From a virus: DNA of 64,000 nt. Numbering within the stretch: the first letter of the stretch is position 1; every line of letters starts with the position of its first letter. Under the pieces are notes generated by a model that saw only the letters and a list, made by a program, of their open reading frames with translations, was not told the DNA's origin and did no database searches. The position numbers and the translations under genes were made by a program. Location of the stretch: positions 27,795 through 91,794 of the IMG/VR virus record IMGVR_UViG_3300042368_001013. One strand, 5' to 3'. Positions 1 through 64,000 of this stretch are shown here, piece by piece.

Positions 1-119
1 GGGCCACCTAATCCGTCACCACCATCGTCAATAATGCTTTCGATTAAATGTTCTAATTTAGTTGCTTTATACTGAAGCTGTTCGCAAAGATTTTTGTAAT
101 AGTTGGTTAAGTAATTCAT
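1..119 (-). CDS. N-terminal part of a YYKNLCE-motif protein (cut by window edge)
   Basis: Only the first 39 or so codons are inside the window; the gene reads leftward off the edge. It begins MNYLTNYYKNLCEQLQYKAT and continues to an Asp/Gly-rich stretch ending GGP. It is almost identical, in DNA and protein, to the start of the next gene upstream (129-815), so the two are a recent tandem duplication. The intergenic gap is about 9 nt and holds no promoter, so it is probably co-transcribed from the late promoter at 821-828. Function unknown; a virion-associated role is inferred from the late promoter and neighbours. Confidence 0.75.
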   Translation of the reverse strand, partial: MNYLTNYYKNLCEQLQYKATKLEHLIESIIDDGGDGLGG

Positions 120-128
120 AAAATTTAA

Positions 129-815
129 TTAATAATTTTGTCTATTCCATCTCTCAAATGATCGTTCTCTGGCTCTAGGATTTGGTTTTTCCCTTGGTGG
201 TGTATCCCAATTTTCAACGTCTAAATATGACGGCGTAGGATGCCGTAGTATCTCTTTTTTCCAAACTTCCAACAGACGCTTCCAATTATTTTCCAAAATT
301 TGTTCTAAAGTTTTTCTTTGCTCTTTAGTAATTGAACCAGGTGGATATTTTGCATTTAGAGCTCTACGGATTTTGTCTTGTATCGTCAAAAGAGGATCTC
401 CGGGGTCATCTCTAAGTCTTATTCCAAATTGTAACCAAAGCCATCGGCTGAATATATGAATTCCATTACCATATCTCATTCTCATTAATAATTGAAATAA
501 TGCTTCAATATCAAGCATCTGTCTTTGTATATCTTCATAATCTATTTCGGGAAGCTGAAAACGAGTCGGAGGTTTTGGAAAATTTCCAGGAATAGTTGGT
601 CCGTCGCTTGTGGGTACGATGTACATGGGAGTTGGACGTGGTCCTTTTGGTGCAGGAATAGATCCAGGAGGAACTCGATTTCTTCCTGACATGTCATTAG
701 GACCACCCATTCCATCACCATCGTCAATAATGCTTTCAACCAAATGTTCTAATTTAGTTGCTTTATACTGAAGCTTTTCGCAAAGATTCTTGTAATAGTT
801 GGTTAAATAATTCAT
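129..815 (-). CDS. Late YYKNLCE-motif protein, Pro-rich (unknown function)
   Basis: A 228-residue protein of unknown function. The first ~25 residues (MNYLTNYYKNLCEKLQYKAT...) form a short amphipathic, probably coiled-coil segment shared with the adjacent genes. A Pro/Gly-rich linker follows (residues ~35-85), then a charged, Trp-containing C-terminal domain ending in an Arg/Asn-rich tail. The frame is open 17 codons further upstream, but that extension is hydrophobic and crosses the late promoter. The ATG at 815 lies 5 nt after TATAAATA and matches the start of the neighbouring paralogue, so it is preferred. Late expression and neighbours suggest a structural or accessory virion protein. Confidence 0.75.
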   Translation of the reverse strand: MNYLTNYYKNLCEKLQYKATKLEHLVESIIDDGDGMGGPNDMSGRNRVPPGSIPAPKGPRPTPMYIVPTSDGPTIPGNFPKPPTRFQLPEIDYEDIQRQMLDIEALFQLLMRMRYGNGIHIFSRWLWLQFGIRLRDDPGDPLLTIQDKIRRALNAKYPPGSITKEQRKTLEQILENNWKRLLEVWKKEILRHPTPSYLDVENWDTPPREKPNPRARERSFERWNRQNY

Positions 816-820
816 AAAGA

Positions 821-828
821 TATTTATA
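821..828 (-). promoter_or_regulatory. T4-type late promoter TATAAATA
   Basis: Perfect TATAAATA on the minus strand, separated from the ATG at 815 by only 5 nt (TCTTT). With T4 geometry (+1 about 6 nt past the octamer) the transcript would begin at or next to the A of the start codon. Confidence 0.8.
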
Positions 829-876
829 AAACCGAAAAATAGAATAATGAAAATTAGATAAGTCAATATAGGAATG

Positions 877-908
877 AAAAAGGATCCAATATCTGGATCC
901 TTTTCTTT
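877..908 (-). terminator. Rho-independent terminator
   Basis: Inverted repeat AAAAGGATCC / GGATCCTTTT with a 7-nt loop. It is flanked by A/T runs on both sides, so it could work in either direction. It lies just past the stop of the minus-strand gene 928-1440 and separates it from the late promoter of the next gene. Confidence 0.75.
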
Positions 909-927
909 TTAAAATTTTTATTTAATT

Positions 928-1440
928 TTAATACTGGTTAAATGGTCTACCAGTTCTCATTTTAAATGAAGCCATATCAGATGGTGAAGGGAATGGTCGT
1001 TGTAGATTTCCGGTGTATGCATTTTTTGTTTGTGCAGCTACAACTTCTTCGCTGGAACCTTTTTCACCGGGATCGGAAGTATCAAATGCATCTGCACCCA
1101 AATCCCATGGCTTTTCTGATGGAAGATCACTTTGTTTTACACCAGTTTTGATGCCCATTGATGAAAGTGGCATATCAAGATCTAAAATTCCTGGTTTCAA
1201 TGCTTCGGCTTGAGCAAATTTTGCATTTGCTTCTGAAGCACCTATATGATTAGGCATTTCATTAAATCTTGTTTGTTCGTCACGATAATATTGCAATCTT
1301 GCTTTTCTTTTTGCAAGTTCTTGTTGCATCAATGCAGGATTACCTGTGCTGAGTGCTTTTTTCAAACCTGCTTCAAGAAGATTTATTCTTCCTTGAAGTT
1401 GTTCACATAAATTTTTATAATATTGTGCTTGATAATCCAT
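928..1440 (-). CDS. Late YYKNLCE-motif protein, coiled-coil (unknown function)
   Basis: A 170-residue protein beginning MDYQAQYYKNLCEQLQ. The N-terminal ~75 residues look alpha-helical and coiled-coil; the C-terminal half is polar and low-complexity. The YYKNLCEQLQ block is shared with the two genes downstream and, in weaker form (AYFKNKCERL), with the gene upstream at 1518-2123. The ATG is 5 nt downstream of AATAAATA. It is followed by a terminator, so it is probably a single-gene late unit. Function unknown; the shared N-terminus could be a common docking or assembly tag. Confidence 0.75.
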   Translation of the reverse strand: MDYQAQYYKNLCEQLQGRINLLEAGLKKALSTGNPALMQQELAKRKARLQYYRDEQTRFNEMPNHIGASEANAKFAQAEALKPGILDLDMPLSSMGIKTGVKQSDLPSEKPWDLGADAFDTSDPGEKGSSEEVVAAQTKNAYTGNLQRPFPSPSDMASFKMRTGRPFNQY

Positions 1441-1445
1441 AAAAT

Positions 1446-1453
1446 TATTTATT
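1446..1453 (-). promoter_or_regulatory. Late promoter variant AATAAATA
   Basis: AATAAATA followed by exactly 5 nt (ATTTT) and the ATG at 1440. This is the same spacing as at 821-828, again predicting a leaderless transcript. Confidence 0.6.
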
Positions 1454-1517
1454 AAAAATGTGGTGGTTCAAAATTATCTTTAGTCGCGCTTACACAAACT
1501 TGACGATATCCTGGTTG

Positions 1518-2123
1518 TCAGTAACGTCTTGCACTATAAGAAATTCCAGCTGAATTAATAACTGGGAATCTAATGGGGATTCCATTATTTGCTGCGGCTG
1601 TGTTTTTATTCCAGCTACTTACAGTATCCAAATAAAAATCTGGGCTGTTATCTTGGCCAGCTCTTTGGATAGCACCAGCTACATGTGAGCAAAAATTATA
1701 CCAACAATCTTGAATATCAGGAGCATGCGAGGGCCAAAATTCAGCTCTAAACCATGATGGTGCGGCATTATACATGTAAGTTATCCATAGATTGTATAAA
1801 CCTTGCCAATTTGTTGCATCGATATAAGGTGTTTGTGGTGGATTGTCTCTTTGGTATATTTCCCATGCTTTAGTTTTGGAAAAAGCATCTGAGTCACCAA
1901 CTTCTTCTGGGCGGCAAAGACCAAGCGGGCAATCTGGGCGGTCATCATTTTCCAGTATAACCAAAGCAGACTTCAATGTATTTGCTTTTTGAATTAATCT
2001 TTCACATTTATTTTTAAAATATGCTTCATGTTCATCTATTTGTTGCTTTTGAAATTTTTTAATGACATTATCATATGTATTTGCAAAAGTGTTAAATTGA
2101 TCATTGAATGGATTTAGTATCAT
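1518..2123 (-). CDS. Late protein with degenerate YFKNKCE motif (unknown function)
   Basis: A 201-residue protein of unknown function. Residues ~20-60 are helical and contain HEAYFKNKCERLIQKANTLK, a divergent version of the YYKNLCEQLQ motif in the three genes downstream. The remainder is rich in Trp, Tyr and Cys and looks globular. Unlike those neighbours it has a real leader with a Shine-Dalgarno sequence (GAGG) between TATAAATA at 2141-2148 and the ATG. No catalytic motif is recognisable. A virion-accessory role is inferred from late expression and clustering. Confidence 0.7.
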   Translation of the reverse strand: MILNPFNDQFNTFANTYDNVIKKFQKQQIDEHEAYFKNKCERLIQKANTLKSALVILENDDRPDCPLGLCRPEEVGDSDAFSKTKAWEIYQRDNPPQTPYIDATNWQGLYNLWITYMYNAAPSWFRAEFWPSHAPDIQDCWYNFCSHVAGAIQRAGQDNSPDFYLDTVSSWNKNTAAANNGIPIRFPVINSAGISYSARRY

Positions 2124-2140
2124 AAAAGCCTCTTTTTTAT

Positions 2141-2148
2141 TATTTATA
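2141..2148 (-). promoter_or_regulatory. T4-type late promoter TATAAATA with leader
   Basis: TATAAATA on the minus strand, 17 nt before the ATG at 2123, with an AGAGG ribosome-binding site in the leader. It overlaps the last codons of the upstream gene 2144-2668. Confidence 0.8.
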
Positions 2149-2668
2149 GTCTTGAAGTTTTAGATGTTTTGCCCAAAGATCCAGTTTCCGTATTTAATTT
2201 TGGTATTGTCATACTACCTGGAATTTTTTGTGATGATTGGTATCCCGAATAAATTGAAGAACTATTATTATCTAATCCGGGTGAAAGTGTCAGCGCATCA
2301 ACTGTGCTGGTTGCTTGGCCTCTTATAAGTTTATTAAAAGCACTTTCTTTGGATGAAGGTGTAGATAATGTTGGTACTACTGGTGGTTCAGACGACAATG
2401 TATTTACAGAAGCAGGTTCTGATGGAGTTGTAGTAAGAGGATTGGTCAAAAGTTTAGTTTGAGCTATTTCTTGTTGTTTTTGATTCAACAAATCATTTAA
2501 ACGATCTTTTTCTTCTGGTCTACCAGTTGTAATTTTCTTTTGTTGTAAGATATCTTTCTTATCTTTTTTCAAAGAATCCATATAATTTGTAATTGATGGA
2601 TTATTTGAAGTTCCTTCTGGACCAATACCCAGATCTTCTTTAAGTAAAAAATCTTTAAATTTTAGCAT
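2144..2668 (-). CDS. Candidate capsid-targeted internal protein
   Basis: A 174-residue, polar, Ser/Thr/Pro-rich protein without a recognised fold. It begins MLKFKDFLLKEDLG, which resembles the T4 capsid-targeting sequence (MKTYQEFIAE) both in its pattern of Lys/aromatic residues and in an LKE triplet at residues 9-11 that fits the gp21 (L/I)xE cleavage rule. It would then be packed in the prohead and clipped during maturation. The remainder is low-complexity, as in many internal head proteins. The ATG is 5 nt downstream of AATAAATA. The targeting role is inference from the N-terminus; nothing else reveals a function. Confidence 0.65.
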   Translation of the reverse strand: MLKFKDFLLKEDLGIGPEGTSNNPSITNYMDSLKKDKKDILQQKKITTGRPEEKDRLNDLLNQKQQEIAQTKLLTNPLTTTPSEPASVNTLSSEPPVVPTLSTPSSKESAFNKLIRGQATSTVDALTLSPGLDNNSSSIYSGYQSSQKIPGSMTIPKLNTETGSLGKTSKTSRL

Positions 2669-2673
2669 ATAAT

Positions 2674-2681
2674 TATTTATT
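2674..2681 (-). promoter_or_regulatory. Late promoter variant AATAAATA
   Basis: AATAAATA, then 5 nt (ATTAT), then the ATG at 2668. No Shine-Dalgarno sequence fits between promoter and start. Confidence 0.6.
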
Positions 2682-2684
2682 AAC

Positions 2685-3389
2685 TTATTCTTTTGTAAAT
2701 AAACTTTTAACAGACTTAATGATTCCTTTGGCGGAATCTAAAGTATCTGAAACTTTAAACCCTTCACCTTTTTCTTCCTCAAATTTTCCTTTGGGGCATC
2801 TTAATGTTGGCATGTAAAGTTTTTCTGATAAAGCTGCACGTGGATTACCAACAGAACAACCACATCCACCTTTACACCAGCCAATAGAATCATGGTTTGG
2901 TTGTTTATTTGATAGTGGAATATTGTTTACTCTGAATTCGCAATTCATGCAGATTTCTTTTCTTTTCTCAAAATTTTCCTTGGATATTTTTCCTTGAGTT
3001 GCTTGAGAAGATTCTGCCTTTAGATAACTAGAAGCTTTTTCTATAAATGATTTTTCAGATTTCATTTGTTTCTTTAATTCTTCAAATTTTTTAATACCTT
3101 CTTGTGTTTTATCGTGCAATTTTTTTATTTTTAGATCAATATCTTCTTTTGTTTCTGAAAGAATAATATTTCCTTCAACTATTCTTGATGATTCTACATA
3201 AGAACTTTCAATAGATTTTCTTTTATCGCATCTTATGCAGAAATTAAAATCTGGATTTTTTGTAACATTTATTGCACATGAAGTGTCACATTCTTGATTA
3301 GTGCTCCAGTGTATACAATTAATTACAGGTAAATTAATTGTATGATTTTTGCATGGAATTACTTTTGGTAATATTGGATTGTTATTCAT
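2685..3389 (-). CDS. Two-module cysteine (probable zinc-binding) protein
   Basis: A 234-residue protein with two Cys clusters separated by a charged coiled-coil linker (residues ~75-140). Cluster one has Cys13, 25, 34, 38, 51 and 54 (CxxxC, CxxC). Cluster two has Cys147, 150, 172, 176, 178 and 198 (CMNC, CKGGCGC, RCP). The second module resembles the single module of the gene at 26017-26460 (CGGCGC, NCP), so the two share a metal-binding fold. An AAGAGAT site precedes the ATG and no late promoter is adjacent. It lies just downstream of the 1219-residue Cys-rich gene and is probably co-transcribed with it. Function unknown. Confidence 0.7.
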   Translation of the reverse strand: MNNNPILPKVIPCKNHTINLPVINCIHWSTNQECDTSCAINVTKNPDFNFCIRCDKRKSIESSYVESSRIVEGNIILSETKEDIDLKIKKLHDKTQEGIKKFEELKKQMKSEKSFIEKASSYLKAESSQATQGKISKENFEKRKEICMNCEFRVNNIPLSNKQPNHDSIGWCKGGCGCSVGNPRAALSEKLYMPTLRCPKGKFEEEKGEGFKVSDTLDSAKGIIKSVKSLFTKE

Positions 3390-3406
3390 ATAAATTATCT
3401 CTTAAT

Positions 3407-6400
3407 TTAAAATACTGATATCGTTCCATAATCAGTGATACATGGTGTGTCTTGATTTTGTCCTATTTTGTTGATTTGACATTTGCATCCACTACAAGGA
3501 GTTGGGCCACCATCTGCTTGTGACAGACATGTACCCGAACAACCACTACTGTTTCCACCAAACCCTTGTATTACGCAATCGGTATAATCAACCCCCGGAT
3601 TACAACATGTATAAGGTTGGCATAGGTCACAAAATTGAGTAATATCTTGTACATCACTACAACTTTTCGCATTATCTCCACAGCCTGTTCGTTCGGAACA
3701 ACAACCTTTAGTATCGGCATTGCAGTTATTTGGATCGTCTGAAAATACATATTGTGAACATTTTATAACTGAACACGATTGCCCACCCCTTGGACCTCCA
3801 GCTTCTTGAAAACAGAAGTTATCGGGAGTTTCTACTACAAAATTCCATCTTGTACCATTTTTCCATTCGGGGTAACTAACACCAGAAGCACTTATAAATA
3901 CTCCTTCTATGTATGCGGGTGTGAAGCTCCCATCAAAAGTGTAACAATCAGTTTCTTCACTTCCATCTTGAGTATCGCAAATAGGATCTGCCCTAAATGT
4001 TACACAACATTTATATTTTGGAGATTTAAAATTAAAAGTTCCTTTGACAGTTCCACCAACTATAGAATATGTTAGTGTAAGATTGTCACCATCTTTTATT
4101 TTAGGTGATTGATCTTCACAGCCACAGCAATCTGAACCGCAAGTCATTATTCGGTCACCATACCATCCACTATCATCTATAGGATAAGCAGTTGCAAATG
4201 GTGCTGTGCAAAGATTTATAATATTTGCAGCAGAAGAAATAGGAGCACCAACTAAATCTACACATTGTTTGCAAACTTTAATTCTATAACCATTTAAAGT
4301 ACAATTTTCTCCGCATATCTTTTTTATATAAGATGTTTTTTCTAATTTTAATAACTGTTCTGCTTTTAATAGCATGTCATTATTGGTCATACCAGCAAAT
4401 AAACATGGATTTAGTACAACTTCCATTGCAGTAGCTTCATATTCTTCTGTTTGCTTCGATATATAAATGCACATTTGTGTTTCGTATGATTTATGTTCAA
4501 CTATGACATTATCATAAGTTACATATTGTGCCATCTCACATTGTTCTTTTTGGCAACCACATTGATCACAACATATGGCTTTTACTGCATCAGTAGAAAG
4601 GCATGGAGTTCTTTCTATATGTGCTTTAAACCCAGTAAAAGTAGCGTCAAAACACCCAGTAGTTGGAATACCACTATCACATGGATTTGTTAATATATTT
4701 TGTGGCGTATAAGTTACATTTTTTGTTTTGCTGTCCATTAATAGTGGGCCAGCTCTATACAAATTTGTAAAAATATAATTTGGTAAGTTAGATAACGATT
4801 TTTTAATTCCAGCAAAAAGTCCAGTCAAATTAAAAGGAAATGGAGTATTACATACTAATGGAGTAATATTACATTTTTGATAACATGATTGATCACCATC
4901 CCAACACCCTTCAACATCACATATTCTTCTTTGAGTGCATGCATTAAAAGAAAATGTTGTAATTAGTTCTAAAGGCACTGCCTCTTCTTCTGGGCAAAAT
5001 CCACAAGAACTATTTCCACCGACTCCATACAGATTTCTTACACATAATTTTGCATTACTGTGAATAAATGTTAAAAATCCATTTATTCCTTCTGGGTCCG
5101 GGAATGAATAATCATTATTAAAAACAACACGACAAATACAATCGCCATCAGATGGACCTGTATTGCAAATTATTGTGACATTTGAATTTGATCCACTGTC
5201 ATCACACAATTGTTGTTTTAGCTGATCAATATCAAGAGTATCTGCATCAGCATAATATGATAACGAGTTTCCAAGATTTATTTGATTTTCGGAATTAAAT
5301 CCATCATAAAAATCATAAAGAGTATTTACACTATCATTACCAAAACGTCTCCAACCAAATGCTGGAATACACAGATAATAAAATCCAGATGGTTCATCTA
5401 TAGCTATAAATGGAGAATCTGTATCTACTCCACTACGACATATGGATTTATATTTTGGAGCAGTATCAGGATCTGAACAATAACATCCCTGCAAATTTCC
5501 TTGGGGATCTATAGTACTTGTACAATTAAAATTAGGTGGTCTACAGATTCTTTCACCAATAAAAATATCACAGCATCCTGTTACAGTAGAAAGATCTATG
5601 CCGTAATCTTCATATAAGTTTTTAAAAAAGTTTCTAGAATCAGAATAATTTGCAAAAACATTTGTTGTGGGTACAAACCATTTTACATTTGATGGTATTC
5701 CATCAGCAATATATTCTGGCTCACATCCTAAAGTGCAATAATAAAGATCATAAGGATCAGTAAAATCATCGTCAAGCCATGTAACTAAAATATATCTTTC
5801 GCCATTTAATTCAAATGATAATTTAACATCAGTGGCTCCAGCAGAAAAAATGGAATTATAATCTGGTAAGTTTGCAAAAGCTTCACCTGTAATAAGTGAA
5901 ACTTGTCCTTCACTCAAACAAATATAATTTGGTCCATTTGGAAATACTCCACGAACATCATTTGTTGATTGGCTTTCATTGCACGGACACCAACGGGTTC
6001 TATGATATTCAGCACCTTGTCCAGGTTGCCCATTAAAAAAAGAAACATATTCTGTATTAATTGCCTGTAAATATCTTCCAAGATTATTTGCACCAATACC
6101 CGAATCTTTATTTAATTTTTCAAAAAATGGGCTGCATCGGCTTCCGGGACCAATACTAGTTCCATCAAATCCTTGATCTATTGGATTTTGTGAAAATATA
6201 TCAAATTTTGTAGATGATCCACCACCACCAGAACTGTTAGGTCCACCACCACCACCTCCAAAATAACCTGCACCACCACCACCACCTACATTTTGAATTG
6301 GTATATTTCCCGATGGAGTAGGTCTATAACCATACCCACCTACTCTAGCATATCCGGCGCCCGCATTAGCCCCACCAGCACCACCCTGTGTTTGTGTTGC

Positions 6401-7066
6401 TGCATTTCCCGGAGAAGGGCCGTCACCTGGCTCGCCATTATCTACACCACCATGTCCACCAAATCTACTATCAAGATTAAAATCAGCTCCCGCTCCTGCA
6501 CCAGACCCAACCACATATTCTCCACCTATTTGAAGCGCTTGTGTATTATTTCCCTCTTCTATTAAACCCTCTACTATACTACCAGTTCCATATGCTACCG
6601 CACCACCACCCCAACCAGCAAGAGGAAATCCACCACCACCTCCATATGGATCTTGAGTAGATGTGGAAAAGTTGGTATGGATACCACCTGTGCCACCTCC
6701 TCCAACAAAAACGGACATCGTAATTGTTGTTGTGATATTAAATGGTACAAGATTAAAATCAATGTAAGCACCATTTCCACCATAGCCTTCTCTTGGTGCT
6801 CCACCACCAGAACCACGCAACATCATTTTTATTCTTCTAGAACTATCTTTTGCAATTGATAATCCCGTTTCACCAATACCTGTAACGGTAAATGGAAAAT
6901 GAGGTTCATCTAATCCTGTTGTAGATGCTGTTGGTGGAAAATCATTAAAAATAATATTACTTCCAACACGCTTATAGTATTTTGTTGTATATTCATAACA
7001 TTTGATAGCAATGTAATGTTTTACAAGCGGATTTTCTTCTTTACAGCAGCAACCTTTTTTAGTCAT
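3407..7066 (-). CDS. Giant Gly-rich/Cys-rich virion protein, probable adhesin or fibre
   Basis: A 1219-residue late protein, the largest in the window. It starts with a CCC triplet (MTKKGCCCKE). Residues ~85-300 form a glycine-rich domain with repeated GGGGG blocks and intervening hydrophobic strands, as in polyglycine-helix adhesins and fibre tips. The rest is exceptionally Cys-rich (CGCQKEQC, GCCSERTGC, CSGCKC and many more), suggesting stacked small modules held by metal or disulfides. TATAAATA lies 18 nt upstream of the ATG with an AGAGG site between. Size, late promoter and composition fit a tail-fibre or receptor-binding protein. That is inference; no family was recognised. Confidence 0.7.
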   Translation of the reverse strand: MTKKGCCCKEENPLVKHYIAIKCYEYTTKYYKRVGSNIIFNDFPPTASTTGLDEPHFPFTVTGIGETGLSIAKDSSRRIKMMLRGSGGGAPREGYGGNGAYIDFNLVPFNITTTITMSVFVGGGGTGGIHTNFSTSTQDPYGGGGGFPLAGWGGGAVAYGTGSIVEGLIEEGNNTQALQIGGEYVVGSGAGAGADFNLDSRFGGHGGVDNGEPGDGPSPGNAATQTQGGAGGANAGAGYARVGGYGYRPTPSGNIPIQNVGGGGGAGYFGGGGGGPNSSGGGGSSTKFDIFSQNPIDQGFDGTSIGPGSRCSPFFEKLNKDSGIGANNLGRYLQAINTEYVSFFNGQPGQGAEYHRTRWCPCNESQSTNDVRGVFPNGPNYICLSEGQVSLITGEAFANLPDYNSIFSAGATDVKLSFELNGERYILVTWLDDDFTDPYDLYYCTLGCEPEYIADGIPSNVKWFVPTTNVFANYSDSRNFFKNLYEDYGIDLSTVTGCCDIFIGERICRPPNFNCTSTIDPQGNLQGCYCSDPDTAPKYKSICRSGVDTDSPFIAIDEPSGFYYLCIPAFGWRRFGNDSVNTLYDFYDGFNSENQINLGNSLSYYADADTLDIDQLKQQLCDDSGSNSNVTIICNTGPSDGDCICRVVFNNDYSFPDPEGINGFLTFIHSNAKLCVRNLYGVGGNSSCGFCPEEEAVPLELITTFSFNACTQRRICDVEGCWDGDQSCYQKCNITPLVCNTPFPFNLTGLFAGIKKSLSNLPNYIFTNLYRAGPLLMDSKTKNVTYTPQNILTNPCDSGIPTTGCFDATFTGFKAHIERTPCLSTDAVKAICCDQCGCQKEQCEMAQYVTYDNVIVEHKSYETQMCIYISKQTEEYEATAMEVVLNPCLFAGMTNNDMLLKAEQLLKLEKTSYIKKICGENCTLNGYRIKVCKQCVDLVGAPISSAANIINLCTAPFATAYPIDDSGWYGDRIMTCGSDCCGCEDQSPKIKDGDNLTLTYSIVGGTVKGTFNFKSPKYKCCVTFRADPICDTQDGSEETDCYTFDGSFTPAYIEGVFISASGVSYPEWKNGTRWNFVVETPDNFCFQEAGGPRGGQSCSVIKCSQYVFSDDPNNCNADTKGCCSERTGCGDNAKSCSDVQDITQFCDLCQPYTCCNPGVDYTDCVIQGFGGNSSGCSGTCLSQADGGPTPCSGCKCQINKIGQNQDTPCITDYGTISVF

Positions 7067-7084
7067 ACGAACCTCTACACTGAT

Positions 7085-7092
7085 TATTTATA
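7085..7092 (-). promoter_or_regulatory. T4-type late promoter TATAAATA
   Basis: TATAAATA on the minus strand, 18 nt before the ATG at 7066, with AGAGG in the leader. It overlaps the 3' end of the deaminase-fold gene upstream. Confidence 0.8.
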
Positions 7093-7462
7093 GTATTGTT
7101 AGACCATTATCAGTAGTGTAATATATTTGATGAAAACTTTCCTTACACCATTTTTCACAAACAGGGCAGGGTTTAGAGTTTCTGAAATTGCCAAACCTGT
7201 TGAATCTAAAGTTCAACAAGATAAGTTTTTTATCCAACAAATTTTTTGAAATTTTTCTAAAAGCATCAAGCTCGGAATGCATTTCTGCAAATTTATATCC
7301 GAGCCTGAAACTTTCAGGATGTGTTTTAAAAATATTTTGACCTACTGAAATAATTTTACGCTTGTAAATAACCAAAGATATGTGCTTTTTCTGTCTTTCC
7401 ATTGCCATAGAAAGAGGCTTAGCAATAGGCATATAATTTTGCAGTACGGTCTCAATATTCAT
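7088..7462 (-). CDS. Cytidine/deoxycytidylate deaminase-fold protein
   Basis: A 124-residue protein with the zinc deaminase signature: HSE at 62-64 (HxE, where Glu is the proton shuttle) and PCPVC at 98-102 (PCxxC). The spacing fits the cytidine deaminase superfamily. Members act on cytidine, dCMP or other amino-purines and pyrimidines; the substrate cannot be told here. At 124 residues it is shorter than T4 dCMP deaminase and lacks that enzyme's extra zinc site. Its ATG overlaps the stop of the Sm-like gene (TAATG), so the two are translationally coupled. Confidence 0.7.
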   Translation of the reverse strand: MNIETVLQNYMPIAKPLSMAMERQKKHISLVIYKRKIISVGQNIFKTHPESFRLGYKFAEMHSELDAFRKISKNLLDKKLILLNFRFNRFGNFRNSKPCPVCEKWCKESFHQIYYTTDNGLTIL

Positions 7463-7779
7463 TACGTAACCAACTTAAGTTTCGGATTGCCAGCCGGCGG
7501 ATCTATTTTGTTTCTAGGAGTTACTATACCACGATTCAGACTAGAATCATATTGGTTTTTTAGTTCATCAAGAGGTTCAACTGTAAAAGCAATAAAGCTT
7601 TTTGGAATAGAAACACCTTTAGATGCTTTAGTATAAATCATCCAAGGCATCAAACCAATTTGGCCTTCACCAACTGGGATGAGGATTGCTGGATCCTTGA
7701 TAAGCCAAGAATCACCTTGATCTTCAAATCTTGCGAGAACTTCTTCACCTGAATTTAGTCTAAATAATTTTACGTTCAT
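7462..7779 (-). CDS. Sm-like (Hfq/Lsm-type) phage protein
   Basis: A 105-residue protein with the pattern LxSGEEVLARxE...IxxPxxLxP...LMPWM, typical of small Sm-like SH3-barrel proteins common in T4-like phages of aquatic bacteria. These are thought to bind RNA or assemble into rings, though their role in phage is not established. AAAGGA sits 5-6 nt before the ATG, so the leader occupies 7780-7800 and the opposing gene probably does not start at 7780. A larger protein with a similar N-terminal domain is at 40767-41432. Confidence 0.65.
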   Translation of the reverse strand: MNVKLFRLNSGEEVLARFEDQGDSWLIKDPAILIPVGEGQIGLMPWMIYTKASKGVSIPKSFIAFTVEPLDELKNQYDSSLNRGIVTPRNKIDPPAGNPKLKLVT

Positions 7780-7839
7780 ATGTTTCCTTTACAGGTTTTT
7801 ATTATAACAGGTATTTTAGCACTAGCAAGTAACAATATT

Positions 7840-8472
7840 ATGAAATCATTTCAACAATTTTTAACTGAAGCCAATCAAAAAATTCAATGCGATATTAATG
7901 GTATTTGCAAAGTAATAAAACAATATGAATCTGCTGGTAACGAACAAAAAATTCTTTCTGTCTATAAAGACAGCAAAGGATTGTCTACAATAGGACACGG
8001 ACATTTAGTAACTCCACAGTCTCCAAAAATCTTTGCTGAATTAAATATTAGTCCTGATGTCTTGACTGGCAAAGCAAAATTAACACCAGAACAAGCAGAT
8101 AAATTGCTTGAAAGAGATGTCAAAACTCGATTACCTCAAGTTGAAAAATTAGTTCCAAATTTTAATACTTATTCTTCGGAACTTCAAGGTCAACTTGCAT
8201 CAGAACAATTTAGAGGTATGTTAGGAAAATCTCCTAGCGCTCTTAAAAAATTAAACGCAGGAGACTTTTCTGGTGCATCTACAGAATATTTAAATGCTAA
8301 AGATTATAGAGAATCTGTAAGAGATAAAACTGGTATTGCACCAAGAATGCAAAGTTTAGCGGATGCAATTAAAACGGAACCAGAACGTCAGAAGAAACGT
8401 CAGCAATCTTCTCTGCAAACCACTCAGGCGTCTCAGTCGCCTTCCACTTTGCAAACGCCGCTTTCTCGTTGA
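7840..8472 (+). CDS. Lysozyme-like muramidase with capsid-targeting-like N-terminus
   Basis: A 210-residue protein starting MKSFQQFLTEA, which closely resembles the T4 capsid-targeting sequence MKTYQEFIAEA. The LTE at residues 8-10 fits the gp21 cleavage rule. The body is a GH24 (T4-lysozyme-like) domain: YESAGN with Glu30, YKDSKG with Asp44 and STIGHGH with Thr50, in the order of T4 Glu11/Asp20/Thr26. The C-terminal ~35 residues are Gln/Ser-rich and overlap the opposing gene. The frame is open to an ATG at 7780, but that extension would leave no leader for the divergent gene and would bury the targeting peptide, so 7840 is preferred. Inference: a muramidase packaged in the head rather than, or in addition to, a free endolysin. 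Confidence 0.7.
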   Translation: MKSFQQFLTEANQKIQCDINGICKVIKQYESAGNEQKILSVYKDSKGLSTIGHGHLVTPQSPKIFAELNISPDVLTGKAKLTPEQADKLLERDVKTRLPQVEKLVPNFNTYSSELQGQLASEQFRGMLGKSPSALKKLNAGDFSGASTEYLNAKDYRESVRDKTGIAPRMQSLADAIKTEPERQKKRQQSSLQTTQASQSPSTLQTPLSR

Positions 8473-8932
8473 TATAATAACTACGATATGCAACTACTGC
8501 ATTTTCATTCTTATATTGTTCTGGCATTGCCTGAACAAAGGTAGTCAACTTACCTTTTGGCAAATTAATAGGACAGTCATACAATTCATTCAACAACATA
8601 GATTCCATTGAATGAATTTTGCCATAGCGGCGAGTGTATTCTTTACACAATGCATATGCATGTTTCCAAAGCCAAAGATAATTTTCTGACGTTGTACGTG
8701 TCCAAATATTGCATGGATGATTAATCATTGCAGCCTTGCAGATATTCTTCTTTGTACATACATGCGTAACATATCTACGCTTACCAGTATTGACTTCCAA
8801 TGGATCGCCATCCAAAACATGATGGGCAGTTGAAAGCAACTGGCAAGACTCAAGAATCATTTTTACAACGTGCTTGTCGCACATCATACGAGCGGAAGTA
8901 GCAGCATCATTGTCCAAAACAAAAATATTCAT
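8369..8932 (-). CDS. Conserved phage protein (CDKHVVKM family), possibly nucleic-acid related
   Basis: A 187-residue protein with a well-marked N-terminus: MNIFVLDNDAATSA, then CDKHVVKMILES, LLSTAHH, and further NHPCNIW, NYLWLW and EYTRRYGK. I recognise this as a family widespread in T4-like and other phages, sometimes annotated as pyrimidine-dimer glycosylase-like; I cannot confirm that activity. His, Cys and Trp in the motifs are strongly conserved in type, suggesting an enzyme or metal site. Its start overlaps the stop of the GMP reductase gene (4 nt). Its 3' end overlaps the lysozyme gene on the other strand by about 100 nt. Confidence 0.65.
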   Translation of the reverse strand: MNIFVLDNDAATSARMMCDKHVVKMILESCQLLSTAHHVLDGDPLEVNTGKRRYVTHVCTKKNICKAAMINHPCNIWTRTTSENYLWLWKHAYALCKEYTRRYGKIHSMESMLLNELYDCPINLPKGKLTTFVQAMPEQYKNENAVVAYRSYYINEKAAFAKWKATETPEWFAEKIADVSSDVLVPF

Positions 8933-9966
8933 ATTTCGTGATTCTCAAAAATGTTGTTTATAGTACGATTGACCTTAACCATTGTACCACGCGAATACAG
9001 TTCAGGCAAATTAAAAGCACCCACATACGAACAAGCAGAACGCAATCCACCAAGAATTTCTTTAACGGTATGATGTACAGATCCACGATAAGGTACTTCC
9101 ACAGTGCGGCCCTCGGAAGCACGGTAATCCTTAAGCCCTCCGTTGTATTTTTCATTTGCAGTTTTGCTGGACATACCATAATGAAGCATCGTGAGTGATG
9201 CGTTATTATTGGAGTGACGAATTTCTCCACCACACTCGTCATGGCCTGCAAATGCACCTCCAGCCATAACAAATGCAGCTCCAGCCACAAAAGACTTAGC
9301 AAAATCACCGGGATGTACAATTCCTCCATCAGATACGATCCCAATACCTAACGCTGCTGCGGTTTCCACACACTCTATGACCGCCGAGAGTTGGGGATAC
9401 CCCACTCCGGCTACTCGGCGCGTCAGGCACATCGACCCCGATCCTATTCCCACTTTTACGAGGTCGGCTCCAGCATCTGACAATACCACGACCCCCTCTG
9501 GGGTTACTACATTCCCTGCAATCAATATTGACTTCGGCCATTTCTGTCTCACTTTCTTTATAAAGTTATGAAATTCTGTCATGTAACCATTTGCAACATC
9601 AACACAAACAAAAGTTGGATCATTGATCGTTGCAGTATCAACAAACAACTTACTCTCGGCATCCAGACCAAGAGTCAACGAAACATATTTTTCTTTATCG
9701 GGATAACTGGTGGCAAAGGTAACATAATATTCACCACCCTTTTTCAAACAAGTAATCATCTTGTACTCTGACAATACAAGAGCCATCTGGTGGGTTCCAA
9801 CAGTAGACATATTTGCTGCCATAATAGGCACACCAGTCCACGTAGATCCACAATTAAAGGTAGTACCGACTTCAAGATTTACATCTTTACGAGACTTAAC
9901 ACTTGAAAGCCTTGGTACAATGAGTGCGTCTGAATAATCTAGTTTTGATTCGTAGTTTAAAATCAT
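8929..9966 (-). CDS. guaC: GMP reductase / IMP dehydrogenase-family enzyme
   Basis: A 345-residue (beta/alpha)8 enzyme of the IMPDH/GMPR family with no CBS domain, matching the usual GMP reductase length. The active-site loop reads GIGSGSMCLTRR with Cys180, followed by GVGYPQLSAV; SDGGI and AAFVMAGG form the phosphate-binding part. GMP reductase converts GMP to IMP with NADPH, which would let the phage rebalance purines recycled from the host. The ATG at 9966 (MILNYESK) is chosen over an upstream in-frame start because it gives the standard length. The catalytic-loop segment (about 9370-9530) is clearly richer in GC than the rest of the gene. Confidence 0.8.
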   Translation of the reverse strand: MILNYESKLDYSDALIVPRLSSVKSRKDVNLEVGTTFNCGSTWTGVPIMAANMSTVGTHQMALVLSEYKMITCLKKGGEYYVTFATSYPDKEKYVSLTLGLDAESKLFVDTATINDPTFVCVDVANGYMTEFHNFIKKVRQKWPKSILIAGNVVTPEGVVVLSDAGADLVKVGIGSGSMCLTRRVAGVGYPQLSAVIECVETAAALGIGIVSDGGIVHPGDFAKSFVAGAAFVMAGGAFAGHDECGGEIRHSNNNASLTMLHYGMSSKTANEKYNGGLKDYRASEGRTVEVPYRGSVHHTVKEILGGLRSACSYVGAFNLPELYSRGTMVKVNRTINNIFENHEI

Positions 9967-10005
9967 GACCCACAATAATGACACATATTGGGAACAGGTC
10001 AATAA

Positions 10006-10179
10006 TTATTTTGATTCTTCTATTCTTTGTATTGCATCACGAAGACTTAACATTTTGTTTGCTAATTCTTTTGATGTAATCTTATCCCGAAGATACTCTT
10101 CATATTTTGAAAGAATAATCTTCGCTTCTCGGAAAAGTATTGCATGTAAATGATCAGAATTTTTGGAATCATTGGACAT
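10006..10179 (-). CDS. Small helical protein (57 residues)
   Basis: A short open frame, MSNDSKNSDHLHAI...RIEESK, filling the gap between the GMP reductase gene and the WYL_2-type gene on the same strand. It looks fully alpha-helical and charged. No Shine-Dalgarno sequence is obvious. Its position in a tightly packed minus-strand run and its codon use match its neighbours. Function unknown. Confidence 0.55.
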   Translation of the reverse strand: MSNDSKNSDHLHAILFREAKIILSKYEEYLRDKITSKELANKMLSLRDAIQRIEESK

Positions 10180-10188
10180 CAATAATAT

Positions 10189-10878
10189 TTATTGAATTCC
10201 ACTCGTGTCATCTCTGACAAATCTTATTAGATTTTTCATATAAAAAGAAGACCATCCTCTTTTAATTAAATTCCAAACCAAAACTCTGTCTCCCTCTAGC
10301 CCTGCAAATGAATTTAATCTAGTTTGAAATTCATTACCCGGTACACTATTTTGAGACAATGAACAAACTAATCTATCAACATTTCCGTCTACTTGAAAAT
10401 ATTCAATTGTACAAACTCCACCTAACAATTCTAAAAGTGTTTCTTGCTGTGATATAAAACGAGATTTATAAAAAGTATCATTTGTAATTATTTCAACTTC
10501 AGCTTGATAATCTGATGCTGGGTCATAAATTTTATTTTGAAATGTAAAATTATTCATTTCCAAATAATTTTCTGCAGATCCATATATTCCTTTTATATAT
10601 TTGTTAAACTCTAAATCATTTTTACTAATATTTTTATATTTTTCAATTCTATATTGTGAGGAAAGATAATCTTCTTCTTTTTTTCCTTCACGTTTGCTTA
10701 TATCGGATAGATTGGAATCTAAAAAAGAACTTTCTAGATCATCTAACACTTCTATAGATAAACTTTTATTTATAGGTTGATTTATTCTAACATCAATCGG
10801 TGGATATTTTTCATTAATATCTAATGATGGTAATAAACCATCTAAATCATCACCGGGAGTTTTTGAAAACTGACTCAT
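10189..10878 (-). CDS. Protein with C-terminal WYL_2 (Sm-like SH3) domain
   Basis: A 229-residue protein. The C-terminal ~90 residues (TIEYFQVDGNVDRLVCSL... then DRVLVWNLIKRGWSSFYMKN) match the WYL_2/DUF2693-type domain, a small SH3 barrel common in T4-like phages where the pattern is VWDxExxGWRSFxxD. The N-terminal ~130 residues are charged, probably disordered, and unlike the usual stand-alone versions. Its ATG overlaps the stop of the 80-residue gene upstream, so it belongs to a tightly packed operon (11679 down to 10189). Biochemical role unknown. Confidence 0.6.
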   Translation of the reverse strand: MSQFSKTPGDDLDGLLPSLDINEKYPPIDVRINQPINKSLSIEVLDDLESSFLDSNLSDISKREGKKEEDYLSSQYRIEKYKNISKNDLEFNKYIKGIYGSAENYLEMNNFTFQNKIYDPASDYQAEVEIITNDTFYKSRFISQQETLLELLGGVCTIEYFQVDGNVDRLVCSLSQNSVPGNEFQTRLNSFAGLEGDRVLVWNLIKRGWSSFYMKNLIRFVRDDTSGIQ

Positions 10879-11120
10879 TAAATTTTAATTATTATTTGTT
10901 TTTCTTTTATTAAAACATTTTTATAATTTAAATCTTTAACTAATTTAAAAAAATAATCTTTTGGGAATTCTTTTTCTACCATCACAAATATATCTTGAAA
11001 TGGTTGTTTTTTAATTTTATCAATATCTTCTAAAACTTTTTTAATGTCAGTATCTACTGTTTTAGCATCAAAAGATAAAAAAATTTCTGTTTCTTTTAAG
11101 TTTTCTTTTTTTGTCACCAT
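10878..11120 (-). CDS. Small hypothetical protein (80 residues)
   Basis: An 80-residue Lys/Ile-rich protein with alternating strand and helix propensity (IFLSFDAKT...KVLEDIDKIK...VLIKEKQIIIKI). No motif is recognised. It overlaps the neighbours on both sides by a few bases, which supports real, coupled translation in the minus-strand operon that begins at the late promoter 11685-11692. Confidence 0.55.
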   Translation of the reverse strand: MVTKKENLKETEIFLSFDAKTVDTDIKKVLEDIDKIKKQPFQDIFVMVEKEFPKDYFFKLVKDLNYKNVLIKEKQIIIKI

Positions 11121-11305
11121 GTCTTTGGAGTTGGTCTAAAATCACCTAACAAAGATTGCCTATTATCGCCACCAATTTTTTGAGGTGGTACTATATTTGG
11201 TTGAAAGTGCCTATTGCTCTCACTTAGAGGAGATGGGGCATTTTTATATTTTTTATGTAAATCTTTTATTACATCTTCCAATGATTTTTGTTGATTGTGT
11301 TTCAT
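11114..11305 (-). CDS. Small hypothetical protein (63 residues)
   Basis: A 63-residue polar protein (MKHNQQKSLEDVIKDLHKKY... ending in a Pro-rich DFRPTPKTW). It overlaps the 80-residue gene by 7 nt and the upstream gene by 4 nt. The helical N-terminus and disordered, Pro/Asn-rich C-terminus suggest an adaptor or structural peptide, but nothing specific can be assigned. Confidence 0.5.
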   Translation of the reverse strand: MKHNQQKSLEDVIKDLHKKYKNAPSPLSESNRHFQPNIVPPQKIGGDNRQSLLGDFRPTPKTW

Positions 11306-11679
11306 CTTCCACTATATCCTTTAAAGATAGATTCTCTTGCATCGCTTTGTAATTTTCTTGAAAGTAATCCAACTACATCCCCTTGTAAATGAGAGGGAAT
11401 ATCTTTCTTAATAATCTTTCCTAGTTCCATTGCAAATTCTTTTGAATCTGGAGAAAATTTAATTTTAGATACTGCATTTATAATATTTTCAAGAGCAGTT
11501 ACAATTTCACTTTTAATAGGGATTGATTGATCAGATAATGTTTGACCTATAATATTTTTTACTGATGATTTTGAACTTATGGCCTTAACATCCGTATCTT
11601 CAAATCCGTGACCAAAATTACCTTCAGTGAGCATAATAGATTGTATTACGTTTTTAAATTGTTTATTGTTTAATCTCAT
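11302..11679 (-). CDS. Small late protein with LTE-type N-terminus
   Basis: A 125-residue protein starting MRLNNKQFKNVIQSIMLTEG. The N-terminal helix ends in LTE (residues 17-19), which fits the gp21 maturation-protease rule and may be a longer capsid-targeting-like peptide. The rest is helical. It is first in a four-gene minus-strand operon. The ATG lies exactly 5 nt after CATAAATA, so the mRNA is predicted to be leaderless. Packaging in the head is inference only. Confidence 0.55.
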   Translation of the reverse strand: MRLNNKQFKNVIQSIMLTEGNFGHGFEDTDVKAISSKSSVKNIIGQTLSDQSIPIKSEIVTALENIINAVSKIKFSPDSKEFAMELGKIIKKDIPSHLQGDVVGLLSRKLQSDARESIFKGYSGR

Positions 11680-11684
11680 AAAAA

Positions 11685-11692
11685 TATTTATG
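11685..11692 (-). promoter_or_regulatory. Late promoter variant CATAAATA
   Basis: CATAAATA on the minus strand followed by TTTTT (5 nt) and the ATG at 11679. The overlapping plus strand has GATAAATA at 11691-11698, 9 nt before the ATG at 11708, so the two genes may be fired divergently from interleaved late promoters. Confidence 0.6.
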
Positions 11693-11707
11693 ATAAATAG
11701 TTATATC

Positions 11708-12070
11708 ATGTCCTGCATTAAAGTAATATTAAATTTTCAAAACGAATTAAGACTCCATCACTGGGGAACTCAATCATATTCAACTCACAAAGCTCTAGGT
11801 AATGCATATGAGGCTATTGATGGCCTTTTAGATACCTTTACCGAGACATATATGGGCGTGTATGGTAGAGACGAAATCTACCAAATCAAAGAAATGAAAT
11901 TTAATGGCCCAAATGAAATCAATGTAAATAGCATATTAGATTCATTTGAAGATTTTTTAATGAATGATATAAACAAAGAGATTAATTCCGATCAAACTGC
12001 TTTGTTAAACATAAGAGATGAAATTTTAGGAACTGTACAAAAAACAAAATATCTATTGACTCTTAAATGA
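11708..12070 (+). CDS. DUF5856-type protein (Dps/ferritin-like phage protein)
   Basis: About 120 residues from the ATG at 11708 (MSCIKVILNF). The pattern LRLHHWGTQSYSTHKALGNAYEAID, then DTFTETYMG, and the C-terminal LLNIRDEILG...KTKYLLTLK, is characteristic of DUF5856, a small four-helix phage family sometimes compared with Dps. The HHW and Glu residues could form a metal site as in ferritin-like proteins; activity is not established. Longer in-frame starts exist upstream, but they overlap the divergent gene's promoter, so 11708 is preferred. Its stop overlaps the next gene's ATG (AAATGAGA). Confidence 0.7.
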   Translation: MSCIKVILNFQNELRLHHWGTQSYSTHKALGNAYEAIDGLLDTFTETYMGVYGRDEIYQIKEMKFNGPNEINVNSILDSFEDFLMNDINKEINSDQTALLNIRDEILGTVQKTKYLLTLK

Positions 12071-12276
12071 GAAATAAGAAAAAAATATTAAATACAAAAC
12101 GAAAACAAAATGAGAATCATAGTTACTATTTTGTAGCACATGTTGATTCATCTGGAGAAGTAACTCCATTATTGCTAACAGACAAAGAATTTTTAACAGC
12201 AAAAAAAAGAGCAAATAGAAATAAAGAAGACGTTCCCTTAGATTTTATTGTGTTTTCTCAGTTTCATAAAAATTAA
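12067..12276 (+). CDS. Small basic hypothetical protein (69 residues)
   Basis: A 69-residue protein with a strongly basic start (MRNKKKILNTKRKQ), then a compact segment with SYYFVAHVDSSGEVTPLLL and a Lys/Arg-rich helix. The basic N-terminus suggests nucleic-acid contact. It overlaps the DUF5856 gene by 4 nt and is followed within 10 nt by the next gene, giving a three-gene plus-strand unit (11708-12652). Function unknown. Confidence 0.55.
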   Translation: MRNKKKILNTKRKQNENHSYYFVAHVDSSGEVTPLLLTDKEFLTAKKRANRNKEDVPLDFIVFSQFHKN

Positions 12277-12286
12277 AGGAGTAGTT

Positions 12287-12652
12287 ATGAAAATTTCAGA
12301 GCTTGTTTATGAAATACGAAATTTAGCCCGTAAAGAAGAAGATCCTGTCAAAAAGGATCTTTTTTATCAATGTTCCAAATCAATGGAAATTCTTGGAAAT
12401 ATAGCCAAGATTGCCGATCTTGCGGTTGCAGAACATAACGCCACAGAAGTACCAGCAGTAAATGAAGAGGATATCATCAAATGGAATATTGATGATGTAA
12501 CTTTAAAAATGCTTGAAGAGTATGTGGATTCTTTAGTCCAGTATGGATTTATGGACAAAGATGATAGATGGCCTTATGGCGATCAACCATTTACAAAATT
12601 TGTATCAAAATATCTAAAATCTCAGATCGTAAACGATTCCAACATAGAATAA
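12287..12652 (+). CDS. Hypothetical helical protein (121 residues)
   Basis: A 121-residue, acidic, mainly helical protein (MKISELVYEIRNLARKEEDP...). The start at 12287 is chosen because AAAGGAG lies 7 nt upstream; a longer in-frame start has no site. The C-terminal part has DDRWPYGDQPF, a small aromatic/turn motif. Its last ~30 nt overlap the end of the convergent metallopeptidase-like gene. Function unknown. Confidence 0.6.
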   Translation: MKISELVYEIRNLARKEEDPVKKDLFYQCSKSMEILGNIAKIADLAVAEHNATEVPAVNEEDIIKWNIDDVTLKMLEEYVDSLVQYGFMDKDDRWPYGDQPFTKFVSKYLKSQIVNDSNIE

Positions 12653-13221
12653 ACTTTTGCTGGAATTGTTTTATGGCTAAGAACAGCCATATTTGATGGC
12701 ATAATTTTTAAAACATACTTGCTATAGTATGGATTTCTTTTAAAAGAATCAAATTTACGAGTTCTTTCCATCAAAAAATGGCTATAGATGTATACGTGGG
12801 CACGTTTTGCGTACATTTTGCTATTAATAGCCAAATTAAAGTTCTTAATTATCTTAATTGCTCGTTTTTCACAGTCTCTTTCCATTGCTCGTACTATAAA
12901 AAATGCACGTTTTATCTTTTTAAGGGGATAATTTTTGCCTTTTAACCAAGCATCAACTATAAAAGATGCTTCGTATGATTTTTTATAAATTTTAGAACTG
13001 TTTATATATTGTAAAAAATGGCAATATTCGTGTACTAGAACATGCATGAATTCATTTGACTTGCCAGCCACGGCTATAGCCTTGCCAGACTCATCAAAAT
13101 AGCCTGAACAACGGAAACCATCAACATTTACATGTTTTCCACGACCAATAATAAGTTTCATACCGTATTGTGCGAGATGTTGCCTCACAAATTTTACGAA
13201 CTGACGATTGCTCTGTCCCAT
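12622..13221 (-). CDS. HExxH putative zinc metallopeptidase
   Basis: A 199-residue protein with HEYCH at residues 64-68 in a hydrophobic helix (HVLVHEYCHFLQY), the zincin signature: two His ligands and the catalytic Glu. A third ligand cannot be assigned with confidence. The C-terminal half is basic and helical with many Lys/Arg. There is no signal peptide, so it would act in the cytoplasm or in the virion. A GAAGGAGG site precedes the ATG and a CCTAAATA late-type promoter lies 22 nt upstream, suggesting late expression, perhaps as a maturation or host-targeting protease. Substrate unknown. Confidence 0.65.
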   Translation of the reverse strand: MGQSNRQFVKFVRQHLAQYGMKLIIGRGKHVNVDGFRCSGYFDESGKAIAVAGKSNEFMHVLVHEYCHFLQYINSSKIYKKSYEASFIVDAWLKGKNYPLKKIKRAFFIVRAMERDCEKRAIKIIKNFNLAINSKMYAKRAHVYIYSHFLMERTRKFDSFKRNPYYSKYVLKIMPSNMAVLSHKTIPAKVYSMLESFTI

Positions 13222-13242
13222 AGGGCCTCCTTCAGTCAGAAT

Positions 13243-13250
13243 TATTTAGG
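13243..13250 (-). promoter_or_regulatory. Late-type promoter CCTAAATA
   Basis: CCTAAATA on the minus strand upstream of the HExxH gene, with a GAAGGAGG ribosome-binding site in the leader. It sits back to back with the sigma70-type promoter of the plus-strand HTH gene. Confidence 0.5.
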
Positions 13251-13257
13251 GAATTAC

Positions 13258-13285
13258 TTGACAGTGAAATTGTATGTAGTATAGT
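13258..13285 (+). promoter_or_regulatory. Sigma70-type promoter (TTGACA-16-TATAGT)
   Basis: TTGACA at 13258-13263 and TATAGT at 13280-13285 with a 16-nt spacer, near consensus. It predicts a ~21-nt leader carrying AAGAAAGGAAA before the ATG at 13313. This is the strongest-looking host-type promoter in the window. Confidence 0.8.
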
Positions 13286-13312
13286 ATGGCAACTTCTTAA
13301 GAAAGGAAATTT

Positions 13313-13549
13313 ATGGAAATTACTAATGTTGACCGTCCGACCAAGATTCAAAGAGTTTTTGATTACATGCGTAAGGGTACTCCCCTAACCGCAGGCGAGG
13401 CTCGCAAACGTTTCCGTGTTGGAAACATGCGTGCAACTATGCACGATCTTCGTGAGGCATTTGATCGTTTTGAAATGAACTACACTGTGGTCCGTGAGCT
13501 TCGTAATGGTCGTTCTTATTACCGCGTATCTCGTAATCGAGTACGCTAA
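13313..13549 (+). CDS. Small helix-turn-helix protein, early, monocistronic
   Basis: A 78-residue basic protein with a winged-helix/HTH pattern: RVFDYMRKGTPLTAGEARKRF, then VGNMRATMHDLREAF and a C-terminal wing RNGRSYYRVSRNR. It belongs to a small phage HTH family (typical signature LTAxQAxxRFxxxNxRATIxxLR). It is isolated between a near-consensus promoter and a strong terminator. Its codons are richer in C and G than its neighbours, as in gp32 and gp23, which suggests high expression. Likely an early DNA-binding regulator or host-takeover protein; the target is unknown. Confidence 0.7.
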   Translation: MEITNVDRPTKIQRVFDYMRKGTPLTAGEARKRFRVGNMRATMHDLREAFDRFEMNYTVVRELRNGRSYYRVSRNRVR

Positions 13550-13570
13550 GTTAATAAGAAGGTCTGTGTG

Positions 13571-13600
13571 AAAAACCCCGCCGTTTTGGCGGGGTTTTTT
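13571..13600. terminator. Bidirectional rho-independent terminator
   Basis: CCCCGCC, GTTTT loop, GGCGGGG, flanked by A5 on the left and T6 on the right. It serves the HTH gene on the plus strand and the convergent structural gene (13599-14903) on the minus strand. Confidence 0.9.
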
Positions 13601-14903
13601 AATTTACGTTTATTTGTAGATTTATTGTAGTTGGACCTACAAATTCAATATAAATTTTTCTTGAACTTGTCTGAGTTTTAGTATAAATTAACCCAGATTG
13701 GTCAAATCCAGGGACTCCCATTAAATAAATTCCCGAAGTTAATGGTACTGTCTTAGCAGAATCAACATAATAATTTACATTGAATCCTTTTAATGAGGGG
13801 TGACTGAAGTCTAATTTGAATCCCGTAGTGATATTAAAATTCAATTCACTTGTTACTTGAAGAGTATCTGCACCTTCTGCATTTGTTTTTAACGCATAGA
13901 CATATGATGGTGTATATGTTCCTTCAAAATCATAACTTCCAGCCAAAATTTCTTCAATAAAGACAAAAACTGATCCATCATATGGTAGAGCTTTATCTGA
14001 TGTTGCTGCATTGAATCCATTGTCAGTTAATCTTGAACAATATAAACAAGGTATCCATTGAGCGCTATAAGTACGACTTTCATATTGTGCTCTTAAAAAT
14101 GCTTGTAACTGATTTTGATTTTCAAAACATTCAATTTGATTACCATCTGCATCAAAAACAACATAGCACCCAAGTTGTTTTCTTGTTTTGGATAAAATTT
14201 CTGGATTTGCATTTCCACGTAAAAAATGTGTAAAAGTAATGCCGGATGTGGAAAGATTTTGATTTGTTAATGCTATGTCAGTATATACTAATTCTCTATT
14301 ATCTTTTAATTTTACAACAGAATTGATTTTAATTTTTCCAGCATTTGTTGTTGAACCAGATATCTCAATATATTCTTCTTTTCCAAATTGAGAGCCAACA
14401 ATACCAAAATTTACAAAAGACTTACTTTGGTTTATAGTTAAATTATTTTCAATATAATTCTGAGCAGTAGCTCCACCACTATAACCACTAGTATATTGTG
14501 GGTAGTCAATAAAATTACTAGAATTGTAAAATTTATAATTTGCTAAACTTGTAAACCCAGATTGTATTCCACCAATTATAATTTTATCATTACCAGTTAA
14601 ACTTTCTAAAGAAAAAACTCCACTTACATCCACAGAATAATCATAATTGGGATCATAATAATTTGCATTATTGAGTGCAAATGTAGTTCCAACTGGCGTA
14701 TTTTTAAAAACTTTTTGTAAATAAGTAAGATCGGAAATATTATAAGATGCTGTATAGTCTATAAAACAACTGGTTCCTATAACAGAAACATTTGGTTTAG
14801 AATTTACATATCCTTGTAAAAATACTGGATCAAAAGTTGAACCATAAATTTTTACGCCATAATTGATTAAATTCTTACAAGCATTAAGAGCATATAATGA
14901 CAT
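13599..14903 (-). CDS. Beta-rich late structural protein (unknown)
   Basis: A 434-residue protein dominated by Ser/Thr/Gly/Asn/Tyr with predicted beta-strands, like phage fibre, appendage or baseplate-surface proteins. No catalytic motif or coiled coil is seen. It begins MSLYALNACKNLINYGVKIYG, one nucleotide after the stop of the 315-residue gene upstream, and the two form a late minus-strand operon ending at the shared terminator. Probably a virion surface protein; the exact position in the particle is unknown. Confidence 0.6.
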   Translation of the reverse strand: MSLYALNACKNLINYGVKIYGSTFDPVFLQGYVNSKPNVSVIGTSCFIDYTASYNISDLTYLQKVFKNTPVGTTFALNNANYYDPNYDYSVDVSGVFSLESLTGNDKIIIGGIQSGFTSLANYKFYNSSNFIDYPQYTSGYSGGATAQNYIENNLTINQSKSFVNFGIVGSQFGKEEYIEISGSTTNAGKIKINSVVKLKDNRELVYTDIALTNQNLSTSGITFTHFLRGNANPEILSKTRKQLGCYVVFDADGNQIECFENQNQLQAFLRAQYESRTYSAQWIPCLYCSRLTDNGFNAATSDKALPYDGSVFVFIEEILAGSYDFEGTYTPSYVYALKTNAEGADTLQVTSELNFNITTGFKLDFSHPSLKGFNVNYYVDSAKTVPLTSGIYLMGVPGFDQSGLIYTKTQTSSRKIYIEFVGPTTINLQINVN

Positions 14904-14904
14904 A

Positions 14905-15852
14905 TTACGAAGCCATGTAGGTTATAATTTGTGTTCCTGTATTTGATACTGCATACAACTTATTTGTATTTTGTATATCAAGGAAAACATTTTCTCCTGG
15001 ATCTAGGGCATATCCATATGAGGAACCAACTAGTCCAGATGTGTTACCAACATAGATAAAATCAGTATTTGTAGAAAGTGCTTTTATGTTTATACCAGTC
15101 AAACATGTAAAGCCACCTGAATCCATTTGTTGTACTGCAGCAGATGTTGGGGACACTCTACCAGTTTTGAATGTTGTTGGTCTACCTACTCCAAGAGCGG
15201 TAAAATCTGTACGCAATCCTACTATTTGTCCATAAATTGCGGTTATACCATTTGTTATATCATTATTGGCAATACCTACAGTGTTACCAACAGTTACTGC
15301 TACGGCAGTTGCACCAGAAATTCCGGCAACCAAAACAGTCGAAGGAATTGTGGCTGTAAATGTTGCTCCAGTTATGGCAACCTTCAGAGCATCACCACTG
15401 GTTCCAATTGACCAGCCAGTTGCACCGACCAATTTAACAAAGATTGAAGTTGCGCCAGATGGGCCATAAGTAGAAATTGAATCAACGGTTGTATATAATC
15501 TACCACCAGTAATTTCAATTTGACTTCCTGTAAAAGTTTTTACGTATACAGGTGATCCAGTAGAACCTGTTGCAATAATAGTTCCGCTTATGGGAAGAGG
15601 ATAACCACCACCAGTACCCTGTACGGTAACAAGCCCGTTGAATCCTGTAATAGAAGCGGTGAGACCACCTGCAACTGTTACTGGGAATGGATTTGCAGAG
15701 GAAGTTGTAGTTGCTACCCCCGTAATACCATGTGCCAATTTAAAGATTTGGAAGTGGGCAGTTGTTCCAGAATATTGAGCTACATCTGTAGCTACAGCAG
15801 CAGTTAATCCAGCTGTTTCAATAATAATGTTTGGGTCTGTATCTGAGGCCAT
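14905..15852 (-). CDS. Beta-repeat virion surface/appendage protein
   Basis: A 315-residue, Ala/Thr/Gly/Val-rich protein with irregular strand repeats. The C-terminal domain (DFIYVGNTSGLVGSS, YALDPGENVFLDI, then a final NKLYAVSNTGTQIITYMAS) is a pattern often seen in tailed-phage fibre and decoration proteins. AGGATAT precedes the ATG; TCTAAATA further upstream is a plausible late promoter. First gene of the two-gene minus-strand structural operon. Function at the virion surface is inferred from the family-like C-terminus. Confidence 0.6.
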   Translation of the reverse strand: MASDTDPNIIIETAGLTAAVATDVAQYSGTTAHFQIFKLAHGITGVATTTSSANPFPVTVAGGLTASITGFNGLVTVQGTGGGYPLPISGTIIATGSTGSPVYVKTFTGSQIEITGGRLYTTVDSISTYGPSGATSIFVKLVGATGWSIGTSGDALKVAITGATFTATIPSTVLVAGISGATAVAVTVGNTVGIANNDITNGITAIYGQIVGLRTDFTALGVGRPTTFKTGRVSPTSAAVQQMDSGGFTCLTGINIKALSTNTDFIYVGNTSGLVGSSYGYALDPGENVFLDIQNTNKLYAVSNTGTQIITYMAS

Positions 15853-15878
15853 TTGATATCCTATAAATAGTTCTAGAA

Positions 15879-15886
15879 TATTTAGA
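15879..15886 (-). promoter_or_regulatory. Late-type promoter TCTAAATA
   Basis: TCTAAATA on the minus strand, 26 nt before the ATG at 15852, with an AGGATAT ribosome-binding site in the leader. A separate TATAAATA on the plus strand (15862-15869) points toward gp33. Confidence 0.5.
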
Positions 15887-15898
15887 AGAGTAAAATGA

Positions 15899-15926
15899 TT
15901 GCTTTTATTTGATTATAGTATATTAT
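15899..15926 (+). promoter_or_regulatory. Sigma70-type promoter (TTGCTT-16-TATTAT)
   Basis: TTGCTT and TATTAT with a 16-nt spacer. Transcription would start about 8 nt before the gp33 ATG, just inside the TGGAGAAAAT ribosome-binding region. Confidence 0.55.
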
Positions 15927-15940
15927 AGTGTGGAGAAAAT

Positions 15941-16174
15941 ATGTATATAGACGATTCAGCTAAAGAAAAATTTTCTGTTAAAGTTTTACAGAGAGTATCT
16001 AAAACAAAGTTATCTTTTATGGAATGTGTTTTGGAACTCAGTGGAGAAATGGGATTAGATCCATCTGCCGCAGGAAAACTTTTAACTAAACCTCTTATTG
16101 AAAAAATTGAACAAGAGGGTAGAAAGTTAAATATCCTAAAAAGTAAAAAAAGTCCAAGATTGCCAGTTGACTGA
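15941..16174 (+). CDS. 33: gp33-like late-transcription co-activator
   Basis: A 77-residue protein resembling T4/cyanophage gp33: LSFMECVLELSGEMGLDPSAAGKLLTKPLIEKIEQEGRKLNIL matches the conserved helical core (a helix around ECVLEL, a D/E-P pivot, then the KLLT...IEKIE...NIL helix). gp33 links RNA polymerase and the gp45 sliding clamp and works with the gp55 sigma factor at TATAAATA promoters. The position directly upstream of gp32 matches T4. GGAG precedes the ATG. The gp32 promoter is embedded in its last codons. Confidence 0.75.
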   Translation: MYIDDSAKEKFSVKVLQRVSKTKLSFMECVLELSGEMGLDPSAAGKLLTKPLIEKIEQEGRKLNILKSKKSPRLPVD

Positions 16175-16194
16175 CTCAATTGGAACGTTATAAT
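16167..16194 (+). promoter_or_regulatory. Sigma70-type promoter of gp32 (TTGACT-16-TATAAT)
   Basis: TTGACT overlaps the gp33 stop codon; TATAAT follows after 16 nt. The predicted start is near 16201, immediately upstream of the leader hairpin at 16208-16224. Confidence 0.85.
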
Positions 16195-16207
16195 TAAAAT
16201 AGAAAGG

Positions 16208-16224
16208 CCGAGGTAGATCCTCGG
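16208..16224 (+). promoter_or_regulatory. gp32 leader hairpin, probable translational operator
   Basis: CCGAGG, TAGAT loop, CCTCGG: a perfect 6-bp GC stem 9 nt before the gp32 ATG, followed by the A/T-rich single strand GTAATTAAT. T4 gp32 represses its own translation through a leader pseudoknot plus an A/T-rich site near the AUG. This element has the right place and parts for the same control, but whether it forms a pseudoknot is not visible. Confidence 0.65.
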
Positions 16225-16233
16225 GTAATTAAT

Positions 16234-17088
16234 ATGGCAAGTTTTTCAGATTTTAAGAAAAAGAGTAAGAATTCTGTATCCGCACTTAGTGAACGTCTTG
16301 ATAAGTTGACTTCAAAGGAAAGTTACAAAGATGACAGGCTTTGGAAGCCAGGAATTGATAAGGCAGGCAATGGTTATGCCGTTATTAGATTCCTACCAGA
16401 GGTAGCTGGCGAAGATAGTCCATTTGTTTCGGTCTATAGCCACACCTTTAAGGGTAAGGGGGGTTGGTTGTTTGAAAATTGTCCAACTACCACTGGCGAC
16501 AAGTGTCCTGTTTGTGCAGCAAATACCGAACTATGGAATAGTGGCATCGAAGACGACAAGAACATTGCTCGTCAGCGTAAGCGCAAGCTAACCTACTTTT
16601 CCAATATTTTGGTAATTGAAGATCCTGCTAATCCAGAAAATAAGGGAAATGTTTTTCTTTATCAGTACGGAACAAAGATCTTTCAAAAGATTCAAAGCTT
16701 AGCACATCCAGAATTTCAAGATGAAGTTGCCGTTGATCCATTCAACTTCTGGACTGGAGCAGATTTTAAGATTAAAATTCGTAATGTCGGTGGTTATGTA
16801 AACTATGACCGTAGCGAATTTTCTTCCCCGGCTCCACTCTTTGCTGGAGATGATAAGAAGTTGGAAGAACTTTGGAAGAAGCAATATCCTCTGAAGCCAT
16901 TTGTTGATAAGAGCCAATTTAAGAGCTTCGATGAACTTAATGAAAGGTTCAAGAAGGCTGTTGGTGATGATATCCGTGCTCAGTTTATTGAAACTAAGAG
17001 CATTGAAGATGATATTGAAGAACCCACTATTACAGAAGCAGAGGAAAAAAATCCTCTGCAATACTTCTCCGAAATGGAGAATGATTGA
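16234..17088 (+). CDS. 32: ssDNA-binding protein gp32
   Basis: A 284-residue homologue of T4 gp32, which coats single-stranded DNA in replication, recombination and repair. The basic N-terminal segment (SFSDFKKKSKNSV) carries the cooperativity region. The zinc site is His70, Cys83, Cys91, Cys94 (HTF...NCP...KCPVC), as in T4 His64/Cys77/Cys87/Cys90. The OB-fold continues to about residue 230 and the C-terminal tail is acidic (IEDDIEEPTITEAEEK), which in T4 recruits partner proteins. It has its own early promoter, a leader hairpin and a terminator, and C-rich codons consistent with high expression. Confidence 0.95.
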   Translation: MASFSDFKKKSKNSVSALSERLDKLTSKESYKDDRLWKPGIDKAGNGYAVIRFLPEVAGEDSPFVSVYSHTFKGKGGWLFENCPTTTGDKCPVCAANTELWNSGIEDDKNIARQRKRKLTYFSNILVIEDPANPENKGNVFLYQYGTKIFQKIQSLAHPEFQDEVAVDPFNFWTGADFKIKIRNVGGYVNYDRSEFSSPAPLFAGDDKKLEELWKKQYPLKPFVDKSQFKSFDELNERFKKAVGDDIRAQFIETKSIEDDIEEPTITEAEEKNPLQYFSEMEND

Positions 17089-17114
17089 AAAAAGCCCCGC
17101 AAGGGGCTTTTTTT
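17088..17114. terminator. Bidirectional terminator after gp32
   Basis: AAAAGCCCC, GCAA loop, GGGGCTTTT with T-run to the right and A-run to the left. It ends gp32 on the plus strand and the tail-assembly operon on the minus strand. Confidence 0.9.
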
Positions 17115-17682
17115 ATGACCATGTAAATTTTTGTGAAGTTCTAGTCAACTCATCACCAAAATAATGCAGATCACCATTATATGTTGGTCTTGTTTCGGTA
17201 AATCCTTTTGGATCTTTTCCCTTATCCATTAGAGCCGAAACTGATTTATATAAGTTTTGTAAAGCAGGGTTTACCGTTCCATTTATTTCACTAATTACAC
17301 CTGTGAATTCTTTTTTGGTTACAAAATTAGGTTCATTTGGTTTTTCTAAAATATTTGCCGGAGTTACCGTTTTGGGTACATATGTTTCAAAAAATGGTAT
17401 TTGTTGGAGTAATCTATTAGTTGTATCTGTATCAACTGTTGTTGATGTGGTTGATCTTGGTCTTTCAAACAATTTTAAATCATTACCAAAATCAAATGGT
17501 GTATTCAAAGATTGATTTAATAATTCATTTTCGGGTAGATTTGATTCTCCCAATGATGCAACAGCACGTTCCGAATTAGAAGTAAAAACGTCAGGCTCAA
17601 TTAAATAATTCTGAACAACTTGTTCAACTTTTACATCGTCTGAATTCGAATTTATTAAATCTAGTTTTTCTTTTTCTTCCAT
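17113..17682 (-). CDS. Hypothetical protein in tail-assembly operon
   Basis: A 189-residue acidic protein (MEEKEKLDLINSNSDD...). The N-terminal ~110 residues are low-complexity and Asn/Leu/Thr-rich; the C-terminal part has a helix (NPALQNLYKSVSALMDKG) and an aromatic end (DLHYFGDEL). Its ATG lies 2 nt past the stop of the gp26 -1 frame (17685), so it is coupled to that frameshift region. In T4-like genomes this region codes for hub-assembly proteins. It is far too short to be a tape measure. Function unknown. Confidence 0.6.
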   Translation of the reverse strand: MEEKEKLDLINSNSDDVKVEQVVQNYLIEPDVFTSNSERAVASLGESNLPENELLNQSLNTPFDFGNDLKLFERPRSTTSTTVDTDTTNRLLQQIPFFETYVPKTVTPANILEKPNEPNFVTKKEFTGVISEINGTVNPALQNLYKSVSALMDKGKDPKGFTETRPTYNGDLHYFGDELTRTSQKFTWS

Positions 17683-17684
17683 TT

Positions 17685-17884
17685 TTATCTACTGTATTGT
17701 CTGTTTAAAGCCATTTCTTGTTGCATTCTTTTTTCTTCTGCCAAAAGATTAATATAAATTTCTCTTTCCCAGAATAACATATTTTCAATATCTTCTAAAG
17801 ACCATTTGTAATTATTTACCAAAGAAAAGTTTGTTTTATAGTAATCAAATAGATCTAAGAAGTTTGAAGCAATGTAAAAAAATT
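17685..17884 (-). CDS. -1 frame extension of gp26 (gp51-like tail-assembly domain)
   Basis: An open -1 frame with no ATG in its first ~40 codons that continues directly from the end of gp26. Read by slippage at the T7 run (17876-17882) it adds 63 residues: YIASNFLDLFDYYKTN, then NYKWSLEDIENMLFWEREI and a helical end RQYSR. The W-x-L-x-D-I-E-N-M-x-F-W-E-R pattern resembles C-terminal extensions of tail-assembly chaperones (the lambda T and P2 E' type parts). It may be the counterpart of T4 gp51, which helps hub and tape-measure assembly. The fusion would be about 281 residues. Alternatively, an indel in the T run split one gene. Confidence 0.6.
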
Positions 17885-18529
17885 TAGGGTACCAGACACC
17901 TCTCTTTCTCCATCTTTTGCTGGGAGAATTGCATATAGTTCTGGTTGATTTTTTGAAATTTTCTCAATTTCTTTTAAGAAAGAATATGGTAAATTATCAA
18001 TCAATTGTTTAAATTCATCGCTGATAAAAGTATCTAAATTATACACTTCATTTTTTACAATTATTGATGTAATGTACTTTTTAAATAAAGATAATTCATC
18101 ATTTAAATCACATTCCAATATTTTCATAATTTTTGGAGTTTTAATTTTTGCATATACACCCTCTTTAATTTGTATATTAACGTCAGTAAGTGTATTTTTT
18201 ACTTGAATGTTATCTATATTAATTTTAAAAGATTCTTCACCAATTTTAAGATTTAGTTCTTCACCAACACTCTTAGATCTAATCTTTAAATACAAGTACT
18301 CAGCATCAGCAAGACATAGATCATCTATATCAACTCCAGAACTGTTTGTTTTTAAAATGTTTACCATTGCCATCAAGCATAGTTTTTTATTTTGTTCTTT
18401 TAAAATAATTGATATATTTTTAGAATCTTTTACTTTAAATGGTACAAATTTTACAGTTTTTTGGCTAACTGGTAATACGGTTTCGTAGGTTGGGTTCAAC
18501 TCTTGAATAATATTTTTCAATTCGTTCAT
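17855..18529 (-). CDS. 26: gp26-like baseplate hub assembly protein
   Basis: A 224-residue homologue of T4 gp26 (208 residues). Recognisable parts are the start LNPTYETVLPVSQKTVKFVPF, the CLADAEYLYLKIRSKSVGE block and the end LPYSFLKEIEKISKNQPELY. gp26 acts in formation of the central hub of the baseplate. It lies between the tube-fold gene and the -1 frame extension on the minus strand, consistent with T4, where 26 and 51 are neighbours. The last in-frame codons cross a T7 slippery run; without slippage the protein ends TLLQTS. Confidence 0.75.
   Translation of the reverse strand: MNELKNIIQELNPTYETVLPVSQKTVKFVPFKVKDSKNISIILKEQNKKLCLMAMVNILKTNSSGVDIDDLCLADAEYLYLKIRSKSVGEELNLKIGEESFKINIDNIQVKNTLTDVNIQIKEGVYAKIKTPKIMKILECDLNDELSLFKKYITSIIVKNEVYNLDTFISDEFKQLIDNLPYSFLKEIEKISKNQPELYAILPAKDGEREVSGTLNFFTLLQTS
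17876..17885 (-). promoter_or_regulatory. Probable programmed -1 frameshift site (AAATTTTTTT)
   Basis: In the gp26 frame the bases read CTA AAT TTT TTT ACA, giving two overlapping X XXY YYZ heptamers (A AAT TTT and T TTT TTT). A Shine-Dalgarno-like AAGAGAGG lies 13-16 nt upstream, a known stimulator of -1 slippage in bacteria. Slippage joins gp26 to the 63-residue -1 frame. Confidence 0.6.
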
Positions 18530-18533
18530 AATT

Positions 18534-19148
18534 TTAAGGGGTACTTGGGGTTGGTGTTACTTCTTGTTTGAATTCTCTAAAACCAAATGTAACAGCATAT
18601 TTTAGATATTTATCGACAAATGCCATACTCATTTCAATTGGTTGTGTTTCTACAGGAAAAACTTCAAAAAAAGTTAATGTATTGTTAGTTCCACCATTAG
18701 GATTTAAAATTTCAATATTCATTGTACAGTTCTTAACAACTCTATCATAATATGGAGTTACATATGCTCCAAAATATAATGGGCTTGCGGAATTTGCTCT
18801 CGGGGATCTATAAAATACATTGAACCAATTATTAAAAAAAGTCAATAAATGTTGATCATTAGTTATTGGAAAAATTAATTGAACACCAAATCCTCCGCTT
18901 AAGATATCTTGACTGCGGGGAACAAATCTTCCTTGACCAAATCCCGATAAATTATCTTGAACCGTATTTATTGCTCTTGGACCCAATGCCATGTATTCGG
19001 CCTGCACATAACCACCGCTATCGTCCCCTAAAACTACGCCAGATGGCAAACCGCTAAAGGACACTTTAAATCTATTGGCTAATTGTAATCCATTATGGTC
19101 AGTAAAATATTGTTTTATTGATGTTATTGGATTAGTTGGTGTTGGCAT
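18534..19148 (-). CDS. Tail-tube-fold protein (gp54/gp19 type)
   Basis: A 204-residue protein with the tube-domain pattern: NRFKVSFSGLPSG at the start, a central strand region with LIFPITNDQHLLTFFNNWFNVF, and a C-terminal FEVFPVETQPIEMSMAFVDKYLKYAVTFGF. T4 gp54 (tube initiator), gp48 and gp19 share this fold. With gp48 at 19598 and gp19 at 32035, the likeliest role here is gp54, the baseplate component on which tube polymerises. The first 17 nt overlap the gp4 gene. Assignment to gp54 rather than another paralogue is inference. Confidence 0.65.
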   Translation of the reverse strand: MPTPTNPITSIKQYFTDHNGLQLANRFKVSFSGLPSGVVLGDDSGGYVQAEYMALGPRAINTVQDNLSGFGQGRFVPRSQDILSGGFGVQLIFPITNDQHLLTFFNNWFNVFYRSPRANSASPLYFGAYVTPYYDRVVKNCTMNIEILNPNGGTNNTLTFFEVFPVETQPIEMSMAFVDKYLKYAVTFGFREFKQEVTPTPSTP

Positions 19149-19560
19149 TTGAGAATATTTCTTTTTCTGTTAGTAACTTAAATTGCATATTGTTCTTTTG
19201 GCAAAACGTTTTGGCTGCATTCCATTTTGCATTATTGATAACCCAGATAATTTTTTCTTTTTTAGATGCATTTTCTTTTAAAAAAGTTTGTTTAGCTGGC
19301 TTTACTTCTATTAACCAAGTTTGTAAATTATTTCCATTATTGAATTGAACTAAAAAGTCTGGAAAATAATTATGCATTTTCTTGTCAAGAGGATTTAGAT
19401 ATGGAATAACTATTTCCTCGGATGACCATTTTGTTATATTAATATTTTCATCTAAAAATTTACACACTCTTCTTTCCCATAAGGAACGACATACAATATT
19501 GGTAGCATCTCCAATATATTTTTTTATATTTTTGGGTTTAAATATTGTTTTGTATGCCAT
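19132..19560 (-). CDS. 4: gp4-like head completion protein
   Basis: A 142-residue homologue of T4 gp4 (gp50/4 head completion). Landmarks are KYIGDATNIVCRSLWERR, KWSSEEIVIPYLNPLDKKMHNYFPDFLV and WLIEVKPAKQT. The Glu29, Pro67-Asp68 and Glu85-Val-Lys87 pattern is that of PD-(D/E)XK/TnsA-like nuclease folds, in keeping with a role at the DNA entry vertex after packaging. First gene of the minus-strand tail operon; its ATG is 5 nt after ACTAAATA, so a leaderless late mRNA is predicted. Confidence 0.8.
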   Translation of the reverse strand: MAYKTIFKPKNIKKYIGDATNIVCRSLWERRVCKFLDENINITKWSSEEIVIPYLNPLDKKMHNYFPDFLVQFNNGNNLQTWLIEVKPAKQTFLKENASKKEKIIWVINNAKWNAAKTFCQKNNMQFKLLTEKEIFSNANTN

Positions 19561-19565
19561 AAAAA

Positions 19566-19589
19566 TATTTAGTTAATTTAAACTAAATA
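19566..19589. promoter_or_regulatory. Palindromic divergent late promoter (gp4 / gp48)
   Basis: TATTTAGTT, 6-nt centre, AACTAAATA: a perfect 9-bp inverted repeat placing an ACTAAATA late promoter on each strand. The minus copy is 5 nt from the gp4 ATG; the plus copy is 8 nt from the gp48 ATG. One site can fire both tail operons. Confidence 0.65.
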
Positions 19590-19597
19590 ATAATATA

Positions 19598-20404
19598 ATG
19601 GTTTACTTACGTCAATACCCCATAGCAAGTTCAAGTTTAACTAGCGAAGTTCCATATTGGTTAGTTTTTTATGCTGCTGATTATTCATTAAGAGCAGAAA
19701 ACAGAACTCGTATAGGTATAGCCTCCAGAGCTCATTCTAAATTAGTCTTACCATTTCCAAAAGAACCTGGATATTCTTTACGCCATGAATTTGGAGAAGG
19801 AACTAATCCAGTTGGTCCAGTTCTTTCTATGGCCGCATTAAATAATTCTGGTGGAGATTTTGAACTTTTGTGGAATAGAATAATTGATCCGGCAAAATTT
19901 CAAAATGAATATATGTATGCCACTACTACATATAGAAGATTTTCTAACGTAACAGAAGCCACAATGGTTTCTGAAGCAAGAAGAGAATACAATTTTGAAT
20001 ATATTTTTGTTCCAAAATCTGCAAACGAAAGCATAGAAGTTAGAGATATTGTTGGAACATTTAGAAAATCATCATATCCTGTAGTGGTTGCAGGTTTGCC
20101 AGAAAGATCGTATCCACAATCACTTTGGACGTTAAGAGTAGCAAAAGGCACTCCAATTGGAGGTGGAGATTTAGATTTAAACTTGACTGCTGATTGGCTT
20201 GGTGAACCAATGCCATTGGTTTTAACTTCCATGGTAGTTAAATATAGTGATGCATCAGATCCCATTGTAAGGACTTTGGCAAATGGTTATTCTTCTGTAA
20301 CTCTTTTAGGTTTAACGTTTAGAGAGTTTGAAACTGGAACTTTCAAACCTGGTACAGATCAAGGTGCAATGCTACTATCAAAGTCAGAAATTATAGGTAT
20401 GTAA
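19598..20404 (+). CDS. 48: gp48-like baseplate tail-tube cap protein
   Basis: A 268-residue protein resembling T4-like gp48. It shows YNFEYIFVPKSANESIEVRDIV and the C-terminal pattern MPLVLTSMVVKYSDAS then SSVTLLGLTFREFETG, the tube-domain end shared by gp48 and gp54. gp48 caps the baseplate dome and, with gp54, starts tube assembly. It heads a long plus-strand baseplate operon running through gp6. T4 gp48 is longer (364 residues). Confusion with gp54 is possible; both members of the pair seem to be present on opposite strands. Confidence 0.7.
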   Translation: MVYLRQYPIASSSLTSEVPYWLVFYAADYSLRAENRTRIGIASRAHSKLVLPFPKEPGYSLRHEFGEGTNPVGPVLSMAALNNSGGDFELLWNRIIDPAKFQNEYMYATTTYRRFSNVTEATMVSEARREYNFEYIFVPKSANESIEVRDIVGTFRKSSYPVVVAGLPERSYPQSLWTLRVAKGTPIGGGDLDLNLTADWLGEPMPLVLTSMVVKYSDASDPIVRTLANGYSSVTLLGLTFREFETGTFKPGTDQGAMLLSKSEIIGM

Positions 20405-20406
20405 TA

Positions 20407-21234
20407 ATGCATTATTCTCAAAGTTTAGGAAAAATTTTATATACGACCGAACTTGGAACTTTTAATGTTAGTGATTTAACTTCGTATTTTATTTTAGAAA
20501 ATACAAAATTAAGTGCTGCAAATGTTGACGTATCTTCAAATACTACTTTATTGGAATTATCTAATACAGTTTATTCTGATGTAAATCTTTTTTGGTATTT
20601 TTTATATGCCAATAACTCAATAAATCCATTTAATTTATTTGACACCGATACGGCAGATTTACTAAGTGAATATAGTACAAATACACAAATAAATTCAACA
20701 ACACTTAGTGACGGGTATGATGTAATAGTTCCAGAAGGATCATTAATTTTACCTTGGGTAGCCAATTCTGGTGATACTTATAGTTATGGCTCTACTGGAA
20801 ATTTTAGTCTAACTGGTGGATTTGGATTCATAAAGGAATTTAATCCATTTACAAAGGTAGCTACAATTATTCAACCAATTGGTGGTGTCACATTTGCCGT
20901 AAATCAAAAAGTAAATTATCTTGTAAATGGTGATACTTATAGTTCTATTGGATCTTATGGTGGTGAAACCAGATCAATTCAATATGTGCAAACTCAATTA
21001 GAAGCAACAAAAGAAATTAAATATGAAATTTATGGAAATTTACAAGTATTTGGTATGATGGAAGATGATTTGCCCATAACCGAAAAAACTGATAATTTTG
21101 GATTTACTGGTGCAACCAGTGCCATAAGTTATCAGCAATATGCACAAAACAAAAATACAAATATTCAATATTATTTACCATATACTTCAAAGTCGTTTCC
21201 ATTTACAAAAATTACACAAAATTATATTGTCTAA
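20407..21234 (+). CDS. 53: gp53-like baseplate wedge protein
   Basis: A 275-residue protein. The segment VYSDVNLFWYFLYANNSINPFNLF fits the LysM-like pattern of gp53 wedge proteins (YxDxxLYWxxxxxNxxxxPF). A Gly/Ser-rich strand region and a Gln/Tyr-rich end (YQQYAQNKNTNIQYY) follow. gp53 in T4 joins wedges to each other and to the hub. The start is 3 nt after gp48. Only the short LysM-like block is recognisable; the remainder is unassigned. Confidence 0.5.
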   Translation: MHYSQSLGKILYTTELGTFNVSDLTSYFILENTKLSAANVDVSSNTTLLELSNTVYSDVNLFWYFLYANNSINPFNLFDTDTADLLSEYSTNTQINSTTLSDGYDVIVPEGSLILPWVANSGDTYSYGSTGNFSLTGGFGFIKEFNPFTKVATIIQPIGGVTFAVNQKVNYLVNGDTYSSIGSYGGETRSIQYVQTQLEATKEIKYEIYGNLQVFGMMEDDLPITEKTDNFGFTGATSAISYQQYAQNKNTNIQYYLPYTSKSFPFTKITQNYIV

Positions 21235-21237
21235 TAT

Positions 21238-23202
21238 ATGCCATACTATACACCTCTAGATTCTCCAATAAAATCAATTTTTCTTGGTGGTATTAATATA
21301 ATACCACAAAATGATCTTTGTCGTTTTGAAAAAATTGAATTTACTGAAAGCGTATTTGATTTATTTCCAAATGGTTGTTTAGTTGTAAGAGATCTGAATG
21401 ATGTTATAAGTTACGTTAACAATTTATCTAATAAAAATTTTACAATTACATATGATAATGGAAACAGCGAAACATTTTATATAAATGGAACTGTGCATTT
21501 AAATAACGCCGCATCAGAGACAGAAGAAAACTTTATTGGAATAAATTTTACAAATAAATTATTTCTTTTAAATCAAAATCTTTCTGTTACTAATTTATTA
21601 AAATCTTCTGGATTTCCACAAGTTTATAATATTGAAACTTTTTATTCTGAAATGGTAGCAAAAATAAAACAAAATTCTAATACTTCAGGCATTGATGCGC
21701 CCAAATTAACTAATTTGGGTTCAAGAAAATTTTCTAATGTAATAGCGTATCGACCAATAAATCCACTAGAAGGTAAAACTGATGAAGCCAGTGAAAATCC
21801 TATTCAGTACATGAATTATATTTCAAGCTTGGCTTGTGATTCAAATACTTCTCAACCAAGATTTTTATTTTGGACAGGATTTAATAATGATATTAATTTA
21901 AAATATTTTAGTGAAACTTTTGCCAATGAAACTGTATATGGTTATTATGGAGTATATCAACAAGATATTCCAAGTTTGATATCAGCGGGTGCGTTAAGAA
22001 AGAAAATTTACGTATTAACAACATCCCCTGCATATCAATATTTAAATAGACAGTATTATTATACAAGAAAAACACCAAAACTTTTAAATAAATCATCATC
22101 ATCTACAACATCTGATGAGACTATTCTAATGAATCATCAGTTTTTGGATGATGGTACAAAGTATGATATTGAATTTGTAGTCGAATCAGGGGTCGTAAAT
22201 AACTTATCGGGCACTATTGGATTAAGCTCTTTAGAATATACAAATCATTATGGATACTATAACAAAAATGATACATTTACTCCATATGGCAATTCTACTT
22301 TATTGGGAATGGAATATGGCGTAAGTGATGTTTACGCAAATAAAGATATTATGGGTGTGGTTGCTCCATATCCATTTATTGATAATCCAGAGATGTGGAA
22401 AAATATGTGGGATATGACTCCCGTACATCCTAATATAGGCACATCAATAACTGGATCTATTACAGCTACAAATACTAATTTACAAAAAGTTTTTCAAGTT
22501 AGAGAATCATCAAAAACTTCAACTTCTAAATTAGAAAAAATAAAAGAAATAGAATTACAAAATTTTGTTTATTATGTTCTTTGTTGTTTAAAGGAACCTG
22601 TAGATCAAATAGAACAAGAAGAGACTTTTTTTGCTTGTCTTACAGGATGGCAACTTGATACAACCAATCCAAAACTTGGTTTGAATGGTGAGCCTTTGAC
22701 ATATAGATATACTTGGAAACGAATTGGTGTAAATTTACTGTTTAATGACATTAATTTTTTTAATTTTACAAATCCAGAATTATCTCCTTGGGAACAAATG
22801 GATGAAGGTTCTGACCCACAAGATATTGAAACATGGGCTATAAATATAAATGAAAGAAAAAATTCTCTGTTAGGTGGCGATGTTTTAGGGGCATATTATG
22901 GTCCTGGTTGGTATACACAAAATTTAACAGAACCTGTTTTTAAAGATTCGGTTACTTATAGACCAATTGGCAATAGGGGTGGAAATTTAGAAGAATTCGT
23001 AGATGGTACTACCTGCCGTCATATTGTTATGATGAAAAAAATACCATTTATTCAAATTGTTTTAAACGCTAAAAATTATGAAGATGTAATTGGTATTGAT
23101 CAGCAAAAGTTATTAGAATATATTGAAGCTTCAAAAGGAAAGTATCTATATTGCTTTGAACTATCTAACGTTACAGATGGTAAGTGCAATCCTATACAAT
23201 AA
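21238..23202 (+). CDS. Large baseplate hub protein (gp27-like)
   Basis: A 654-residue structural protein. The N-terminal part (RFEKIEFTESVFDLFPNGCLVVRDLND, then FYINGTVHLNN and GINFTNKLFLLNQN) follows the hub pattern: a strand, an E-S stretch, a D-L-N-D turn and a second barrel, as in gp27/gpD proteins. The remainder is Asn/Tyr/Ser-rich and carries several Trp/Pro turns in the C-terminal third. T4 gp27 has 391 residues, so this would be an enlarged version with inserted domains. The place between gp53-like and gp25 genes supports a hub role; the assignment is inference. Confidence 0.5.
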   Translation: MPYYTPLDSPIKSIFLGGINIIPQNDLCRFEKIEFTESVFDLFPNGCLVVRDLNDVISYVNNLSNKNFTITYDNGNSETFYINGTVHLNNAASETEENFIGINFTNKLFLLNQNLSVTNLLKSSGFPQVYNIETFYSEMVAKIKQNSNTSGIDAPKLTNLGSRKFSNVIAYRPINPLEGKTDEASENPIQYMNYISSLACDSNTSQPRFLFWTGFNNDINLKYFSETFANETVYGYYGVYQQDIPSLISAGALRKKIYVLTTSPAYQYLNRQYYYTRKTPKLLNKSSSSTTSDETILMNHQFLDDGTKYDIEFVVESGVVNNLSGTIGLSSLEYTNHYGYYNKNDTFTPYGNSTLLGMEYGVSDVYANKDIMGVVAPYPFIDNPEMWKNMWDMTPVHPNIGTSITGSITATNTNLQKVFQVRESSKTSTSKLEKIKEIELQNFVYYVLCCLKEPVDQIEQEETFFACLTGWQLDTTNPKLGLNGEPLTYRYTWKRIGVNLLFNDINFFNFTNPELSPWEQMDEGSDPQDIETWAININERKNSLLGGDVLGAYYGPGWYTQNLTEPVFKDSVTYRPIGNRGGNLEEFVDGTTCRHIVMMKKIPFIQIVLNAKNYEDVIGIDQQKLLEYIEASKGKYLYCFELSNVTDGKCNPIQ

Positions 23203-23210
23203 GGAAATTT

Positions 23211-23936
23211 ATGGCTGATTATATACCACAAGCTAAACAGATTAAAACAGTAAGTGCTGGTGAGGTAAGATATCTATTATATTCTCCCGGTTCACGGGAT
23301 ACTTATGAATGCGCAAATCCTTTTATTACTCGTGGACTAACTCAATCAGCCAGCACCTATGATGATTGTAAAAATAATTCATTATATGGAGCAAAGGTAA
23401 AAGCAGTTGCAGATGCTGTTGCTGGTGGAGAATTTATTCCTAATTGGTTTGGACCTCCATCTTTGACTGACGATACGCCTTCTTCAATTGATAGCGTTCT
23501 TATTGGAGATCTTTCTCCCGAGTGCGGTAGTATTGAAACCAAACTTGGTGCAGATTGGAAGGGTTGTTTTTGGGCTGCGCCTGATGCTTTGTTCAGCTGC
23601 GAATGCCCAGAAGTTGGTTCTAAGTACTTAGAGTACCTAAAACTAAGATTAAATGTGGCAACATTCTGGAATACTCCAGTAGAAACACCTATTAAAAGAA
23701 AAAGATTTTTAGATGCCATTACATATGGTCCAAAAATTACAATAGTAGTTGCTCCTGATCTCAGACTAAGACCTGGTGTTGTTATTGATGTTGCTGCAAA
23801 TGCAATAAGCGGTTATAATACAAGTACATCAAATTCAGTAATAAGCAAAAAATATTATGTAATTTCTGTAAAAAGCACTCTTACAAATTCTGGTGTTGGA
23901 GAAACTGCAGTTACTGCTGTAGAACTTCTATACTAA
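23211..23936 (+). CDS. Baseplate hub-associated protein (unknown)
   Basis: A 241-residue protein from the ATG at 23211, 9 nt past the preceding stop and preceded by AAGGAAA. The N-terminal half has scattered Cys and Trp (GADWKGCFWAAPDALFSCEC), unusual for a baseplate protein. The C-terminal part (VVAPDLRLRPGVVIDVAAN, YYVISVKSTL) looks like the terminal beta-barrel of hub proteins. It precedes gp25 and may be the hub's second component, but no T4 counterpart is certain. Confidence 0.5.
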   Translation: MADYIPQAKQIKTVSAGEVRYLLYSPGSRDTYECANPFITRGLTQSASTYDDCKNNSLYGAKVKAVADAVAGGEFIPNWFGPPSLTDDTPSSIDSVLIGDLSPECGSIETKLGADWKGCFWAAPDALFSCECPEVGSKYLEYLKLRLNVATFWNTPVETPIKRKRFLDAITYGPKITIVVAPDLRLRPGVVIDVAANAISGYNTSTSNSVISKKYYVISVKSTLTNSGVGETAVTAVELLY

Positions 23937-23939
23937 ATA
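23932..23939 (+). promoter_or_regulatory. Late promoter ACTAAATA before gp25
   Basis: ACTAAATA overlaps the stop codon of the upstream gene and is exactly 5 nt (TTACG) from the gp25 ATG. There is no Shine-Dalgarno sequence. Confidence 0.55.
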
Positions 23940-23944
23940 TTACG

Positions 23945-24328
23945 ATGATAAATTTAAAAGATTTTAATATCTTAGGATTAAAAATTAGCTCCAGCGCAGA
24001 AAAAAAAGATATTGCGATGGTTACGGGTTTTAACGAATATATTCAAAAAATAGAAAATATTTGTAAAACACAAAAAGGTGAATTGCCATCGGACCCTTAT
24101 GTGGGTTCTGATTACTATAATCTAATTTTTAATCCTTCTGGTATTCAAAATTTAATTGAAACAGATCTTGAAAATTATATACAATATGCTATCAAAGACA
24201 TTAACAATATAAATGTTAGAATTAAATATTTTAATGATCAAAAAGTGATATTTGCTATAAAATTTTCTGCAGACACTTATTTAAAAAATCAACTGATGGA
24301 ATGCACAATTGAGGTCCCACTGCAATGA
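23945..24328 (+). CDS. 25: gp25-like baseplate wedge protein
   Basis: A 127-residue member of the GPW/gp25 family (T4 gp25 is 132 residues). Landmarks are the GELPSDPYVGSDYYNLIF block with the conserved Glu and Pro, and the C-terminal VIFAIKFSAD...CTIEVPLQ strand pair. gp25 binds gp6 and the sheath's first ring and helps trigger contraction. Its stop overlaps the gp6 start by 4 nt. Start follows a 5-nt-spaced late promoter. Confidence 0.85.
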   Translation: MINLKDFNILGLKISSSAEKKDIAMVTGFNEYIQKIENICKTQKGELPSDPYVGSDYYNLIFNPSGIQNLIETDLENYIQYAIKDINNINVRIKYFNDQKVIFAIKFSADTYLKNQLMECTIEVPLQ

Positions 24329-25395
24329 GCTTAAACTTTAAAAATTTAGATGTTGCTTCTCTTGATTATAATGAAATTATAACATCATTAAAAAACTTTT
24401 TAAAGAGCGAACCTACTTTAAAAGATTTGGATTATGATAGTTCAGCCAGTGCAGTTAATATGTTATTGAACATATTGGCAACAGCAACGGCTTATAATGG
24501 TGTATATGCTCAGTTAGGTTATAAAGAATCTTTTGTTAGTACTGCTACTCTTTTACCTTCACTTGTTGGCTTGGCTTCTAATTCTTCTATACTTTTGGAA
24601 GTTAAAAAATCAGCATCTACAACCAGAAATATTATTACTTATGGCGCTCTGAGCGCATATACTCCGTTTTATGCAACTAGCACCAGAGGAACAAATTTAT
24701 TGTTTTTTAACATAGAAGATGTTCCGGCAGCAACAACAAGCACAATAACTTTATATTGCGGATCCGAAGTTGTTCAATATGGTAGCTGGGATTTTAATAG
24801 TCAATCAATGACCTTGCCATTAACAGTAGATCCAAATACCATTACTATGGCATCAACTGATGTAGATGGAAATACTATTTCTTGGGAAAGAGTAGATAAA
24901 TCAAATCCAGCCTCAACAACAACTGGTTATTATTTTACAGTTTTAAATACAGTTAATGGTTACTTGGTAACTTCTAATTTACCAGAATCGTTTGTTTTAA
25001 CAAATGATTATACTGTTTACTGCAAAGCCGTTATTTCAAATGGCGCAGAGGGAAACGAAGCTACTTTAGCCACAAATAGCAGCTATGCTGGATTCTTAAC
25101 AATTTCTACACCAACAGGCGGTTATGATTCTCTTTCCACAACAAATGCAAAATCAAAAATTAATTTTTCAGCAAGAGCACAACATCGTTGTGTTACTTTG
25201 ACAGATTTTAAAAATGCAATATTGGCTTCTAGTATTGTAACTACATCAGAAGATCAAATAACTGTTGTCAATGCAGACCAACCAAGTACTATAAAAATTT
25301 ATGTAAATGGTATCAGTGAATCTGAAAGCAATGATCTTATTACATACTTGAGTGACATATCAGTAGCTGGTATCAACTTAATATATTCACAATAA
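24325..25395 (+). CDS. 6: gp6-like baseplate wedge protein (gpJ family, compact)
   Basis: A 356-residue baseplate J-like protein, about half the length of T4 gp6. The N-terminal SASAVNMLLNILATATAYNGVYAQLGYKESFVSTATLLPSLVGLA is the classic gp6/gpJ start. C-terminally come FSARAQHRCVTLTDFKNAIL and TVVNADQPSTIKIYVNG, the core and dimer domains. gp6 forms the ring that holds wedges together and widens on contraction. The T4-specific extra domains appear to be missing. Order gp25-gp6-next gene mirrors P2 W-J-I. Confidence 0.8.
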   Translation: MSLNFKNLDVASLDYNEIITSLKNFLKSEPTLKDLDYDSSASAVNMLLNILATATAYNGVYAQLGYKESFVSTATLLPSLVGLASNSSILLEVKKSASTTRNIITYGALSAYTPFYATSTRGTNLLFFNIEDVPAATTSTITLYCGSEVVQYGSWDFNSQSMTLPLTVDPNTITMASTDVDGNTISWERVDKSNPASTTTGYYFTVLNTVNGYLVTSNLPESFVLTNDYTVYCKAVISNGAEGNEATLATNSSYAGFLTISTPTGGYDSLSTTNAKSKINFSARAQHRCVTLTDFKNAILASSIVTTSEDQITVVNADQPSTIKIYVNGISESESNDLITYLSDISVAGINLIYSQ

Positions 25396-25396
25396 A

Positions 25397-26020
25397 ATGC
25401 TTTTACTATTTAATAAAATTCCAGTAACGCTTGAGGTAAAACTCAAAAAAATGGTAGAAAATGCCAAAAGCACTTTAGGATCAGATTTTTATAATTTGGC
25501 CGGAAGTCCTTGGTTTGGCGATAAATTGACTGTAAAATCTTTATTTCCAAACTGGATTTATAAAGAATCTATAAAAGATCCTTCTAATGTATTAATTGTT
25601 AAAATTATTCAATCATATTTAAGATGGCTTTTTAGTGAAAAATATGGATACGGTGGTAAAATTGATTGGGAAAATATTCAATGCCCATGGACAATAAATG
25701 ATAAATTTTTAGAAGGTTTATCTGATAAATATTTTCCATATGAAGATTTTTCTGAAGGTTCAGTTTTAAGAGATTTACTTCCAAACATTAAAAAATTTGC
25801 TATTAATTGTGATGAAAATTATTATAATATGAAAGGAAGTTGTATGGCTGTAAAATATCTTTTAACAACTTTAATAAATCTTCCGATAGATCAATGTGAT
25901 GTACAAACTGGAAGCCCAGGTTTTATGATAGTCCGGGCAAATGTTCCAGAAAAATATAAACCATTTTTAAATAGATCAGTATATCCAGCAGGAACTTATA
26001 TCTTATACGAAACTCCATGA
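25397..26020 (+). CDS. gpI/gp7-like baseplate wedge protein
   Basis: A 207-residue protein following gp6 by 1 nt. The end (NCDENYYNMKGSCMAVKYLLTTLIN, then FMIVRANVPEKYKP, SVYPAGTYILYETP) resembles P2-type gpI and the gp7 core, in which a helix with an F/Y-x-x-K-G turn is followed by a strand domain. In simple contractile tails gpI pairs with gpJ to make the wedge. Position after the W- and J-type genes supports this. The N-terminal 120 residues are unassigned. Confidence 0.5.
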   Translation: MLLLFNKIPVTLEVKLKKMVENAKSTLGSDFYNLAGSPWFGDKLTVKSLFPNWIYKESIKDPSNVLIVKIIQSYLRWLFSEKYGYGGKIDWENIQCPWTINDKFLEGLSDKYFPYEDFSEGSVLRDLLPNIKKFAINCDENYYNMKGSCMAVKYLLTTLINLPIDQCDVQTGSPGFMIVRANVPEKYKPFLNRSVYPAGTYILYETP

Positions 26021-26460
26021 TAAGTAAAATAATGATGTTTGCGATGTCTATCGCATCACGTGGAAAAGATAATAATAAAATAAATGATGATGTAAAGAAA
26101 CTGAGATATGTTTCTTGTTTTGGAATAGGTAATCCAAAACCATGCTCTAATCTTAAAAAAAGCGACAAATCAAATTTTTATTACTGTGGTGGATGTGGTT
26201 GTGGTGACCATAGCCACACATGGCTTTTAAGAGAACATGGAACATATTCTAAGCTAGATTATCCATATTTAAACTGCCCTTTAAAAATGCCAGGGTTTTC
26301 AAACTATGATCCAAACTCTCCAGAACAAGATTTGCATAGAAAAAAACAAATTGAAAATTTGCCACCTGAGATTGTTCAAAGAGTAAATCTTACAGTATCT
26401 GTAAATAAACAAAAACAAGATATGTTTGATGCTATAAATAAAATTATTGAAAATTCATAA
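26017..26460 (+). CDS. Cysteine-rich putative zinc protein
   Basis: A 147-residue protein with Cys34, 43, 57, 60, 62 and 87 arranged VSCFG, PCSN, CGGCGCGDHSH and NCPLK, plus a His pair, consistent with one or two zinc sites. The pattern matches the second module of 2685-3389 (CKGGCGC, RCPKG). The C-terminal 50 residues form a charged helix. The start overlaps the gpI-like stop by 4 nt. Its place at the end of the wedge operon suggests a morphogenetic or tail role; this is inference. Confidence 0.6.
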   Translation: MISKIMMFAMSIASRGKDNNKINDDVKKLRYVSCFGIGNPKPCSNLKKSDKSNFYYCGGCGCGDHSHTWLLREHGTYSKLDYPYLNCPLKMPGFSNYDPNSPEQDLHRKKQIENLPPEIVQRVNLTVSVNKQKQDMFDAINKIIENS

Positions 26461-26463
26461 ATA
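26456..26463 (+). promoter_or_regulatory. Late promoter CATAAATA before gp13
   Basis: CATAAATA starts within the upstream stop region and is exactly 5 nt (ATTTT) from the gp13 ATG at 26469; no ribosome-binding site fits. Confidence 0.65.
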
Positions 26464-26468
26464 ATTTT

Positions 26469-27299
26469 ATGGCGGCAACAACTAGACAACAATTTATCGA
26501 CTATTGTTTTAGAAACTTGGGTGCTCCTGTAATACAGGTAAATATAGATCCACAACAAGCACAGGATCGTTTAGATGAAGCATTAGAGTATATGTTTGAA
26601 AGACACTTTGATTTTAATCAAAGGGCTTTGTTTTTATACACTATGACTTCTGATGATATTAACAGAAGATATTTTGATACCACTACATTTGGTAGTGCTG
26701 TTGGTGCCCAACCAAGATATGACCCATCTACTGGTATTACTGGTGATTGGCCACAAGCAACTGACATTAGAACTATTACAAAAGTTTATACACCATCAGA
26801 TGTTTCTGGGTCTTATATGTTTGATTTGAGATATCAATTAACTTTATTTGATTTCTTTGGTTTGTATTTCAATCAAGGAGCTTTGAATAGTGGACCAATG
26901 GCATCCTATATGGAATCCATGAGTTATTTAAAAATGGTTAATGATGTATTTAATTATCCACCTGCCTATACATACACCAGAACAACTGATCGTCTTACAT
27001 TAGATCTAGATTGGACTCGATTGGTTCCTGGATCATATCTTTTGGTTGAATCCTATGTTCAAATTGATCCAAATCAATATCAAAAAGTTTGGCAAGATAG
27101 AGTATTTAAAAAGTATTACACAGCATTATTAAAGAAACAATGGGCACAAAATTTAATGAAGTTTGCTGGGGTGCCATTGCCTGGTGGCGCCCAATTAAAT
27201 TCTGCAGCCATAATGGCTGAAGCATTGAATGAACTAAATCAAATCGAAATAACGCTAACAAAAACACAAGAATTGCCACCAGATCCAATGATAGGATAA
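26469..27299 (+). CDS. 13: gp13-like neck protein
   Basis: A 276-residue homologue of T4-like gp13 (309 residues in T4). The N-terminus TRQQFIDYCFRNLGAPVIQVNIDPQQAQDRLDEALEYMFERHFD is the family's signature helix pair. gp13 and gp14 form the neck joining head and tail. It is the first gene of the neck-terminase-tail-head operon and is followed by gp14 in the T4 order. The C-terminal helix (YKVWQDRVFKKYYTALLKKQWAQNL) is also typical. Confidence 0.8.
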   Translation: MAATTRQQFIDYCFRNLGAPVIQVNIDPQQAQDRLDEALEYMFERHFDFNQRALFLYTMTSDDINRRYFDTTTFGSAVGAQPRYDPSTGITGDWPQATDIRTITKVYTPSDVSGSYMFDLRYQLTLFDFFGLYFNQGALNSGPMASYMESMSYLKMVNDVFNYPPAYTYTRTTDRLTLDLDWTRLVPGSYLLVESYVQIDPNQYQKVWQDRVFKKYYTALLKKQWAQNLMKFAGVPLPGGAQLNSAAIMAEALNELNQIEITLTKTQELPPDPMIG

Positions 27300-27302
27300 C
27301 AT

Positions 27303-27953
27303 TTGAAAAATCCGTATTTTCAAAATTATGAGCCAGAACAAGATTTAGTAGAAGGAATAACAATTGAAATTATTCAAGCTACTGGAGTTGACTGCTATTA
27401 TATTCCTAGAGACTATCTTTCAATAGATAAAATATTTGGAGAAGATCCTGGTTCCTACTTTGACAATGCATATGTTTTAGAAATGTATTTACAATCATTT
27501 AAAGGGTTTGAAGGAAACGATGTTATCACTCAGTTTGGTTTGGAAATCAAAGATAAAGTAAATTTAGTTTTTGCTAGAAAAAGATTTAAACAAGAAGTTA
27601 CAAATAAAAATTCAGCACTAACGAGACCTCGTGAAGGAGATTTGATTTATTTTCCACCATCAAAGTCATTGTTTGAAATAAACTTTGTAGAACATGAAAA
27701 TCCATTTTATCCACTGGGAAGATTGTATTCATATTTTATAACAGCTGAACTCTTTACTTACAGTTACGAAAAACTTTCTACTTCTATAAATGCCGTTGAT
27801 CAGCTTGTAAATAATACTAGAGGATTCTCTGGAAGTACAATAATTCCATTGAATAACGGACTTGGGACTACTGCTGGCGTAAATGATGTTCTTCAAACTG
27901 AAGCTGCGGGGTACACATTTGATCCGAATAATCCATTTATTGATTGCGAGTAA
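27303..27953 (+). CDS. 14: gp14-like neck protein
   Basis: A 216-residue homologue of gp14 (256 in T4). Signature elements are EGITIEIIQATGVDCYYIPRDYLSIDKIFGED, then YLQSFKGFEG, FGLEIKD and PREGDLIYFPPSKSLFEINFVEHENPFYPLGR. No ATG precedes the conserved region; the start is a TTG 3 nt past the gp13 stop, preceded by AGGATAA. gp14 completes the neck and the portal-tail junction. Confidence 0.8.
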   Translation: MKNPYFQNYEPEQDLVEGITIEIIQATGVDCYYIPRDYLSIDKIFGEDPGSYFDNAYVLEMYLQSFKGFEGNDVITQFGLEIKDKVNLVFARKRFKQEVTNKNSALTRPREGDLIYFPPSKSLFEINFVEHENPFYPLGRLYSYFITAELFTYSYEKLSTSINAVDQLVNNTRGFSGSTIIPLNNGLGTTAGVNDVLQTEAAGYTFDPNNPFIDCE

Positions 27954-27959
27954 TAAACT

Positions 27960-28631
27960 ATGTTTGATCAATTTTATAACAAAAGCTTAAGAAAACTTGT
28001 AGTCGGATTTGGAACATTATTTAATAATATTAATGTTAGTCACCAAAACCCAGATAATCCAAATGATCCTTTGGAAATACGAGTTCCAATAACTTATGCA
28101 CCCCAAGAAAAATTTATTAGAAGGTTGTTGGAACCATCATCTATTACTGACACCACTAGAATTGAAAATCAACTTCCAAGATTAAGTTATATAATGACAA
28201 CTGTGGTTCCTGATTCTACACGAAGAAGATCAAAATTTATGCCTTTATTTTCTTCAAACCAATCAGGAGGTCAATGTTCCTCTACAGGAAATGTTATTAA
28301 TGAACAAGTTCCTGTAAATGTTGGTTTTAGTTTATATGTTTATACACGACATATTGATGATACCTTGCAGATTATAGAACAAATAATTCCATATTTCAAT
28401 CCAGATCATATCGTTGAATTGGATTTAAATGATGCTCAGACAAATGTAAGAATACCAATAATAATGACCAGCAGTAATATATCTGAGAGATTTGATGGAG
28501 ATTTTGGTTCTAGAAGAGTAAATATTTCTTCTATATCTTTTATAGCTAAGAGTTACATATATGGAAAGGTTACGCCATCAGTTAGTACAATTACTTCTAC
28601 TGATTTGGATTTTGATTTTAATAATGCTTAA
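27960..28631 (+). CDS. 15: gp15-like tail sheath stabiliser
   Basis: A 223-residue protein resembling T4 gp15 (272 residues), which forms the hexameric tail terminator and joins tail to neck. Landmarks are MFDQFYNKSLRKLVVGFGTLFNNI, VPITYAPQEKFIRRL and RLSYIMTTVVPDSTRR, then the VNVGFSLYVYTRHIDDTLQIIEQIIPYF block. Position between gp14 and gp16 is as in T4. Its last 8 nt overlap the gp16 start. Confidence 0.85.
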   Translation: MFDQFYNKSLRKLVVGFGTLFNNINVSHQNPDNPNDPLEIRVPITYAPQEKFIRRLLEPSSITDTTRIENQLPRLSYIMTTVVPDSTRRRSKFMPLFSSNQSGGQCSSTGNVINEQVPVNVGFSLYVYTRHIDDTLQIIEQIIPYFNPDHIVELDLNDAQTNVRIPIIMTSSNISERFDGDFGSRRVNISSISFIAKSYIYGKVTPSVSTITSTDLDFDFNNA

Positions 28632-29070
28632 TAAAAATTTAACAAACTTTTTTAATTTGCCGGATGAAAAAGAATCTAAAGTTTCTAAAGATGTTGCGGG
28701 GGGGACATTTGATTTAGGAAATTTTCAAAAAGATTATGAATCTGTTCAATTAAATTTAAAAGATTTAATACAAAATGGAAATGTTGCTTTAGAAAGTGCC
28801 CTTAAAGTTGCAACAGAATCAGATTCCCCAAGAGCTTTTGAGGTAGTTGCAATACTCTTAAAAACAATGGCAGATTTGAATAATAATGTTTTGGATGTTC
28901 ATAAAAAAGCAAAAGCAACAACAGCAGATATAAAAACGTCAATTAAACAAACCAACAATGCAGTTTTTGTTGGATCAACCAAAGATCTTCAAAATCTGTT
29001 AAATAAAGAAAGAAGCACTGAAAAAGAAGTGATTGAAGCTGAGGTTGTAAAAGATGGCTCAAAGCAATAA
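28624..29070 (+). CDS. 16: gp16-like small terminase subunit
   Basis: A 148-residue helical protein starting MLNKNLTNFFNLPD at 28624, inside the last codons of gp15 (coupled). T4 gp16 has 164 residues. The central coiled-coil (SALKVATESDSPRAFEVVAILLKTMADLNNNVLDVHKKAKA) matches the gp16 oligomerisation region. It recognises DNA and stimulates the gp17 packaging ATPase. The next gene starts 17 nt before its stop. Confidence 0.8.
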   Translation: MLNKNLTNFFNLPDEKESKVSKDVAGGTFDLGNFQKDYESVQLNLKDLIQNGNVALESALKVATESDSPRAFEVVAILLKTMADLNNNVLDVHKKAKATTADIKTSIKQTNNAVFVGSTKDLQNLLNKERSTEKEVIEAEVVKDGSKQ

Positions 29071-30697
29071 CCAAGGTTATAGAAATAATCCAAAACTAAA
29101 GCATCCCGGTATTCAGTTAAATTATACTGAAGAAGAATTAAAAGAATACGTAAAATGTTCAAAAGATCCGGTTTATTTTTGTAGTAAATATGTAAAAGTT
29201 AAAACTCTAGACAGAGGAGTTATGCCCTTTGAACTATACGATTATCAGCAACGATTTGTAAAGACAATTCATGAAAATAGATTTACTATTTCAAAATGGC
29301 CTCGCCAATCAGGTAAATCTACATCAGTTATTGGTTACATTACACATTATGTGACCTTTAATCAGTCAGTAAGCTGTGCAATTCTGGCTAACAAGTTAAA
29401 AACTGCAAAAGATGAATTATTTGCTAAACTTCAATTAGCATATGAGAACTTACCACATTTTCTTCAACAGGGCGTGGTAGAATGGAACAAGACAAGCTTT
29501 AAACTGGAAAATGGGTCTAGAGTGGTCTGCGACGCAACATCGTCCTCGGCCATTCGTGGTGGCTCCTATAACCTTCTACTTTTGGACGAATACGCCTTCT
29601 TGCCTTCCCATATAGCAGAAGAATTTTATTCATCAACATACCCAACAATTTCAGCGGGTTTGACCACAAAACTTATTATTGTATCCACTCCAAATGGAAT
29701 GAATCATTTTCATAAACTTTGGATTGATGCAAATAGAGCAGAAGGGCATAAATTAAAAAATAAATTTGTGCCTATTGAGGTATCTTGGAGAGATGTCCCT
29801 ATAACTCCCGGTGGCCCACGCAGAGATGACGTATGGGCAGCTGAACAGATAGCAAATACAAGCGAAGAACAATTTCAACAAGAATATGGTTGTAGCTTTC
29901 TTGGTTCATCTAATACTTTAATTTCTTCAACAAAATTAAATGTATTGGCTCCAGAAGAATTTTTGTCTGAAGATAAAGAAGGCATAAGAACATTTAGAGA
30001 ACCAAATAAAGATGATGTGTATTTTTTAATGGCTGACGTTTCTCGTGGCCAAGGGTCCGATTATTCAGCAATAACAGTAATAAATGGTAGCAAAACACCA
30101 TATGAAGTTGTGGCTACATATAGAAACAATACAGTTAGTCCATTTCATTTCCCAACAATTATAAAAAATATTGCCGAAAAATATAATGGTGCTTATGTAT
30201 TGGTTGAAACTAATGACATTGGTGGTCAAGTAGCAAATATTTTATATAATGATCTTGAATATGAAAATCTTTTAATGACCATCATTAAAGGAAGAAAGGG
30301 GCAAATTTTATCTCAAGGATTTGCAAGCAACCGTAGTGAATTTGGACTTAGAACCACTGCCCAAACAAAAAAACTAGGTTGTTCTATTTTAAAAAGGTTA
30401 ATCGAAGAAGATAAAATTTTAATAAATGACGATAGGGTCATACAAGAATTAATGACTTTTGTGTCCAAATCTAATACTTTTAAAGCTGATGACGGGCACA
30501 ATGATGATCTAGTAATGACTTTGGTGTTCTTTGCTTGGCTTTGTAGACAAGAATATTTTCCAGATTTAATTGAATCAGGAAAATTAAATTTTGAAGAAGC
30601 AAAAAATGCAGAAGAAGATAATACTTTGTTTATGTTAAACCCACTTGACGACGAAGATAAATACTCCGATGGAGAGGTTGTATGGTATCCTGCATAA
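29054..30697 (+). CDS. 17: gp17-like large terminase (packaging ATPase-nuclease)
   Basis: A 547-residue packaging motor. The ATPase has a Walker A WPRQSGKST at 82-90 and Walker B LLLLDE with Asp178-Glu179. The RNase-H-fold nuclease domain has MADVSRGQGSDYSAI (Asp328), VETNDIGGQV and DDGHNDDLVM, which give the metal-binding acids. It drives DNA into the prohead through gp20 and cuts the concatemer. Start overlaps gp16. The Walker B region (about 29510-29630) is distinctly GC-rich against an AT-rich background. Confidence 0.95.
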   Translation: MAQSNNQGYRNNPKLKHPGIQLNYTEEELKEYVKCSKDPVYFCSKYVKVKTLDRGVMPFELYDYQQRFVKTIHENRFTISKWPRQSGKSTSVIGYITHYVTFNQSVSCAILANKLKTAKDELFAKLQLAYENLPHFLQQGVVEWNKTSFKLENGSRVVCDATSSSAIRGGSYNLLLLDEYAFLPSHIAEEFYSSTYPTISAGLTTKLIIVSTPNGMNHFHKLWIDANRAEGHKLKNKFVPIEVSWRDVPITPGGPRRDDVWAAEQIANTSEEQFQQEYGCSFLGSSNTLISSTKLNVLAPEEFLSEDKEGIRTFREPNKDDVYFLMADVSRGQGSDYSAITVINGSKTPYEVVATYRNNTVSPFHFPTIIKNIAEKYNGAYVLVETNDIGGQVANILYNDLEYENLLMTIIKGRKGQILSQGFASNRSEFGLRTTAQTKKLGCSILKRLIEEDKILINDDRVIQELMTFVSKSNTFKADDGHNDDLVMTLVFFAWLCRQEYFPDLIESGKLNFEEAKNAEEDNTLFMLNPLDDEDKYSDGEVVWYPA

Positions 30698-30700
30698 AAT

Positions 30701-30708
30701 TCTAAATA
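30701..30708 (+). promoter_or_regulatory. Late promoter TCTAAATA before gp18
   Basis: TCTAAATA, 21 nt before the gp18 ATG at 30730, with an AAGGTA ribosome-binding site in the leader. Confidence 0.6.
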
Positions 30709-30729
30709 TTTTTATTACAAGGTAAACGA

Positions 30730-32031
30730 ATGCCAACATTAAATTCTTTTATTTCCCCTTCAATCTTTAGCACCGAAAGTACTACAAATCCTTTATATGC
30801 AGGTATGATCGCAGGAGCAACTTATGCGATCCCAACATTTACTGGTGCCAGCGGTGCCGCCTCAAACGATCCTGGTGGCCTTTATGGCTGGTTGATGTAT
30901 AGCAGAACCCAATTGGCAAACCCAGTTCGTGGTACCACTAGCGAAACATATATTGAATATTCAGACTATAATAGCTTTATAAACGATTTAAATCTTTTAA
31001 GTGGTATAACTTATTGCTTAGTCTCAAGGACAACCGAAGGCGGTACACAAGGTTTCTTTTCATATGCTGGAACAAAAGTTACTCCAAGAACCAATGGATA
31101 TGACTTTTTACATGCTTTAAATTATCTTTCTTACGGTGGTAGCCTTGTTATTGCTGGTACAACCACTGGACTTAAAAATTATTTAAATGCCAACTCCTAC
31201 AAGTTAGATATTTTAATGGGACAAACAGGCAATACTGCTACTGTTCCATTTGTAAGAGATAATGATTATATCTTTGGAGTATTTGCATCAAGCAGTGATG
31301 GTGCGGGATTTACAGCAATTAACTATGATTCGTTAATGGGGCCTGCATTTGTTCCATTTAGCCAAGGTGCTACCGCATCCGATAGAATCTTTAATGTAGG
31401 GGCACAAAGTTTTAAAGCTCCGTTTGCAACAGATAGTTTAATTTCTAATACAACTCTTGAATACACAATTTCATCGGTATCAGATGTTGCTGGTGCATTT
31501 ACCAGATCTAAGAATACAAATAGTTTGCCATTAACTGTAGCTGGATCTAATTTTTCTACACCACTAAACACAAAAATTAATAACATTGTTGATTGGAGTG
31601 ATGAAGCTACCAAAAATATTTACAAGAAAAACAGAGTTAATTTTTATACAAAAATTGATACTAATACTTTTACCAATTATTTCTTAGGATCTGATTTGGT
31701 TGGTGCTACTGCAGGTGCAGGTGCCACCTATACTTCATCTGAAAGAGTTGGTCCTGCATATCTACAAAATTATATTCAAAATAATGTAAATGACATTTTG
31801 CTCAAATATATTTTTGCTATAAACAACTCTACAACCAGATCATCGGTAAGCACAGAAATAGGATCATTTATTCTAAGTATTTCGCAATACATTGATCCTA
31901 CATTTACTCAAATTATATGTGATACCACAAATAATACTGATAATTCTGCTACATTGAGTGCAGATGTAACAGTAAAACCAATTCTTTCGACAACCACTTA
32001 TACAGTGACTGCATCAGTATCTAATACCTAA
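30730..32031 (+). CDS. 18: gp18-like tail sheath protein (short form)
   Basis: A 433-residue sheath protein, shorter than T4 gp18 (659). The C-terminal segment (SERVGPAYLQNYIQNNVNDILLKYIFAINNSTTRSSVSTEIGSFI) is typical of the conserved contractile core that locks onto the tube. The N-terminal half is Gly/Ser/Thr-rich and could be one protruding domain. The reduced size suggests fewer surface insertions than T4. Placement between gp17 and gp19 is canonical. Confidence 0.8.
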   Translation: MPTLNSFISPSIFSTESTTNPLYAGMIAGATYAIPTFTGASGAASNDPGGLYGWLMYSRTQLANPVRGTTSETYIEYSDYNSFINDLNLLSGITYCLVSRTTEGGTQGFFSYAGTKVTPRTNGYDFLHALNYLSYGGSLVIAGTTTGLKNYLNANSYKLDILMGQTGNTATVPFVRDNDYIFGVFASSSDGAGFTAINYDSLMGPAFVPFSQGATASDRIFNVGAQSFKAPFATDSLISNTTLEYTISSVSDVAGAFTRSKNTNSLPLTVAGSNFSTPLNTKINNIVDWSDEATKNIYKKNRVNFYTKIDTNTFTNYFLGSDLVGATAGAGATYTSSERVGPAYLQNYIQNNVNDILLKYIFAINNSTTRSSVSTEIGSFILSISQYIDPTFTQIICDTTNNTDNSATLSADVTVKPILSTTTYTVTASVSNT

Positions 32032-32034
32032 TAA

Positions 32035-32607
32035 ATGTCATCTAACAATTCAATATCCAATTTTAAAAATGCATTTGGCGGTGGTACTAGAGCCAATAGG
32101 TTTGAAGTGACCGGAATTTTTCCAACTGTTGATGATTTTGGTGTTGGGCCTGTATCAGTTGGGGCTAATGAAACAAAATTTAAAATTTTTGCTACAAGTA
32201 TGCCTAAAGCAGAAGTCGGAACAATTCAAGTTCCATATAGAGGTAGACTTTTAAATTTTGCTGGAGACAGATCATATGGCAACTGGGCAGTTTCAATATA
32301 TGATGACAATAATACTAATAATCTATGGAAAGCTTTTAATACTTGGAAAGAATTATTAGACGGCCATTTAACACATCAAGTTGCAAATAGTGATTTTGAT
32401 TATAGTACTTTACAAAGAGATTGGACTGTAAAACAACTTCCTTTAAATGGACAACCAAGCGGAACTACTCCATTAAGACAAATAACTTTAAAAAATTGTT
32501 GGCCAAGCCAGATCAGTAGCATGGATTTTGATATGGCAAAAGCAGATCAAACAATATTTAATGTCGTATTGACATTTGATTGGTATTCAATAGATATAGG
32601 TATCTGA
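32035..32607 (+). CDS. 19: gp19-like tail tube protein
   Basis: A 190-residue tail tube subunit (T4 gp19 is 163). Starts SNNSISNFKNAFGGGTRANRFEVTGIFP, with the AYxPxK-type tail-tube core (FKIFATSMPKAEVGTIQVPYRGRLL) and the end MDFDMAKADQTIFNVVLTFDWYSI. It polymerises on gp48/54 as the channel for DNA. Three nt separate it from gp18. A paralogue follows directly. Confidence 0.9.
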   Translation: MSSNNSISNFKNAFGGGTRANRFEVTGIFPTVDDFGVGPVSVGANETKFKIFATSMPKAEVGTIQVPYRGRLLNFAGDRSYGNWAVSIYDDNNTNNLWKAFNTWKELLDGHLTHQVANSDFDYSTLQRDWTVKQLPLNGQPSGTTPLRQITLKNCWPSQISSMDFDMAKADQTIFNVVLTFDWYSIDIGI

Positions 32608-32609
32608 AC

Positions 32610-33164
32610 ATGACAATACACATTTCTGATTTTAAAAATGCATTTTCGGGGGGAGCAAGACAAAATAGATTTGTTGTAACTGGAAATTTTCCAGGAGATG
32701 AACAAAGTGGTGGATCTGTATCATCATTTCATATAAGAGCCACACAAATTCCATCATTGTCAACTTTAACTTTAGAATACAATTATTTTGGTAGAAAAGG
32801 TTATTATCCAGGAGAAAAACAATATTCTGCTTGGAGTGTTGCGATTATAGATGATACACCAGAATTATATAATAGCTGGAAAAAATTTCATAATTGGCAA
32901 AATCAAATAAACGCACATACTACTAATATTTCTGATTTTCCCATAAATTATAAACAAGATGGCTGGACTGTTCAGCAACTAAACTTAAATGGTGAGGCAG
33001 ATCCTTCATTAAAACAATTTAAGATGTATGGAGTTTGGCCGAGAAGTATCATGGATATGCCTCTTAATATGGCCAACCCAAACACAATAAATCAATTTAC
33101 TGTTGTTTTTATTTACGATTATATAGAACTATATGCAGGAACTAATAAGATAACTGGCACTTAA
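32610..33164 (+). CDS. Second tail-tube-fold protein (gp19 paralogue)
   Basis: A 184-residue protein starting at 32610 (MTIHISDFKNAFSGGARQNRFVVTGNFP), clearly paralogous to gp19 along its length, with the same FKNAF-GG-NRF-TG-FP start and PxxI...NxFTVVFIYDY end. The C-terminus has diverged (YIELYAGTNKITGT). It could be a minor tube ring, a terminator or an alternative tube subunit. The start lies 2 nt past the gp19 stop and the gene is co-transcribed with it. Confidence 0.8.
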   Translation: MTIHISDFKNAFSGGARQNRFVVTGNFPGDEQSGGSVSSFHIRATQIPSLSTLTLEYNYFGRKGYYPGEKQYSAWSVAIIDDTPELYNSWKKFHNWQNQINAHTTNISDFPINYKQDGWTVQQLNLNGEADPSLKQFKMYGVWPRSIMDMPLNMANPNTINQFTVVFIYDYIELYAGTNKITGT

Positions 33165-33172
33165 TAAAAGGT

Positions 33173-33180
33173 GATAAATA
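33173..33180 (+). promoter_or_regulatory. Late promoter GATAAATA before gp20
   Basis: GATAAATA followed by 5 nt (ATCAT) and ATG at 33186. An in-frame GTG at 33171 would start inside the promoter and is disfavoured. Confidence 0.65.
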
Positions 33181-33185
33181 ATCAT

Positions 33186-34742
33186 ATGGAAATTGAACTA
33201 TTTGGATTTGAATTTGGAAAGAAAAAGACTGCAGAAAAAACTCAAGAAGATATTTTGCAAAAATTTTCAGTACCCGAGACTTACGATGGTACTGTAACTG
33301 TTGAGGCTGGTGGGTTTTTTAGTAGTGCTATTGATTATACTGGTGCGCTAAGAGACGAATCAAGTAACATTATTCAATATAGAAATATGGCCGTTTATCC
33401 TGAAGTAGATAATGCCATAGAAGAAATTGTTAATGCAGCCGTAGTAAAAGGAACTGACGGAAAGCCTGTTAAGATTGATTTGCGTGATGTTCCCATTTCC
33501 GATGGAATCAAAACTAAAATATACAAAGAATTTGATAGACTTACTCATCTATTAGATTTTCAAAACCGTGGATATGAAATTTTTAGAAGATGGTATATTG
33601 ATTCAAAACTTTTTTATAATGTTATAATTGATAAAGATAATCCACAAGAGGGAATACAAGAGATTATTCCAATTGATCCTTTAAAGATTAAAAAGATTCG
33701 TAAAGTAAAAAAAGAACCACAAAAGGGTTTTCAACAACCCATAAGCATGATAACAGAAATTGAAGAATATTATCTTTATACAGATTCTGATAAAGATTCT
33801 TATCTGTTAACTGGCCCCGGTGGTCTTCATCTTTCCACAGATAGTATTGTTTATGTTCAATCTGGTTTAATTGACATGAATACCAAGAGAGTTCTTGGTT
33901 ATCTGCATAAAGCCATAAGACCATTAAACATGCTTAGACAACTAGAAGATGCTCTTCTAGTTTACCGCGTAGCTCGTGCCCCAGAACGCAGAGTGTTCTA
34001 TGTTGACGTTGGTCAATTACCAAAACAAAAAGCAGAACAATATATGCGTGATATGATGAGCCGATTTAGAAATCGGGTAATTTATAACCAAAGTACTGGT
34101 GAAATTAGAGACGAAAAAAACCATGTCTCAGTTTTGGAAGATTATTGGTTGCCACGGCGTGAAGGTTCACAAGGAACACAAATTATAACTCTTCCCGGTG
34201 GTAATGCAATGTCACAAATTGAAGACGTTGATTACTTTAAAAAGAAGCTTTATAATTCTTTGAATGTCCCCCTTAGCCGTTTGGTTGCTGATCAAACTGG
34301 ATTTAACATGGGTAGGTCTGTTGAAATTACCAGAGAAGAAGTAAAGTTTTATAAATTTATTGATAGACTCAGAGCGCATTTCTCAAAACTATTTTATGAT
34401 ATGTTGCGCGTACAATTGTTGCTACGTGGAATAGTCACAGAAGACGATTGGGCTGCATTAAAGCAAGAAATTAAATTTGTTTATAATACTGACAATTATT
34501 TCTGGGATCTAAAAGAAGCTGAAATTCTTGCGGAACGCATCAAGATGCTTTCTATAGTTGAGCCATACGTTGGAAAGTATTTCTCGTCAGAATTTATTCG
34601 TAGAAAAATATTGAAGCAAACTGATGAAGAGATGCAAGTAATAGATCAACAAATGAAAATAGACATAGAAAAAATGCGTCAACAACAGATGCAACAGGCT
34701 ATGTTGCAGCAAATGCAAGCACAAACAGGACAAGAACAATGA
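33186..34742 (+). CDS. 20: gp20-like portal protein
   Basis: A 518-residue homologue of T4 gp20 (524). Landmarks are YRNMAVYPEVDNAIEEIVNAAVV, ELLYRRWYIDSK-like FRRWYIDSKLFYN, YRVARAPERRVFYVDVGQLPKQKAEQYM and LPGGNAMSQIEDVDYFKKKLYNSLNVPLSRL, all typical. The dodecameric portal is the packaging gate and prohead initiator. The C-terminal tail is a Gln/Met-rich helix (RQQQMQQAMLQQMQAQ). Its stop overlaps the next start (ATGATGG). Confidence 0.95.
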   Translation: MEIELFGFEFGKKKTAEKTQEDILQKFSVPETYDGTVTVEAGGFFSSAIDYTGALRDESSNIIQYRNMAVYPEVDNAIEEIVNAAVVKGTDGKPVKIDLRDVPISDGIKTKIYKEFDRLTHLLDFQNRGYEIFRRWYIDSKLFYNVIIDKDNPQEGIQEIIPIDPLKIKKIRKVKKEPQKGFQQPISMITEIEEYYLYTDSDKDSYLLTGPGGLHLSTDSIVYVQSGLIDMNTKRVLGYLHKAIRPLNMLRQLEDALLVYRVARAPERRVFYVDVGQLPKQKAEQYMRDMMSRFRNRVIYNQSTGEIRDEKNHVSVLEDYWLPRREGSQGTQIITLPGGNAMSQIEDVDYFKKKLYNSLNVPLSRLVADQTGFNMGRSVEITREEVKFYKFIDRLRAHFSKLFYDMLRVQLLLRGIVTEDDWAALKQEIKFVYNTDNYFWDLKEAEILAERIKMLSIVEPYVGKYFSSEFIRRKILKQTDEEMQVIDQQMKIDIEKMRQQQMQQAMLQQMQAQTGQEQ

Positions 34743-35158
34743 TGGATTTATCTACTAAAATTTTAAAAAATGGAATTCAAAACCTTTTAGAGGATGAAGA
34801 TCAAGCTTTTAAAAAGTCTCTTTCTGATTGTTTATCATTTAAAATTAATGAAGCAATAAATGAAGTAAAAGAAAATTTAAATGAAAAGTTTTTTGTCAAT
34901 GAATCCATTACTGAGGAATCAGACGAATTAAAATATTTTATTGAGTTTGTTGAAAAATATGATTCAAAACTCAATAATAAAATTAAATTAAAAAACCAAT
35001 CTTACTTATCTTTAACTGAAGGAGAATTTAAAGATTTAGTAAATTTGTTTGATAGTTTGTCTTCTAAAAATAGACAAATTATGCTTGAAGATATTTTAAG
35101 CACTCCACATCAACTTAAATCAAATATTAATTTTTATAAAAATTATAAAAATAAATAA
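34739..35158 (+). CDS. Prohead core (gp67/gp68-type) protein
   Basis: A 139-residue acidic helical protein between portal and protease, where T4 has the core genes 67 and 68. The end (LVNLFDSLSSKNRQIMLEDILSTPHQLKSNINFYKNYK) fits a prohead-core pattern. The N-terminus has NLLED (LLE at residues ~16-18), a plausible gp21 cleavage site. Core proteins fill the prohead and are degraded by gp21. Either of two tandem ATGs may be used. Confidence 0.6.
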   Translation: MMDLSTKILKNGIQNLLEDEDQAFKKSLSDCLSFKINEAINEVKENLNEKFFVNESITEESDELKYFIEFVEKYDSKLNNKIKLKNQSYLSLTEGEFKDLVNLFDSLSSKNRQIMLEDILSTPHQLKSNINFYKNYKNK

Positions 35159-35175
35159 TCACAGTCTTTAACAAT

Positions 35176-35183
35176 AATAAATA
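35176..35183 (+). promoter_or_regulatory. Possible late promoter AATAAATA
   Basis: AATAAATA within an AAT-rich tract, 9 nt before the ATG at 35193. The repetitive context makes it less certain than the others. Confidence 0.4.
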
Positions 35184-35192
35184 ATAATAACC

Positions 35193-35684
35193 ATGGAAAA
35201 TAAAGTTTCAAATTTAATTAAAAATGTTTTAGAAGAAAATGCTGTTAAGTTTAAAGAACATACTTCTGAAATTTTGTATTCAAAAGTTTCAAATAGATTG
35301 AAACAACAATATGTTGAAGTTTCTAAAAACTTATTCAAGAATATAAATGAAAGGGTAGGATATCCGGAGTATATTGTTGAACCGGAAATGTCTGCACCTC
35401 CTCCTGCAAAAGGTGATGATAAACCTTCAAAAGAAAAAGGTTGGCCTGATCCAGGACCACCTCCAAGAAATCCATATCCAGATGGTCCTGGACCAAAGCC
35501 AGAACGTAAAAATTTTCCAAAAGGCCCTGAAGGCAATGAATTATATTTGGAAGCTCTGAGTGCTTGGGAGGCAAGAATAAAAGCAATACAAGAATATAAA
35601 AAGAAATATGCAGAATGGTATACTGCATATCAAAGGTGGAGAGGTAAGTATCCAACAACAGGTCCTGATGCTCCACAATCATAA
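35193..35684 (+). CDS. Pro-rich prohead-region protein
   Basis: A 163-residue protein in the core-scaffold cassette. Residues 1-50 are a helix (MENKVSNLIKNVLEENAVKF...) like small core proteins, with a gp21-type LEE near residue 13-15. Residues ~65-110 form a Pro/Gly/Lys-rich linker (PPPAKGDD, PDPGPPPRNPYPDG). The C-terminal helix is Trp/Tyr/Lys-rich (KKYAEWYTAYQRWRGKY). Perhaps a core or internal protein whose linker is flexible. No homologue recognised. Confidence 0.55.
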   Translation: MENKVSNLIKNVLEENAVKFKEHTSEILYSKVSNRLKQQYVEVSKNLFKNINERVGYPEYIVEPEMSAPPPAKGDDKPSKEKGWPDPGPPPRNPYPDGPGPKPERKNFPKGPEGNELYLEALSAWEARIKAIQEYKKKYAEWYTAYQRWRGKYPTTGPDAPQS

Positions 35685-35702
35685 AGATAAGAAAGATAAT
35701 AA

Positions 35703-36347
35703 ATGAAACTTATAACAGAATTAACAGAAGACATCAAATACATCAAAGAGAATGTAGGCAATGGAGATAAACATTACTTCATTGAAGGTGTTTTCATGCA
35801 GTCTGATGTTAAGAACAGAAACGGTCGGATATACCCCACCAACACTCTTTTAAAAGAGTGCAAAAGATATATCAACGAATACGTTCAAAAAGGCCGCGCT
35901 CTTGGTGAATTAAACCACCCAACTGGCCCAACTGTTAATCTTGATAGGGTTTCACATATCGTAAAAGAACTTTACCAAGATGGTAAAAATGTTTATGGTA
36001 AAGCCAAAGTTCTTGATACCCCAATGGGTAAGATTGTAAAAAATCTTATTGATGAAGGAGCTCAACTCGGAGTTTCTACACGTGGTATGGGTTCCCTAAA
36101 ATCAAAAGGCGGATATCAAGAAGTCCAAGAAGATTTTATGTTAGCCGCTATCGACATTGTTGCTGATCCATCAGCCCCAAATGCTTTCGTTAATGGAATC
36201 ATGGAAGGCAAAGAATGGGTATTTGACAATGGTATGTGGTCTGAAAGAGATCTAATGAGAAGCAGAAAAATTATTAAAAATTCTTCTTCCAAAAATCTTG
36301 ATAAAAACATTGTAAAAATATTTGAACAATATTTTAGGAATTTATAA
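35703..36347 (+). CDS. 21: gp21-like prohead protease
   Basis: A 214-residue prohead protease (T4 gp21 is 212). The herpesvirus-type catalytic residues are His72 in GELNHPTGPTV and Ser125 in GVSTRGMGS. It cleaves scaffold, core and capsid proteins after (L/I)xE during maturation. Its own N-terminus contains LTE (7-9) and IKE (14-16), possible self-processing sites. AAGAAAGAT precedes the ATG. The stop overlaps the next ATG (ATAATGCC). Confidence 0.9.
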   Translation: MKLITELTEDIKYIKENVGNGDKHYFIEGVFMQSDVKNRNGRIYPTNTLLKECKRYINEYVQKGRALGELNHPTGPTVNLDRVSHIVKELYQDGKNVYGKAKVLDTPMGKIVKNLIDEGAQLGVSTRGMGSLKSKGGYQEVQEDFMLAAIDIVADPSAPNAFVNGIMEGKEWVFDNGMWSERDLMRSRKIIKNSSSKNLDKNIVKIFEQYFRNL

Positions 36348-37087
36348 TGCCATTATTTGAGCCATACACCCAAAATATTTTACTAGAGGCCACAAGAAGA
36401 AAAAGAACCACAACTCGTGTCACCAAAAGCCCTAGCGGTGGTGGTGGAGGTGGTGGTGGCAGTATGGGTGTAACTGGTTCAACAGGTGCCATGAATACTC
36501 CTTGGGCAGGAACTCCTGTTGCTCCTGGAACTCAGATGCCAGATATTTCTATTCCAACTCAAGCGACCTGGGGTTCAATTAGTAAAATGGCAGATTCTTA
36601 TATTGACCATTATTTAAATAAAACAAATGTATTAGGTAATGTTGTCGGTGGTGTAGTTGGTGCAGTTAAGCCCTCTGCAGGAGCTGCAGCACAAAATGCC
36701 GCCTCTCTTATTGGAACGGATCCAGCAGTTAAATTTGCTGTAAAACGGGGTGTAAAAACTATTTTAGCACAACAATATCTTGGAAGTCCTTCTGGACAAA
36801 TTGAGGATATTCCCTCCATTATTGGTGGTGCTATAAGCCAAAGTGTACATGGAATACCACCCTCAAAACCATCTAAGGGAAGCAGATTTGGAATTTTAGG
36901 TGATAAAGTTTCTGATAAAGTAGGATCATTGGCTGCAATGGGTATAGATCCTCTTGATTGGGTTACAAATGCATTTGGTGCACAGTCTGCACTATCACAT
37001 ATGTCTGGTATTGGTAGCCAAACTGCCAACGCTGCTGTAGGCGCTGGTGGCTATCTGGAACGAGGCAAGCGAAAAGGAATTTATTAA
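36347..37087 (+). CDS. Candidate internal head protein between protease and scaffold
   Basis: A 246-residue protein with no T4 counterpart at this position. It starts MPLFEPYTQNILLEATRRKR, whose LLE (residues 12-14) fits gp21 cleavage. An octaglycine run and Thr/Pro linker follow (residues ~33-75), then an Ala/Gly-rich domain with VVGGVVGAVKPSAGAAAQNAASLIG that could be membrane-active, and a basic end (YLERGKRKGIY). The overlap with gp21 implies coupled, late expression with the head genes. Inference: a processed internal protein, possibly ejected with DNA. Confidence 0.6.
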   Translation: MPLFEPYTQNILLEATRRKRTTTRVTKSPSGGGGGGGGSMGVTGSTGAMNTPWAGTPVAPGTQMPDISIPTQATWGSISKMADSYIDHYLNKTNVLGNVVGGVVGAVKPSAGAAAQNAASLIGTDPAVKFAVKRGVKTILAQQYLGSPSGQIEDIPSIIGGAISQSVHGIPPSKPSKGSRFGILGDKVSDKVGSLAAMGIDPLDWVTNAFGAQSALSHMSGIGSQTANAAVGAGGYLERGKRKGIY

Positions 37088-37091
37088 AAAT

Positions 37092-37099
37092 TATAAATA
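37092..37099 (+). promoter_or_regulatory. T4-type late promoter TATAAATA before gp22
   Basis: TATAAATA 23 nt before the gp22 ATG, with AAGGATA as ribosome-binding site in the leader. This is the conventional leadered architecture. Confidence 0.85.
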
Positions 37100-37122
37100 A
37101 TTTAAGTTTCAAGGATATACTA

Positions 37123-38148
37123 ATGAATAATTTAAACCAACAATACACTCCCGTAAACGGTGACGCCCGTACCCCAGATGGTAAAGGTACCTTCACCCCA
37201 CAACCAGTGGTTAAGGCCAATAATTTGGCTAAAGCCCAAGTCCCAACTCCAGTAGCAGCTATGTCTGGCGCATTTGCACCAAACATGCGCACACCTGGTC
37301 CTTCTCAAACTTCTCAAGAACCCGAGGATGAATATTATGAAGAAGAAGAAGCTGATAATGCCAATGAATCCAGTGAGCCAACTGAAGTTGAAGAAAACAA
37401 TTCTTATCAATTCAGAAATGCTTTAATTTCTCTTCTTGGTGAAAATGTCTCTGGTGAATTGATTTCTCAACTTGAAGCTATCTTTGAAGCTGCTGTAAAA
37501 GAAAAATCAGATTCAAAAGTAAATAACATTGTAACTAAGATTGATGAAAATGTTGCTTCTTATCTAGAAAACGTCACCAATACTTTGGTTGAAAAGGTTG
37601 ATGACTATCTAGATTATGTCGTAGAAGAATGGATGCAAGATAATACTCTTGCAGTCGAACAAGGAATTAAGACTCAAATTGCTGAAAACTTTATCGGTGG
37701 TTTGAAGAATCTTTTTGAAAATCATTACATCGATGTTCCAAATGAAAAATACAATGCTCTTGACGAGTTGTATGCACAAAATAGAAATCTAGAACAATCC
37801 TTGAACAATACAATTAATGAAAACATCAACATTAAGAAAGAACTTATGTTGAATGAATGTGCCACCATCTTTGTTGCTGAGACAAAAGATTTGGCAGACA
37901 CTCAAATTGCAAAACTTCAATCATTGATGGAAAATGTATCCTTTGAAAATCCTGGTGAATATCAAGCAAAATTAAATGCAATTAGAAATAATTACATGAG
38001 CTCACAAGCAAATTTTGTACGTTCAGTTCCAGTTCAAAAATACCAACCAATCAATGAAGAAATGACCTTCTCTGCAGTTAGACCTTTAGAAAATTCTACT
38101 GTAGAAAACTATGCTAGCGTAATCGGAAAACTTAACAAAAAAGTATAA
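37123..38148 (+). CDS. 22: gp22-like prohead scaffold protein
   Basis: A 341-residue acidic coiled-coil scaffold (T4 gp22 is 269). A Pro/Ala-rich N-terminus is followed by an acidic stretch (EPEDEYYEEEEADNANESSEPTEVEE split over residues ~65-90), then long helices: NIVTKIDENVASYLENVTNTLVEKVDDYLDYVVEEWMQDN is a familiar gp22 block. The scaffold directs gp23 assembly and is destroyed by gp21. It lies directly upstream of gp23, as in T4. Confidence 0.9.
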   Translation: MNNLNQQYTPVNGDARTPDGKGTFTPQPVVKANNLAKAQVPTPVAAMSGAFAPNMRTPGPSQTSQEPEDEYYEEEEADNANESSEPTEVEENNSYQFRNALISLLGENVSGELISQLEAIFEAAVKEKSDSKVNNIVTKIDENVASYLENVTNTLVEKVDDYLDYVVEEWMQDNTLAVEQGIKTQIAENFIGGLKNLFENHYIDVPNEKYNALDELYAQNRNLEQSLNNTINENINIKKELMLNECATIFVAETKDLADTQIAKLQSLMENVSFENPGEYQAKLNAIRNNYMSSQANFVRSVPVQKYQPINEEMTFSAVRPLENSTVENYASVIGKLNKKV

Positions 38149-38159
38149 AAAACAAAAAT

Positions 38160-38167
38160 TATAAATA
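38160..38167 (+). promoter_or_regulatory. T4-type late promoter TATAAATA before gp23
   Basis: TATAAATA 25 nt before the gp23 ATG with a TAGGAGAT ribosome-binding site, the strongest late-gene leader in the window. Confidence 0.9.
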
Positions 38168-38192
38168 ATTTTACTTAGGAGATATTACACAA

Positions 38193-39614
38193 ATGAACTT
38201 TCAAGACAATACCCCATATGACATTTTAACAGAGAAGTGGAGCCCCGTGCTTGAGCATGGTGCCCTACCAAACATCTCTGATGATTATCGTAAGAAGGTC
38301 ACTGCCGTCCTTCTTGAAAACGAAGAGCAAGCTATTCGTTCTCAACACCTCACCGAAGACATGACTTCTAATAACTTGGGCATGCCAACCAACTTCACCA
38401 ACAATGGTGGAGTCGCAGGTTATGATCCAGTTCTTATCAGTCTCGTCCGTCGTGCAATGCCAAATCTCATGGCCTATGACATCTGCGGCGTTCAGCCAAT
38501 GACTGCTCCAACTGGCTTGATCTTTGCTATGCGCGCCAACTACGGTGGCCAAAACTACGGCAATACCACTTTCTACACTGAAGCTATGTTCCAAGAAGCC
38601 TTCCCAGCATACGGTGGCTCTGGTTACACTCTCGGTGCCTCAGAACGTGGTATCTGCGGTTTCTTTGGTCTCTGCGGTTCTTGCGGATTTAGCGGTGGTA
38701 ACAACCCAATATACCTCAGAAACAATGTTACTGCAGCACAATTCAGTGCTTTCCGTGGTATGTTGACCAACTCTGGTGAAGGTTTGGGTAGCGGAACTAG
38801 CAACCCATACAGCGCCTTTAACCAAATGGCCTTCTCAATTGACCGTGTTGCCGTACAAGCTCGTACTCGCGCTCTAAGCAGCAACTACACCATCGAATTG
38901 GCTCAAGATCTCAAGGCTGTTCACGGATTGGATGCCGAAGCCGAACTCGCAAATCTTCTCAGCACAGAAATTCTTGCTGAAATCAACCGCGAAATCGTTC
39001 GTACCATCTATTACGTTTCACGCAGCGGTTCTCAACAAGGCGATTTGACCAACAGAGGTCAATACGATCTTAATTCAGACTCAGACGGTCGTTGGTCTGC
39101 TGAAAGATTCCGTGGCCTCACTTTCCAAATTGAACGTGAATGCAACGCAATCGCCAAGGAAACTCGTCGTGGTAAGGGTAACTTTGTAATCTGCGATAGC
39201 GATACCGCAGCAGCCCTTGCAATGTCTGGTTTCATGAGTTTGAGCCCCGGCATCTCTCCTCAACTCAATGTTGATGATACTCAAAGCACCTTTGCTGGAT
39301 TGCTCAATGGTAAGGTTCGCGTCTATATCGATCCATACACCCCACTCGGCGCAAACTTCTTCTGCGTCGGATATAAGGGTGAATCTCCTTATGACGCTGG
39401 TCTCTTCTACTGCCCATACGTTCCGCTCCAAATGGTTCGTGCAGTAGATCCAAATACCTTCCAACCAAAGATTGGATTCAAGACCCGTTACGGCGTAGTT
39501 GCTAACCCATACGTCCTCAACGGCACCGTCCCCGATGGTGAAGCCTTGACTCAAGGTATCAACCAATACTATAGATTGACACAAGTCCTCAATCTACATG
39601 GTATGTGCCAATAA
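38193..39614 (+). CDS. 23: gp23-like major capsid protein
   Basis: A 473-residue homologue of T4 gp23 (521). The RRAMPNLMAYDICGVQPMTAPTGLIFAMRANYG block is nearly diagnostic. The prohead form should be cut by gp21; HLTE with Glu55 just before DMTSNNLG lies where T4 is cut (Glu65). The C-terminal part (GKVRVYIDPYTPLGANFFCVGYKG and YVPLQMVRAVDPNTFQPKIGFKTRYG) is also typical. Codons are C-rich and GC is higher than elsewhere, as expected for the most abundant protein. It has its own late promoter and terminator. Confidence 0.97.
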   Translation: MNFQDNTPYDILTEKWSPVLEHGALPNISDDYRKKVTAVLLENEEQAIRSQHLTEDMTSNNLGMPTNFTNNGGVAGYDPVLISLVRRAMPNLMAYDICGVQPMTAPTGLIFAMRANYGGQNYGNTTFYTEAMFQEAFPAYGGSGYTLGASERGICGFFGLCGSCGFSGGNNPIYLRNNVTAAQFSAFRGMLTNSGEGLGSGTSNPYSAFNQMAFSIDRVAVQARTRALSSNYTIELAQDLKAVHGLDAEAELANLLSTEILAEINREIVRTIYYVSRSGSQQGDLTNRGQYDLNSDSDGRWSAERFRGLTFQIERECNAIAKETRRGKGNFVICDSDTAAALAMSGFMSLSPGISPQLNVDDTQSTFAGLLNGKVRVYIDPYTPLGANFFCVGYKGESPYDAGLFYCPYVPLQMVRAVDPNTFQPKIGFKTRYGVVANPYVLNGTVPDGEALTQGINQYYRLTQVLNLHGMCQ

Positions 39615-39637
39615 TATAACTAAAAGGTTATAAAGAG

Positions 39638-39667
39638 CCCTCCCGAGAAATCGGGAGGGTTTTTTTT
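39638..39667 (+). terminator. Rho-independent terminator after gp23
   Basis: CCCTCCCGA, GAAA tetraloop, TCGGGAGGG, then T8. The last T is the first base of the next late promoter (39667-39674). Confidence 0.92.
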
Positions 39668-39674
39668 ATAAATA
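39667..39674 (+). promoter_or_regulatory. T4-type late promoter TATAAATA (abutting terminator)
   Basis: TATAAATA starting in the terminator's T-run, 6 nt (TTTTAT) before the ATG at 39681. It restarts transcription immediately after gp23 is terminated. Confidence 0.75.
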
Positions 39675-39680
39675 TTTTAT

Positions 39681-40214
39681 ATGCCTTTCTTAAAAAGTTT
39701 TAAAACATACTTAATCGAAGAACGAGAATCATTCTCTTTAGCTCAAGGACAAGCACCGGGAGTTAATTATGATTGGGACCCAAACTATAGGCATATTGGT
39801 GGAACTACTACATTAAACCCTGTAGTGACTGGTGACACACAAACAGCATTGGGTGGTAATACAAGTATGTTACATTGGATTAATTTAAATTTACTTGATA
39901 GTCTACCAAATACACATCCTCACTATAGTACATTAAAACTTTGGTTACAAAAATGGACTCAATTGGCTGTTGGATGGTATCATATACCAGAAGCAAATAG
40001 AATTAGATTGTATAACCAATATTATAGAGAATATACTCAAGGTTGGACCAATAGTTCTGGAACAATAACTTATCCAGCAATTCAAACTTTACTGCAAATG
40101 TTTTGGCCAGAAAATTTAGCAGTATCTTATAATAAAGATATGACAGGAAATTGTATTAGTTATCCAGGTAATAATGGCCCATGCTATTACGGTTCAAATA
40201 CACCATTGGGCTAA
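39681..40214 (+). CDS. Candidate capsid-targeted late protein
   Basis: A 177-residue protein starting MPFLKSFKTYLIEERESF. The Lys/aromatic pattern with LIE/IEE at residues 11-14 resembles the T4 capsid-targeting peptides. The remainder is Trp/Tyr/Asn-rich and probably globular (NYDWDPNYRHIGG, LWLQKWTQLAVGWYH), ending with two Cys in a Gly/Asn-rich tail. It is expressed separately from gp23 from a late promoter abutting the gp23 terminator. Packaging in the head is inferred; function unknown. Confidence 0.6.
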   Translation: MPFLKSFKTYLIEERESFSLAQGQAPGVNYDWDPNYRHIGGTTTLNPVVTGDTQTALGGNTSMLHWINLNLLDSLPNTHPHYSTLKLWLQKWTQLAVGWYHIPEANRIRLYNQYYREYTQGWTNSSGTITYPAIQTLLQMFWPENLAVSYNKDMTGNCISYPGNNGPCYYGSNTPLG

Positions 40215-40217
40215 TTC

Positions 40218-40766
40218 ATGACAACAAATCCGTGCCAAGATAATACTAATAATCTTTACGCTAACTATTTTAGTTTTAAAATTCAGCGCGGAACAGATCA
40301 ATTAGAATTGATGGTCCAGAAAGCCAATCTTCCCGGATTAACTGTTCCTGATCAATCACAGCCTACAATTTTTGGTACAACAATACCAGTACCAACAATG
40401 ACAGTTCAATATGAACCTCTTGTTGTAGAATTTTTGGTAGATAACAATTTAAATAACTGGAAAACCATTTATTCTTGGATGCGTGATATAACAAACATAC
40501 AAGATGCTTATAATTACGATTTAGCTTACCAAAATTGGCATTATAGTGCATCTTTAATTTTACACCCTACAGTAAATTGTGATACACCAAATCCAGTTCT
40601 TACTGTAAAATTTGCTCACGTAATTCCCACCCGATTAAGTGGACTAGTATTTCAATCAGATGCAGCCGATGCAATCATCATAAAAGCATCAGCTACATTT
40701 AAATTTTCTTATTATGATCTTAATCCAGATGCTCCGGGTGCTCTTGGATATCCATACGGATCTTAA
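40218..40766 (+). CDS. Tail-tube-fold protein (third gp19-like paralogue)
   Basis: A 182-residue protein with the tube/tail-completion pattern: NYFSFKIQRGTDQLELMVQKANLPGLTVPD, TIPVPTMTVQYEPLVVEFLVDNNLNNWKTIYSWMRDI, and a late KASATFKFSYYDL strand. Related proteins in T4-like phages act as tube or terminator rings. Three nt after the preceding gene. It is the last plus-strand gene before a convergent unit; its stop is directly adjacent to that of 40767-41432. Confidence 0.7.
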   Translation: MTTNPCQDNTNNLYANYFSFKIQRGTDQLELMVQKANLPGLTVPDQSQPTIFGTTIPVPTMTVQYEPLVVEFLVDNNLNNWKTIYSWMRDITNIQDAYNYDLAYQNWHYSASLILHPTVNCDTPNPVLTVKFAHVIPTRLSGLVFQSDAADAIIIKASATFKFSYYDLNPDAPGALGYPYGS

Positions 40767-41432
40767 TTACATATAATCTTTAGGATCGTCTGACCAGCTT
40801 TGTGGATCCGTAACTGGCTTATCAGGTTTATATGGCATTTTATTGCCCTCTGGTTTGATTGTACGGCGTTTCTTCTTCTTGGGTTTAGCTTCGGGTTCTT
40901 CTTCTACCGGAGGGCTTACAGAGGCTTCTGGCTCTGGTTCTATGTCATCATCTTCGTCACCAAAATCTGCTAAAATTTCAACACCTTCATAAGTATCCAT
41001 TAAATCATTTACAAAATTTACAAAATCTTCATTTGTAAATAAATCATTTAAAAGTTGTAAACCAGATTCTACATTAGCTGTGCCTTCCGGCAAGCTTGAG
41101 GTAATAGATTTAGGATCCTTTTGCATGGTCATAAAATATATTTCATACATTTTTTCTAATTCTAAAGAAGGATGACCAATAAAAATAATAGCTGATTCAG
41201 AAATAGTAACTTCAAACCCTTTAAGATTTCCAGCATAATTTGTTAGACGAACATATTCTACAACAACATCATTTTGATCTTTCTCAAAATAACTTTCTAA
41301 TTTTGCTGGTAATTTTATTGTAATTTTTCCAGGCGTTTCTTCATTAGCGAGACCAACAATTTCTTCGCCGGTCAACAGCTTCACAACTCTTAAAACGCCC
41401 GAGAATGAATTCTCAGGAAGTGATTCGGACAT
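40767..41432 (-). CDS. Sm-like domain protein with acidic/basic tail
   Basis: A 221-residue protein. Residues ~10-105 match the Sm-like phage domain (VVKLLTGEEIVGLANEE, KLPAKLES, ESAIIFIGHPS), as in the 105-residue protein at 7462-7779. The C-terminal third is acidic (DFGDEDDDIEPEPE), then a basic tract (KPKKKKRRTIKP), so it may bind nucleic acid. GATAAATA with a GGGAGG leader indicates late expression. Role not established; an RNA- or DNA-related or assembly function is inferred. Confidence 0.6.
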   Translation of the reverse strand: MSESLPENSFSGVLRVVKLLTGEEIVGLANEETPGKITIKLPAKLESYFEKDQNDVVVEYVRLTNYAGNLKGFEVTISESAIIFIGHPSLELEKMYEIYFMTMQKDPKSITSSLPEGTANVESGLQLLNDLFTNEDFVNFVNDLMDTYEGVEILADFGDEDDDIEPEPEASVSPPVEEEPEAKPKKKKRRTIKPEGNKMPYKPDKPVTDPQSWSDDPKDYM

Positions 41433-41453
41433 ATGTATGTCCTCCCTTCCTTA

Positions 41454-42962
41454 TTATTTATCTTTTAACAAATCAATAAATGACATTGAATATATTTTAT
41501 AATCAAATTTTTCTTTTTTGTATATTTTTAAACGCTCTTCAAAATGTCTGTATACGTGATTCTTGTGAGATTTATAAATTAAATCATCAACAATATCATA
41601 AACTTTTAATGTTTTCTTTTTCTCTGAAACACGCAACCCACGTCCAATACTTTGCAAAAGTCTTATAACAGATTTTGTAGGAGAGGCAAAAATAATATTA
41701 TCAAGATTGACAATGTTGATACCAGCAGAAGTAGTGCCGAAAGACGCAACCAATATTGCATTTTTTTCTCGGTCCACAACCCTGCGGATGTGTTCTCTTG
41801 TCTCAGCTTCTGTTTTTCCAGATATAAAATATACCTGTCTATTGCTTCCCGCTGCTTGTATGAGAGCGTGGAGTGGCTTGCCATGGTCCTCAACGTAATT
41901 AAAGAGTACGAGCGTGTTTCCTTTTGTTCGGAGGGCAAGTTCTTTAATGAATTGATTTCTTTTTTCATTTTTTGCCACCCATTTTATTTCATCGGAATAT
42001 TTTTGTTTTTTAAGAAGTTCTTTTTCTTCCTCTGTATATTTAAGAATTATACAATCTATACCCAGTTTAGCAAGCAAGCCTTTATTCATTAAATTTTTAG
42101 TATGAATAAATTGTACTGCTGGACCCAATATACCTTCAATACTCAATCTATGTGCTTGTGTTTGCTGTAAAGTTCCTGTGGTTCCTATTCTAAACCAAGC
42201 TTTGGAAAGTTTCTGACCAATAAAGTTGATAGATTCTGCTTTGGCTTGATGACATTCATCAAAAAAGATAGCATCAAATTGATCAAACCAAGTTTTTGGT
42301 AGTTTATATATCGACTGCCACGTGGATATTACAATTTGTTTATTAGTATCTTTATCCTGTCCTGCTGATATTTTGTGAATATATTTTTTACACGACCAAG
42401 ATTTATCTTGAGTTGAGTAATCAAAAAAATCAGATTCCATTTGGCTTACTAAACCAACTGTAGGAACTAATACTAAAATTTTACGATCTATACCTATTAC
42501 GGATTGCAGAAACCTGACCAAGACGTATATGATTAAACTTTTGCCTGAACCAGTTGGAGAAATCACCACCCCCCTGTGGTTGTTTAATGCATGTAGAATT
42601 GCTTCTTGTTGGTGTGCATGCATTTTTACTGGTTGCTTTCGAACAGATACTTTTAAAGAATCGTAATACTTTAAAAATTGTTCTTCTGTAATGCATACTT
42701 TATTTTTTGTTTCTTTAATATTTAAGAAGTATTTTCTTTCTTCGGCAAACTTTTTTAAATAAGTTTTTAATCCTCTTGGTAATGTAGAAGAAAGAATATC
42801 ATACAATCTAATTTTCCCATCCCATAGCCTGCGTTTAAACATAGGCATATATTCGGCACCGGGGACCATAAATGAAAAATAATCCCGCAATTCTTTTTTT
42901 ATCGCTTGTTCGGTTTTGATGTAGTAGCGAACTTCATCAATAGATTCAACTTCAATATCCAC
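41454..42962 (-). CDS. uvsW: UvsW-like helicase
   Basis: A 502-residue superfamily 2 helicase like T4 UvsW. Walker A SPTGSGKS at 135-142, DECH at 235-238, GTTGTL, later motifs ISGKTEAETR and the VI-like QSIGRGLR. UvsW unwinds R-loops and branched DNA and shifts T4 from origin- to recombination-driven replication. GTG start. CATAAATA lies 4 nt before this GTG, in agreement with T4, where uvsW is a late gene. A GC-richer patch covers the motif IV-V region (about 41760-41960). Confidence 0.9.
   Translation of the reverse strand: MDIEVESIDEVRYYIKTEQAIKKELRDYFSFMVPGAEYMPMFKRRLWDGKIRLYDILSSTLPRGLKTYLKKFAEERKYFLNIKETKNKVCITEEQFLKYYDSLKVSVRKQPVKMHAHQQEAILHALNNHRGVVISPTGSGKSLIIYVLVRFLQSVIGIDRKILVLVPTVGLVSQMESDFFDYSTQDKSWSCKKYIHKISAGQDKDTNKQIVISTWQSIYKLPKTWFDQFDAIFFDECHQAKAESINFIGQKLSKAWFRIGTTGTLQQTQAHRLSIEGILGPAVQFIHTKNLMNKGLLAKLGIDCIILKYTEEEKELLKKQKYSDEIKWVAKNEKRNQFIKELALRTKGNTLVLFNYVEDHGKPLHALIQAAGSNRQVYFISGKTEAETREHIRRVVDREKNAILVASFGTTSAGINIVNLDNIIFASPTKSVIRLLQSIGRGLRVSEKKKTLKVYDIVDDLIYKSHKNHVYRHFEERLKIYKKEKFDYKIYSMSFIDLLKDK
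41455..41462 (-). promoter_or_regulatory. Late promoter GATAAATA (Sm-like gene)
   Basis: GATAAATA on the minus strand, made from the last codons and stop of uvsW (GAT AAA TAA), 22 nt before the ATG at 41432, with GGGAGG in the leader. Confidence 0.65.
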
Positions 42963-42966
42963 ATAA

Positions 42967-42974
42967 TATTTATG
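42967..42974 (-). promoter_or_regulatory. Late promoter CATAAATA before uvsW
   Basis: CATAAATA overlaps the uvsY stop and lies 4 nt (TTAT) before the uvsW GTG, predicting a leaderless or nearly leaderless late transcript. Confidence 0.6.
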
Positions 42975-43407
42975 CTACGCCATTCATAAGTTTATGCCAC
43001 TCAATAGCAGACTTGATCATAAAATTTCTATTATTGATTGAACGTATAAATTCTTCAACCATTTTTAATTTTACTTCTGCAACTGATATTTTAGATTTCA
43101 ATTCTATAACTTTTGCATCAGCTTCAACAAACTGTTCTACATCGCTTTTTAACAAAGTAAGTTCTGATGGTTCTTCTTTCCACAATTCAAGTTCTTCTTT
43201 AGAAGCTTTTCCTGTGTAAATTTTCCATTTACGCAATTTTAATACGGCCAAATCATTTTGATATTTTGCCAAAAGTAATTTGACATCTGCAAGTATGGTT
43301 AGATACTTAGAGTGTATTTGAGGTATCTTAAGAGACTCTATACCTAACTCAGTAGAGTCTATTTGAGAGTCTTTAGTAATAAGTTCTTTAAGGTTCTCTA
43401 GATTCAT
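42970..43407 (-). CDS. uvsY: UvsY-like recombination mediator
   Basis: A 145-residue homologue of T4 UvsY (137 residues). Recognisable parts are the N-terminal LKELITKDSQIDSTELGIESLKIPQIHSKYL and KWKIYTGKASKEELE. UvsY loads UvsX recombinase on gp32-coated DNA. It is adjacent to uvsW on the same strand as in T4. A TTGACT on the minus strand upstream with a TATAAA at only 14 nt is a weak promoter candidate. Confidence 0.85.
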   Translation of the reverse strand: MNLENLKELITKDSQIDSTELGIESLKIPQIHSKYLTILADVKLLLAKYQNDLAVLKLRKWKIYTGKASKEELELWKEEPSELTLLKSDVEQFVEADAKVIELKSKISVAEVKLKMVEEFIRSINNRNFMIKSAIEWHKLMNGVA

Positions 43408-43457
43408 CTTTTATGATTTATTTTATAGTACTCTAGAATAAAGTCAAATAAATAATC

Positions 43458-43485
43458 TTGACTTTTCTTAAAGGTAATTTATAAT
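43458..43485 (+). promoter_or_regulatory. Sigma70-type promoter of the glycan cassette (TTGACT-16-TATAAT)
   Basis: TTGACT and a perfect TATAAT with 16-nt spacing; a GAAAGGA ribosome-binding site follows before the ATG at 43502. It suggests early expression of the whole 15-gene plus-strand cassette. Confidence 0.85.
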
Positions 43486-43501
43486 AGTTGAAAGGACTAA
43501 A

Positions 43502-44137
43502 ATGATTATTGATTTGCGTGAAATTTCGGTTGTCTGGATAAATCTAGACTCAGCAAAAAAGAATGCTGAAACTATGCAAGAACGTTTTCACAAATTTGGT
43601 TTTAAAAATACACATAGAAAACCAGGTTTAATAATTCCACCACCTCCAAATACAGATAAATCGATAGCACATTTTAGGGGGTGTGGACAATCTCATATTG
43701 ACATTTTGGATGATACAAATTATTCAACACCATTGTTGATTTTAGAAGATGATGTTGAATTTTATGATAATTTTAATCCAGTAATTGAAGTACCAGATGA
43801 TGCTGATGGAATCTATCTTGGTATTTCACACGGCAATATTTACTATCAAACTGCAATGTACAATGAAAATTATTTAAGAATAAATGGTATTTTAGCTGCA
43901 CATGCCATTTTGTACATTACACCCAAATATAGGCAAGCTATGTCTGAAATTGGTAAATTTTGTTTATATGATTTAAATAAACCGTGGGATGTGGGTACTG
44001 CAGGTATTCAAAAAGAATATATGGTATTAACACCAAATAGTCCTATGATATATCAATCGGATGATAGGGAAAGTTCTAATAAATGGCAACGCCTTACTGA
44101 TCAACCTCTTAAAGTGAAAAATAATTTAGTATTATGA
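43502..44137 (+). CDS. GT25-like glycosyltransferase
   Basis: A 211-residue protein with the LPS-glycosyltransferase (GT25) pattern: VVWINLDSAKKNAETMQERF, then FRGCGQSHIDILDDT and LLILEDDVEF with the ExDD-type metal/sugar-nucleotide site. GT25 enzymes transfer galactose or other sugars to LPS or protein. First gene of the cassette, with promoter and GAAAGGA immediately upstream. Stop overlaps the next ATG (TATGATT). Donor and acceptor unknown. Confidence 0.75.
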   Translation: MIIDLREISVVWINLDSAKKNAETMQERFHKFGFKNTHRKPGLIIPPPPNTDKSIAHFRGCGQSHIDILDDTNYSTPLLILEDDVEFYDNFNPVIEVPDDADGIYLGISHGNIYYQTAMYNENYLRINGILAAHAILYITPKYRQAMSEIGKFCLYDLNKPWDVGTAGIQKEYMVLTPNSPMIYQSDDRESSNKWQRLTDQPLKVKNNLVL

Positions 44138-44919
44138 TTACATTTAAAACACTAGGTGTACATGGAAGAGCTGGCAATCAATTATTTCAATATGCTTGTT
44201 TATATTCAGTAGCAAAAAGAAATAATTATGAATTTGGTGTTCCATATAAAAATAAACACGAAAATCCATATTTTAATTTTGTTTTGCCTGAATATTTTAA
44301 AAATTTAAGTGCAAAAGATTGTTCTTATTATATGCCTCAATATTTGTATGAGCCCCCTTGTTGGGAATATAATGATTCTGTATTTAATGTAAAAGATAAT
44401 ACTGAAATACGAGGATATTTTCAAAGTGAAAAGTATTTTACAGATTACAAAGAAGATATTAAAAAAGAATTTACTTTTAAAGATGAAATATATGAAGAAT
44501 CTTTATATAAAAGAAACCAAATTAGCGATCCATTAATTGCCATTCATGTGCGCATCGGTGATTTTAAATTATTAAAAGGTAAACACCCAATCTGCGATGA
44601 ACAGTATTATTTACGTGCTTTAAGTTTATTACCACAAGATATTCCGTATATTATTTTTAGTGATACTCCATATGAAGTACATCACAGCTTAAAAACAAAT
44701 AGTCGTAATAAAAATTTAAATCAAAATTTAAATGAAAAAATGGACATGTGTTTAATGAGTATGTGTAATTATCATATTATAGCCAATAGTACATTTAGTT
44801 GGTGGGGAGCTTGGCTTTCAAATACCAATCAAGTAATTGCTCCAGCAAAATGGTTTGGAGATGAACTCGACATTCACAAGTGGTCTGACCTTTATTGTAA
44901 AAATTGGATTGTCATATGA
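44134..44919 (+). CDS. GT11-like alpha-1,2-fucosyltransferase
   Basis: A 261-residue GT-B glycosyltransferase of the GT11 family. Motifs are GRAGNQLFQYA (12-21), IHVRIGDF (137-144; family HxRxGDY) and NSTFSWWGAWLS (218-229), diagnostic for alpha-1,2-fucosyltransferases that use GDP-L-fucose. The cassette encodes the enzymes for GDP-fucose at its far end. The acceptor is unknown. Stop overlaps the next start. Confidence 0.85.
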   Translation: MITFKTLGVHGRAGNQLFQYACLYSVAKRNNYEFGVPYKNKHENPYFNFVLPEYFKNLSAKDCSYYMPQYLYEPPCWEYNDSVFNVKDNTEIRGYFQSEKYFTDYKEDIKKEFTFKDEIYEESLYKRNQISDPLIAIHVRIGDFKLLKGKHPICDEQYYLRALSLLPQDIPYIIFSDTPYEVHHSLKTNSRNKNLNQNLNEKMDMCLMSMCNYHIIANSTFSWWGAWLSNTNQVIAPAKWFGDELDIHKWSDLYCKNWIVI

Positions 44920-45737
44920 ATACATTAAATATTTTTACCAGTGCTTTTAATAATCACTCATGTTTGAAAAGTCCACCAAAATTATTTTCTTGGATTTTTA
45001 ATACATATCCAACAAACAATGCTCCCGTAATTTATTTTGACGATGCAATTTTTAGATATATGAATGATGGATATACCGGACCCAAATATGGTTGGTTGGG
45101 TGAGTCTTCGGAAATTATATCCTCCCTTATAATGGGAGTGACATCAAATAAAGATGTATTGAAGTTAAGATATAAAAATATTTTTACAAATGATCAAAGA
45201 ATTATAAAAATTGATCCAAAGTTTTTTATATACAATCCACCTGCATCTAATATGCCATGGGTAGATAAAGCAAGCATATATGAAAAAACAAAATTATGTT
45301 CATACATAACCAGCTTTAAACAATTTACTTCTGGGCACATTAAAAGAATGGAATTGTTTGAAAAATTAAAAAATGATTCTAGATTTGCAGACCACATTTA
45401 CGGTAGAGATTATAAATTTATACCCAACAAGTTAGATGGATTGAAGGATTACATGTTTTCTATAGTTGTAGAAAATAGCATATATCCAAAATATTATACA
45501 GAAAAAATAACAGACTGTTTTGCCACTGGAACGGTGCCTATATATTATGGTGACAAAAGCATTGGTGAAGATTTTAATAGTAAAGGTATAATTTTTATAG
45601 ATGATATGGAAACTTTTGATTTTCTTACACCAGAACTATATAAAGAATGTTTGCCATATGTAAAAGAAAATTACGAAAGAGTAAATAGTCTTACTACTGC
45701 TGATGATTGTATTTACAAGAGTGTGATGAATGATTAA
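44916..45737 (+). CDS. GT10-like fucosyltransferase A
   Basis: A 273-residue protein. The diagnostic GT10 (alpha-1,3/1,4-fucosyltransferase) donor site is FSIVVENSIYPKYYTEKITD, followed by TGTVPIYYG. The ATG at 44916 overlaps the preceding stop (ATATGA); four upstream in-frame codons are discounted. The N-terminal acceptor domain is not conserved. It should transfer fucose or a related 6-deoxy sugar from GDP. Next gene is a paralogue. Confidence 0.8.
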   Translation: MNTLNIFTSAFNNHSCLKSPPKLFSWIFNTYPTNNAPVIYFDDAIFRYMNDGYTGPKYGWLGESSEIISSLIMGVTSNKDVLKLRYKNIFTNDQRIIKIDPKFFIYNPPASNMPWVDKASIYEKTKLCSYITSFKQFTSGHIKRMELFEKLKNDSRFADHIYGRDYKFIPNKLDGLKDYMFSIVVENSIYPKYYTEKITDCFATGTVPIYYGDKSIGEDFNSKGIIFIDDMETFDFLTPELYKECLPYVKENYERVNSLTTADDCIYKSVMND

Positions 45738-46596
45738 ATTATCAATATACGGTTTTTGGCCAAACTTTAATTACGAAGATAACTTTTTTAAATCATTGTT
45801 CCAAGACATTTATGGAAATGATTTTTCATATACAACAAATCCGTATGAATCTAATTTATGTTTAATTGGTGAAAATTTAATTCCTCCGGGGTTAGATAGA
45901 TCAAAAACCAAATTGATATCGCATATAGCGGAGCCAAAAAACCCGTTCTATGACATTGCAGATTATCATTTTACATTTGATCCAACAGATTTGCCAAATG
46001 GAAATATTAGAATTCCTTTGTGGATGCTCTACATCAACAAATACAATTTAACAAGCGAACAATGCCCAGCTTTACCAGTTAATATAGATACCTTAACAAA
46101 CAATCAGTGGTTTAATCATCCAAAAACTGAATTTTGTGTGACTCCATTTTCTGCAGTACATGCAAATAGAATGGAATTTTGGCAAAAATTTAATCAATAC
46201 AAAAAGACCGATGGGTTTGGATTGCCATTTGGAAACGGAGATCAACAGAGAGATCAACTTAAAAAATATTTTGTAATTGCTCCATACAAATTTTGTATGG
46301 CGTATGAAAATACAAATAAACTTGGTTATGTCACAGAAAAAATACTACAAGCAAAAACTTCTGGATGCATCCCAATATATTGGGGTAGCGATCATGTCTT
46401 AAAGGATTTTAATCCAAATAGCTTTATCTATGTAAATAATTTTAACTCAATAAATGATGTGTTAGAATATGTTAAACGTGTAGACAATGACCCAAGTTTA
46501 TATGAATTGATTTATAAAAGTCCTATTTTTCATTACGATATTAATGAAAAATATGAAGAAATTAAAAGATTAATAAAGAAAACTATTTCAATATGA
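45730..46596 (+). CDS. GT10-like fucosyltransferase B
   Basis: A 288-residue second GT10 enzyme: KFCMAYENTNKLGYVTEKILQA (YENT 192-195, VTEK 201-204) then GCIPIYWGSDHV. The N-terminal half (LSIYGFWPNFNYEDNFF, NLCLIGENL) is also family-like. It overlaps the first GT10 gene by 8 nt. The two enzymes are divergent, so they probably make different linkages or use different donors, for example fucose and a 3,6-dideoxyhexose. Confidence 0.8.
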   Translation: MIKLSIYGFWPNFNYEDNFFKSLFQDIYGNDFSYTTNPYESNLCLIGENLIPPGLDRSKTKLISHIAEPKNPFYDIADYHFTFDPTDLPNGNIRIPLWMLYINKYNLTSEQCPALPVNIDTLTNNQWFNHPKTEFCVTPFSAVHANRMEFWQKFNQYKKTDGFGLPFGNGDQQRDQLKKYFVIAPYKFCMAYENTNKLGYVTEKILQAKTSGCIPIYWGSDHVLKDFNPNSFIYVNNFNSINDVLEYVKRVDNDPSLYELIYKSPIFHYDINEKYEEIKRLIKKTISI

Positions 46597-47348
46597 ATGT
46601 ACAAGTTATCACCTTACCGGAAGCAACGGAAAGACAAAGTAAAATAAAAAATAATTTTAACAACCACAATATTGGTTTTGATTTTAAAAGTGGAATAAAA
46701 TTAAATGAATGTTTTTTTATAGAAGAAAATGGAAAACATTTTGTTGTATGTGATAATATAAAATTGGAAATAAATGAAAATTTGCTTTTACAAAATACGA
46801 ATAGAAACTGGATTCGTTTTGGTGAAATAGCAGCCTACATAGCACATTATAAATTATGGAAAGAGTTTTTAAACTCAAATAACGAAATAGTTATTATATG
46901 CGAAGATGACGCAAACCCACAATCTGATTTGCTTTTTTTAAATTCTTTTGACTATTCTAATATTGATTTTTTAAATTTACAAAATGTAACTGCACACAAC
47001 CAACCAAAAATAAATTTGTACCGAGAACCATTTGTAAAAATAAGTAATAAACTTGTAGAATACAAAACACAGTTACCTATTTTGTGCGAAGGTTTGGCAG
47101 CATACTTAATTACTAAATCTGGAGCAAATAAACTGTGTTCTTACATTGAAGCCAACGGTTACGTTGGTCCTAATGACTGTATGATCACCAAATTGTGCCA
47201 AAATGGAATAATGAGTATTCATGCCCCCGTAGATGTTGAAAAGTGTTTTGGGTTAGATGCTGAAACTTATGAAACTTCTTATACACATTCCGGGGCATTT
47301 AAAATTTTTAAACAATTTAACCAAATGGTATTGCAAGTAAGGGAGTAA
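46593..47348 (+). CDS. GT25-like glycosyltransferase B
   Basis: A 251-residue protein with the GT25 features NVQVITLPEATERQSKIKNNF, WIRFGEIAAYIAHYKLWKEF and IVIICEDDANP (acidic metal site), and GLAAYLITKSGANKL near the end. Overlaps the previous stop by 4 nt. Related to the enzyme at 43502 but longer and more typical. Acceptor unknown. Confidence 0.75.
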   Translation: MNVQVITLPEATERQSKIKNNFNNHNIGFDFKSGIKLNECFFIEENGKHFVVCDNIKLEINENLLLQNTNRNWIRFGEIAAYIAHYKLWKEFLNSNNEIVIICEDDANPQSDLLFLNSFDYSNIDFLNLQNVTAHNQPKINLYREPFVKISNKLVEYKTQLPILCEGLAAYLITKSGANKLCSYIEANGYVGPNDCMITKLCQNGIMSIHAPVDVEKCFGLDAETYETSYTHSGAFKIFKQFNQMVLQVRE

Positions 47349-47349
47349 T

Positions 47350-48117
47350 ATGTCTTATCTTCTGATAGAAAAAAGAACTGGTGGTTTGATGTCCTGCTTC
47401 AATTTAATCGCAGCGAGTCTAAGTTATCTTTATGATAATCAAATAAACAATTTTTATTTTATTTGGAACAGCGCCACTTATCAAAATAATCCACATGACA
47501 ATTTATTTGATAAGTTTATTTTTAAACAAACCCAACCAAGCGGCACATCTCCTTGGTCAAAAGTTATTAATGTTTTTGAATTAAGCCACCATTTTTATGC
47601 TCCAGTCGTACCACAAGAAAAAGTTGTAAGAATACACAATATATTGCAATATTATCATTATTTTTCAAATCCAATATATCAAGAACTCTTCAATACAGTA
47701 CCAAATAAACCAAAAACATTGGGTGTCCACGTAAGAAGAACTGACCACGCTATTCACGGAGATATATTGCCGGATGAATACTATTTTGAAAAAATAGATG
47801 CCAATTTAAAAACCGGAAAATATGAAAATATATTTTTAGCTACTGACGAATATAAAATTGTAGATGCATTTAAAAACAAGTATGGTAATATGTTATTTAC
47901 AAATGAGAATATAACAAGAAGCAATAATGACGTAACTATTCCATTTTGTAATTATGAAGACAAAGACAAGCTAGCATTAGATATTTTTAAAGAAGGAATT
48001 GCTCTTTCTAGGTGTGACAAAATGATTTTTACTAGTAGCAATATACCGAATTACGTAAGGTTTTTAAGTCCAAACATGGATTGCGAACAGATAGATACTC
48101 ATATACAGTTTAGGTAA
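47350..48117 (+). CDS. NodZ/GT23-like fucosyltransferase-family protein
   Basis: A 255-residue protein with the GT-B O-/N-fucosyltransferase pattern: TLGVHVRRTDHAIHGD (residues 123-138), EYYFEKID, then NIFLATDEYKIVDAF and a late FTSSNIPNYVRF. This is typical of NodZ/GT23-like and GT11-like proteins, in which the HxRRTD arginine contacts GDP-fucose. Start 1 nt past the previous stop. Third candidate fucosyltransferase group in the cassette. Confidence 0.7.
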   Translation: MSYLLIEKRTGGLMSCFNLIAASLSYLYDNQINNFYFIWNSATYQNNPHDNLFDKFIFKQTQPSGTSPWSKVINVFELSHHFYAPVVPQEKVVRIHNILQYYHYFSNPIYQELFNTVPNKPKTLGVHVRRTDHAIHGDILPDEYYFEKIDANLKTGKYENIFLATDEYKIVDAFKNKYGNMLFTNENITRSNNDVTIPFCNYEDKDKLALDIFKEGIALSRCDKMIFTSSNIPNYVRFLSPNMDCEQIDTHIQFR

Positions 48118-48120
48118 TTT

Positions 48121-48687
48121 ATGAATAAAATAGAACATTTTTATAAAACTATCGGAGAAGATTGGTTTCCTTATACAAATTTATACAAATTTATGGTTGA
48201 AAGGTTTGACTCTGGATCTAAATTTGTAGAAGTTGGTTCGTGGAAAGGTAGAAGTGCTGCTTTTATGGCGGTAGAAATACATAACTCAGGGAAAAATATA
48301 CACTTTGATTGCGTAGATACATGGAAGGGATCCGGTAATGAAGATTATCACCAAAATGATCCAGCTGTTCAAAACAATTTGTTATATGAAACATTTTTAA
48401 AAAATACGGAAACCGTAAAACATATAATAAATCCTGTTAGAGCAACTTCAGTAGAGGCATCAAAGATGTATGAGGACAACAGTTTAGATTTTGTATTTAT
48501 TGATGCATGCCATTTATACGAATGCGTAAAGGAAGACATAGAACACTGGTATCCAAAAGTAAAAGTAGGCGGCATGATTGCAGGTCACGATTTTCATTAT
48601 CCTGAAGTACAAAAGGCAGTATTAGAAAAATTTGAAAATGTATTTTACGATCAGCCCGGTGATTGTTGGGTTTTACAAAAAAATTGA
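48121..48687 (+). CDS. SAM-dependent class I methyltransferase
   Basis: A 188-residue methyltransferase (Methyltransf_24 type). SAM-binding motif I is KFVEVGSWKGRSAAF (35-48), then FDCVDTWKGS, and the acidic LDFVFIDACHLYECVKEDI and GGMIAGHDFHYPEV. Such enzymes in polysaccharide clusters often methylate sugars or cap chains. Three nt after the NodZ-like gene. The substrate could be a deoxysugar made by the downstream genes; this is inference. Confidence 0.75.
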   Translation: MNKIEHFYKTIGEDWFPYTNLYKFMVERFDSGSKFVEVGSWKGRSAAFMAVEIHNSGKNIHFDCVDTWKGSGNEDYHQNDPAVQNNLLYETFLKNTETVKHIINPVRATSVEASKMYEDNSLDFVFIDACHLYECVKEDIEHWYPKVKVGGMIAGHDFHYPEVQKAVLEKFENVFYDQPGDCWVLQKN

Positions 48688-48693
48688 GGTCAC

Positions 48694-49581
48694 ATGCAGG
48701 AAGTACGTGGATTAATTTTTTATAGCAATGGACATAATGGTGATATACACTATTCTAGAAATTTTGTAAAAGATATTATGTCTCAAATGCCAATTCAAGC
48801 AGAATATAAATTTAATTGTTCCGCAAAATTATTAAAAGACATATTAAATTTATCTTTTAATAATTTTAATATCTTTCAATTTAATGATATGGAAATTTTA
48901 TACGACGAATCAACAAAATGTTTATTTGTCAATACGTGGGTTGGTTCTTCCAGAGCAAAATTTATTCAAAATGAAGTTGGTTGTTCTTTAACAGCAAATT
49001 ATAATAAATTTAAAGAAATATATTTTAATTTAAATTTGGAATTAAAGTCACCAGATTTTTACGTTCCAGATGTAAATTGGTCTAAGTATGACACCAGCTT
49101 TGTAGATGAATTTATATCAAAAAATGTATTTAAAAAATACATTTTAATAGCAAACGGAGAAGTGTTATCCGGCCAATCATCTTTTATTGATTTTAATCTT
49201 ATTGTTAAAAATTTATCTATTAAGTATACTGACGTTTGTTTTATTATGACAGATATTAAGAATAAAATATACCAACCAAATGTATTTTACACATCTGATT
49301 TTATTAAAACCGATGGTGGGGATTTAAATGAAATTGGTTACTTAAGCACTAAGGTTAATTTTATTATTGGTCGCGGGAGTGGTCCATTTTGTTTTGCTCA
49401 TAATAAAGATAATTTATTTGACAAAAATAAAAAGTTTTTGGCTATTACAAAATATAGAACTGATGGCCTATGGGCTTTACCAGAACAATTGCCCACAGAG
49501 CAAGCAAAACAACTTTGGACGAATATGTTTGACAACAACACAATTTATAGTATTATTTCAAAAGAAATAGAAAGCAATTAA
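48694..49581 (+). CDS. Probable GT-B-type protein (unknown)
   Basis: A 295-residue protein. FYSNGHNGDIHYSRNFVKDI at the start and KKYILIANGEVLSGQSSFIDFNLIVKNL, FIIGRGSGPFCFA late in the chain suggest a two-domain Rossmann (GT-B) fold as in heptosyltransferase-like enzymes (the GRGSGP loop would bind phosphate). No diagnostic family motif is certain. Seven nt after the methyltransferase, with GAGGTC as ribosome-binding site. Confidence 0.5.
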   Translation: MQEVRGLIFYSNGHNGDIHYSRNFVKDIMSQMPIQAEYKFNCSAKLLKDILNLSFNNFNIFQFNDMEILYDESTKCLFVNTWVGSSRAKFIQNEVGCSLTANYNKFKEIYFNLNLELKSPDFYVPDVNWSKYDTSFVDEFISKNVFKKYILIANGEVLSGQSSFIDFNLIVKNLSIKYTDVCFIMTDIKNKIYQPNVFYTSDFIKTDGGDLNEIGYLSTKVNFIIGRGSGPFCFAHNKDNLFDKNKKFLAITKYRTDGLWALPEQLPTEQAKQLWTNMFDNNTIYSIISKEIESN

Positions 49582-49582
49582 A

Positions 49583-49939
49583 ATGAATATTGACGTTGCA
49601 TTAAATTTAGAATTGATTATTAAAAATAAAGTCAATGAAATTTTAAACCCAAAAACCGGTCTTCCAAAATTACCAGTTGATTTAGCAGTATCTGATAATT
49701 TGGGAGAGGTAATTGAAAAACTTGTCATTCTTCATATTAGAACTTGGTTTTTAGAAGATATGGCAGGAGTAGCCAAAACTGACGCAGAACTGGCTGACAT
49801 CAAAAGAAAAGTAGACATTTGTTTTAAGCAAAAGCGACCCATGTATGTTCAAGCTATAAATAAAATGATAGATTCGGCCATCAAAGGTGAAAGATCTCTA
49901 CAAGAAGACAGTGTAAAAATTTATAAAAGTGTTGAGTAA
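49583..49939 (+). CDS. Small helical protein of glycan clusters (DUF4254-like)
   Basis: A 118-residue helical protein. LGEVIEKLVILHIRTWFLEDMAGVAKTDAELADIKRKVDICFKQKRPMY follows the pattern (LATIHxxLWxLED... IxxxKRxID) of small proteins, DUF4254-like, that accompany glycosyltransferase genes in bacteria and phages. Function unknown. Stop shares bases with the transketolase start (TAATG). Confidence 0.45.
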   Translation: MNIDVALNLELIIKNKVNEILNPKTGLPKLPVDLAVSDNLGEVIEKLVILHIRTWFLEDMAGVAKTDAELADIKRKVDICFKQKRPMYVQAINKMIDSAIKGERSLQEDSVKIYKSVE

Positions 49940-50664
49940 TGAAAAAAGATCTTATTGTTAAAATTTTAACATTAGCAAATAAAAAGAAAGAAGGGCATAT
50001 AGGAAGTTCTCTTTCAATTTTAGATATTTTGTTAGTGTTGTACAAAGACTATATCAATAAAAACAATAAATTTGTTTTGTCCAAGGGACACGCTTCCCTT
50101 GGACTTTTTGTTGTATTAGAATATTTTGGATTACTTGAAAGTGACTTAAACACATTTTGTGATTTTAATTCTGAATTTGGAGGACACCCCTGCAATAAAG
50201 TAAAACATGTAGAAACATCTACTGGATCTTTGGGGCATGGTTTACCAATAGCGGTTGGTATGGCTCTTGGAAATAAAATACAAAAGGTAGAAGGCAATGT
50301 TTATGTGTTAATTGGTGACGGCGAATCAAATGAGGGATCTGTATGGGAAGCCGCGATGTTGGCATCACATCACAAACTAAACAATCTTGTTTGTATTATG
50401 GATTATAATCACTCTGGAGATAGAGCAATACGTATTGATTCTGTTTATGAAAAATTTAAAGCTTTTGGCTGGGATTGTGTCGAAATAGATGGTCATAGTG
50501 AAGCACAAATAAAATCTGCACTTAGCGTCACAAATAAACCACTTTTTATTTTGGCTAATACAATAAAAGGAAAAGGTATTAAGGTTATGGAAAATAATCC
50601 AGAGTGGCACCACAAAGCACCAAATGACGAAGAATTAAAATTGTTTATTGAAGAATTAAGATGA
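49939..50664 (+). CDS. Transketolase-like N-terminal (TPP-binding) subunit
   Basis: A 241-residue transketolase N-terminal half. KEGHIGSSLSILDILLVLY, KFVLSKGHAS, GSLGHGLPIAVGMALG and the TPP motif GDGESNEGSVWEAAM...NNLVCIMDYN (Gly-Asp-Gly at 126-128) are all present. With the next gene it makes a split TPP enzyme. Beside a ColD-type dehydratase and an SDR, it may attach a two-carbon (ketol) unit to a keto-deoxysugar rather than serve the pentose phosphate pathway. That is inference. Confidence 0.85.
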   Translation: MKKDLIVKILTLANKKKEGHIGSSLSILDILLVLYKDYINKNNKFVLSKGHASLGLFVVLEYFGLLESDLNTFCDFNSEFGGHPCNKVKHVETSTGSLGHGLPIAVGMALGNKIQKVEGNVYVLIGDGESNEGSVWEAAMLASHHKLNNLVCIMDYNHSGDRAIRIDSVYEKFKAFGWDCVEIDGHSEAQIKSALSVTNKPLFILANTIKGKGIKVMENNPEWHHKAPNDEELKLFIEELR

Positions 50665-51536
50665 GAAAACAGTTTACAAAGACTTTACAGAATATACTTT
50701 ATTCAAATAATAAGACCTGTCTTCTTTTAGGAGATATTGGAGTATTTGGTTTCAAGAATGAGCTGACTAACTTGCCAGACAGGGTTTACAATATAGGAAT
50801 TCTAGAGCAATCTACTATAGGAACGGCAGCTGGCTTGGCTAAAACTGGACTGATACCCTTTGTTCACACGATTGCACCATTTTTGGTTGAAAGAAGTCTT
50901 GAACAATTAAAAGTAGACTTTGGTTATCAATGTTTAAATGGTAATTTTATAAGTGTAGGTGCATCGTATGATTACGCATCTCTTGGTTGCACACATCACT
51001 GCCCCGGAGATATTATGTGTTTAATGTCCATTCCAAACATGGAAATTGTTTGTCCGGGAACATCAAAAGAGTTTGATAGTTTGATTACACAGTCTTATAA
51101 CAATGGAAATCCAACGTATTTTAGATTAAGCGAATACGAAAATGATTTGGACAATATTACGGAATTTGGGAAAGCAAAGCTAATAAAAAAAGGATCTAAA
51201 GCAACAATTGTTTGTTTTGGAAATATGTTAAAAAATATTTTAAAGGCAGTTGAAGATGTAGACGTTACTGTATTATATTACAATACTATAAAACCATTTG
51301 ATCATAAACTACTTCTAAATAATTTTAGTGAAACAATAATAGTATGTGAACCGTTTTATGAAGGTAGTGCCAATATTTTAATAACAAAAAGTTTAGAAAG
51401 CAAATCATATAAGCTTTTTAATATTGGTATTCCACATAAATTTTTAACCAACTATGGTAAAAAAGAGGATCATGATTATTATTTAAACTTAGATGAAAAA
51501 TCTTTAAAAGAAAGAATATTGAAGTGCTTGATATAA
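50661..51536 (+). CDS. Transketolase-like C-terminal subunit
   Basis: A 291-residue subunit with the pyrimidine-binding and C-terminal domains of transketolase: LLGDIGVFGFKNE, NIGILEQSTIGTAAGLAKTGLIPFVHTIAPFLVERSLEQLKVDFG (catalytic Glu of ILEQ) and SYDYASLGCTHHCPGDI (His pair). It overlaps the N-terminal subunit by 4 nt, implying equal amounts. C-terminal part (ETIIVCEPFYEGSANILITKSL) is like DXS/TK domain III. Confidence 0.85.
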   Translation: MRKQFTKTLQNILYSNNKTCLLLGDIGVFGFKNELTNLPDRVYNIGILEQSTIGTAAGLAKTGLIPFVHTIAPFLVERSLEQLKVDFGYQCLNGNFISVGASYDYASLGCTHHCPGDIMCLMSIPNMEIVCPGTSKEFDSLITQSYNNGNPTYFRLSEYENDLDNITEFGKAKLIKKGSKATIVCFGNMLKNILKAVEDVDVTVLYYNTIKPFDHKLLLNNFSETIIVCEPFYEGSANILITKSLESKSYKLFNIGIPHKFLTNYGKKEDHDYYLNLDEKSLKERILKCLI

Positions 51537-52546
51537 TTTATAATGATGGAAAATTAAGTTACCAAAACATAAACATAAATTTTTCTTTATTAAAAGATAA
51601 AAAAGTTTTAATAACTGGTGCTACTGGATTAATAGGTTTGCACATTTTATCAATATTAAAAACGGCACAACTAGATTATAATATTAAAATTTTTTGTTGG
51701 GTTACTGGTCCAATTGACCCAAAGATTAGCCCAATCTTCAATAACTGTGAGTTACTTGTTGGTGATTTGACAAATATTAATCAAGATATTGAAACAAATT
51801 TTAATAAACACTTTGATTTGATAATCCATTCGGCTGGCTACGCCCAACCACAAAAATTTATCGGAAACAAAGTAAATACAATACAATTAAATACTTCAGC
51901 TATTATTGATTTGTTTAAATTATTAAAAGACAAAGGTACATTTGTTTTTTGCAGCACCAGTGAAATTTATAGTGGATTGATTAAAGAAAATATTTTTGAG
52001 CAAGAAATAGGTACTACTACACCAGAGCACCCAAGAGCCTGCTACATCGAAAGTAAACGCTGTGGGGAGACTATATGTCACTCTTTTGCTGAACGTGGGT
52101 ATTCGGTCAAGATAGCGCGCATAAGCCTAGCTTATGGTCCCGGAGCCAGAGCAAACGACACCAGAGTTATGCAGAACATAATCGACAAAGCGATAAAAGA
52201 AAACAAAATAGAACTGTTAGACAGTGGATCTTCTATTAGAACTTATTGTTATGCTGCTGACATAGCAGAAATGTTATGGAATATTTCTTTACTTGGCAAA
52301 AAAACTGTGTATAATATAGCGGGAATGTCTAGAATCACAATTAAAGAATTGGCTGAAAAAGTTGCCAATAAACTAAATTGTGAATTAATAATTCCTGCAG
52401 ATGATAAATTTAGTTTATCAGGAAACCCATCATTAGTAAATTTAAATATTGAAAAATATATGATAGAATTTAATAAAAAAAATTTTACTAATTTTGAAGA
52501 TGGTCTTGATAAAACCATACAATGGCAAAAATATATTTTAAAATAA
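51524..52546 (+). CDS. NAD-dependent extended SDR (epimerase/dehydratase family)
   Basis: A 340-residue extended SDR. Rossmann motif GATGLIG at 32-38, FCSTSEIYSG with the Ser/Thr, and YIESK (Tyr174, Lys178) in HPRACYIESKRCGET, reminiscent of UDP-glucuronate decarboxylase-type enzymes. It begins with GTG inside the transketolase gene end. The likely job is reduction, epimerisation or decarboxylation of a nucleotide sugar, perhaps the product of the transketolase or ColD-like enzyme. The segment around YxxxK (about 52018-52200) is GC-rich. Confidence 0.75.
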   Translation: MLDIIYNDGKLSYQNININFSLLKDKKVLITGATGLIGLHILSILKTAQLDYNIKIFCWVTGPIDPKISPIFNNCELLVGDLTNINQDIETNFNKHFDLIIHSAGYAQPQKFIGNKVNTIQLNTSAIIDLFKLLKDKGTFVFCSTSEIYSGLIKENIFEQEIGTTTPEHPRACYIESKRCGETICHSFAERGYSVKIARISLAYGPGARANDTRVMQNIIDKAIKENKIELLDSGSSIRTYCYAADIAEMLWNISLLGKKTVYNIAGMSRITIKELAEKVANKLNCELIIPADDKFSLSGNPSLVNLNIEKYMIEFNKKNFTNFEDGLDKTIQWQKYILK

Positions 52547-52547
52547 C

Positions 52548-53720
52548 ATGTTAAGCAAACCAATTAAATTAGTAAAAGACACAATCACACATCAAGAAAT
52601 TGATCAGCTGTGTGACTGGTTAAAAACGTACCCACAACTTACTAAAGGTAAGTTAACAGAAGAATTTGAACAGTTGTGGTCAGACTGGTTGGGAGTAAAG
52701 TACTCTGTATTTGTAAATTCAGGTTCTTCAGCAAATTTAGCAATGCTTTATGCACTTAAAGTTGCCAACAGATTGAAGAATAATAAAATTATTCTTCCCT
52801 GTGTATCATGGGTCACCACTGTAAGCCCCGCAATCCAATTTGGTATGGAACCAATTTTGTGTGATACAGACAAAGATGGATTAGGATTAGATGTTGAGTA
52901 TTTTGAAAAACTTTGTAAAGAACACAATCCAGCATGTGTAATGTTGGTACATGTATTGGGTGTGCCAAATAAGTTAAATGAAATTTTAGATATATGCAAA
53001 AAGTATGACGTAATTTTGTTAGAAGATTCATGTGAAAGCGTTGGAACGTTGTATAATAGTAAACAAACAGGAACGTTTGGTATTATGTCTTCGTTTTCAA
53101 CTTATTTTGGCCATCACTTTTCAACTATAGAAGGTGGTTTTGTCTGTACGAATGATTTTGAATTGTATGAGATATTAAAATCAATTAGGTCGCACGGATG
53201 GAGTAGAGACTTATCAGTTGAAACAAAAGAAAAACTTCAAAAAGAAAACAACATAGACAATTTTAGAAATTTTTATACTTTTTATTATCCAGGATTTAAT
53301 TTAAGAGCAACAGATGTACAAGCTTTTCTTGGCATAAACCAGTTAAAAACTTTAAATACAAAAAATCAAAAAAGATACAACAATCTTGTACTTTACGACT
53401 CATTAATTAAAAATAATTATTGGAAGTTAAAATATGAAGGATTTGTTAGCAATTTTGCATATCCAATAATCCATCCCAATAAAAATAAAATTGCTCAAAA
53501 TTTACAAAACAACAACATTGAATGCAGACCACTTATTTGTGGAAGCATGTCAAGACAACCATTTTTTTACAAGCAATATGGTTTAAAACAATATCCATTC
53601 TCAGACGTTGTACATGATTATGGCTTGTACTTGCCAAACAATCCAGACATGACAGAAGAGGATATTGTTTATATTTCAAATATAGTAAACGAAACAATTA
53701 ATAAGGATACCAATGAATAA
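52548..53720 (+). CDS. ColD-like GDP-4-keto-6-deoxymannose 3-dehydratase (PLP/PMP)
   Basis: A 390-residue DegT/DnrJ-family (aspartate aminotransferase fold) enzyme. The catalytic Lys is replaced: FSTYFGHHFSTIEGGF with His189-His190, as in ColD and E1/RfbH-type 3-dehydratases. The E1 iron-sulfur Cys pattern (CxC-x7-C) is absent, so ColD is the nearer match. ColD removes the C3 hydroxyl of GDP-4-keto-6-deoxymannose, the first step to GDP-colitose. The substrate would come from the GDP-mannose 4,6-dehydratase two genes away. The next gene overlaps by 8 nt. Confidence 0.8.
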   Translation: MLSKPIKLVKDTITHQEIDQLCDWLKTYPQLTKGKLTEEFEQLWSDWLGVKYSVFVNSGSSANLAMLYALKVANRLKNNKIILPCVSWVTTVSPAIQFGMEPILCDTDKDGLGLDVEYFEKLCKEHNPACVMLVHVLGVPNKLNEILDICKKYDVILLEDSCESVGTLYNSKQTGTFGIMSSFSTYFGHHFSTIEGGFVCTNDFELYEILKSIRSHGWSRDLSVETKEKLQKENNIDNFRNFYTFYYPGFNLRATDVQAFLGINQLKTLNTKNQKRYNNLVLYDSLIKNNYWKLKYEGFVSNFAYPIIHPNKNKIAQNLQNNNIECRPLICGSMSRQPFFYKQYGLKQYPFSDVVHDYGLYLPNNPDMTEEDIVYISNIVNETINKDTNE

Positions 53721-54657
53721 AAATGCAAAAATATTTGTAGCTGGCCATAGAGGTTTAATTGGCTCTGCTATTGTCAGAAAGCTTGAAGAACAAGGATATA
53801 CTAACATAATCAAAAGAACCAGACAAGAAATGGATCTCAGAGATCAACTAGCCGTTTGGCATTTTTTCCAAAAAGAAAAACCAGAATATGTATTTCTTTG
53901 TGCCGCAAAAGTAGGTGGAATAGGTTGGAACAAAGAGTGTCCAGCAGAATTTACTTATGATAATTTGCAAATTCAAAATAATGTAATTCATAGTGCAAGT
54001 TTATCTGGCACCAAAAAACTTTTGTTTTTGGGTTCAGCGTGTATCTATCCAAAAATTACACCACAGCCTATTAAAGAAGAATATCTTTTAACTGGTGAGT
54101 TAGAAGAAACAAATGCAGGATATGCATTGGCAAAAATTGTTGGTTTAAAAATGTGTCAATATTATAAACAACAATACGGTTTCAATTGCATTTCATTGAT
54201 GCCCGCAAATGCATACGGAATTAATGATAATTTTAATATTCAAAAATGTCACGTAATTCCAGCGTTGATTAGAAAATTTATTAATGCAAAAGAAAACAAT
54301 CATCCAACAGTAGAGTGTTTTGGTGATGGTACACCAACAAGAGAATTTATTTGTTCTGACGATATGGCTGACGCATCTGTTTATCTAATGAACAATTATG
54401 ATGGCTCTGATATTATCAATGTTGGTACTGGAATGGATGTAACAATAAAAGAATTGGCAGAAACCATCAAAGAAAAGATAGGTTATACTGGTGAAATCGT
54501 ATGGGACACTACTAAACCAAATGGAACACCTCTAAGAAAACTTAGTAATGATAGGTTAAAGAGTTTGGGATGGTCAGCAAAAATTAATTTGAGCGAAGGA
54601 ATTTCTCGCACCATTAAATGGTATATGGATAATAAAGAAACATATGATAGAAATTAA
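53713..54657 (+). CDS. fcl: GDP-L-fucose synthase-like SDR
   Basis: A 314-residue extended SDR with GHRGLIGSAIV (11-21), FLGSACIYPKITPQPIKEEYLLTGELEETNAGYALAKI (Tyr137, Lys141), MPANAYGINDNFN and the late PNGTPLRKLSNDRLKSLGW. These are typical of GDP-4-keto-6-deoxymannose epimerase/reductase (Fcl/WcaG), which yields GDP-L-fucose. ColC (GDP-colitose synthase) is homologous and could be the actual activity, as a ColD-like gene is adjacent. Either way it completes the pathway from GDP-mannose. Confidence 0.85.
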   Translation: MNKNAKIFVAGHRGLIGSAIVRKLEEQGYTNIIKRTRQEMDLRDQLAVWHFFQKEKPEYVFLCAAKVGGIGWNKECPAEFTYDNLQIQNNVIHSASLSGTKKLLFLGSACIYPKITPQPIKEEYLLTGELEETNAGYALAKIVGLKMCQYYKQQYGFNCISLMPANAYGINDNFNIQKCHVIPALIRKFINAKENNHPTVECFGDGTPTREFICSDDMADASVYLMNNYDGSDIINVGTGMDVTIKELAETIKEKIGYTGEIVWDTTKPNGTPLRKLSNDRLKSLGWSAKINLSEGISRTIKWYMDNKETYDRN

Positions 54658-54669
54658 TAAAGGTTTTAT

Positions 54670-55671
54670 ATGAAAAAAGCATTAATTATCGGTGCAAACG
54701 GTCAAGACGCATCATATCTTGCGGAGTTTCTGCTAGATAAAAAATATGAAGTTCATGGTACAATTCGTAGAAATTCCGTACCAGAATCACAAACAACCAG
54801 AATACAATATCTTCATGATAAAAATTTAATTAAATTGCATTACGCAGATTTAACAGATCCAATTAGTATTGAATCTGTAATCCAGAGATTGCAGCCAGAA
54901 GAAATTTATCATTTGGCAGCACAATCTCACGTTCAGATATCGTTTGATTTACCACACTATACACTTGAGGTCAATGGCGGTGGTACTCTTTCTGTTCTTG
55001 AGGCAGTCAGACGATTTTCTCCAGAATCAAAGGTATACCACGCCGCAACTTCAGAAATGTTTGGTAATGCTAAAGATGCTGACGGATATCAAAGAGAAAC
55101 AACTCCCATGATTCCAGTTAGCCCATATGGATGTTCAAAATTATATGCCCATACTTTATGCAGAAATTACAGCCAAGCATATGGTATTTTTGCTTGTTCT
55201 GGAATTTTATTTAACCACGAATCTCCAAGACGCGGCATTAACTTTGTCACAAACAAAACAGCTTTAGAAGCAGCTAAAATTAAATTAGGATTATCTAATA
55301 AGTTGGTTTTAGGGAATCTTGGATCACAACGTGATTGGGGGCATGCCAAAGATTATGTAAAGGCAATGTGGTTAATGCTTCAACGACCATCTCCCGATAG
55401 CTATGTAATCGCAACAGGAGAAACCAGGTCTGTTTGTGAAATGGTAAATTACGTTTTTAATAGACTTAATTTAGATCCTAAAAAGTATATTATAACAGAT
55501 GAAAAATATTGCAGACCCGAAGAATTGCATTATTTAAAAGGTGATGCTACAAAAGCAAAAACAGAACTTAATTGGGCACCAGAAATTTCATTTTATTCTA
55601 TGATGGATGAAATGGTAGATCATTGGATTTCTGTATTACAGAATAAAAAACTTGATTTTACAATTGTATAA
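54670..55671 (+). CDS. gmd: GDP-mannose 4,6-dehydratase
   Basis: A 333-residue SDR with GANGQDASYLAEFLL (8-22), HGTIRRNS, HAATSEMFGNA, SPYGCSKLYAH (Tyr153, Lys157) and NHESPRRGINFVTNK, diagnostic for GMD. It turns GDP-mannose into GDP-4-keto-6-deoxymannose, the branch point to fucose, colitose and perosamine. AAAGG lies before the ATG. Last gene of the sugar cassette; the phage relies on the host for GDP-mannose. Confidence 0.9.
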   Translation: MKKALIIGANGQDASYLAEFLLDKKYEVHGTIRRNSVPESQTTRIQYLHDKNLIKLHYADLTDPISIESVIQRLQPEEIYHLAAQSHVQISFDLPHYTLEVNGGGTLSVLEAVRRFSPESKVYHAATSEMFGNAKDADGYQRETTPMIPVSPYGCSKLYAHTLCRNYSQAYGIFACSGILFNHESPRRGINFVTNKTALEAAKIKLGLSNKLVLGNLGSQRDWGHAKDYVKAMWLMLQRPSPDSYVIATGETRSVCEMVNYVFNRLNLDPKKYIITDEKYCRPEELHYLKGDATKAKTELNWAPEISFYSMMDEMVDHWISVLQNKKLDFTIV

Positions 55672-55679
55672 AGTATAAT
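55652..55679 (+). promoter_or_regulatory. Sigma70-type promoter of gp55 (TTGATT-16-TATAAT)
   Basis: TTGATT overlaps the end of gmd; TATAAT follows after 16 nt, then 6 nt (AATAAA) and the gp55 GTG. The expected start of transcription is the G of the GTG. Confidence 0.75.
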
Positions 55680-55685
55680 AATAAA

Positions 55686-56255
55686 GTGAAAAAGCCAAAG
55701 AAAAAAAAATCAAAACCATCTGATGCTGATTATGTAGATAATCAAGAACTATATAATTCTTTGGTTGAATACAAAAAAAAGTGCAAAGACGCAGAAAATT
55801 CTGGTAGGAAAAAACCAAAATTACCAGATTATATTGGTGACGCTATACTTAAAATAGCAACCCGATTATCGTTTAGACCAAATTTTGCAAACTACTCATA
55901 CAGAGAAGAAATGGTTTCAGATGCGGTATTAAATTGCGTAACATACATTGACAATTTTGATCCCAAGCTTTCCACCAGCCCATTTGGTTACCTAACCCAA
56001 ATATGCTGGTTTTCTTTTGTTCGTATTATAAACAAAGAGAAAAAAGAAAAGTATGTTCAATATAAATTTGCAGAACAACAAAATAACAAAGACTTCCAAC
56101 ATTGGTTTAATGAAGTATATGCTGGTGTTGATATAGGAAGAAAAGACTTTTTTGGTTTGACTGATTCCGATATGGAACGGTTTGACATAATGTGTTCACC
56201 AAAACCAAGAAAAAAGAAAAGAAAAAATAACAAAAAAACCAAATTAGATATATGA
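55686..56255 (+). CDS. 55: gp55-like late sigma factor
   Basis: A 189-residue sigma factor homologous to T4 gp55 (185). The basic start (KKPKKKKSKP) is followed by LPDYIGDAILKIATRLSFRPNFANYSYREEMVSDAVLNCVTYIDNFDPKLSTSPFGYLTQICWFSFVRIINKEKK, a region-2-like domain that recognises TATAAATA with gp33 and gp45. A Lys/Arg-rich C-terminus (KPRKKKRKNNKK) resembles a clamp-binding tail only in part. GTG start 6 nt past TATAAT; no ribosome-binding site. Stop overlaps gp47. Confidence 0.9.
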   Translation: MKKPKKKKSKPSDADYVDNQELYNSLVEYKKKCKDAENSGRKKPKLPDYIGDAILKIATRLSFRPNFANYSYREEMVSDAVLNCVTYIDNFDPKLSTSPFGYLTQICWFSFVRIINKEKKEKYVQYKFAEQQNNKDFQHWFNEVYAGVDIGRKDFFGLTDSDMERFDIMCSPKPRKKKRKNNKKTKLDI

Positions 56256-57298
56256 AAGCAGTAATTCTTAACGATACCCATTTTGGCTATAAGGCCGATT
56301 CTCCTATCGTACTTGAATACTTTTTATCATTCTTCGAAGAACAATTGTTTCCTTATCTCAAGGAAAACAATATCAAAACCATCTTCCATTTGGGGGATGT
56401 TTTTGACCGTAGAAAGTATATAAACTTTAAGACACTTCATCAAGTCAGAACTAGATTTTTTGAACCGCTCAAAGACATGGGAATTAAGTGCATTGCTATA
56501 TGTGGTAATCATGATACCTATCACCGCAATAATAACAATGTTAATTCATTAAATGAGTTGGTAGCCATATATCAAAACTGGCAAATCTATTCAGAGCCAA
56601 CTGAAATTCAAACCTCAGCAGGATGCGTGGCTCTTCTGCCTTGGATTAACCCAGAGAATGAAGGTCAAGCAGCAGAATTCATAACCAATACCACATGTTC
56701 TCTTCTTATGGGACATCTGGAATTATTTGGCTTTCAGAGTATTCGTGGTATATTTATTGAACAAGGATATGATCCCAAACACTTCGACAAGTTTGAATAC
56801 GTTCTTACTGGGCACTATCATATTAAGTCCACTCGTGACAATATTCATTATCTGGGTACGCAATACCAAATGGCTTTCTCGGATGTTTGGGAACCAAAAG
56901 GATTCCACGTATTTGACTTTTTGGCTAGAGAATTGGTATTTGTCGAAAATAACAAAAAGTTATTCTATACGTTTGATTATAACGAAGACGAACCACAACA
57001 ACTTGACTACCCAAAGTTCAAAGACTGCTATATTAAGATTTTTATCAAGAAGCGTACTAAAGCTGCAAGTTTTGAAAAGTACATTGACAAATTCTATGAA
57101 GCGGGCGTGGCAGAATTGGCAATAACCGAAGAAGTCTCTACTAACCCAGAATTGGTGGCAGTAGATGTTCATAAGGATACTCTCCAACTTTTACATGAAG
57201 AGTTGAAGACAATAGATGACAAATCTATTGATAAAAAAATACTTACTAAAATAATAGATGATGCTTATAATTCCGCATTATCAGAGGACGAAGAGTGA
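56252..57298 (+). CDS. 47: gp47-like recombination nuclease subunit (Mre11 family)
   Basis: A 348-residue metallophosphoesterase (T4 gp47 is 339). Motifs are NDTHFGYK (Asp8, His10), LGDVFDRR (Asp49), CGNHD (85-88) and GHYH (187-190). With gp46 it resects DNA ends for recombination-dependent replication. It overlaps gp55 and gp46 at start codons (4 nt each). Confidence 0.93.
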   Translation: MKAVILNDTHFGYKADSPIVLEYFLSFFEEQLFPYLKENNIKTIFHLGDVFDRRKYINFKTLHQVRTRFFEPLKDMGIKCIAICGNHDTYHRNNNNVNSLNELVAIYQNWQIYSEPTEIQTSAGCVALLPWINPENEGQAAEFITNTTCSLLMGHLELFGFQSIRGIFIEQGYDPKHFDKFEYVLTGHYHIKSTRDNIHYLGTQYQMAFSDVWEPKGFHVFDFLARELVFVENNKKLFYTFDYNEDEPQQLDYPKFKDCYIKIFIKKRTKAASFEKYIDKFYEAGVAELAITEEVSTNPELVAVDVHKDTLQLLHEELKTIDDKSIDKKILTKIIDDAYNSALSEDEE

Positions 57299-59016
57299 TT
57301 GAATTTTTAAAAGTTAGATTTAAAAACTTTGGTTCTTTTGGAAATAATTTTTCAGAGATTGATCTAAACAACAGGAAGACTACTTTAGTTACCGGAACCA
57401 ATGGACACGGTAAATCTTTTGCCTTGTTAGATTCTTTGTGTTTTGGATTGTTTGGAAAACCATTTAGACCAATTAATATTCCTCAACTTGTTAATACAAT
57501 TAATGCAAAAAATTGTTTAGTTGAAATTGAATTTAAAAAATCTAATTCACACTATCTAATCAAAAGAGGATTGGCTCCTAAAATTTTTGAAATTCACAAA
57601 GATGGAAATCTTTTAGATCAAAATGCTAAATCTAAAGATTACCAAGAAATGTTTGAAGAACAGATTTTAGGATTTGATTATTCTGCTTTTAAGCAAGTTG
57701 TAATCCTTGGCAAATCAAACTTTATACCTTTCATGCAACTAACCCCAATGGAGCGCAGAAAGATCATAGAAGGGCTTTTGGAGCTTGATATCTTGGCCGA
57801 TATGAATGTATATGTAAAAGGTCAGTTAGGGGCTTTAAAGACATCTATTGCAGAACAAAACAGTATTTTAAAAATATTTCATGAAAAGATAAAATCTCAA
57901 AAAGAATTTATTGATCAAGTAAAAACCAGCAATACAGATGATATAAATGTTCTTACAAATCGTATTAAAGAATACCAAGATCAAATAGATAAAGATAAAG
58001 TATTACTTAAGACTGAACTTGATGAGCATAAAAAGCTTACAGATCAAATAACAAAAATTAACAAAAAGATTGATTCTCTTAAAGATGTTGCATCTATGTT
58101 GATAAAGACTGAGACTCTTCAGTCAACTATTTTAGATGAAATTAAAGCTTTAGAAGAAAATGCAACTTGTAAGTGTTGCTTACAAGTTCTGCCCATCGAT
58201 CAAAAAGAAAAGCATCTAGAAGAAAAACGTAAGAAAGTTAAAGATTGCTCAGATGCACTTAAAATTGCTGAAAAGAAAAATGCAGAACTTGATACGTTAA
58301 AAAAAGAATATGAAAAACTTATGGTCTTGTCAAGAGGGAAAGCACAAGACATTAATAGTATAAACTATAGAATTGGTAATTCTGAATCAAATATTAATGT
58401 TATTGAAAAAGATAAAAAAGACAAAGAAGCATCAAGCAATATTTCCATATTGGAAAACAGTCTTGCAGAATCAGAAAATAAAAAGAATGACACCGCTCAA
58501 AAACTTGAATCTTTTATCTCTCAACAAATTCACTATGATGTTGTTTATGATATCCTCAAGGATGGGGGGCTTAAGAGTCGCATTATCAAACATTATGTTC
58601 CCATCATCAATGGACTCGTTAACAAGTTCCTCGGAAAGCTTAATCTCTATGTTGACTTCACCATCGATGAAGAATTCAAGGAGACCATCAAATCACGATA
58701 TAGAGATGCATTCTCATATTCCTCTTTCTCTGAGGGAGAGAAACAGCGCATCGACTTGGCGATCCTGCTAACTTGGCGTGAAGTTGCCAAGATGAAGAAC
58801 AGCCTTAACTGCAATCTATTAATATTTGATGAAATTTTGGATTCATCATTGGATTCATCTGGAACAGAATCATTCTTGAAAGTCTTAAACAAAATGAAAA
58901 ATAAATGTTCTGTTTTTATCATAAGCCATAAATCAGATCAGTTGGTTGATAAATTTGATCAATCACTGCAATTTGAAAAGAAAAATAATTTTTCTAAGAT
59001 AAAAGCCCAAATATAA
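57295..59016 (+). CDS. 46: gp46-like recombination ATPase subunit (Rad50 family)
   Basis: A 573-residue SMC-like ATPase. Walker A GTNGHGKS at 34-41, zinc-hook CKCC (Cys292, Cys295) in the middle of coiled coils, signature SEGEKQR from 479 and Walker B LLIFDE at ~508-513. T4 gp46 is 560 residues. GTG start within the gp47 stop. The C-terminal catalytic segment (58560-58800) is GC-rich relative to the coiled-coil part. Confidence 0.95.
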   Translation: MIEFLKVRFKNFGSFGNNFSEIDLNNRKTTLVTGTNGHGKSFALLDSLCFGLFGKPFRPINIPQLVNTINAKNCLVEIEFKKSNSHYLIKRGLAPKIFEIHKDGNLLDQNAKSKDYQEMFEEQILGFDYSAFKQVVILGKSNFIPFMQLTPMERRKIIEGLLELDILADMNVYVKGQLGALKTSIAEQNSILKIFHEKIKSQKEFIDQVKTSNTDDINVLTNRIKEYQDQIDKDKVLLKTELDEHKKLTDQITKINKKIDSLKDVASMLIKTETLQSTILDEIKALEENATCKCCLQVLPIDQKEKHLEEKRKKVKDCSDALKIAEKKNAELDTLKKEYEKLMVLSRGKAQDINSINYRIGNSESNINVIEKDKKDKEASSNISILENSLAESENKKNDTAQKLESFISQQIHYDVVYDILKDGGLKSRIIKHYVPIINGLVNKFLGKLNLYVDFTIDEEFKETIKSRYRDAFSYSSFSEGEKQRIDLAILLTWREVAKMKNSLNCNLLIFDEILDSSLDSSGTESFLKVLNKMKNKCSVFIISHKSDQLVDKFDQSLQFEKKNNFSKIKAQI

Positions 59017-59019
59017 ATA
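59012..59019 (+). promoter_or_regulatory. T4-type late promoter TATAAATA
   Basis: TATAAATA overlapping the gp46 stop, 7 nt before the ATG at 59027. A late promoter inside the replication region serving one small gene. Confidence 0.65.
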
Positions 59020-59026
59020 TTTTTAA

Positions 59027-59311
59027 ATGTTTAAAGGACAGTATAAACCAAAAAATGGCACCGGACAGCCTATACTCTATTCTAGAGGGGATGTTGTTCT
59101 GAATCAAGGTAGAGTATATGAATGCCTAGAAACCACTGTAGAAAGCCCTCTACAGAGTCCTGCGAGTTGGAAGACTACTGGTATAGATCATCCAATAACT
59201 AGCTCTAGCCCGCCTTTAAAGCCGATTGAAAATCAAACTTGGATTAGCACATCTGGAAAACAATATATCTATTTTAAAGATTCTAACGGATCTCAATGGA
59301 TTGAAACTTGA
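59027..59311 (+). CDS. Small late protein, carbohydrate-binding-like
   Basis: A 94-residue protein. The core (YSRGDVVLNQGRVYECLETTVESPLQSPASWKTTG) has the G-D-x-V-x-x-x-G-x-x-Y...SPxxxxxW pattern of small chitin-binding/CBM5/12-like modules found in phage tail proteins. The C-terminal part (NQTWISTSGKQYIYFKDSNGSQWIE) is also a small beta-domain. Placed alone between gp46 and the clamp genes with its own late promoter; likely a virion surface or fibre accessory. Confidence 0.55.
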   Translation: MFKGQYKPKNGTGQPILYSRGDVVLNQGRVYECLETTVESPLQSPASWKTTGIDHPITSSSPPLKPIENQTWISTSGKQYIYFKDSNGSQWIET

Positions 59312-59335
59312 TTTTATTTTTATTGGAGATATAAT
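59308..59335 (+). promoter_or_regulatory. Sigma70-type promoter of clamp operon (TTGATT-16-TATAAT)
   Basis: TTGATT overlapping the previous stop, TATAAT after 16 nt, then 6 nt (AGAGTT) and the ATG at 59342. Expected transcription start is the A of the ATG. Confidence 0.75.
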
Positions 59336-59341
59336 AGAGTT

Positions 59342-59494
59342 ATGAATGAAGACAGTTTTGAAAAGTTTACTAATCGTAGGAAAAACAGACCCTCTGGTGT
59401 TAGCAAGAAACAAGAAAAGCAAAGCAAAAGAGGCAATCGCCACGCACAAAAACAACAACTGAATAATTCAATTTACCGAAAAGATTCTGAATAA
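59342..59494 (+). CDS. Small basic protein (50 residues)
   Basis: A 50-residue, Lys/Arg/Gln-rich, probably disordered protein (MNEDSFEKFTNRRKNRPSGV...). It sits between a sigma70-type promoter and gp45, where T4 relatives carry tiny genes of the 45.x/46.x series. The start codon is 6 nt past the -10 box, so translation of a leaderless mRNA is predicted. Nucleic-acid or polymerase binding is plausible from charge; not proven. Confidence 0.6.
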   Translation: MNEDSFEKFTNRRKNRPSGVSKKQEKQSKRGNRHAQKQQLNNSIYRKDSE

Positions 59495-59512
59495 CTGTAA
59501 AGGATTTATATA

Positions 59513-60184
59513 ATGGAAACTGTGACTAAAATGAGACTATCAAAAGAAACTATTACTACGCTTAAGAATTTTGCAGCCATAAACTCCAATATTCTTATTA
59601 AACCCGGAACAAAAATCTCAACTGTATCGCCTCAATTCAACATTTATGCTGAGGCTACTATCCAAGAGGAATTCGAAACCGAAGTGCCAATTTGGGACTT
59701 GAATCAGTTTCTGGGAGTTATTAGCATGTTTGCTAACCCAGATCTTGAATTTAATGAAAAGTATGTTGACATTTCAAATGGAATGTCTTCTATTCGTTAT
59801 CATTATTCTGATGCAAGTTTGCTTGACGTTCCAAAGAAAGAACCAAAACTTCCTTCTGACACTTTTTCTTTTGATCTTGATGAATCATCTCTGAATGAAA
59901 TGATTAAAGCTGCAAATATTTTGCAAGTTAATGATTTGGAGATTAAGGGTGAAAATGGCAAGTTGGGTATTTTTATTCATGATAATAAAAATGATACCTC
60001 CAACAATTTTTCAATCGTGATTGATGAAAACTACAATGGACCGGACTATATGGGTAAAATTAAGGTATCCGATCTTAAACTTTATCCTGGTTCATATAAA
60101 GTGTATTTGACAAAAACTATTATTACCAAGTTTGTTCACGAATCGGGTAATTTGTTTTACATCATCGCAACAGAAAGAGAATAA
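59513..60184 (+). CDS. 45: gp45-like sliding clamp
   Basis: A 223-residue clamp (T4 gp45 is 228). MRLSKETITTLKNFAAINSNILIKPG, IWDLNQFLGVISMFANPDLEF and the C-terminal YKVYLTKTIITKFVH...YIIATERE match gp45. It is the DNA polymerase processivity ring and also the mobile activator of late promoters with gp33/gp55. AAAGGAT precedes the ATG. gp44, gp62 and regA follow as in T4. Confidence 0.93.
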   Translation: METVTKMRLSKETITTLKNFAAINSNILIKPGTKISTVSPQFNIYAEATIQEEFETEVPIWDLNQFLGVISMFANPDLEFNEKYVDISNGMSSIRYHYSDASLLDVPKKEPKLPSDTFSFDLDESSLNEMIKAANILQVNDLEIKGENGKLGIFIHDNKNDTSNNFSIVIDENYNGPDYMGKIKVSDLKLYPGSYKVYLTKTIITKFVHESGNLFYIIATERE

Positions 60185-60186
60185 TC

Positions 60187-61125
60187 TTGTCTGCAAATAA
60201 TTTGATTTGGGTTGAAAAATATCGACCCAAAAAACTGTCTGATTGTATATTGCCAACAGATTTGGGAATCATCTTTAATGGTATGCATAAAGATGGCAAA
60301 ATTCCAAACATGTTGTTTTACGGTAAAGCCGGAACAGGAAAAACATCAGTAGCCAAAGCTCTTGCGAATGATATTGGTATGGATTCAATCCTTATCAATT
60401 GTTCGGAAGACAAAGGCATTGATACTCTTCGTGTAAAAATTCGACAATACGCATCTACAATATCTTTGAGTGGGAAAGGCAAACTCATTATTTTGGATGA
60501 GTTTGATTATGCCACTACAGCTATTCAAACTGGTCTACGTGGTGCAATTGAAGAATTTGCTAATAATTGTCGATTTATTATTACCTGCAATTATAAAAGC
60601 AGAGTAATTGACCCACTACATTCTCGTTGTACTGGTATTGATTTTACTGTACCTTCTCCAGAAAAAGCAGCAATTGCTTCTCAGATTCTTGCAAGAATTG
60701 AAACCATTCTAAAGAACGAAAAGGTTCCTTATGATGTTCCGGTTCTTGTTAATCTGATCAAAAGACACTTCCCAGACATACGAAGAATTATTAATGAGCT
60801 ACAAAAGTATTCTTCATCTGGTAAAATCGATGTGGGTATTCTATCCCAAGGTAGCTGTGATTCTTATAAAGAACTATTGGGATACATGAAGAGTAAAGAT
60901 TTTGGTTCTTGCCGTAAGTGGGTGATGAATAATATCGATCTCAATACTGCTGAATTTTATAAAAAGCTTTATAACGAATTGTACAATGTTCTTAAACCCA
61001 CATCAATGCCTCAAGCTATTTTGATCATTGCCGAGTATCAATACAAATCTGCATTTGCTGCAGATCAAGAAATTAATAACATGGCAATGGTAGTTCAACT
61101 TATGATGGATTGTGAGTTTGCATAA
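60187..61125 (+). CDS. 44: gp44-like clamp loader ATPase
   Basis: A 312-residue AAA+ clamp loader (T4 gp44 is 319). VEKYRPKKLSDCILP start, Walker A FYGKAGTGKTS (45-54), Walker B LIILDEFD, arginine-finger SRC in HSRCTG. It starts with TTG 2 nt past the gp45 stop; no ATG precedes the conserved N-terminus. It forms the loader with gp62, whose start overlaps its stop. Confidence 0.95.
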   Translation: MSANNLIWVEKYRPKKLSDCILPTDLGIIFNGMHKDGKIPNMLFYGKAGTGKTSVAKALANDIGMDSILINCSEDKGIDTLRVKIRQYASTISLSGKGKLIILDEFDYATTAIQTGLRGAIEEFANNCRFIITCNYKSRVIDPLHSRCTGIDFTVPSPEKAAIASQILARIETILKNEKVPYDVPVLVNLIKRHFPDIRRIINELQKYSSSGKIDVGILSQGSCDSYKELLGYMKSKDFGSCRKWVMNNIDLNTAEFYKKLYNELYNVLKPTSMPQAILIIAEYQYKSAFAADQEINNMAMVVQLMMDCEFA

Positions 61126-61514
61126 TGAAACTTGGTGATTTTTTAAACAGCATCAATTACAATAAAAATCCTTTATTGGATAAAGACGAAAAAGATACAA
61201 ATTTATATAATCCATATCTTGTAAATCGCTGTCTATCCTTTTTTACGGACACAATATTTCATGCCAATGAAATGAATTGTAACTGGGAAATGGATAAAAA
61301 GATGCAATTTGATTATCATAGGTTTTCAATTAGAAAGAAAAAACGATTTAGCCCGTGGACCAAAAAAGAAGAAAATAACGATATTGAACTTATAAAACTG
61401 GCATACGGATATACCGATGCAAAAGCCCAAGAAGTTCTAAATATACTTGTACCCGGTGATTTGGACAAGATTAGATTGTTCATAGAAAAGGGTGGAATTA
61501 ATAATAAAGGGTGA
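61125..61514 (+). CDS. 62: gp62-like clamp loader small subunit
   Basis: A 129-residue protein (T4 gp62 is 187). GDFLNSINYNKNPL, YNPYLVNRCLSFFTDTIFHANEMN and RFSIRKKKRFSPWTKKE are characteristic. It completes the gp44/62 clamp loader. Shorter than T4 at the C-terminus. ATG overlaps the gp44 stop (TAATG). Confidence 0.85.
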   Translation: MKLGDFLNSINYNKNPLLDKDEKDTNLYNPYLVNRCLSFFTDTIFHANEMNCNWEMDKKMQFDYHRFSIRKKKRFSPWTKKEENNDIELIKLAYGYTDAKAQEVLNILVPGDLDKIRLFIEKGGINNKG

Positions 61515-61520
61515 TGTTTT

Positions 61521-61946
61521 ATGTCAGTTATTTCAGATAAAATTTTTAAGAATGTCGGTGTTCATATTAAGTTAATGGACCCAGAAGATTTTATGGTTGT
61601 GCGCGAAACATTATCGCGCATTGGCGTTTCGCCAAAAGGCAAAAATATTTTATATCAATCTTGTCATTTAATTCATAAAAATGAAGTATACATTATTGCT
61701 CATTTTAAAGAATTATTTGCTTTGGATGGTTTGCCATCAAACACATCAGAAGATGATATTAAAAGAAGAAATGCTATTGTACAACTTTTAAAGGACTGGG
61801 AACTTATTGAAGTTGTAGATGAAGAAAAAATACAAAATAAAATGCCAATTAATGGCATTAAAATTATTAAATATGATGAAAAAGATGACTGGGATTTAAT
61901 TCCTAAATTTAATCCAGGTACTCTTCGTAAATTTTTTAACTCATAA
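61521..61946 (+). CDS. regA: RegA-like translational repressor
   Basis: A 141-residue RegA (122 in T4). LMDPEDFMVVRETLSRIGVSPKGKNILYQSCHLIHKNEVYIIAHFKELFALDG closely follows the T4 protein. RegA binds AU-rich starts of early mRNAs to shut off translation. GGGTGA precedes the ATG. Last gene of the clamp operon, as in T4. The first ~12 residues (SVISDKIFKNVG) are an extension. Confidence 0.93.
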   Translation: MSVISDKIFKNVGVHIKLMDPEDFMVVRETLSRIGVSPKGKNILYQSCHLIHKNEVYIIAHFKELFALDGLPSNTSEDDIKRRNAIVQLLKDWELIEVVDEEKIQNKMPINGIKIIKYDEKDDWDLIPKFNPGTLRKFFNS

Positions 61947-61954
61947 GGATGAAT

Positions 61955-63196
61955 ATGCACAAGTTAACGTTATCTATGATTGTAAAGAACGAAGCACCAA
62001 ACATTGAAAGGTGCTTAGAATCTGTAGCCCCGTATATCGATTATTATATTATTTGTGATACTGGATCAACTGACAATACCAAAGAAATCATTAAAACTTT
62101 TTTTGATAAAAAAGGAATTCCCGGAGAAATATTAGATCATGAGTGGAAGCATTTTGGTCATAATAGATCGTTGGCATTAGAAGCTTGCATGGGCAAAACC
62201 AAGTGGGCTTTGATGATTGATGCTGACGATAATCTTGCTGGAAAATTTCCAGTAGACAAACTGGATGATGATCTAGACGGTTACATTGTAAAGATAAAAA
62301 GAGCTTCATTTGAATGGTATCGGGCTCAAGTTTTTAATATTGCTAAGACAAAATGGTGGTATGAAGAGCCTCTGCATGAATATGCAGTTTGTCGTCAGCC
62401 AATGAATATTCATAAACTTGAAGGTGACTATTACTGGGAAGTTAGAACAGAAGGTTGCCGTTCAAGAGAAACAAATGGAGATGATAGAGAAAAGTATAGA
62501 AGAGATTATAATTTTCTAAAGAAATATCTAGAAGAACATCCTGATAATATGCGCACACAGTTTTATCTGGCCCAATCTGCTTTTGATGCACATATGTTCG
62601 AAGAAGCAGAAAAAGAATATCTAAAGAGAACCACTATGGGTGGTTGGGTTGAAGAAGTGTTTTATTCTTGGATGCGAGTTGGAATTTGTAGAGAAATATT
62701 AGACAGACCACTTGAACAAGTTATAGATGCATTTTTAATGGCGCATGAAACTCTTCCTGTGAGAGCTGAGCCATTTTGGCAAATGTCTTGCATTTACAGA
62801 AAGCATAATAGACCAAAAAATGCGTTTATAATGGCGAATCATGCATTAACCATTCCATTGCCAGACAATAATATTCTTTTCGTAGACACTAACGTTTATA
62901 CTTGGGGAGCATTAGATGAAATTGCAACAACTGCAGCACATGTTGGTAAATACCATATGGGTCTTGCTGCATGTGACAAATTGCTTTCAGAAAAATATCT
63001 ACCTCAATCAGAAAGAGAAAGAATTTTGAATAACCGAAAGCTTTATCATGATACTGTTGTAAAATTTAATGAACAATTGCTCAAACAACAAGAAGAAATT
63101 GTAAAAAAGCAAGAAGAAACAATTAAACAAGTAAATGAATATGCTGTAAAAACTACTTTAAATATTGATTTGTCAAAGCCCTTAGTAAAGCTTTAA
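61955..63196 (+). CDS. GT2-family glycosyltransferase with helical repeat tail
   Basis: A 413-residue protein. The N-terminal GT-A domain has KLTLSMIVKNEAPNIERCLESV, ICDTGSTDNTKEII and WALMIDADDNL (DxD metal site). Residues ~185-360 are TPR-like helices (NFLKKYLEEHPDNMRTQFYLAQSAF, EAEKEYLKRT), followed by a Gln/Glu-rich coiled coil. AAGGA lies 5-6 nt before 61955; the ATG at 61949 overlaps that site and is less likely. It is separate from the sugar cassette; the substrate could be a virion protein or host surface glycan. Confidence 0.8.
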   Translation: MHKLTLSMIVKNEAPNIERCLESVAPYIDYYIICDTGSTDNTKEIIKTFFDKKGIPGEILDHEWKHFGHNRSLALEACMGKTKWALMIDADDNLAGKFPVDKLDDDLDGYIVKIKRASFEWYRAQVFNIAKTKWWYEEPLHEYAVCRQPMNIHKLEGDYYWEVRTEGCRSRETNGDDREKYRRDYNFLKKYLEEHPDNMRTQFYLAQSAFDAHMFEEAEKEYLKRTTMGGWVEEVFYSWMRVGICREILDRPLEQVIDAFLMAHETLPVRAEPFWQMSCIYRKHNRPKNAFIMANHALTIPLPDNNILFVDTNVYTWGALDEIATTAAHVGKYHMGLAACDKLLSEKYLPQSERERILNNRKLYHDTVVKFNEQLLKQQEEIVKKQEETIKQVNEYAVKTTLNIDLSKPLVKL

Positions 63197-63202
63197 ATAA
63201 TC

Positions 63203-63210
63203 TCTAAATA
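63203..63210 (+). promoter_or_regulatory. Late promoter TCTAAATA upstream of hairpin
   Basis: TCTAAATA 45 nt before the ATG at 63256. The expected start is about 63216, at the base of the hairpin at 63214-63246, so the mRNA would begin with a stem-loop. Confidence 0.5.
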
Positions 63211-63213
63211 TTT

Positions 63214-63246
63214 AATAATGACCTAGAATATAGGTCATTATTTTTT
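63214..63246 (+). terminator. Terminator hairpin / 5' stem-loop
   Basis: AATAATGACCTA, GAATA loop, TAGGTCATTATT (12 bp) then T-run. It looks like a terminator for the GT2 gene, but it also lies in the leader of the next gene after a late promoter. Confidence 0.75.
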
Positions 63247-63255
63247 GGAGAATCA

Positions 63256-63657
63256 ATGGCTCAAAACAATGACATTATTGTAGTAAAGGGAGACACTGCT
63301 CGTTGGTCTGGATTTTTTACAGGTCTGACGAGCGGTTCTACATTTGATTTTGGTGGAACCACCCTATATATGCAAGTTAGAACTGGTTATTATAATGAGC
63401 CTCTTGTGGTAGGATATACACAATATATTGAGACAAATGCCACTTTAGCTTTTCCAAAAGGTATTACTGGTGGAATTTCTGCAGCAGCAGCAGGTGGAAC
63501 TGTTAATTTTTGTATTGGGTCTTCTTTTGCAAATAATTTAACTGCAGATAGAATGTGTAAATATGATGTAAAAGTTTACCATTCTTCTATTCAAGACTTA
63601 CAAACAATTTTACGTGGAAACATACAAGTATTGTCTAACGTATCACAAATAACATAA
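63256..63657 (+). CDS. Small beta-rich structural protein
   Basis: A 133-residue protein. NDIIVVKGDTARWSGFFTGLTSGSTFDFGG...LYMQVRTG and MCKYDVKVYHSSIQDLQTILRGNIQVLSNVSQIT follow the pattern of N-terminal Ig-like/BppU-type domains of baseplate upper proteins and fibre holders. TTGGAGAAT precedes the ATG. Stop overlaps the next start (TAATG). Likely a fibre-attachment or baseplate protein; inference. Confidence 0.6.
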   Translation: MAQNNDIIVVKGDTARWSGFFTGLTSGSTFDFGGTTLYMQVRTGYYNEPLVVGYTQYIETNATLAFPKGITGGISAAAAGGTVNFCIGSSFANNLTADRMCKYDVKVYHSSIQDLQTILRGNIQVLSNVSQIT

Positions 63658-64000
63658 TGTTCTTTGGAAAGAACAAAACATCTTTAAAATTGACCAAACA
63701 GCATCCAGAAATGCTGAGTGGGGATGAATTTTTTATTGTTGAATCTGTAATTTCTCCAAAAATAATAAAAGTTGGTTCTGGATTAACTCAATTATTTTTA
63801 AGAAATTTAGATGGCGAAGAATATTTAATTGAAGGTAATGCTAGTAAAATAAGAGCTCTTTTTACTCCTTCACAAACTTATGATTCTGTAGATGGAAAAA
63901 TTTACAAAGTCAAAAGACCAGCTGCTTCATTTTTGCAGAATGAATATTTAAAGGAAGTTGCGCCCTGCCAATATGATGAAAAAATTCAATTGGGACATGG
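63657..64000 (+). CDS. Hypothetical protein (cut by window edge)
   Basis: The first ~114 codons of a gene running off the right edge. MFFGKNKTSLKLTKQHPEML, then SGDEFFIVESVISPKIIKVG and FLRNLDGEEYLIEGNASKI. Alternating strands suggest a small barrel domain at the start. Translationally coupled to the previous gene (TAATG). Function unknown. Confidence 0.6.
   Translation, partial: MFFGKNKTSLKLTKQHPEMLSGDEFFIVESVISPKIIKVGSGLTQLFLRNLDGEEYLIEGNASKIRALFTPSQTYDSVDGKIYKVKRPAASFLQNEYLKEVAPCQYDEKIQLGH

Follow-up and report, generated by a model that had tools for sequence, protein, structure and literature searches.

A six-gene cluster carried by a T4-like phage probably makes two GDP-sugars from host GDP-mannose, namely GDP-L-fucose and the branched sugar GDP-3,6-dideoxy-4-C-(1,2-dihydroxyethyl)hexose. 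The gene identities, catalytic residues, linkage, and pocket remodeling described below can be read from the sequence; from these we infer the substrates, donor, branch position, stereochemistry, product, and final glycan. Gmd would convert host GDP-mannose to GDP-4-keto-6-deoxymannose. Fcl would process some of this to GDP-L-fucose, to be used by the GT10/GT11-type transferases encoded in the same gene run. A ColD-type dehydratase would remove the 3-OH group from the remainder to give GDP-4-keto-3,6-dideoxymannose. The split transketolase (TKN/TKC) would then take a hydroxyacetyl two-carbon unit from a ketol donor and attach it to the ketone at C4, which would become a tertiary alcohol bearing a CH2OH-CO- branch, and an extended SDR using NAD(P)H would reduce the branch ketone to the 1,2-dihydroxyethyl group of the product. 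The branched sugar is probably placed on the host LPS or on the virion. A sequence-only reading of this DNA had proposed that a TPP enzyme builds a two-carbon branch that the SDR then reduces, and this proposal gained support from the linkage of the SDR, the loss of the transketolase pocket, the kinship of the SDR with HS5.17, and the gene blocks of Pelagibacter.

Organization of the gene cluster

The window, a 64,000-nucleotide stretch of a 91.8-kb IMG/VR virus record (IMGVR_UViG_3300042368_001013, positions 27,795 to 91,794), belongs to a T4-like phage with PHROGs for the portal, major head protein, terminase, clamp, clamp loader, and gp46/47; its gp23 was 54% identical to cyanophage gp23. 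As the sequence-only reading had indicated, gmd, fcl, and the genes for a ColD-like His-His dehydratase, an extended SDR, and a split transketolase lie together: six intact ORFs (TKN, TKC, SDR, DegT-family, Fcl, and Gmd, in that order) nearly touch one another on the plus strand at positions 49939 to 55671, and the reading frames of TKN (49939-50664) and TKC (50661-51536) overlap by 4 bases. The identical six-gene run occurs in the related contigs L005-L009 (51-94% protein identity), which rules out an assembly accident as the origin of the gene order. The source phage is not alone in having this gene set.

GT10/GT11/FUT8-like transferase genes precede the block on the same strand. The run starts with a gene for a GT25-like protein (43502-44137; PF01755 0.002, a weak match below the cut-off), followed by genes for a GT11 family transferase (44134-44919; PF01531 3e-20) and two GT10 family transferases (44904-45737 and 45730-46596; PF00852 6e-9 and 2e-18, respectively), all three of fucosyltransferase families. 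A GT25 family transferase (46593-47348; PF01755 4e-19), a FUT8/NodZ-like transferase (47350-48117; PF19745 2e-5, weak and below the cut-off), and a class I methyltransferase (48121-48687; PF13578 9e-20) come next. Scans for promoter and T4-late-promoter motifs revealed no notable excess (87 vs 77.8 expected and 13 vs 12.05 expected, respectively).

Enzymes acting on the GDP-sugar core

The gmd model TIGR01472 was by far the best match of Gmd (54670-55671; 7e-115), which was 44% identical to E. coli K-12 Gmd and scored 383.8 bits, just under the equivalog cut-off of 415. Fcl (53713-54657), predicted to be a GDP-L-fucose synthase, matched the NCBIfam model GDPFucSynFcl best (5e-130), with 433.5 bits against the NF047922 equivalog cut-off of 500; being closer to E. 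coli K-12 Fcl (48% identity) than to O111 ColC (37%), it was not assigned as ColC. Many viral records contain gmd, whereas CDP-glucose 4,6-dehydratase was above the cut-off in 0/33 viral records, and a CDP-linked pathway was rejected.

The DegT-family protein (52548-53720; DegT_DnrJ_EryC1 3e-64) was 36% identical to E. coli O111 ColD, and its best solved match was ColD (206 bits, vs 132 bits for E1/RfbH). It carries His189-His190 where aminotransferases have Lys. The sequence-only reading had allowed that this protein might prove to be an aminotransferase; the replacement of the catalytic Lys by His in the DegT protein of every block member, the mark of ColD within the DegT fold, points the other way. 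The role of the ColD-type catalytic His has been described (PMC8987622). Identity with RfbH/E1, the CDP 3-dehydrase, was also rejected because that enzyme needs [2Fe-2S] cysteines and has approximately 437 aa; the source protein has 390 aa and no CxC motif, and so resembles ColD in having no [2Fe-2S] cluster. Linkage to gmd supports GDP-4-keto-6-deoxymannose as its likely substrate.

The extended SDR and its gene neighborhood

The SDR (51524-52546; Pfam Epimerase 1e-33) has a YxxxK motif at Y174/K178 and also resembles UDP-xylose synthase. By both sequence and fold, however, its nearest solved relative was the CDP-6-D-glucitol synthase HS5.17 of C. jejuni (8v4g/8v4h). The two proteins share an extra N-terminal helix, which has been described as unique to HS5.17 and spans residues 2-15 of the SDR before the Rossmann fold, and E147 and R171 of the SDR, invariant among 33 relatives, align with E140 and R164 of HS5.17; the identity is only about 28%, and the HS5.17 substrate is a CDP open-chain sugar. 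HS5.17 is an NADPH reductase of CDP-6-fructose, in which the reacting group is CH2OH-CO-, and the predicted function of the SDR as the ketoreductase of the two-carbon branch, already suggested in the earlier reading, fits this relationship. Among 50,697 GenBank phage records, neither the SDR nor TKC had a close relative (best identities of about 29% and 30%, respectively, over most of the protein). The SDR family was also rare in bacteria (399 genomes of one phylum searched).

A search anchored on the SDR yielded 62 non-redundant viral loci, 61 of which had an adjacent two-gene ThDP enzyme, either transketolase-type (51 loci) or pyruvate-dehydrogenase-E1-type (10 loci); the query was taken from transketolase-adjacent SDRs, which may inflate the adjacent-transketolase fraction but cannot explain the E1-type loci. 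The corresponding value for gmd-anchored loci without this SDR was 6/77 (Fisher p 3e-31). In sister phage loci, the E1-type pairs occupy the transketolase slot before the SDR; these mini E1 pairs were recognized by reading that slot, and BLAST with the source-phage proteins did not pick them up. The attachment of acetyl branches to keto sugars has been ascribed to enzymes related to these pairs (PMC12247030, PMC4753412).

A His-type DegT gene was present in 21 of the 51 transketolase-type loci (after the SDR in 12 and before TKN in 9) and was not found nearby in the other 30, so the transketolase-SDR pair can do without a 3-deoxy acceptor; in the source phage, the ColD product is the presumed acceptor. 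Without ColD, the pair is often accompanied by a methyltransferase-like gene. In Pelagibacter genomes, the order ColD-RmlC-Gmd-TKN-TKC occurs in a stretch that lacks Fcl, and the SDR follows in L092, where the contig continues; L331, which came from searching that family of genomes, has ColD-RmlC-TKN-TKC-SDR. Two further bacterial loci (L340 and L341) have a YerE-like, acetolactate-synthase-type ThDP enzyme of a single chain next to a member of the SDR family (about 27% identity), with His-type 3-dehydratases nearby. The YerE-like architecture was seen only at these two loci, and the RfbH-type proteins there do have CxC.

More likely than not, a modular cassette for sugar branching is common to phages and certain marine bacteria: a single SDR family works with interchangeable ThDP enzymes, of the transketolase, E1, or YerE type, and the pair places two-carbon branches on nucleotide sugars with a 4-keto group. 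In that case, no enzyme of this kind would have been described before from surface glycans, nor a GDP-linked one, and the SDR family would provide the as yet uncharacterized ketoreduction step of yersiniose-type sugars.

The split transketolase

TKN, the N-terminal ThDP-binding subunit, matched the NCBIfam transketolase model best (6e-65; 219.6 bits, vs 42 bits for dxs) and contains Pfam Transketolase_N (9e-34); its best solved match was 6yak (4e-72), the N chain of the Carboxydothermus split transketolase. TKC, the pyrimidine-binding and C-terminal subunit, consists of Transket_pyr plus Transketolase_C and was closest by sequence to 6yaj, the C chain of the split transketolase. Foldseek matches of its AlphaFold model (pLDDT 94.5) were to DXS and split transketolase. 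The pair lacks the single-chain TPP_enzyme_N/M/C architecture of YerE. The transketolase matches in the phage collection were labeled "phage" but had a cellular look (a Salmonella houtenae contig and short unannotated Listeria/gut contigs), and they were excluded as phage evidence.

We compared residues, in E. coli numbering, among 65 TKN relatives, 57 block TKC proteins, and 61 metabolic split transketolases. The donor and cofactor residues H26, H66, H100, H261, D155, E160, and N185 were conserved in 63-65 of the 65 TKN relatives (H26 and H261 in 63 each, H66 and H100 in 64 each), and both the catalytic E411 and the residue H473 were present in 57/57 TKC proteins. H66 and H100 are the donor-side histidines of transketolases, and together with the ThDP motif and E411 they mark the block enzymes as split-gene transketolases. 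The sugar-phosphate pocket of pentose-phosphate transketolases (S385, H461, D469, and R520) was replaced, however: S385 by Phe or Tyr, H461 by Gly (57/57), D469 by Leu (55/57), and R520 by Glu (48/57). F434 was also replaced in nearly all block members, and R358 was retained. The source-phage TKC has F29, G100, L108, E158, and I71 in place of S385, H461, D469, R520, and F434, respectively, and keeps E411. Most metabolic split transketolases keep the pocket (S in 55/61; H, D, and R in 53/61 each), and the block clade was fully split from them in a tree of TKC (branch 100/100). Judged by these residues, the block transketolase has kept its cofactor and donor residues and lost most of its sugar-phosphate pocket; it is most likely no longer suited to central metabolism and looks like a glycan enzyme. 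Since the phosphate pocket of transketolases serves donor and acceptor alike, its loss would fit hydroxypyruvate, a free ketose, or another donor.

In profile and in fold, the scores of TKC against DXS came close to those against transketolase, which leaves room for an acetyl donor. We consider it unlikely, though worth weighing, that the two-carbon branch is real but is an acetyl unit from pyruvate (DXS-like, giving a yersiniose-like 1-hydroxyethyl branch), or that the acceptor is a 6-deoxy-4-keto sugar and not the ColD product. The E1-type pairs that fill the same slot have characterized relatives that use pyruvate, and 30 of the 51 transketolase-type loci are without ColD; however, TKN is clearly transketolase-like, retains the donor-side histidines, and is accompanied by an SDR whose closest relative of solved structure acts on a hydroxyacetyl ketone.

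Transfer of a hydroxyacetyl unit to the ColD product is also preferred to a scheme in which only GDP-L-fucose and GDP-L-colitose are made, with Fcl doubling as ColC, and the transketolase and SDR work on something unrelated, either an open-chain sugar linked to a nucleotide or the precursor of a heptose. This scheme would account for the Gmd, ColD, and Fcl-like genes without ThDP enzymes that are common in viral contigs and for the kinship of the SDR with an enzyme of an open-chain nucleotide sugar. We think it very improbable, however, as the 91.8-kb record has no PF00483 nucleotidyltransferase, we noticed no gene for heptose synthesis among those scanned in the run, and the transketolase-SDR pair neighbors His-type DegT genes in two gene orders and in SAR11-type loci with no Fcl in the stretch. 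It is more improbable still that the pair has the central-metabolism role that the sequence-only reading had itself raised, as a standard set of auxiliary metabolic genes that strengthens the pentose phosphate pathway of the host and only happens to lie beside a GDP-colitose/fucose pathway: all checked catalytic residues are kept in TKN, but the pocket loss, the separate clade, the near-obligate SDR partnership (51/62 loci with the transketolase), and the ColD-Gmd blocks of Pelagibacter that hold the pair point the other way. Transketolase genes of viruses are usually taken to boost the pentose phosphate pathway (PMC4053976, PMC12783922); some of them may instead build surface sugars, in which case the usual interpretation would be mistaken for a share of the data.

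Comparison with known systems

Phage gmd and fcl and the principle of ThDP-dependent sugar branching are already known; the transketolase-type, GDP-linked, phage-borne version is new. The earlier suggestion that this combination is undescribed in phages held for colitose and branched-sugar genes, of which we found no phage description in the open-access literature, but not for gmd/fcl/fucosyltransferase sets (PMC9602691). Like the source phage, cyanophage S-SCSM1 is T4-like and has Gmd, Fcl, and fucosyltransferases; however, the cell-wall genes listed for it include no ColD, transketolase pair, or such SDR (PMC9602691). If the glycan reading is true, the phage enzymes would be candidates for the ketone-accepting transketolase, which has been proposed but never assayed (PMC12247030), and for the ketoreductase of the yersiniose-type branch, which is uncharacterized (PMC4753412).

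The yersiniose A pathway of Yersinia pseudotuberculosis O:VI (E1/RfbH and YerE) resembles the chemistry proposed for the phage, as a ThDP enzyme adds a two-carbon unit at C4 of a 4-keto-3,6-dideoxy nucleotide sugar and the branch is then reduced (PMC12247030, PMC4753412). It is, however, CDP-linked and uses an Fe-S 3-dehydratase, a single-chain acetolactate-synthase-type enzyme, and pyruvate, whereas the phage pathway would be GDP-linked with a ColD-type dehydratase and a split transketolase. AviB1/AviB2, Pau11/Pau12, and KbDH alpha/beta are two-subunit ThDP enzymes that put C2 branches on keto sugars (PMC12247030, PMC4753412); they are of the alpha-keto acid dehydrogenase type, transfer an acetyl unit, and belong to actinobacterial antibiotics, whereas the phage pair is of the transketolase type. 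The split transketolases of miharamycin and amipurimycin biosynthesis, compared here by description alone, are proposed to transfer a hydroxyacetyl unit to a keto sugar, like the phage pair (PMC12247030), but the sequences given in that source are all from Streptomyces, had not been assayed, and have no GDP-sugar, ColD, or phage context. Finally, the colitose pathway of E. coli O111 (gmd, colD, and colC) shares the Gmd and ColD route to GDP-4-keto-3,6-dideoxymannose; where that pathway has ColC, the phage instead has an Fcl that is Fcl-like, together with the transketolase and the SDR.

Gene Organization of the Window

The six genes all lie on the + strand, exactly where the sequence-only reading had placed them: TKN and TKC, the N- and C-terminal subunits of a split transketolase (49939-50664 and 50661-51536), an extended SDR (51524-52546), a ColD-type protein of the DegT family (52548-53720), Fcl (53713-54657), and Gmd (54670-55671). 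No overlap or gap between neighbouring genes exceeds 13 bases. Profile searches identified the products as transketolase N and C parts, extended SDR, DegT-fold protein, Fcl, and Gmd. The Fcl and Gmd scores fell a little short of the curated NCBIfam cut-offs. Fcl shares 48% identity with E. coli K-12 Fcl and 37% with ColC of E. coli O111. The source is a T4-like phage, and the window covers 64,000 of the 91,794 bases of its record. Genes for GT11, two GT10, GT25, and a FUT8/NodZ-like protein lie upstream in the same run; since GDP-fucose is the substrate of the GT10 and GT11 families, the GDP-fucose branch has obvious users.

Two ORFs directly before TKN (48694-49581 and 49583-49939) are conserved in related contigs (L005-L009) without any family match. 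The TKN coding sequence contains a terminator-like element (50079-50104), a hairpin of 10 pairs with a run of T behind it, which may be due to chance.

Branched sugars made by YerE-type and E1-type (pyruvate-dehydrogenase-E1-type) ThDP enzymes are known, and transketolases have been proposed, but never assayed, in the same role for Streptomyces nucleoside antibiotics (PMC12247030). The yersiniose ketoreductase was uncharacterised as of 2016 (PMC4753412). No description of the window's combination in phages, which had been called apparently undescribed, was found in a search limited to an open-access library; gmd, fcl, and fucosyltransferase genes are already known from phages (PMC9602691).

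Transketolase

Residues were compared using Salmonella TktA as the reference, with E. coli-type numbering. Transketolases of loci like the window's (block transketolases) keep every checked ThDP and donor residue, as well as R358, but most carry Phe/Tyr at S385, and H461 is replaced by Gly (57/57), D469 by Leu (55/57), R520 by Glu (48/57), and F434 by Ile (57/57); S, H, D, R, and F are kept at these positions by 53-55 of the 61 metabolic split transketolases. In the TKC tree, 58 block rows stood apart from 62 metabolic rows with a support of 100/100. The loss of the phosphate pocket and the separate clade argue against a role only in central metabolism, and on these grounds the window transketolase is classed as not a metabolic one. 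The pocket loss fits an acceptor other than a sugar phosphate and implies that the donor, too, may be something other than a phosphorylated ketose.

Linkage of the SDR to ThDP Enzymes

A search of viral contigs with an SDR alignment yielded 80 loci, or 62 non-redundant loci at 90% identity, within which the SDR adjoined a transketolase-type pair in 51, an E1-type pair in 10, and neither in one; since the alignment was made from SDRs lying next to transketolase genes, the count of 51 may be too high, a bias that does not touch the count of 10. The E1-type pairs were spotted by reading the slot beside the SDR and confirmed with Pfam. A control Gmd search found any ThDP pair in only 6 of 77 loci without a window-type SDR. 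Neighbourhoods were 6 kb flanks, so that more distant partners would be missed; the IMG/VR contigs are predicted viral, and many have T4-type genes in their flanks. Two bacterial loci, L340 and L341, have a YerE-like enzyme (TPP_enzyme_N/M/C) next to a distant SDR-family member; both encode an RfbH-type protein and L341 also a ColD-type protein. With three ThDP enzyme classes found next to a single SDR family, and a His-type 3-dehydratase frequently present, the linkage is best explained by one shared chemistry, which would be two-carbon addition to a keto sugar followed by branch reduction.

Very short E1-type pairs (~200 and 178 aa) were seen in L144 (4869-5995), L147, L160, L162, L169, L175, L177, L181, and L186; their second chain matches Transket_pyr only, the usual C-terminal domain apparently missing. 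L258, L260, L262, L274, and L277 combine an E1-type pair, Gmd, and a DegT protein without a window-type SDR, whose job another reductase may do. L152, L153, L161, and L164 carry the SDR, Gmd, Fcl, and a His-type DegT (GHT motif) with no recognised ThDP enzyme nearby.

Dehydratase and Gene Contexts

The DegT protein matched the solved structure of ColD (206 bits) better than E1/RfbH (132 bits), has His189 at the aminotransferase Lys position, and lacks the Fe-S cysteine motif, all of which supports its proposed identity as a ColD-like His-His dehydratase; the Lys-to-His change is what sets 3-dehydratases apart from aminotransferases (PMC8987622). Synechococcus phage ACG-2014f gp211 (NC_047714.1; L123, 6968-8161) is annotated as an aminotransferase but has a GHH motif; it is probably a 3-dehydratase. 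Several viral contigs (L217, L241, L254, L255, L273, L290, L296, and others) combine Gmd with a ColD-type dehydratase and an Fcl/ColC-like reductase and have no ThDP enzymes; these sets are likely phage colitose-type pathways.

A His-type DegT lies close by in 21 of the 51 transketolase-type loci, in two gene orders. A different conserved protein of 300 aa, c0, with weak methyltransferase matches only, is encoded after or near the SDR in 24 of the 51 (L010, L015, L017, L018, L020-L023, L028, L030-L032, L034-L036, L038-L041, L043, L045, and L048 among them). Of these loci, 23 had c0 only, 20 the ColD type only, and one both (Fisher p 3e-7). Since the two co-occur in one locus only, gene content indicates no fewer than two contexts for the transketolase-SDR pair, with ColD the presumed supplier of the acceptor in the ColD context only, to which the window phage is assigned. 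Three Pelagibacter loci (L064, L082, and L092) encode ColD, an RmlC-like epimerase, Gmd, TKN, and TKC with no Fcl within the stretch; the SDR is seen in L092, and L064 and L082 end near TKC. Together with L331 (ColD, RmlC-like, TKN, TKC, and SDR), they set the branch pathway apart from fucose.

Comparison of the SDR with Solved Relatives

The SDR is read as the partner of the transketolase. Its closest solved relative, both by sequence and by fold, is the CDP-6-D-glucitol synthase HS5.17; UDP-xylose synthase comes second, so the assignment is not exclusive. HS5.17 acts on CDP-6-fructose, reducing its C2 ketone, which is a CH2OH-CO- group. In the structural model, the window SDR shows an extra N-terminal helix resembling one described as unique to HS5.17, and the substrate-contacting Glu and Arg of HS5.17 are invariant in the window SDR family.
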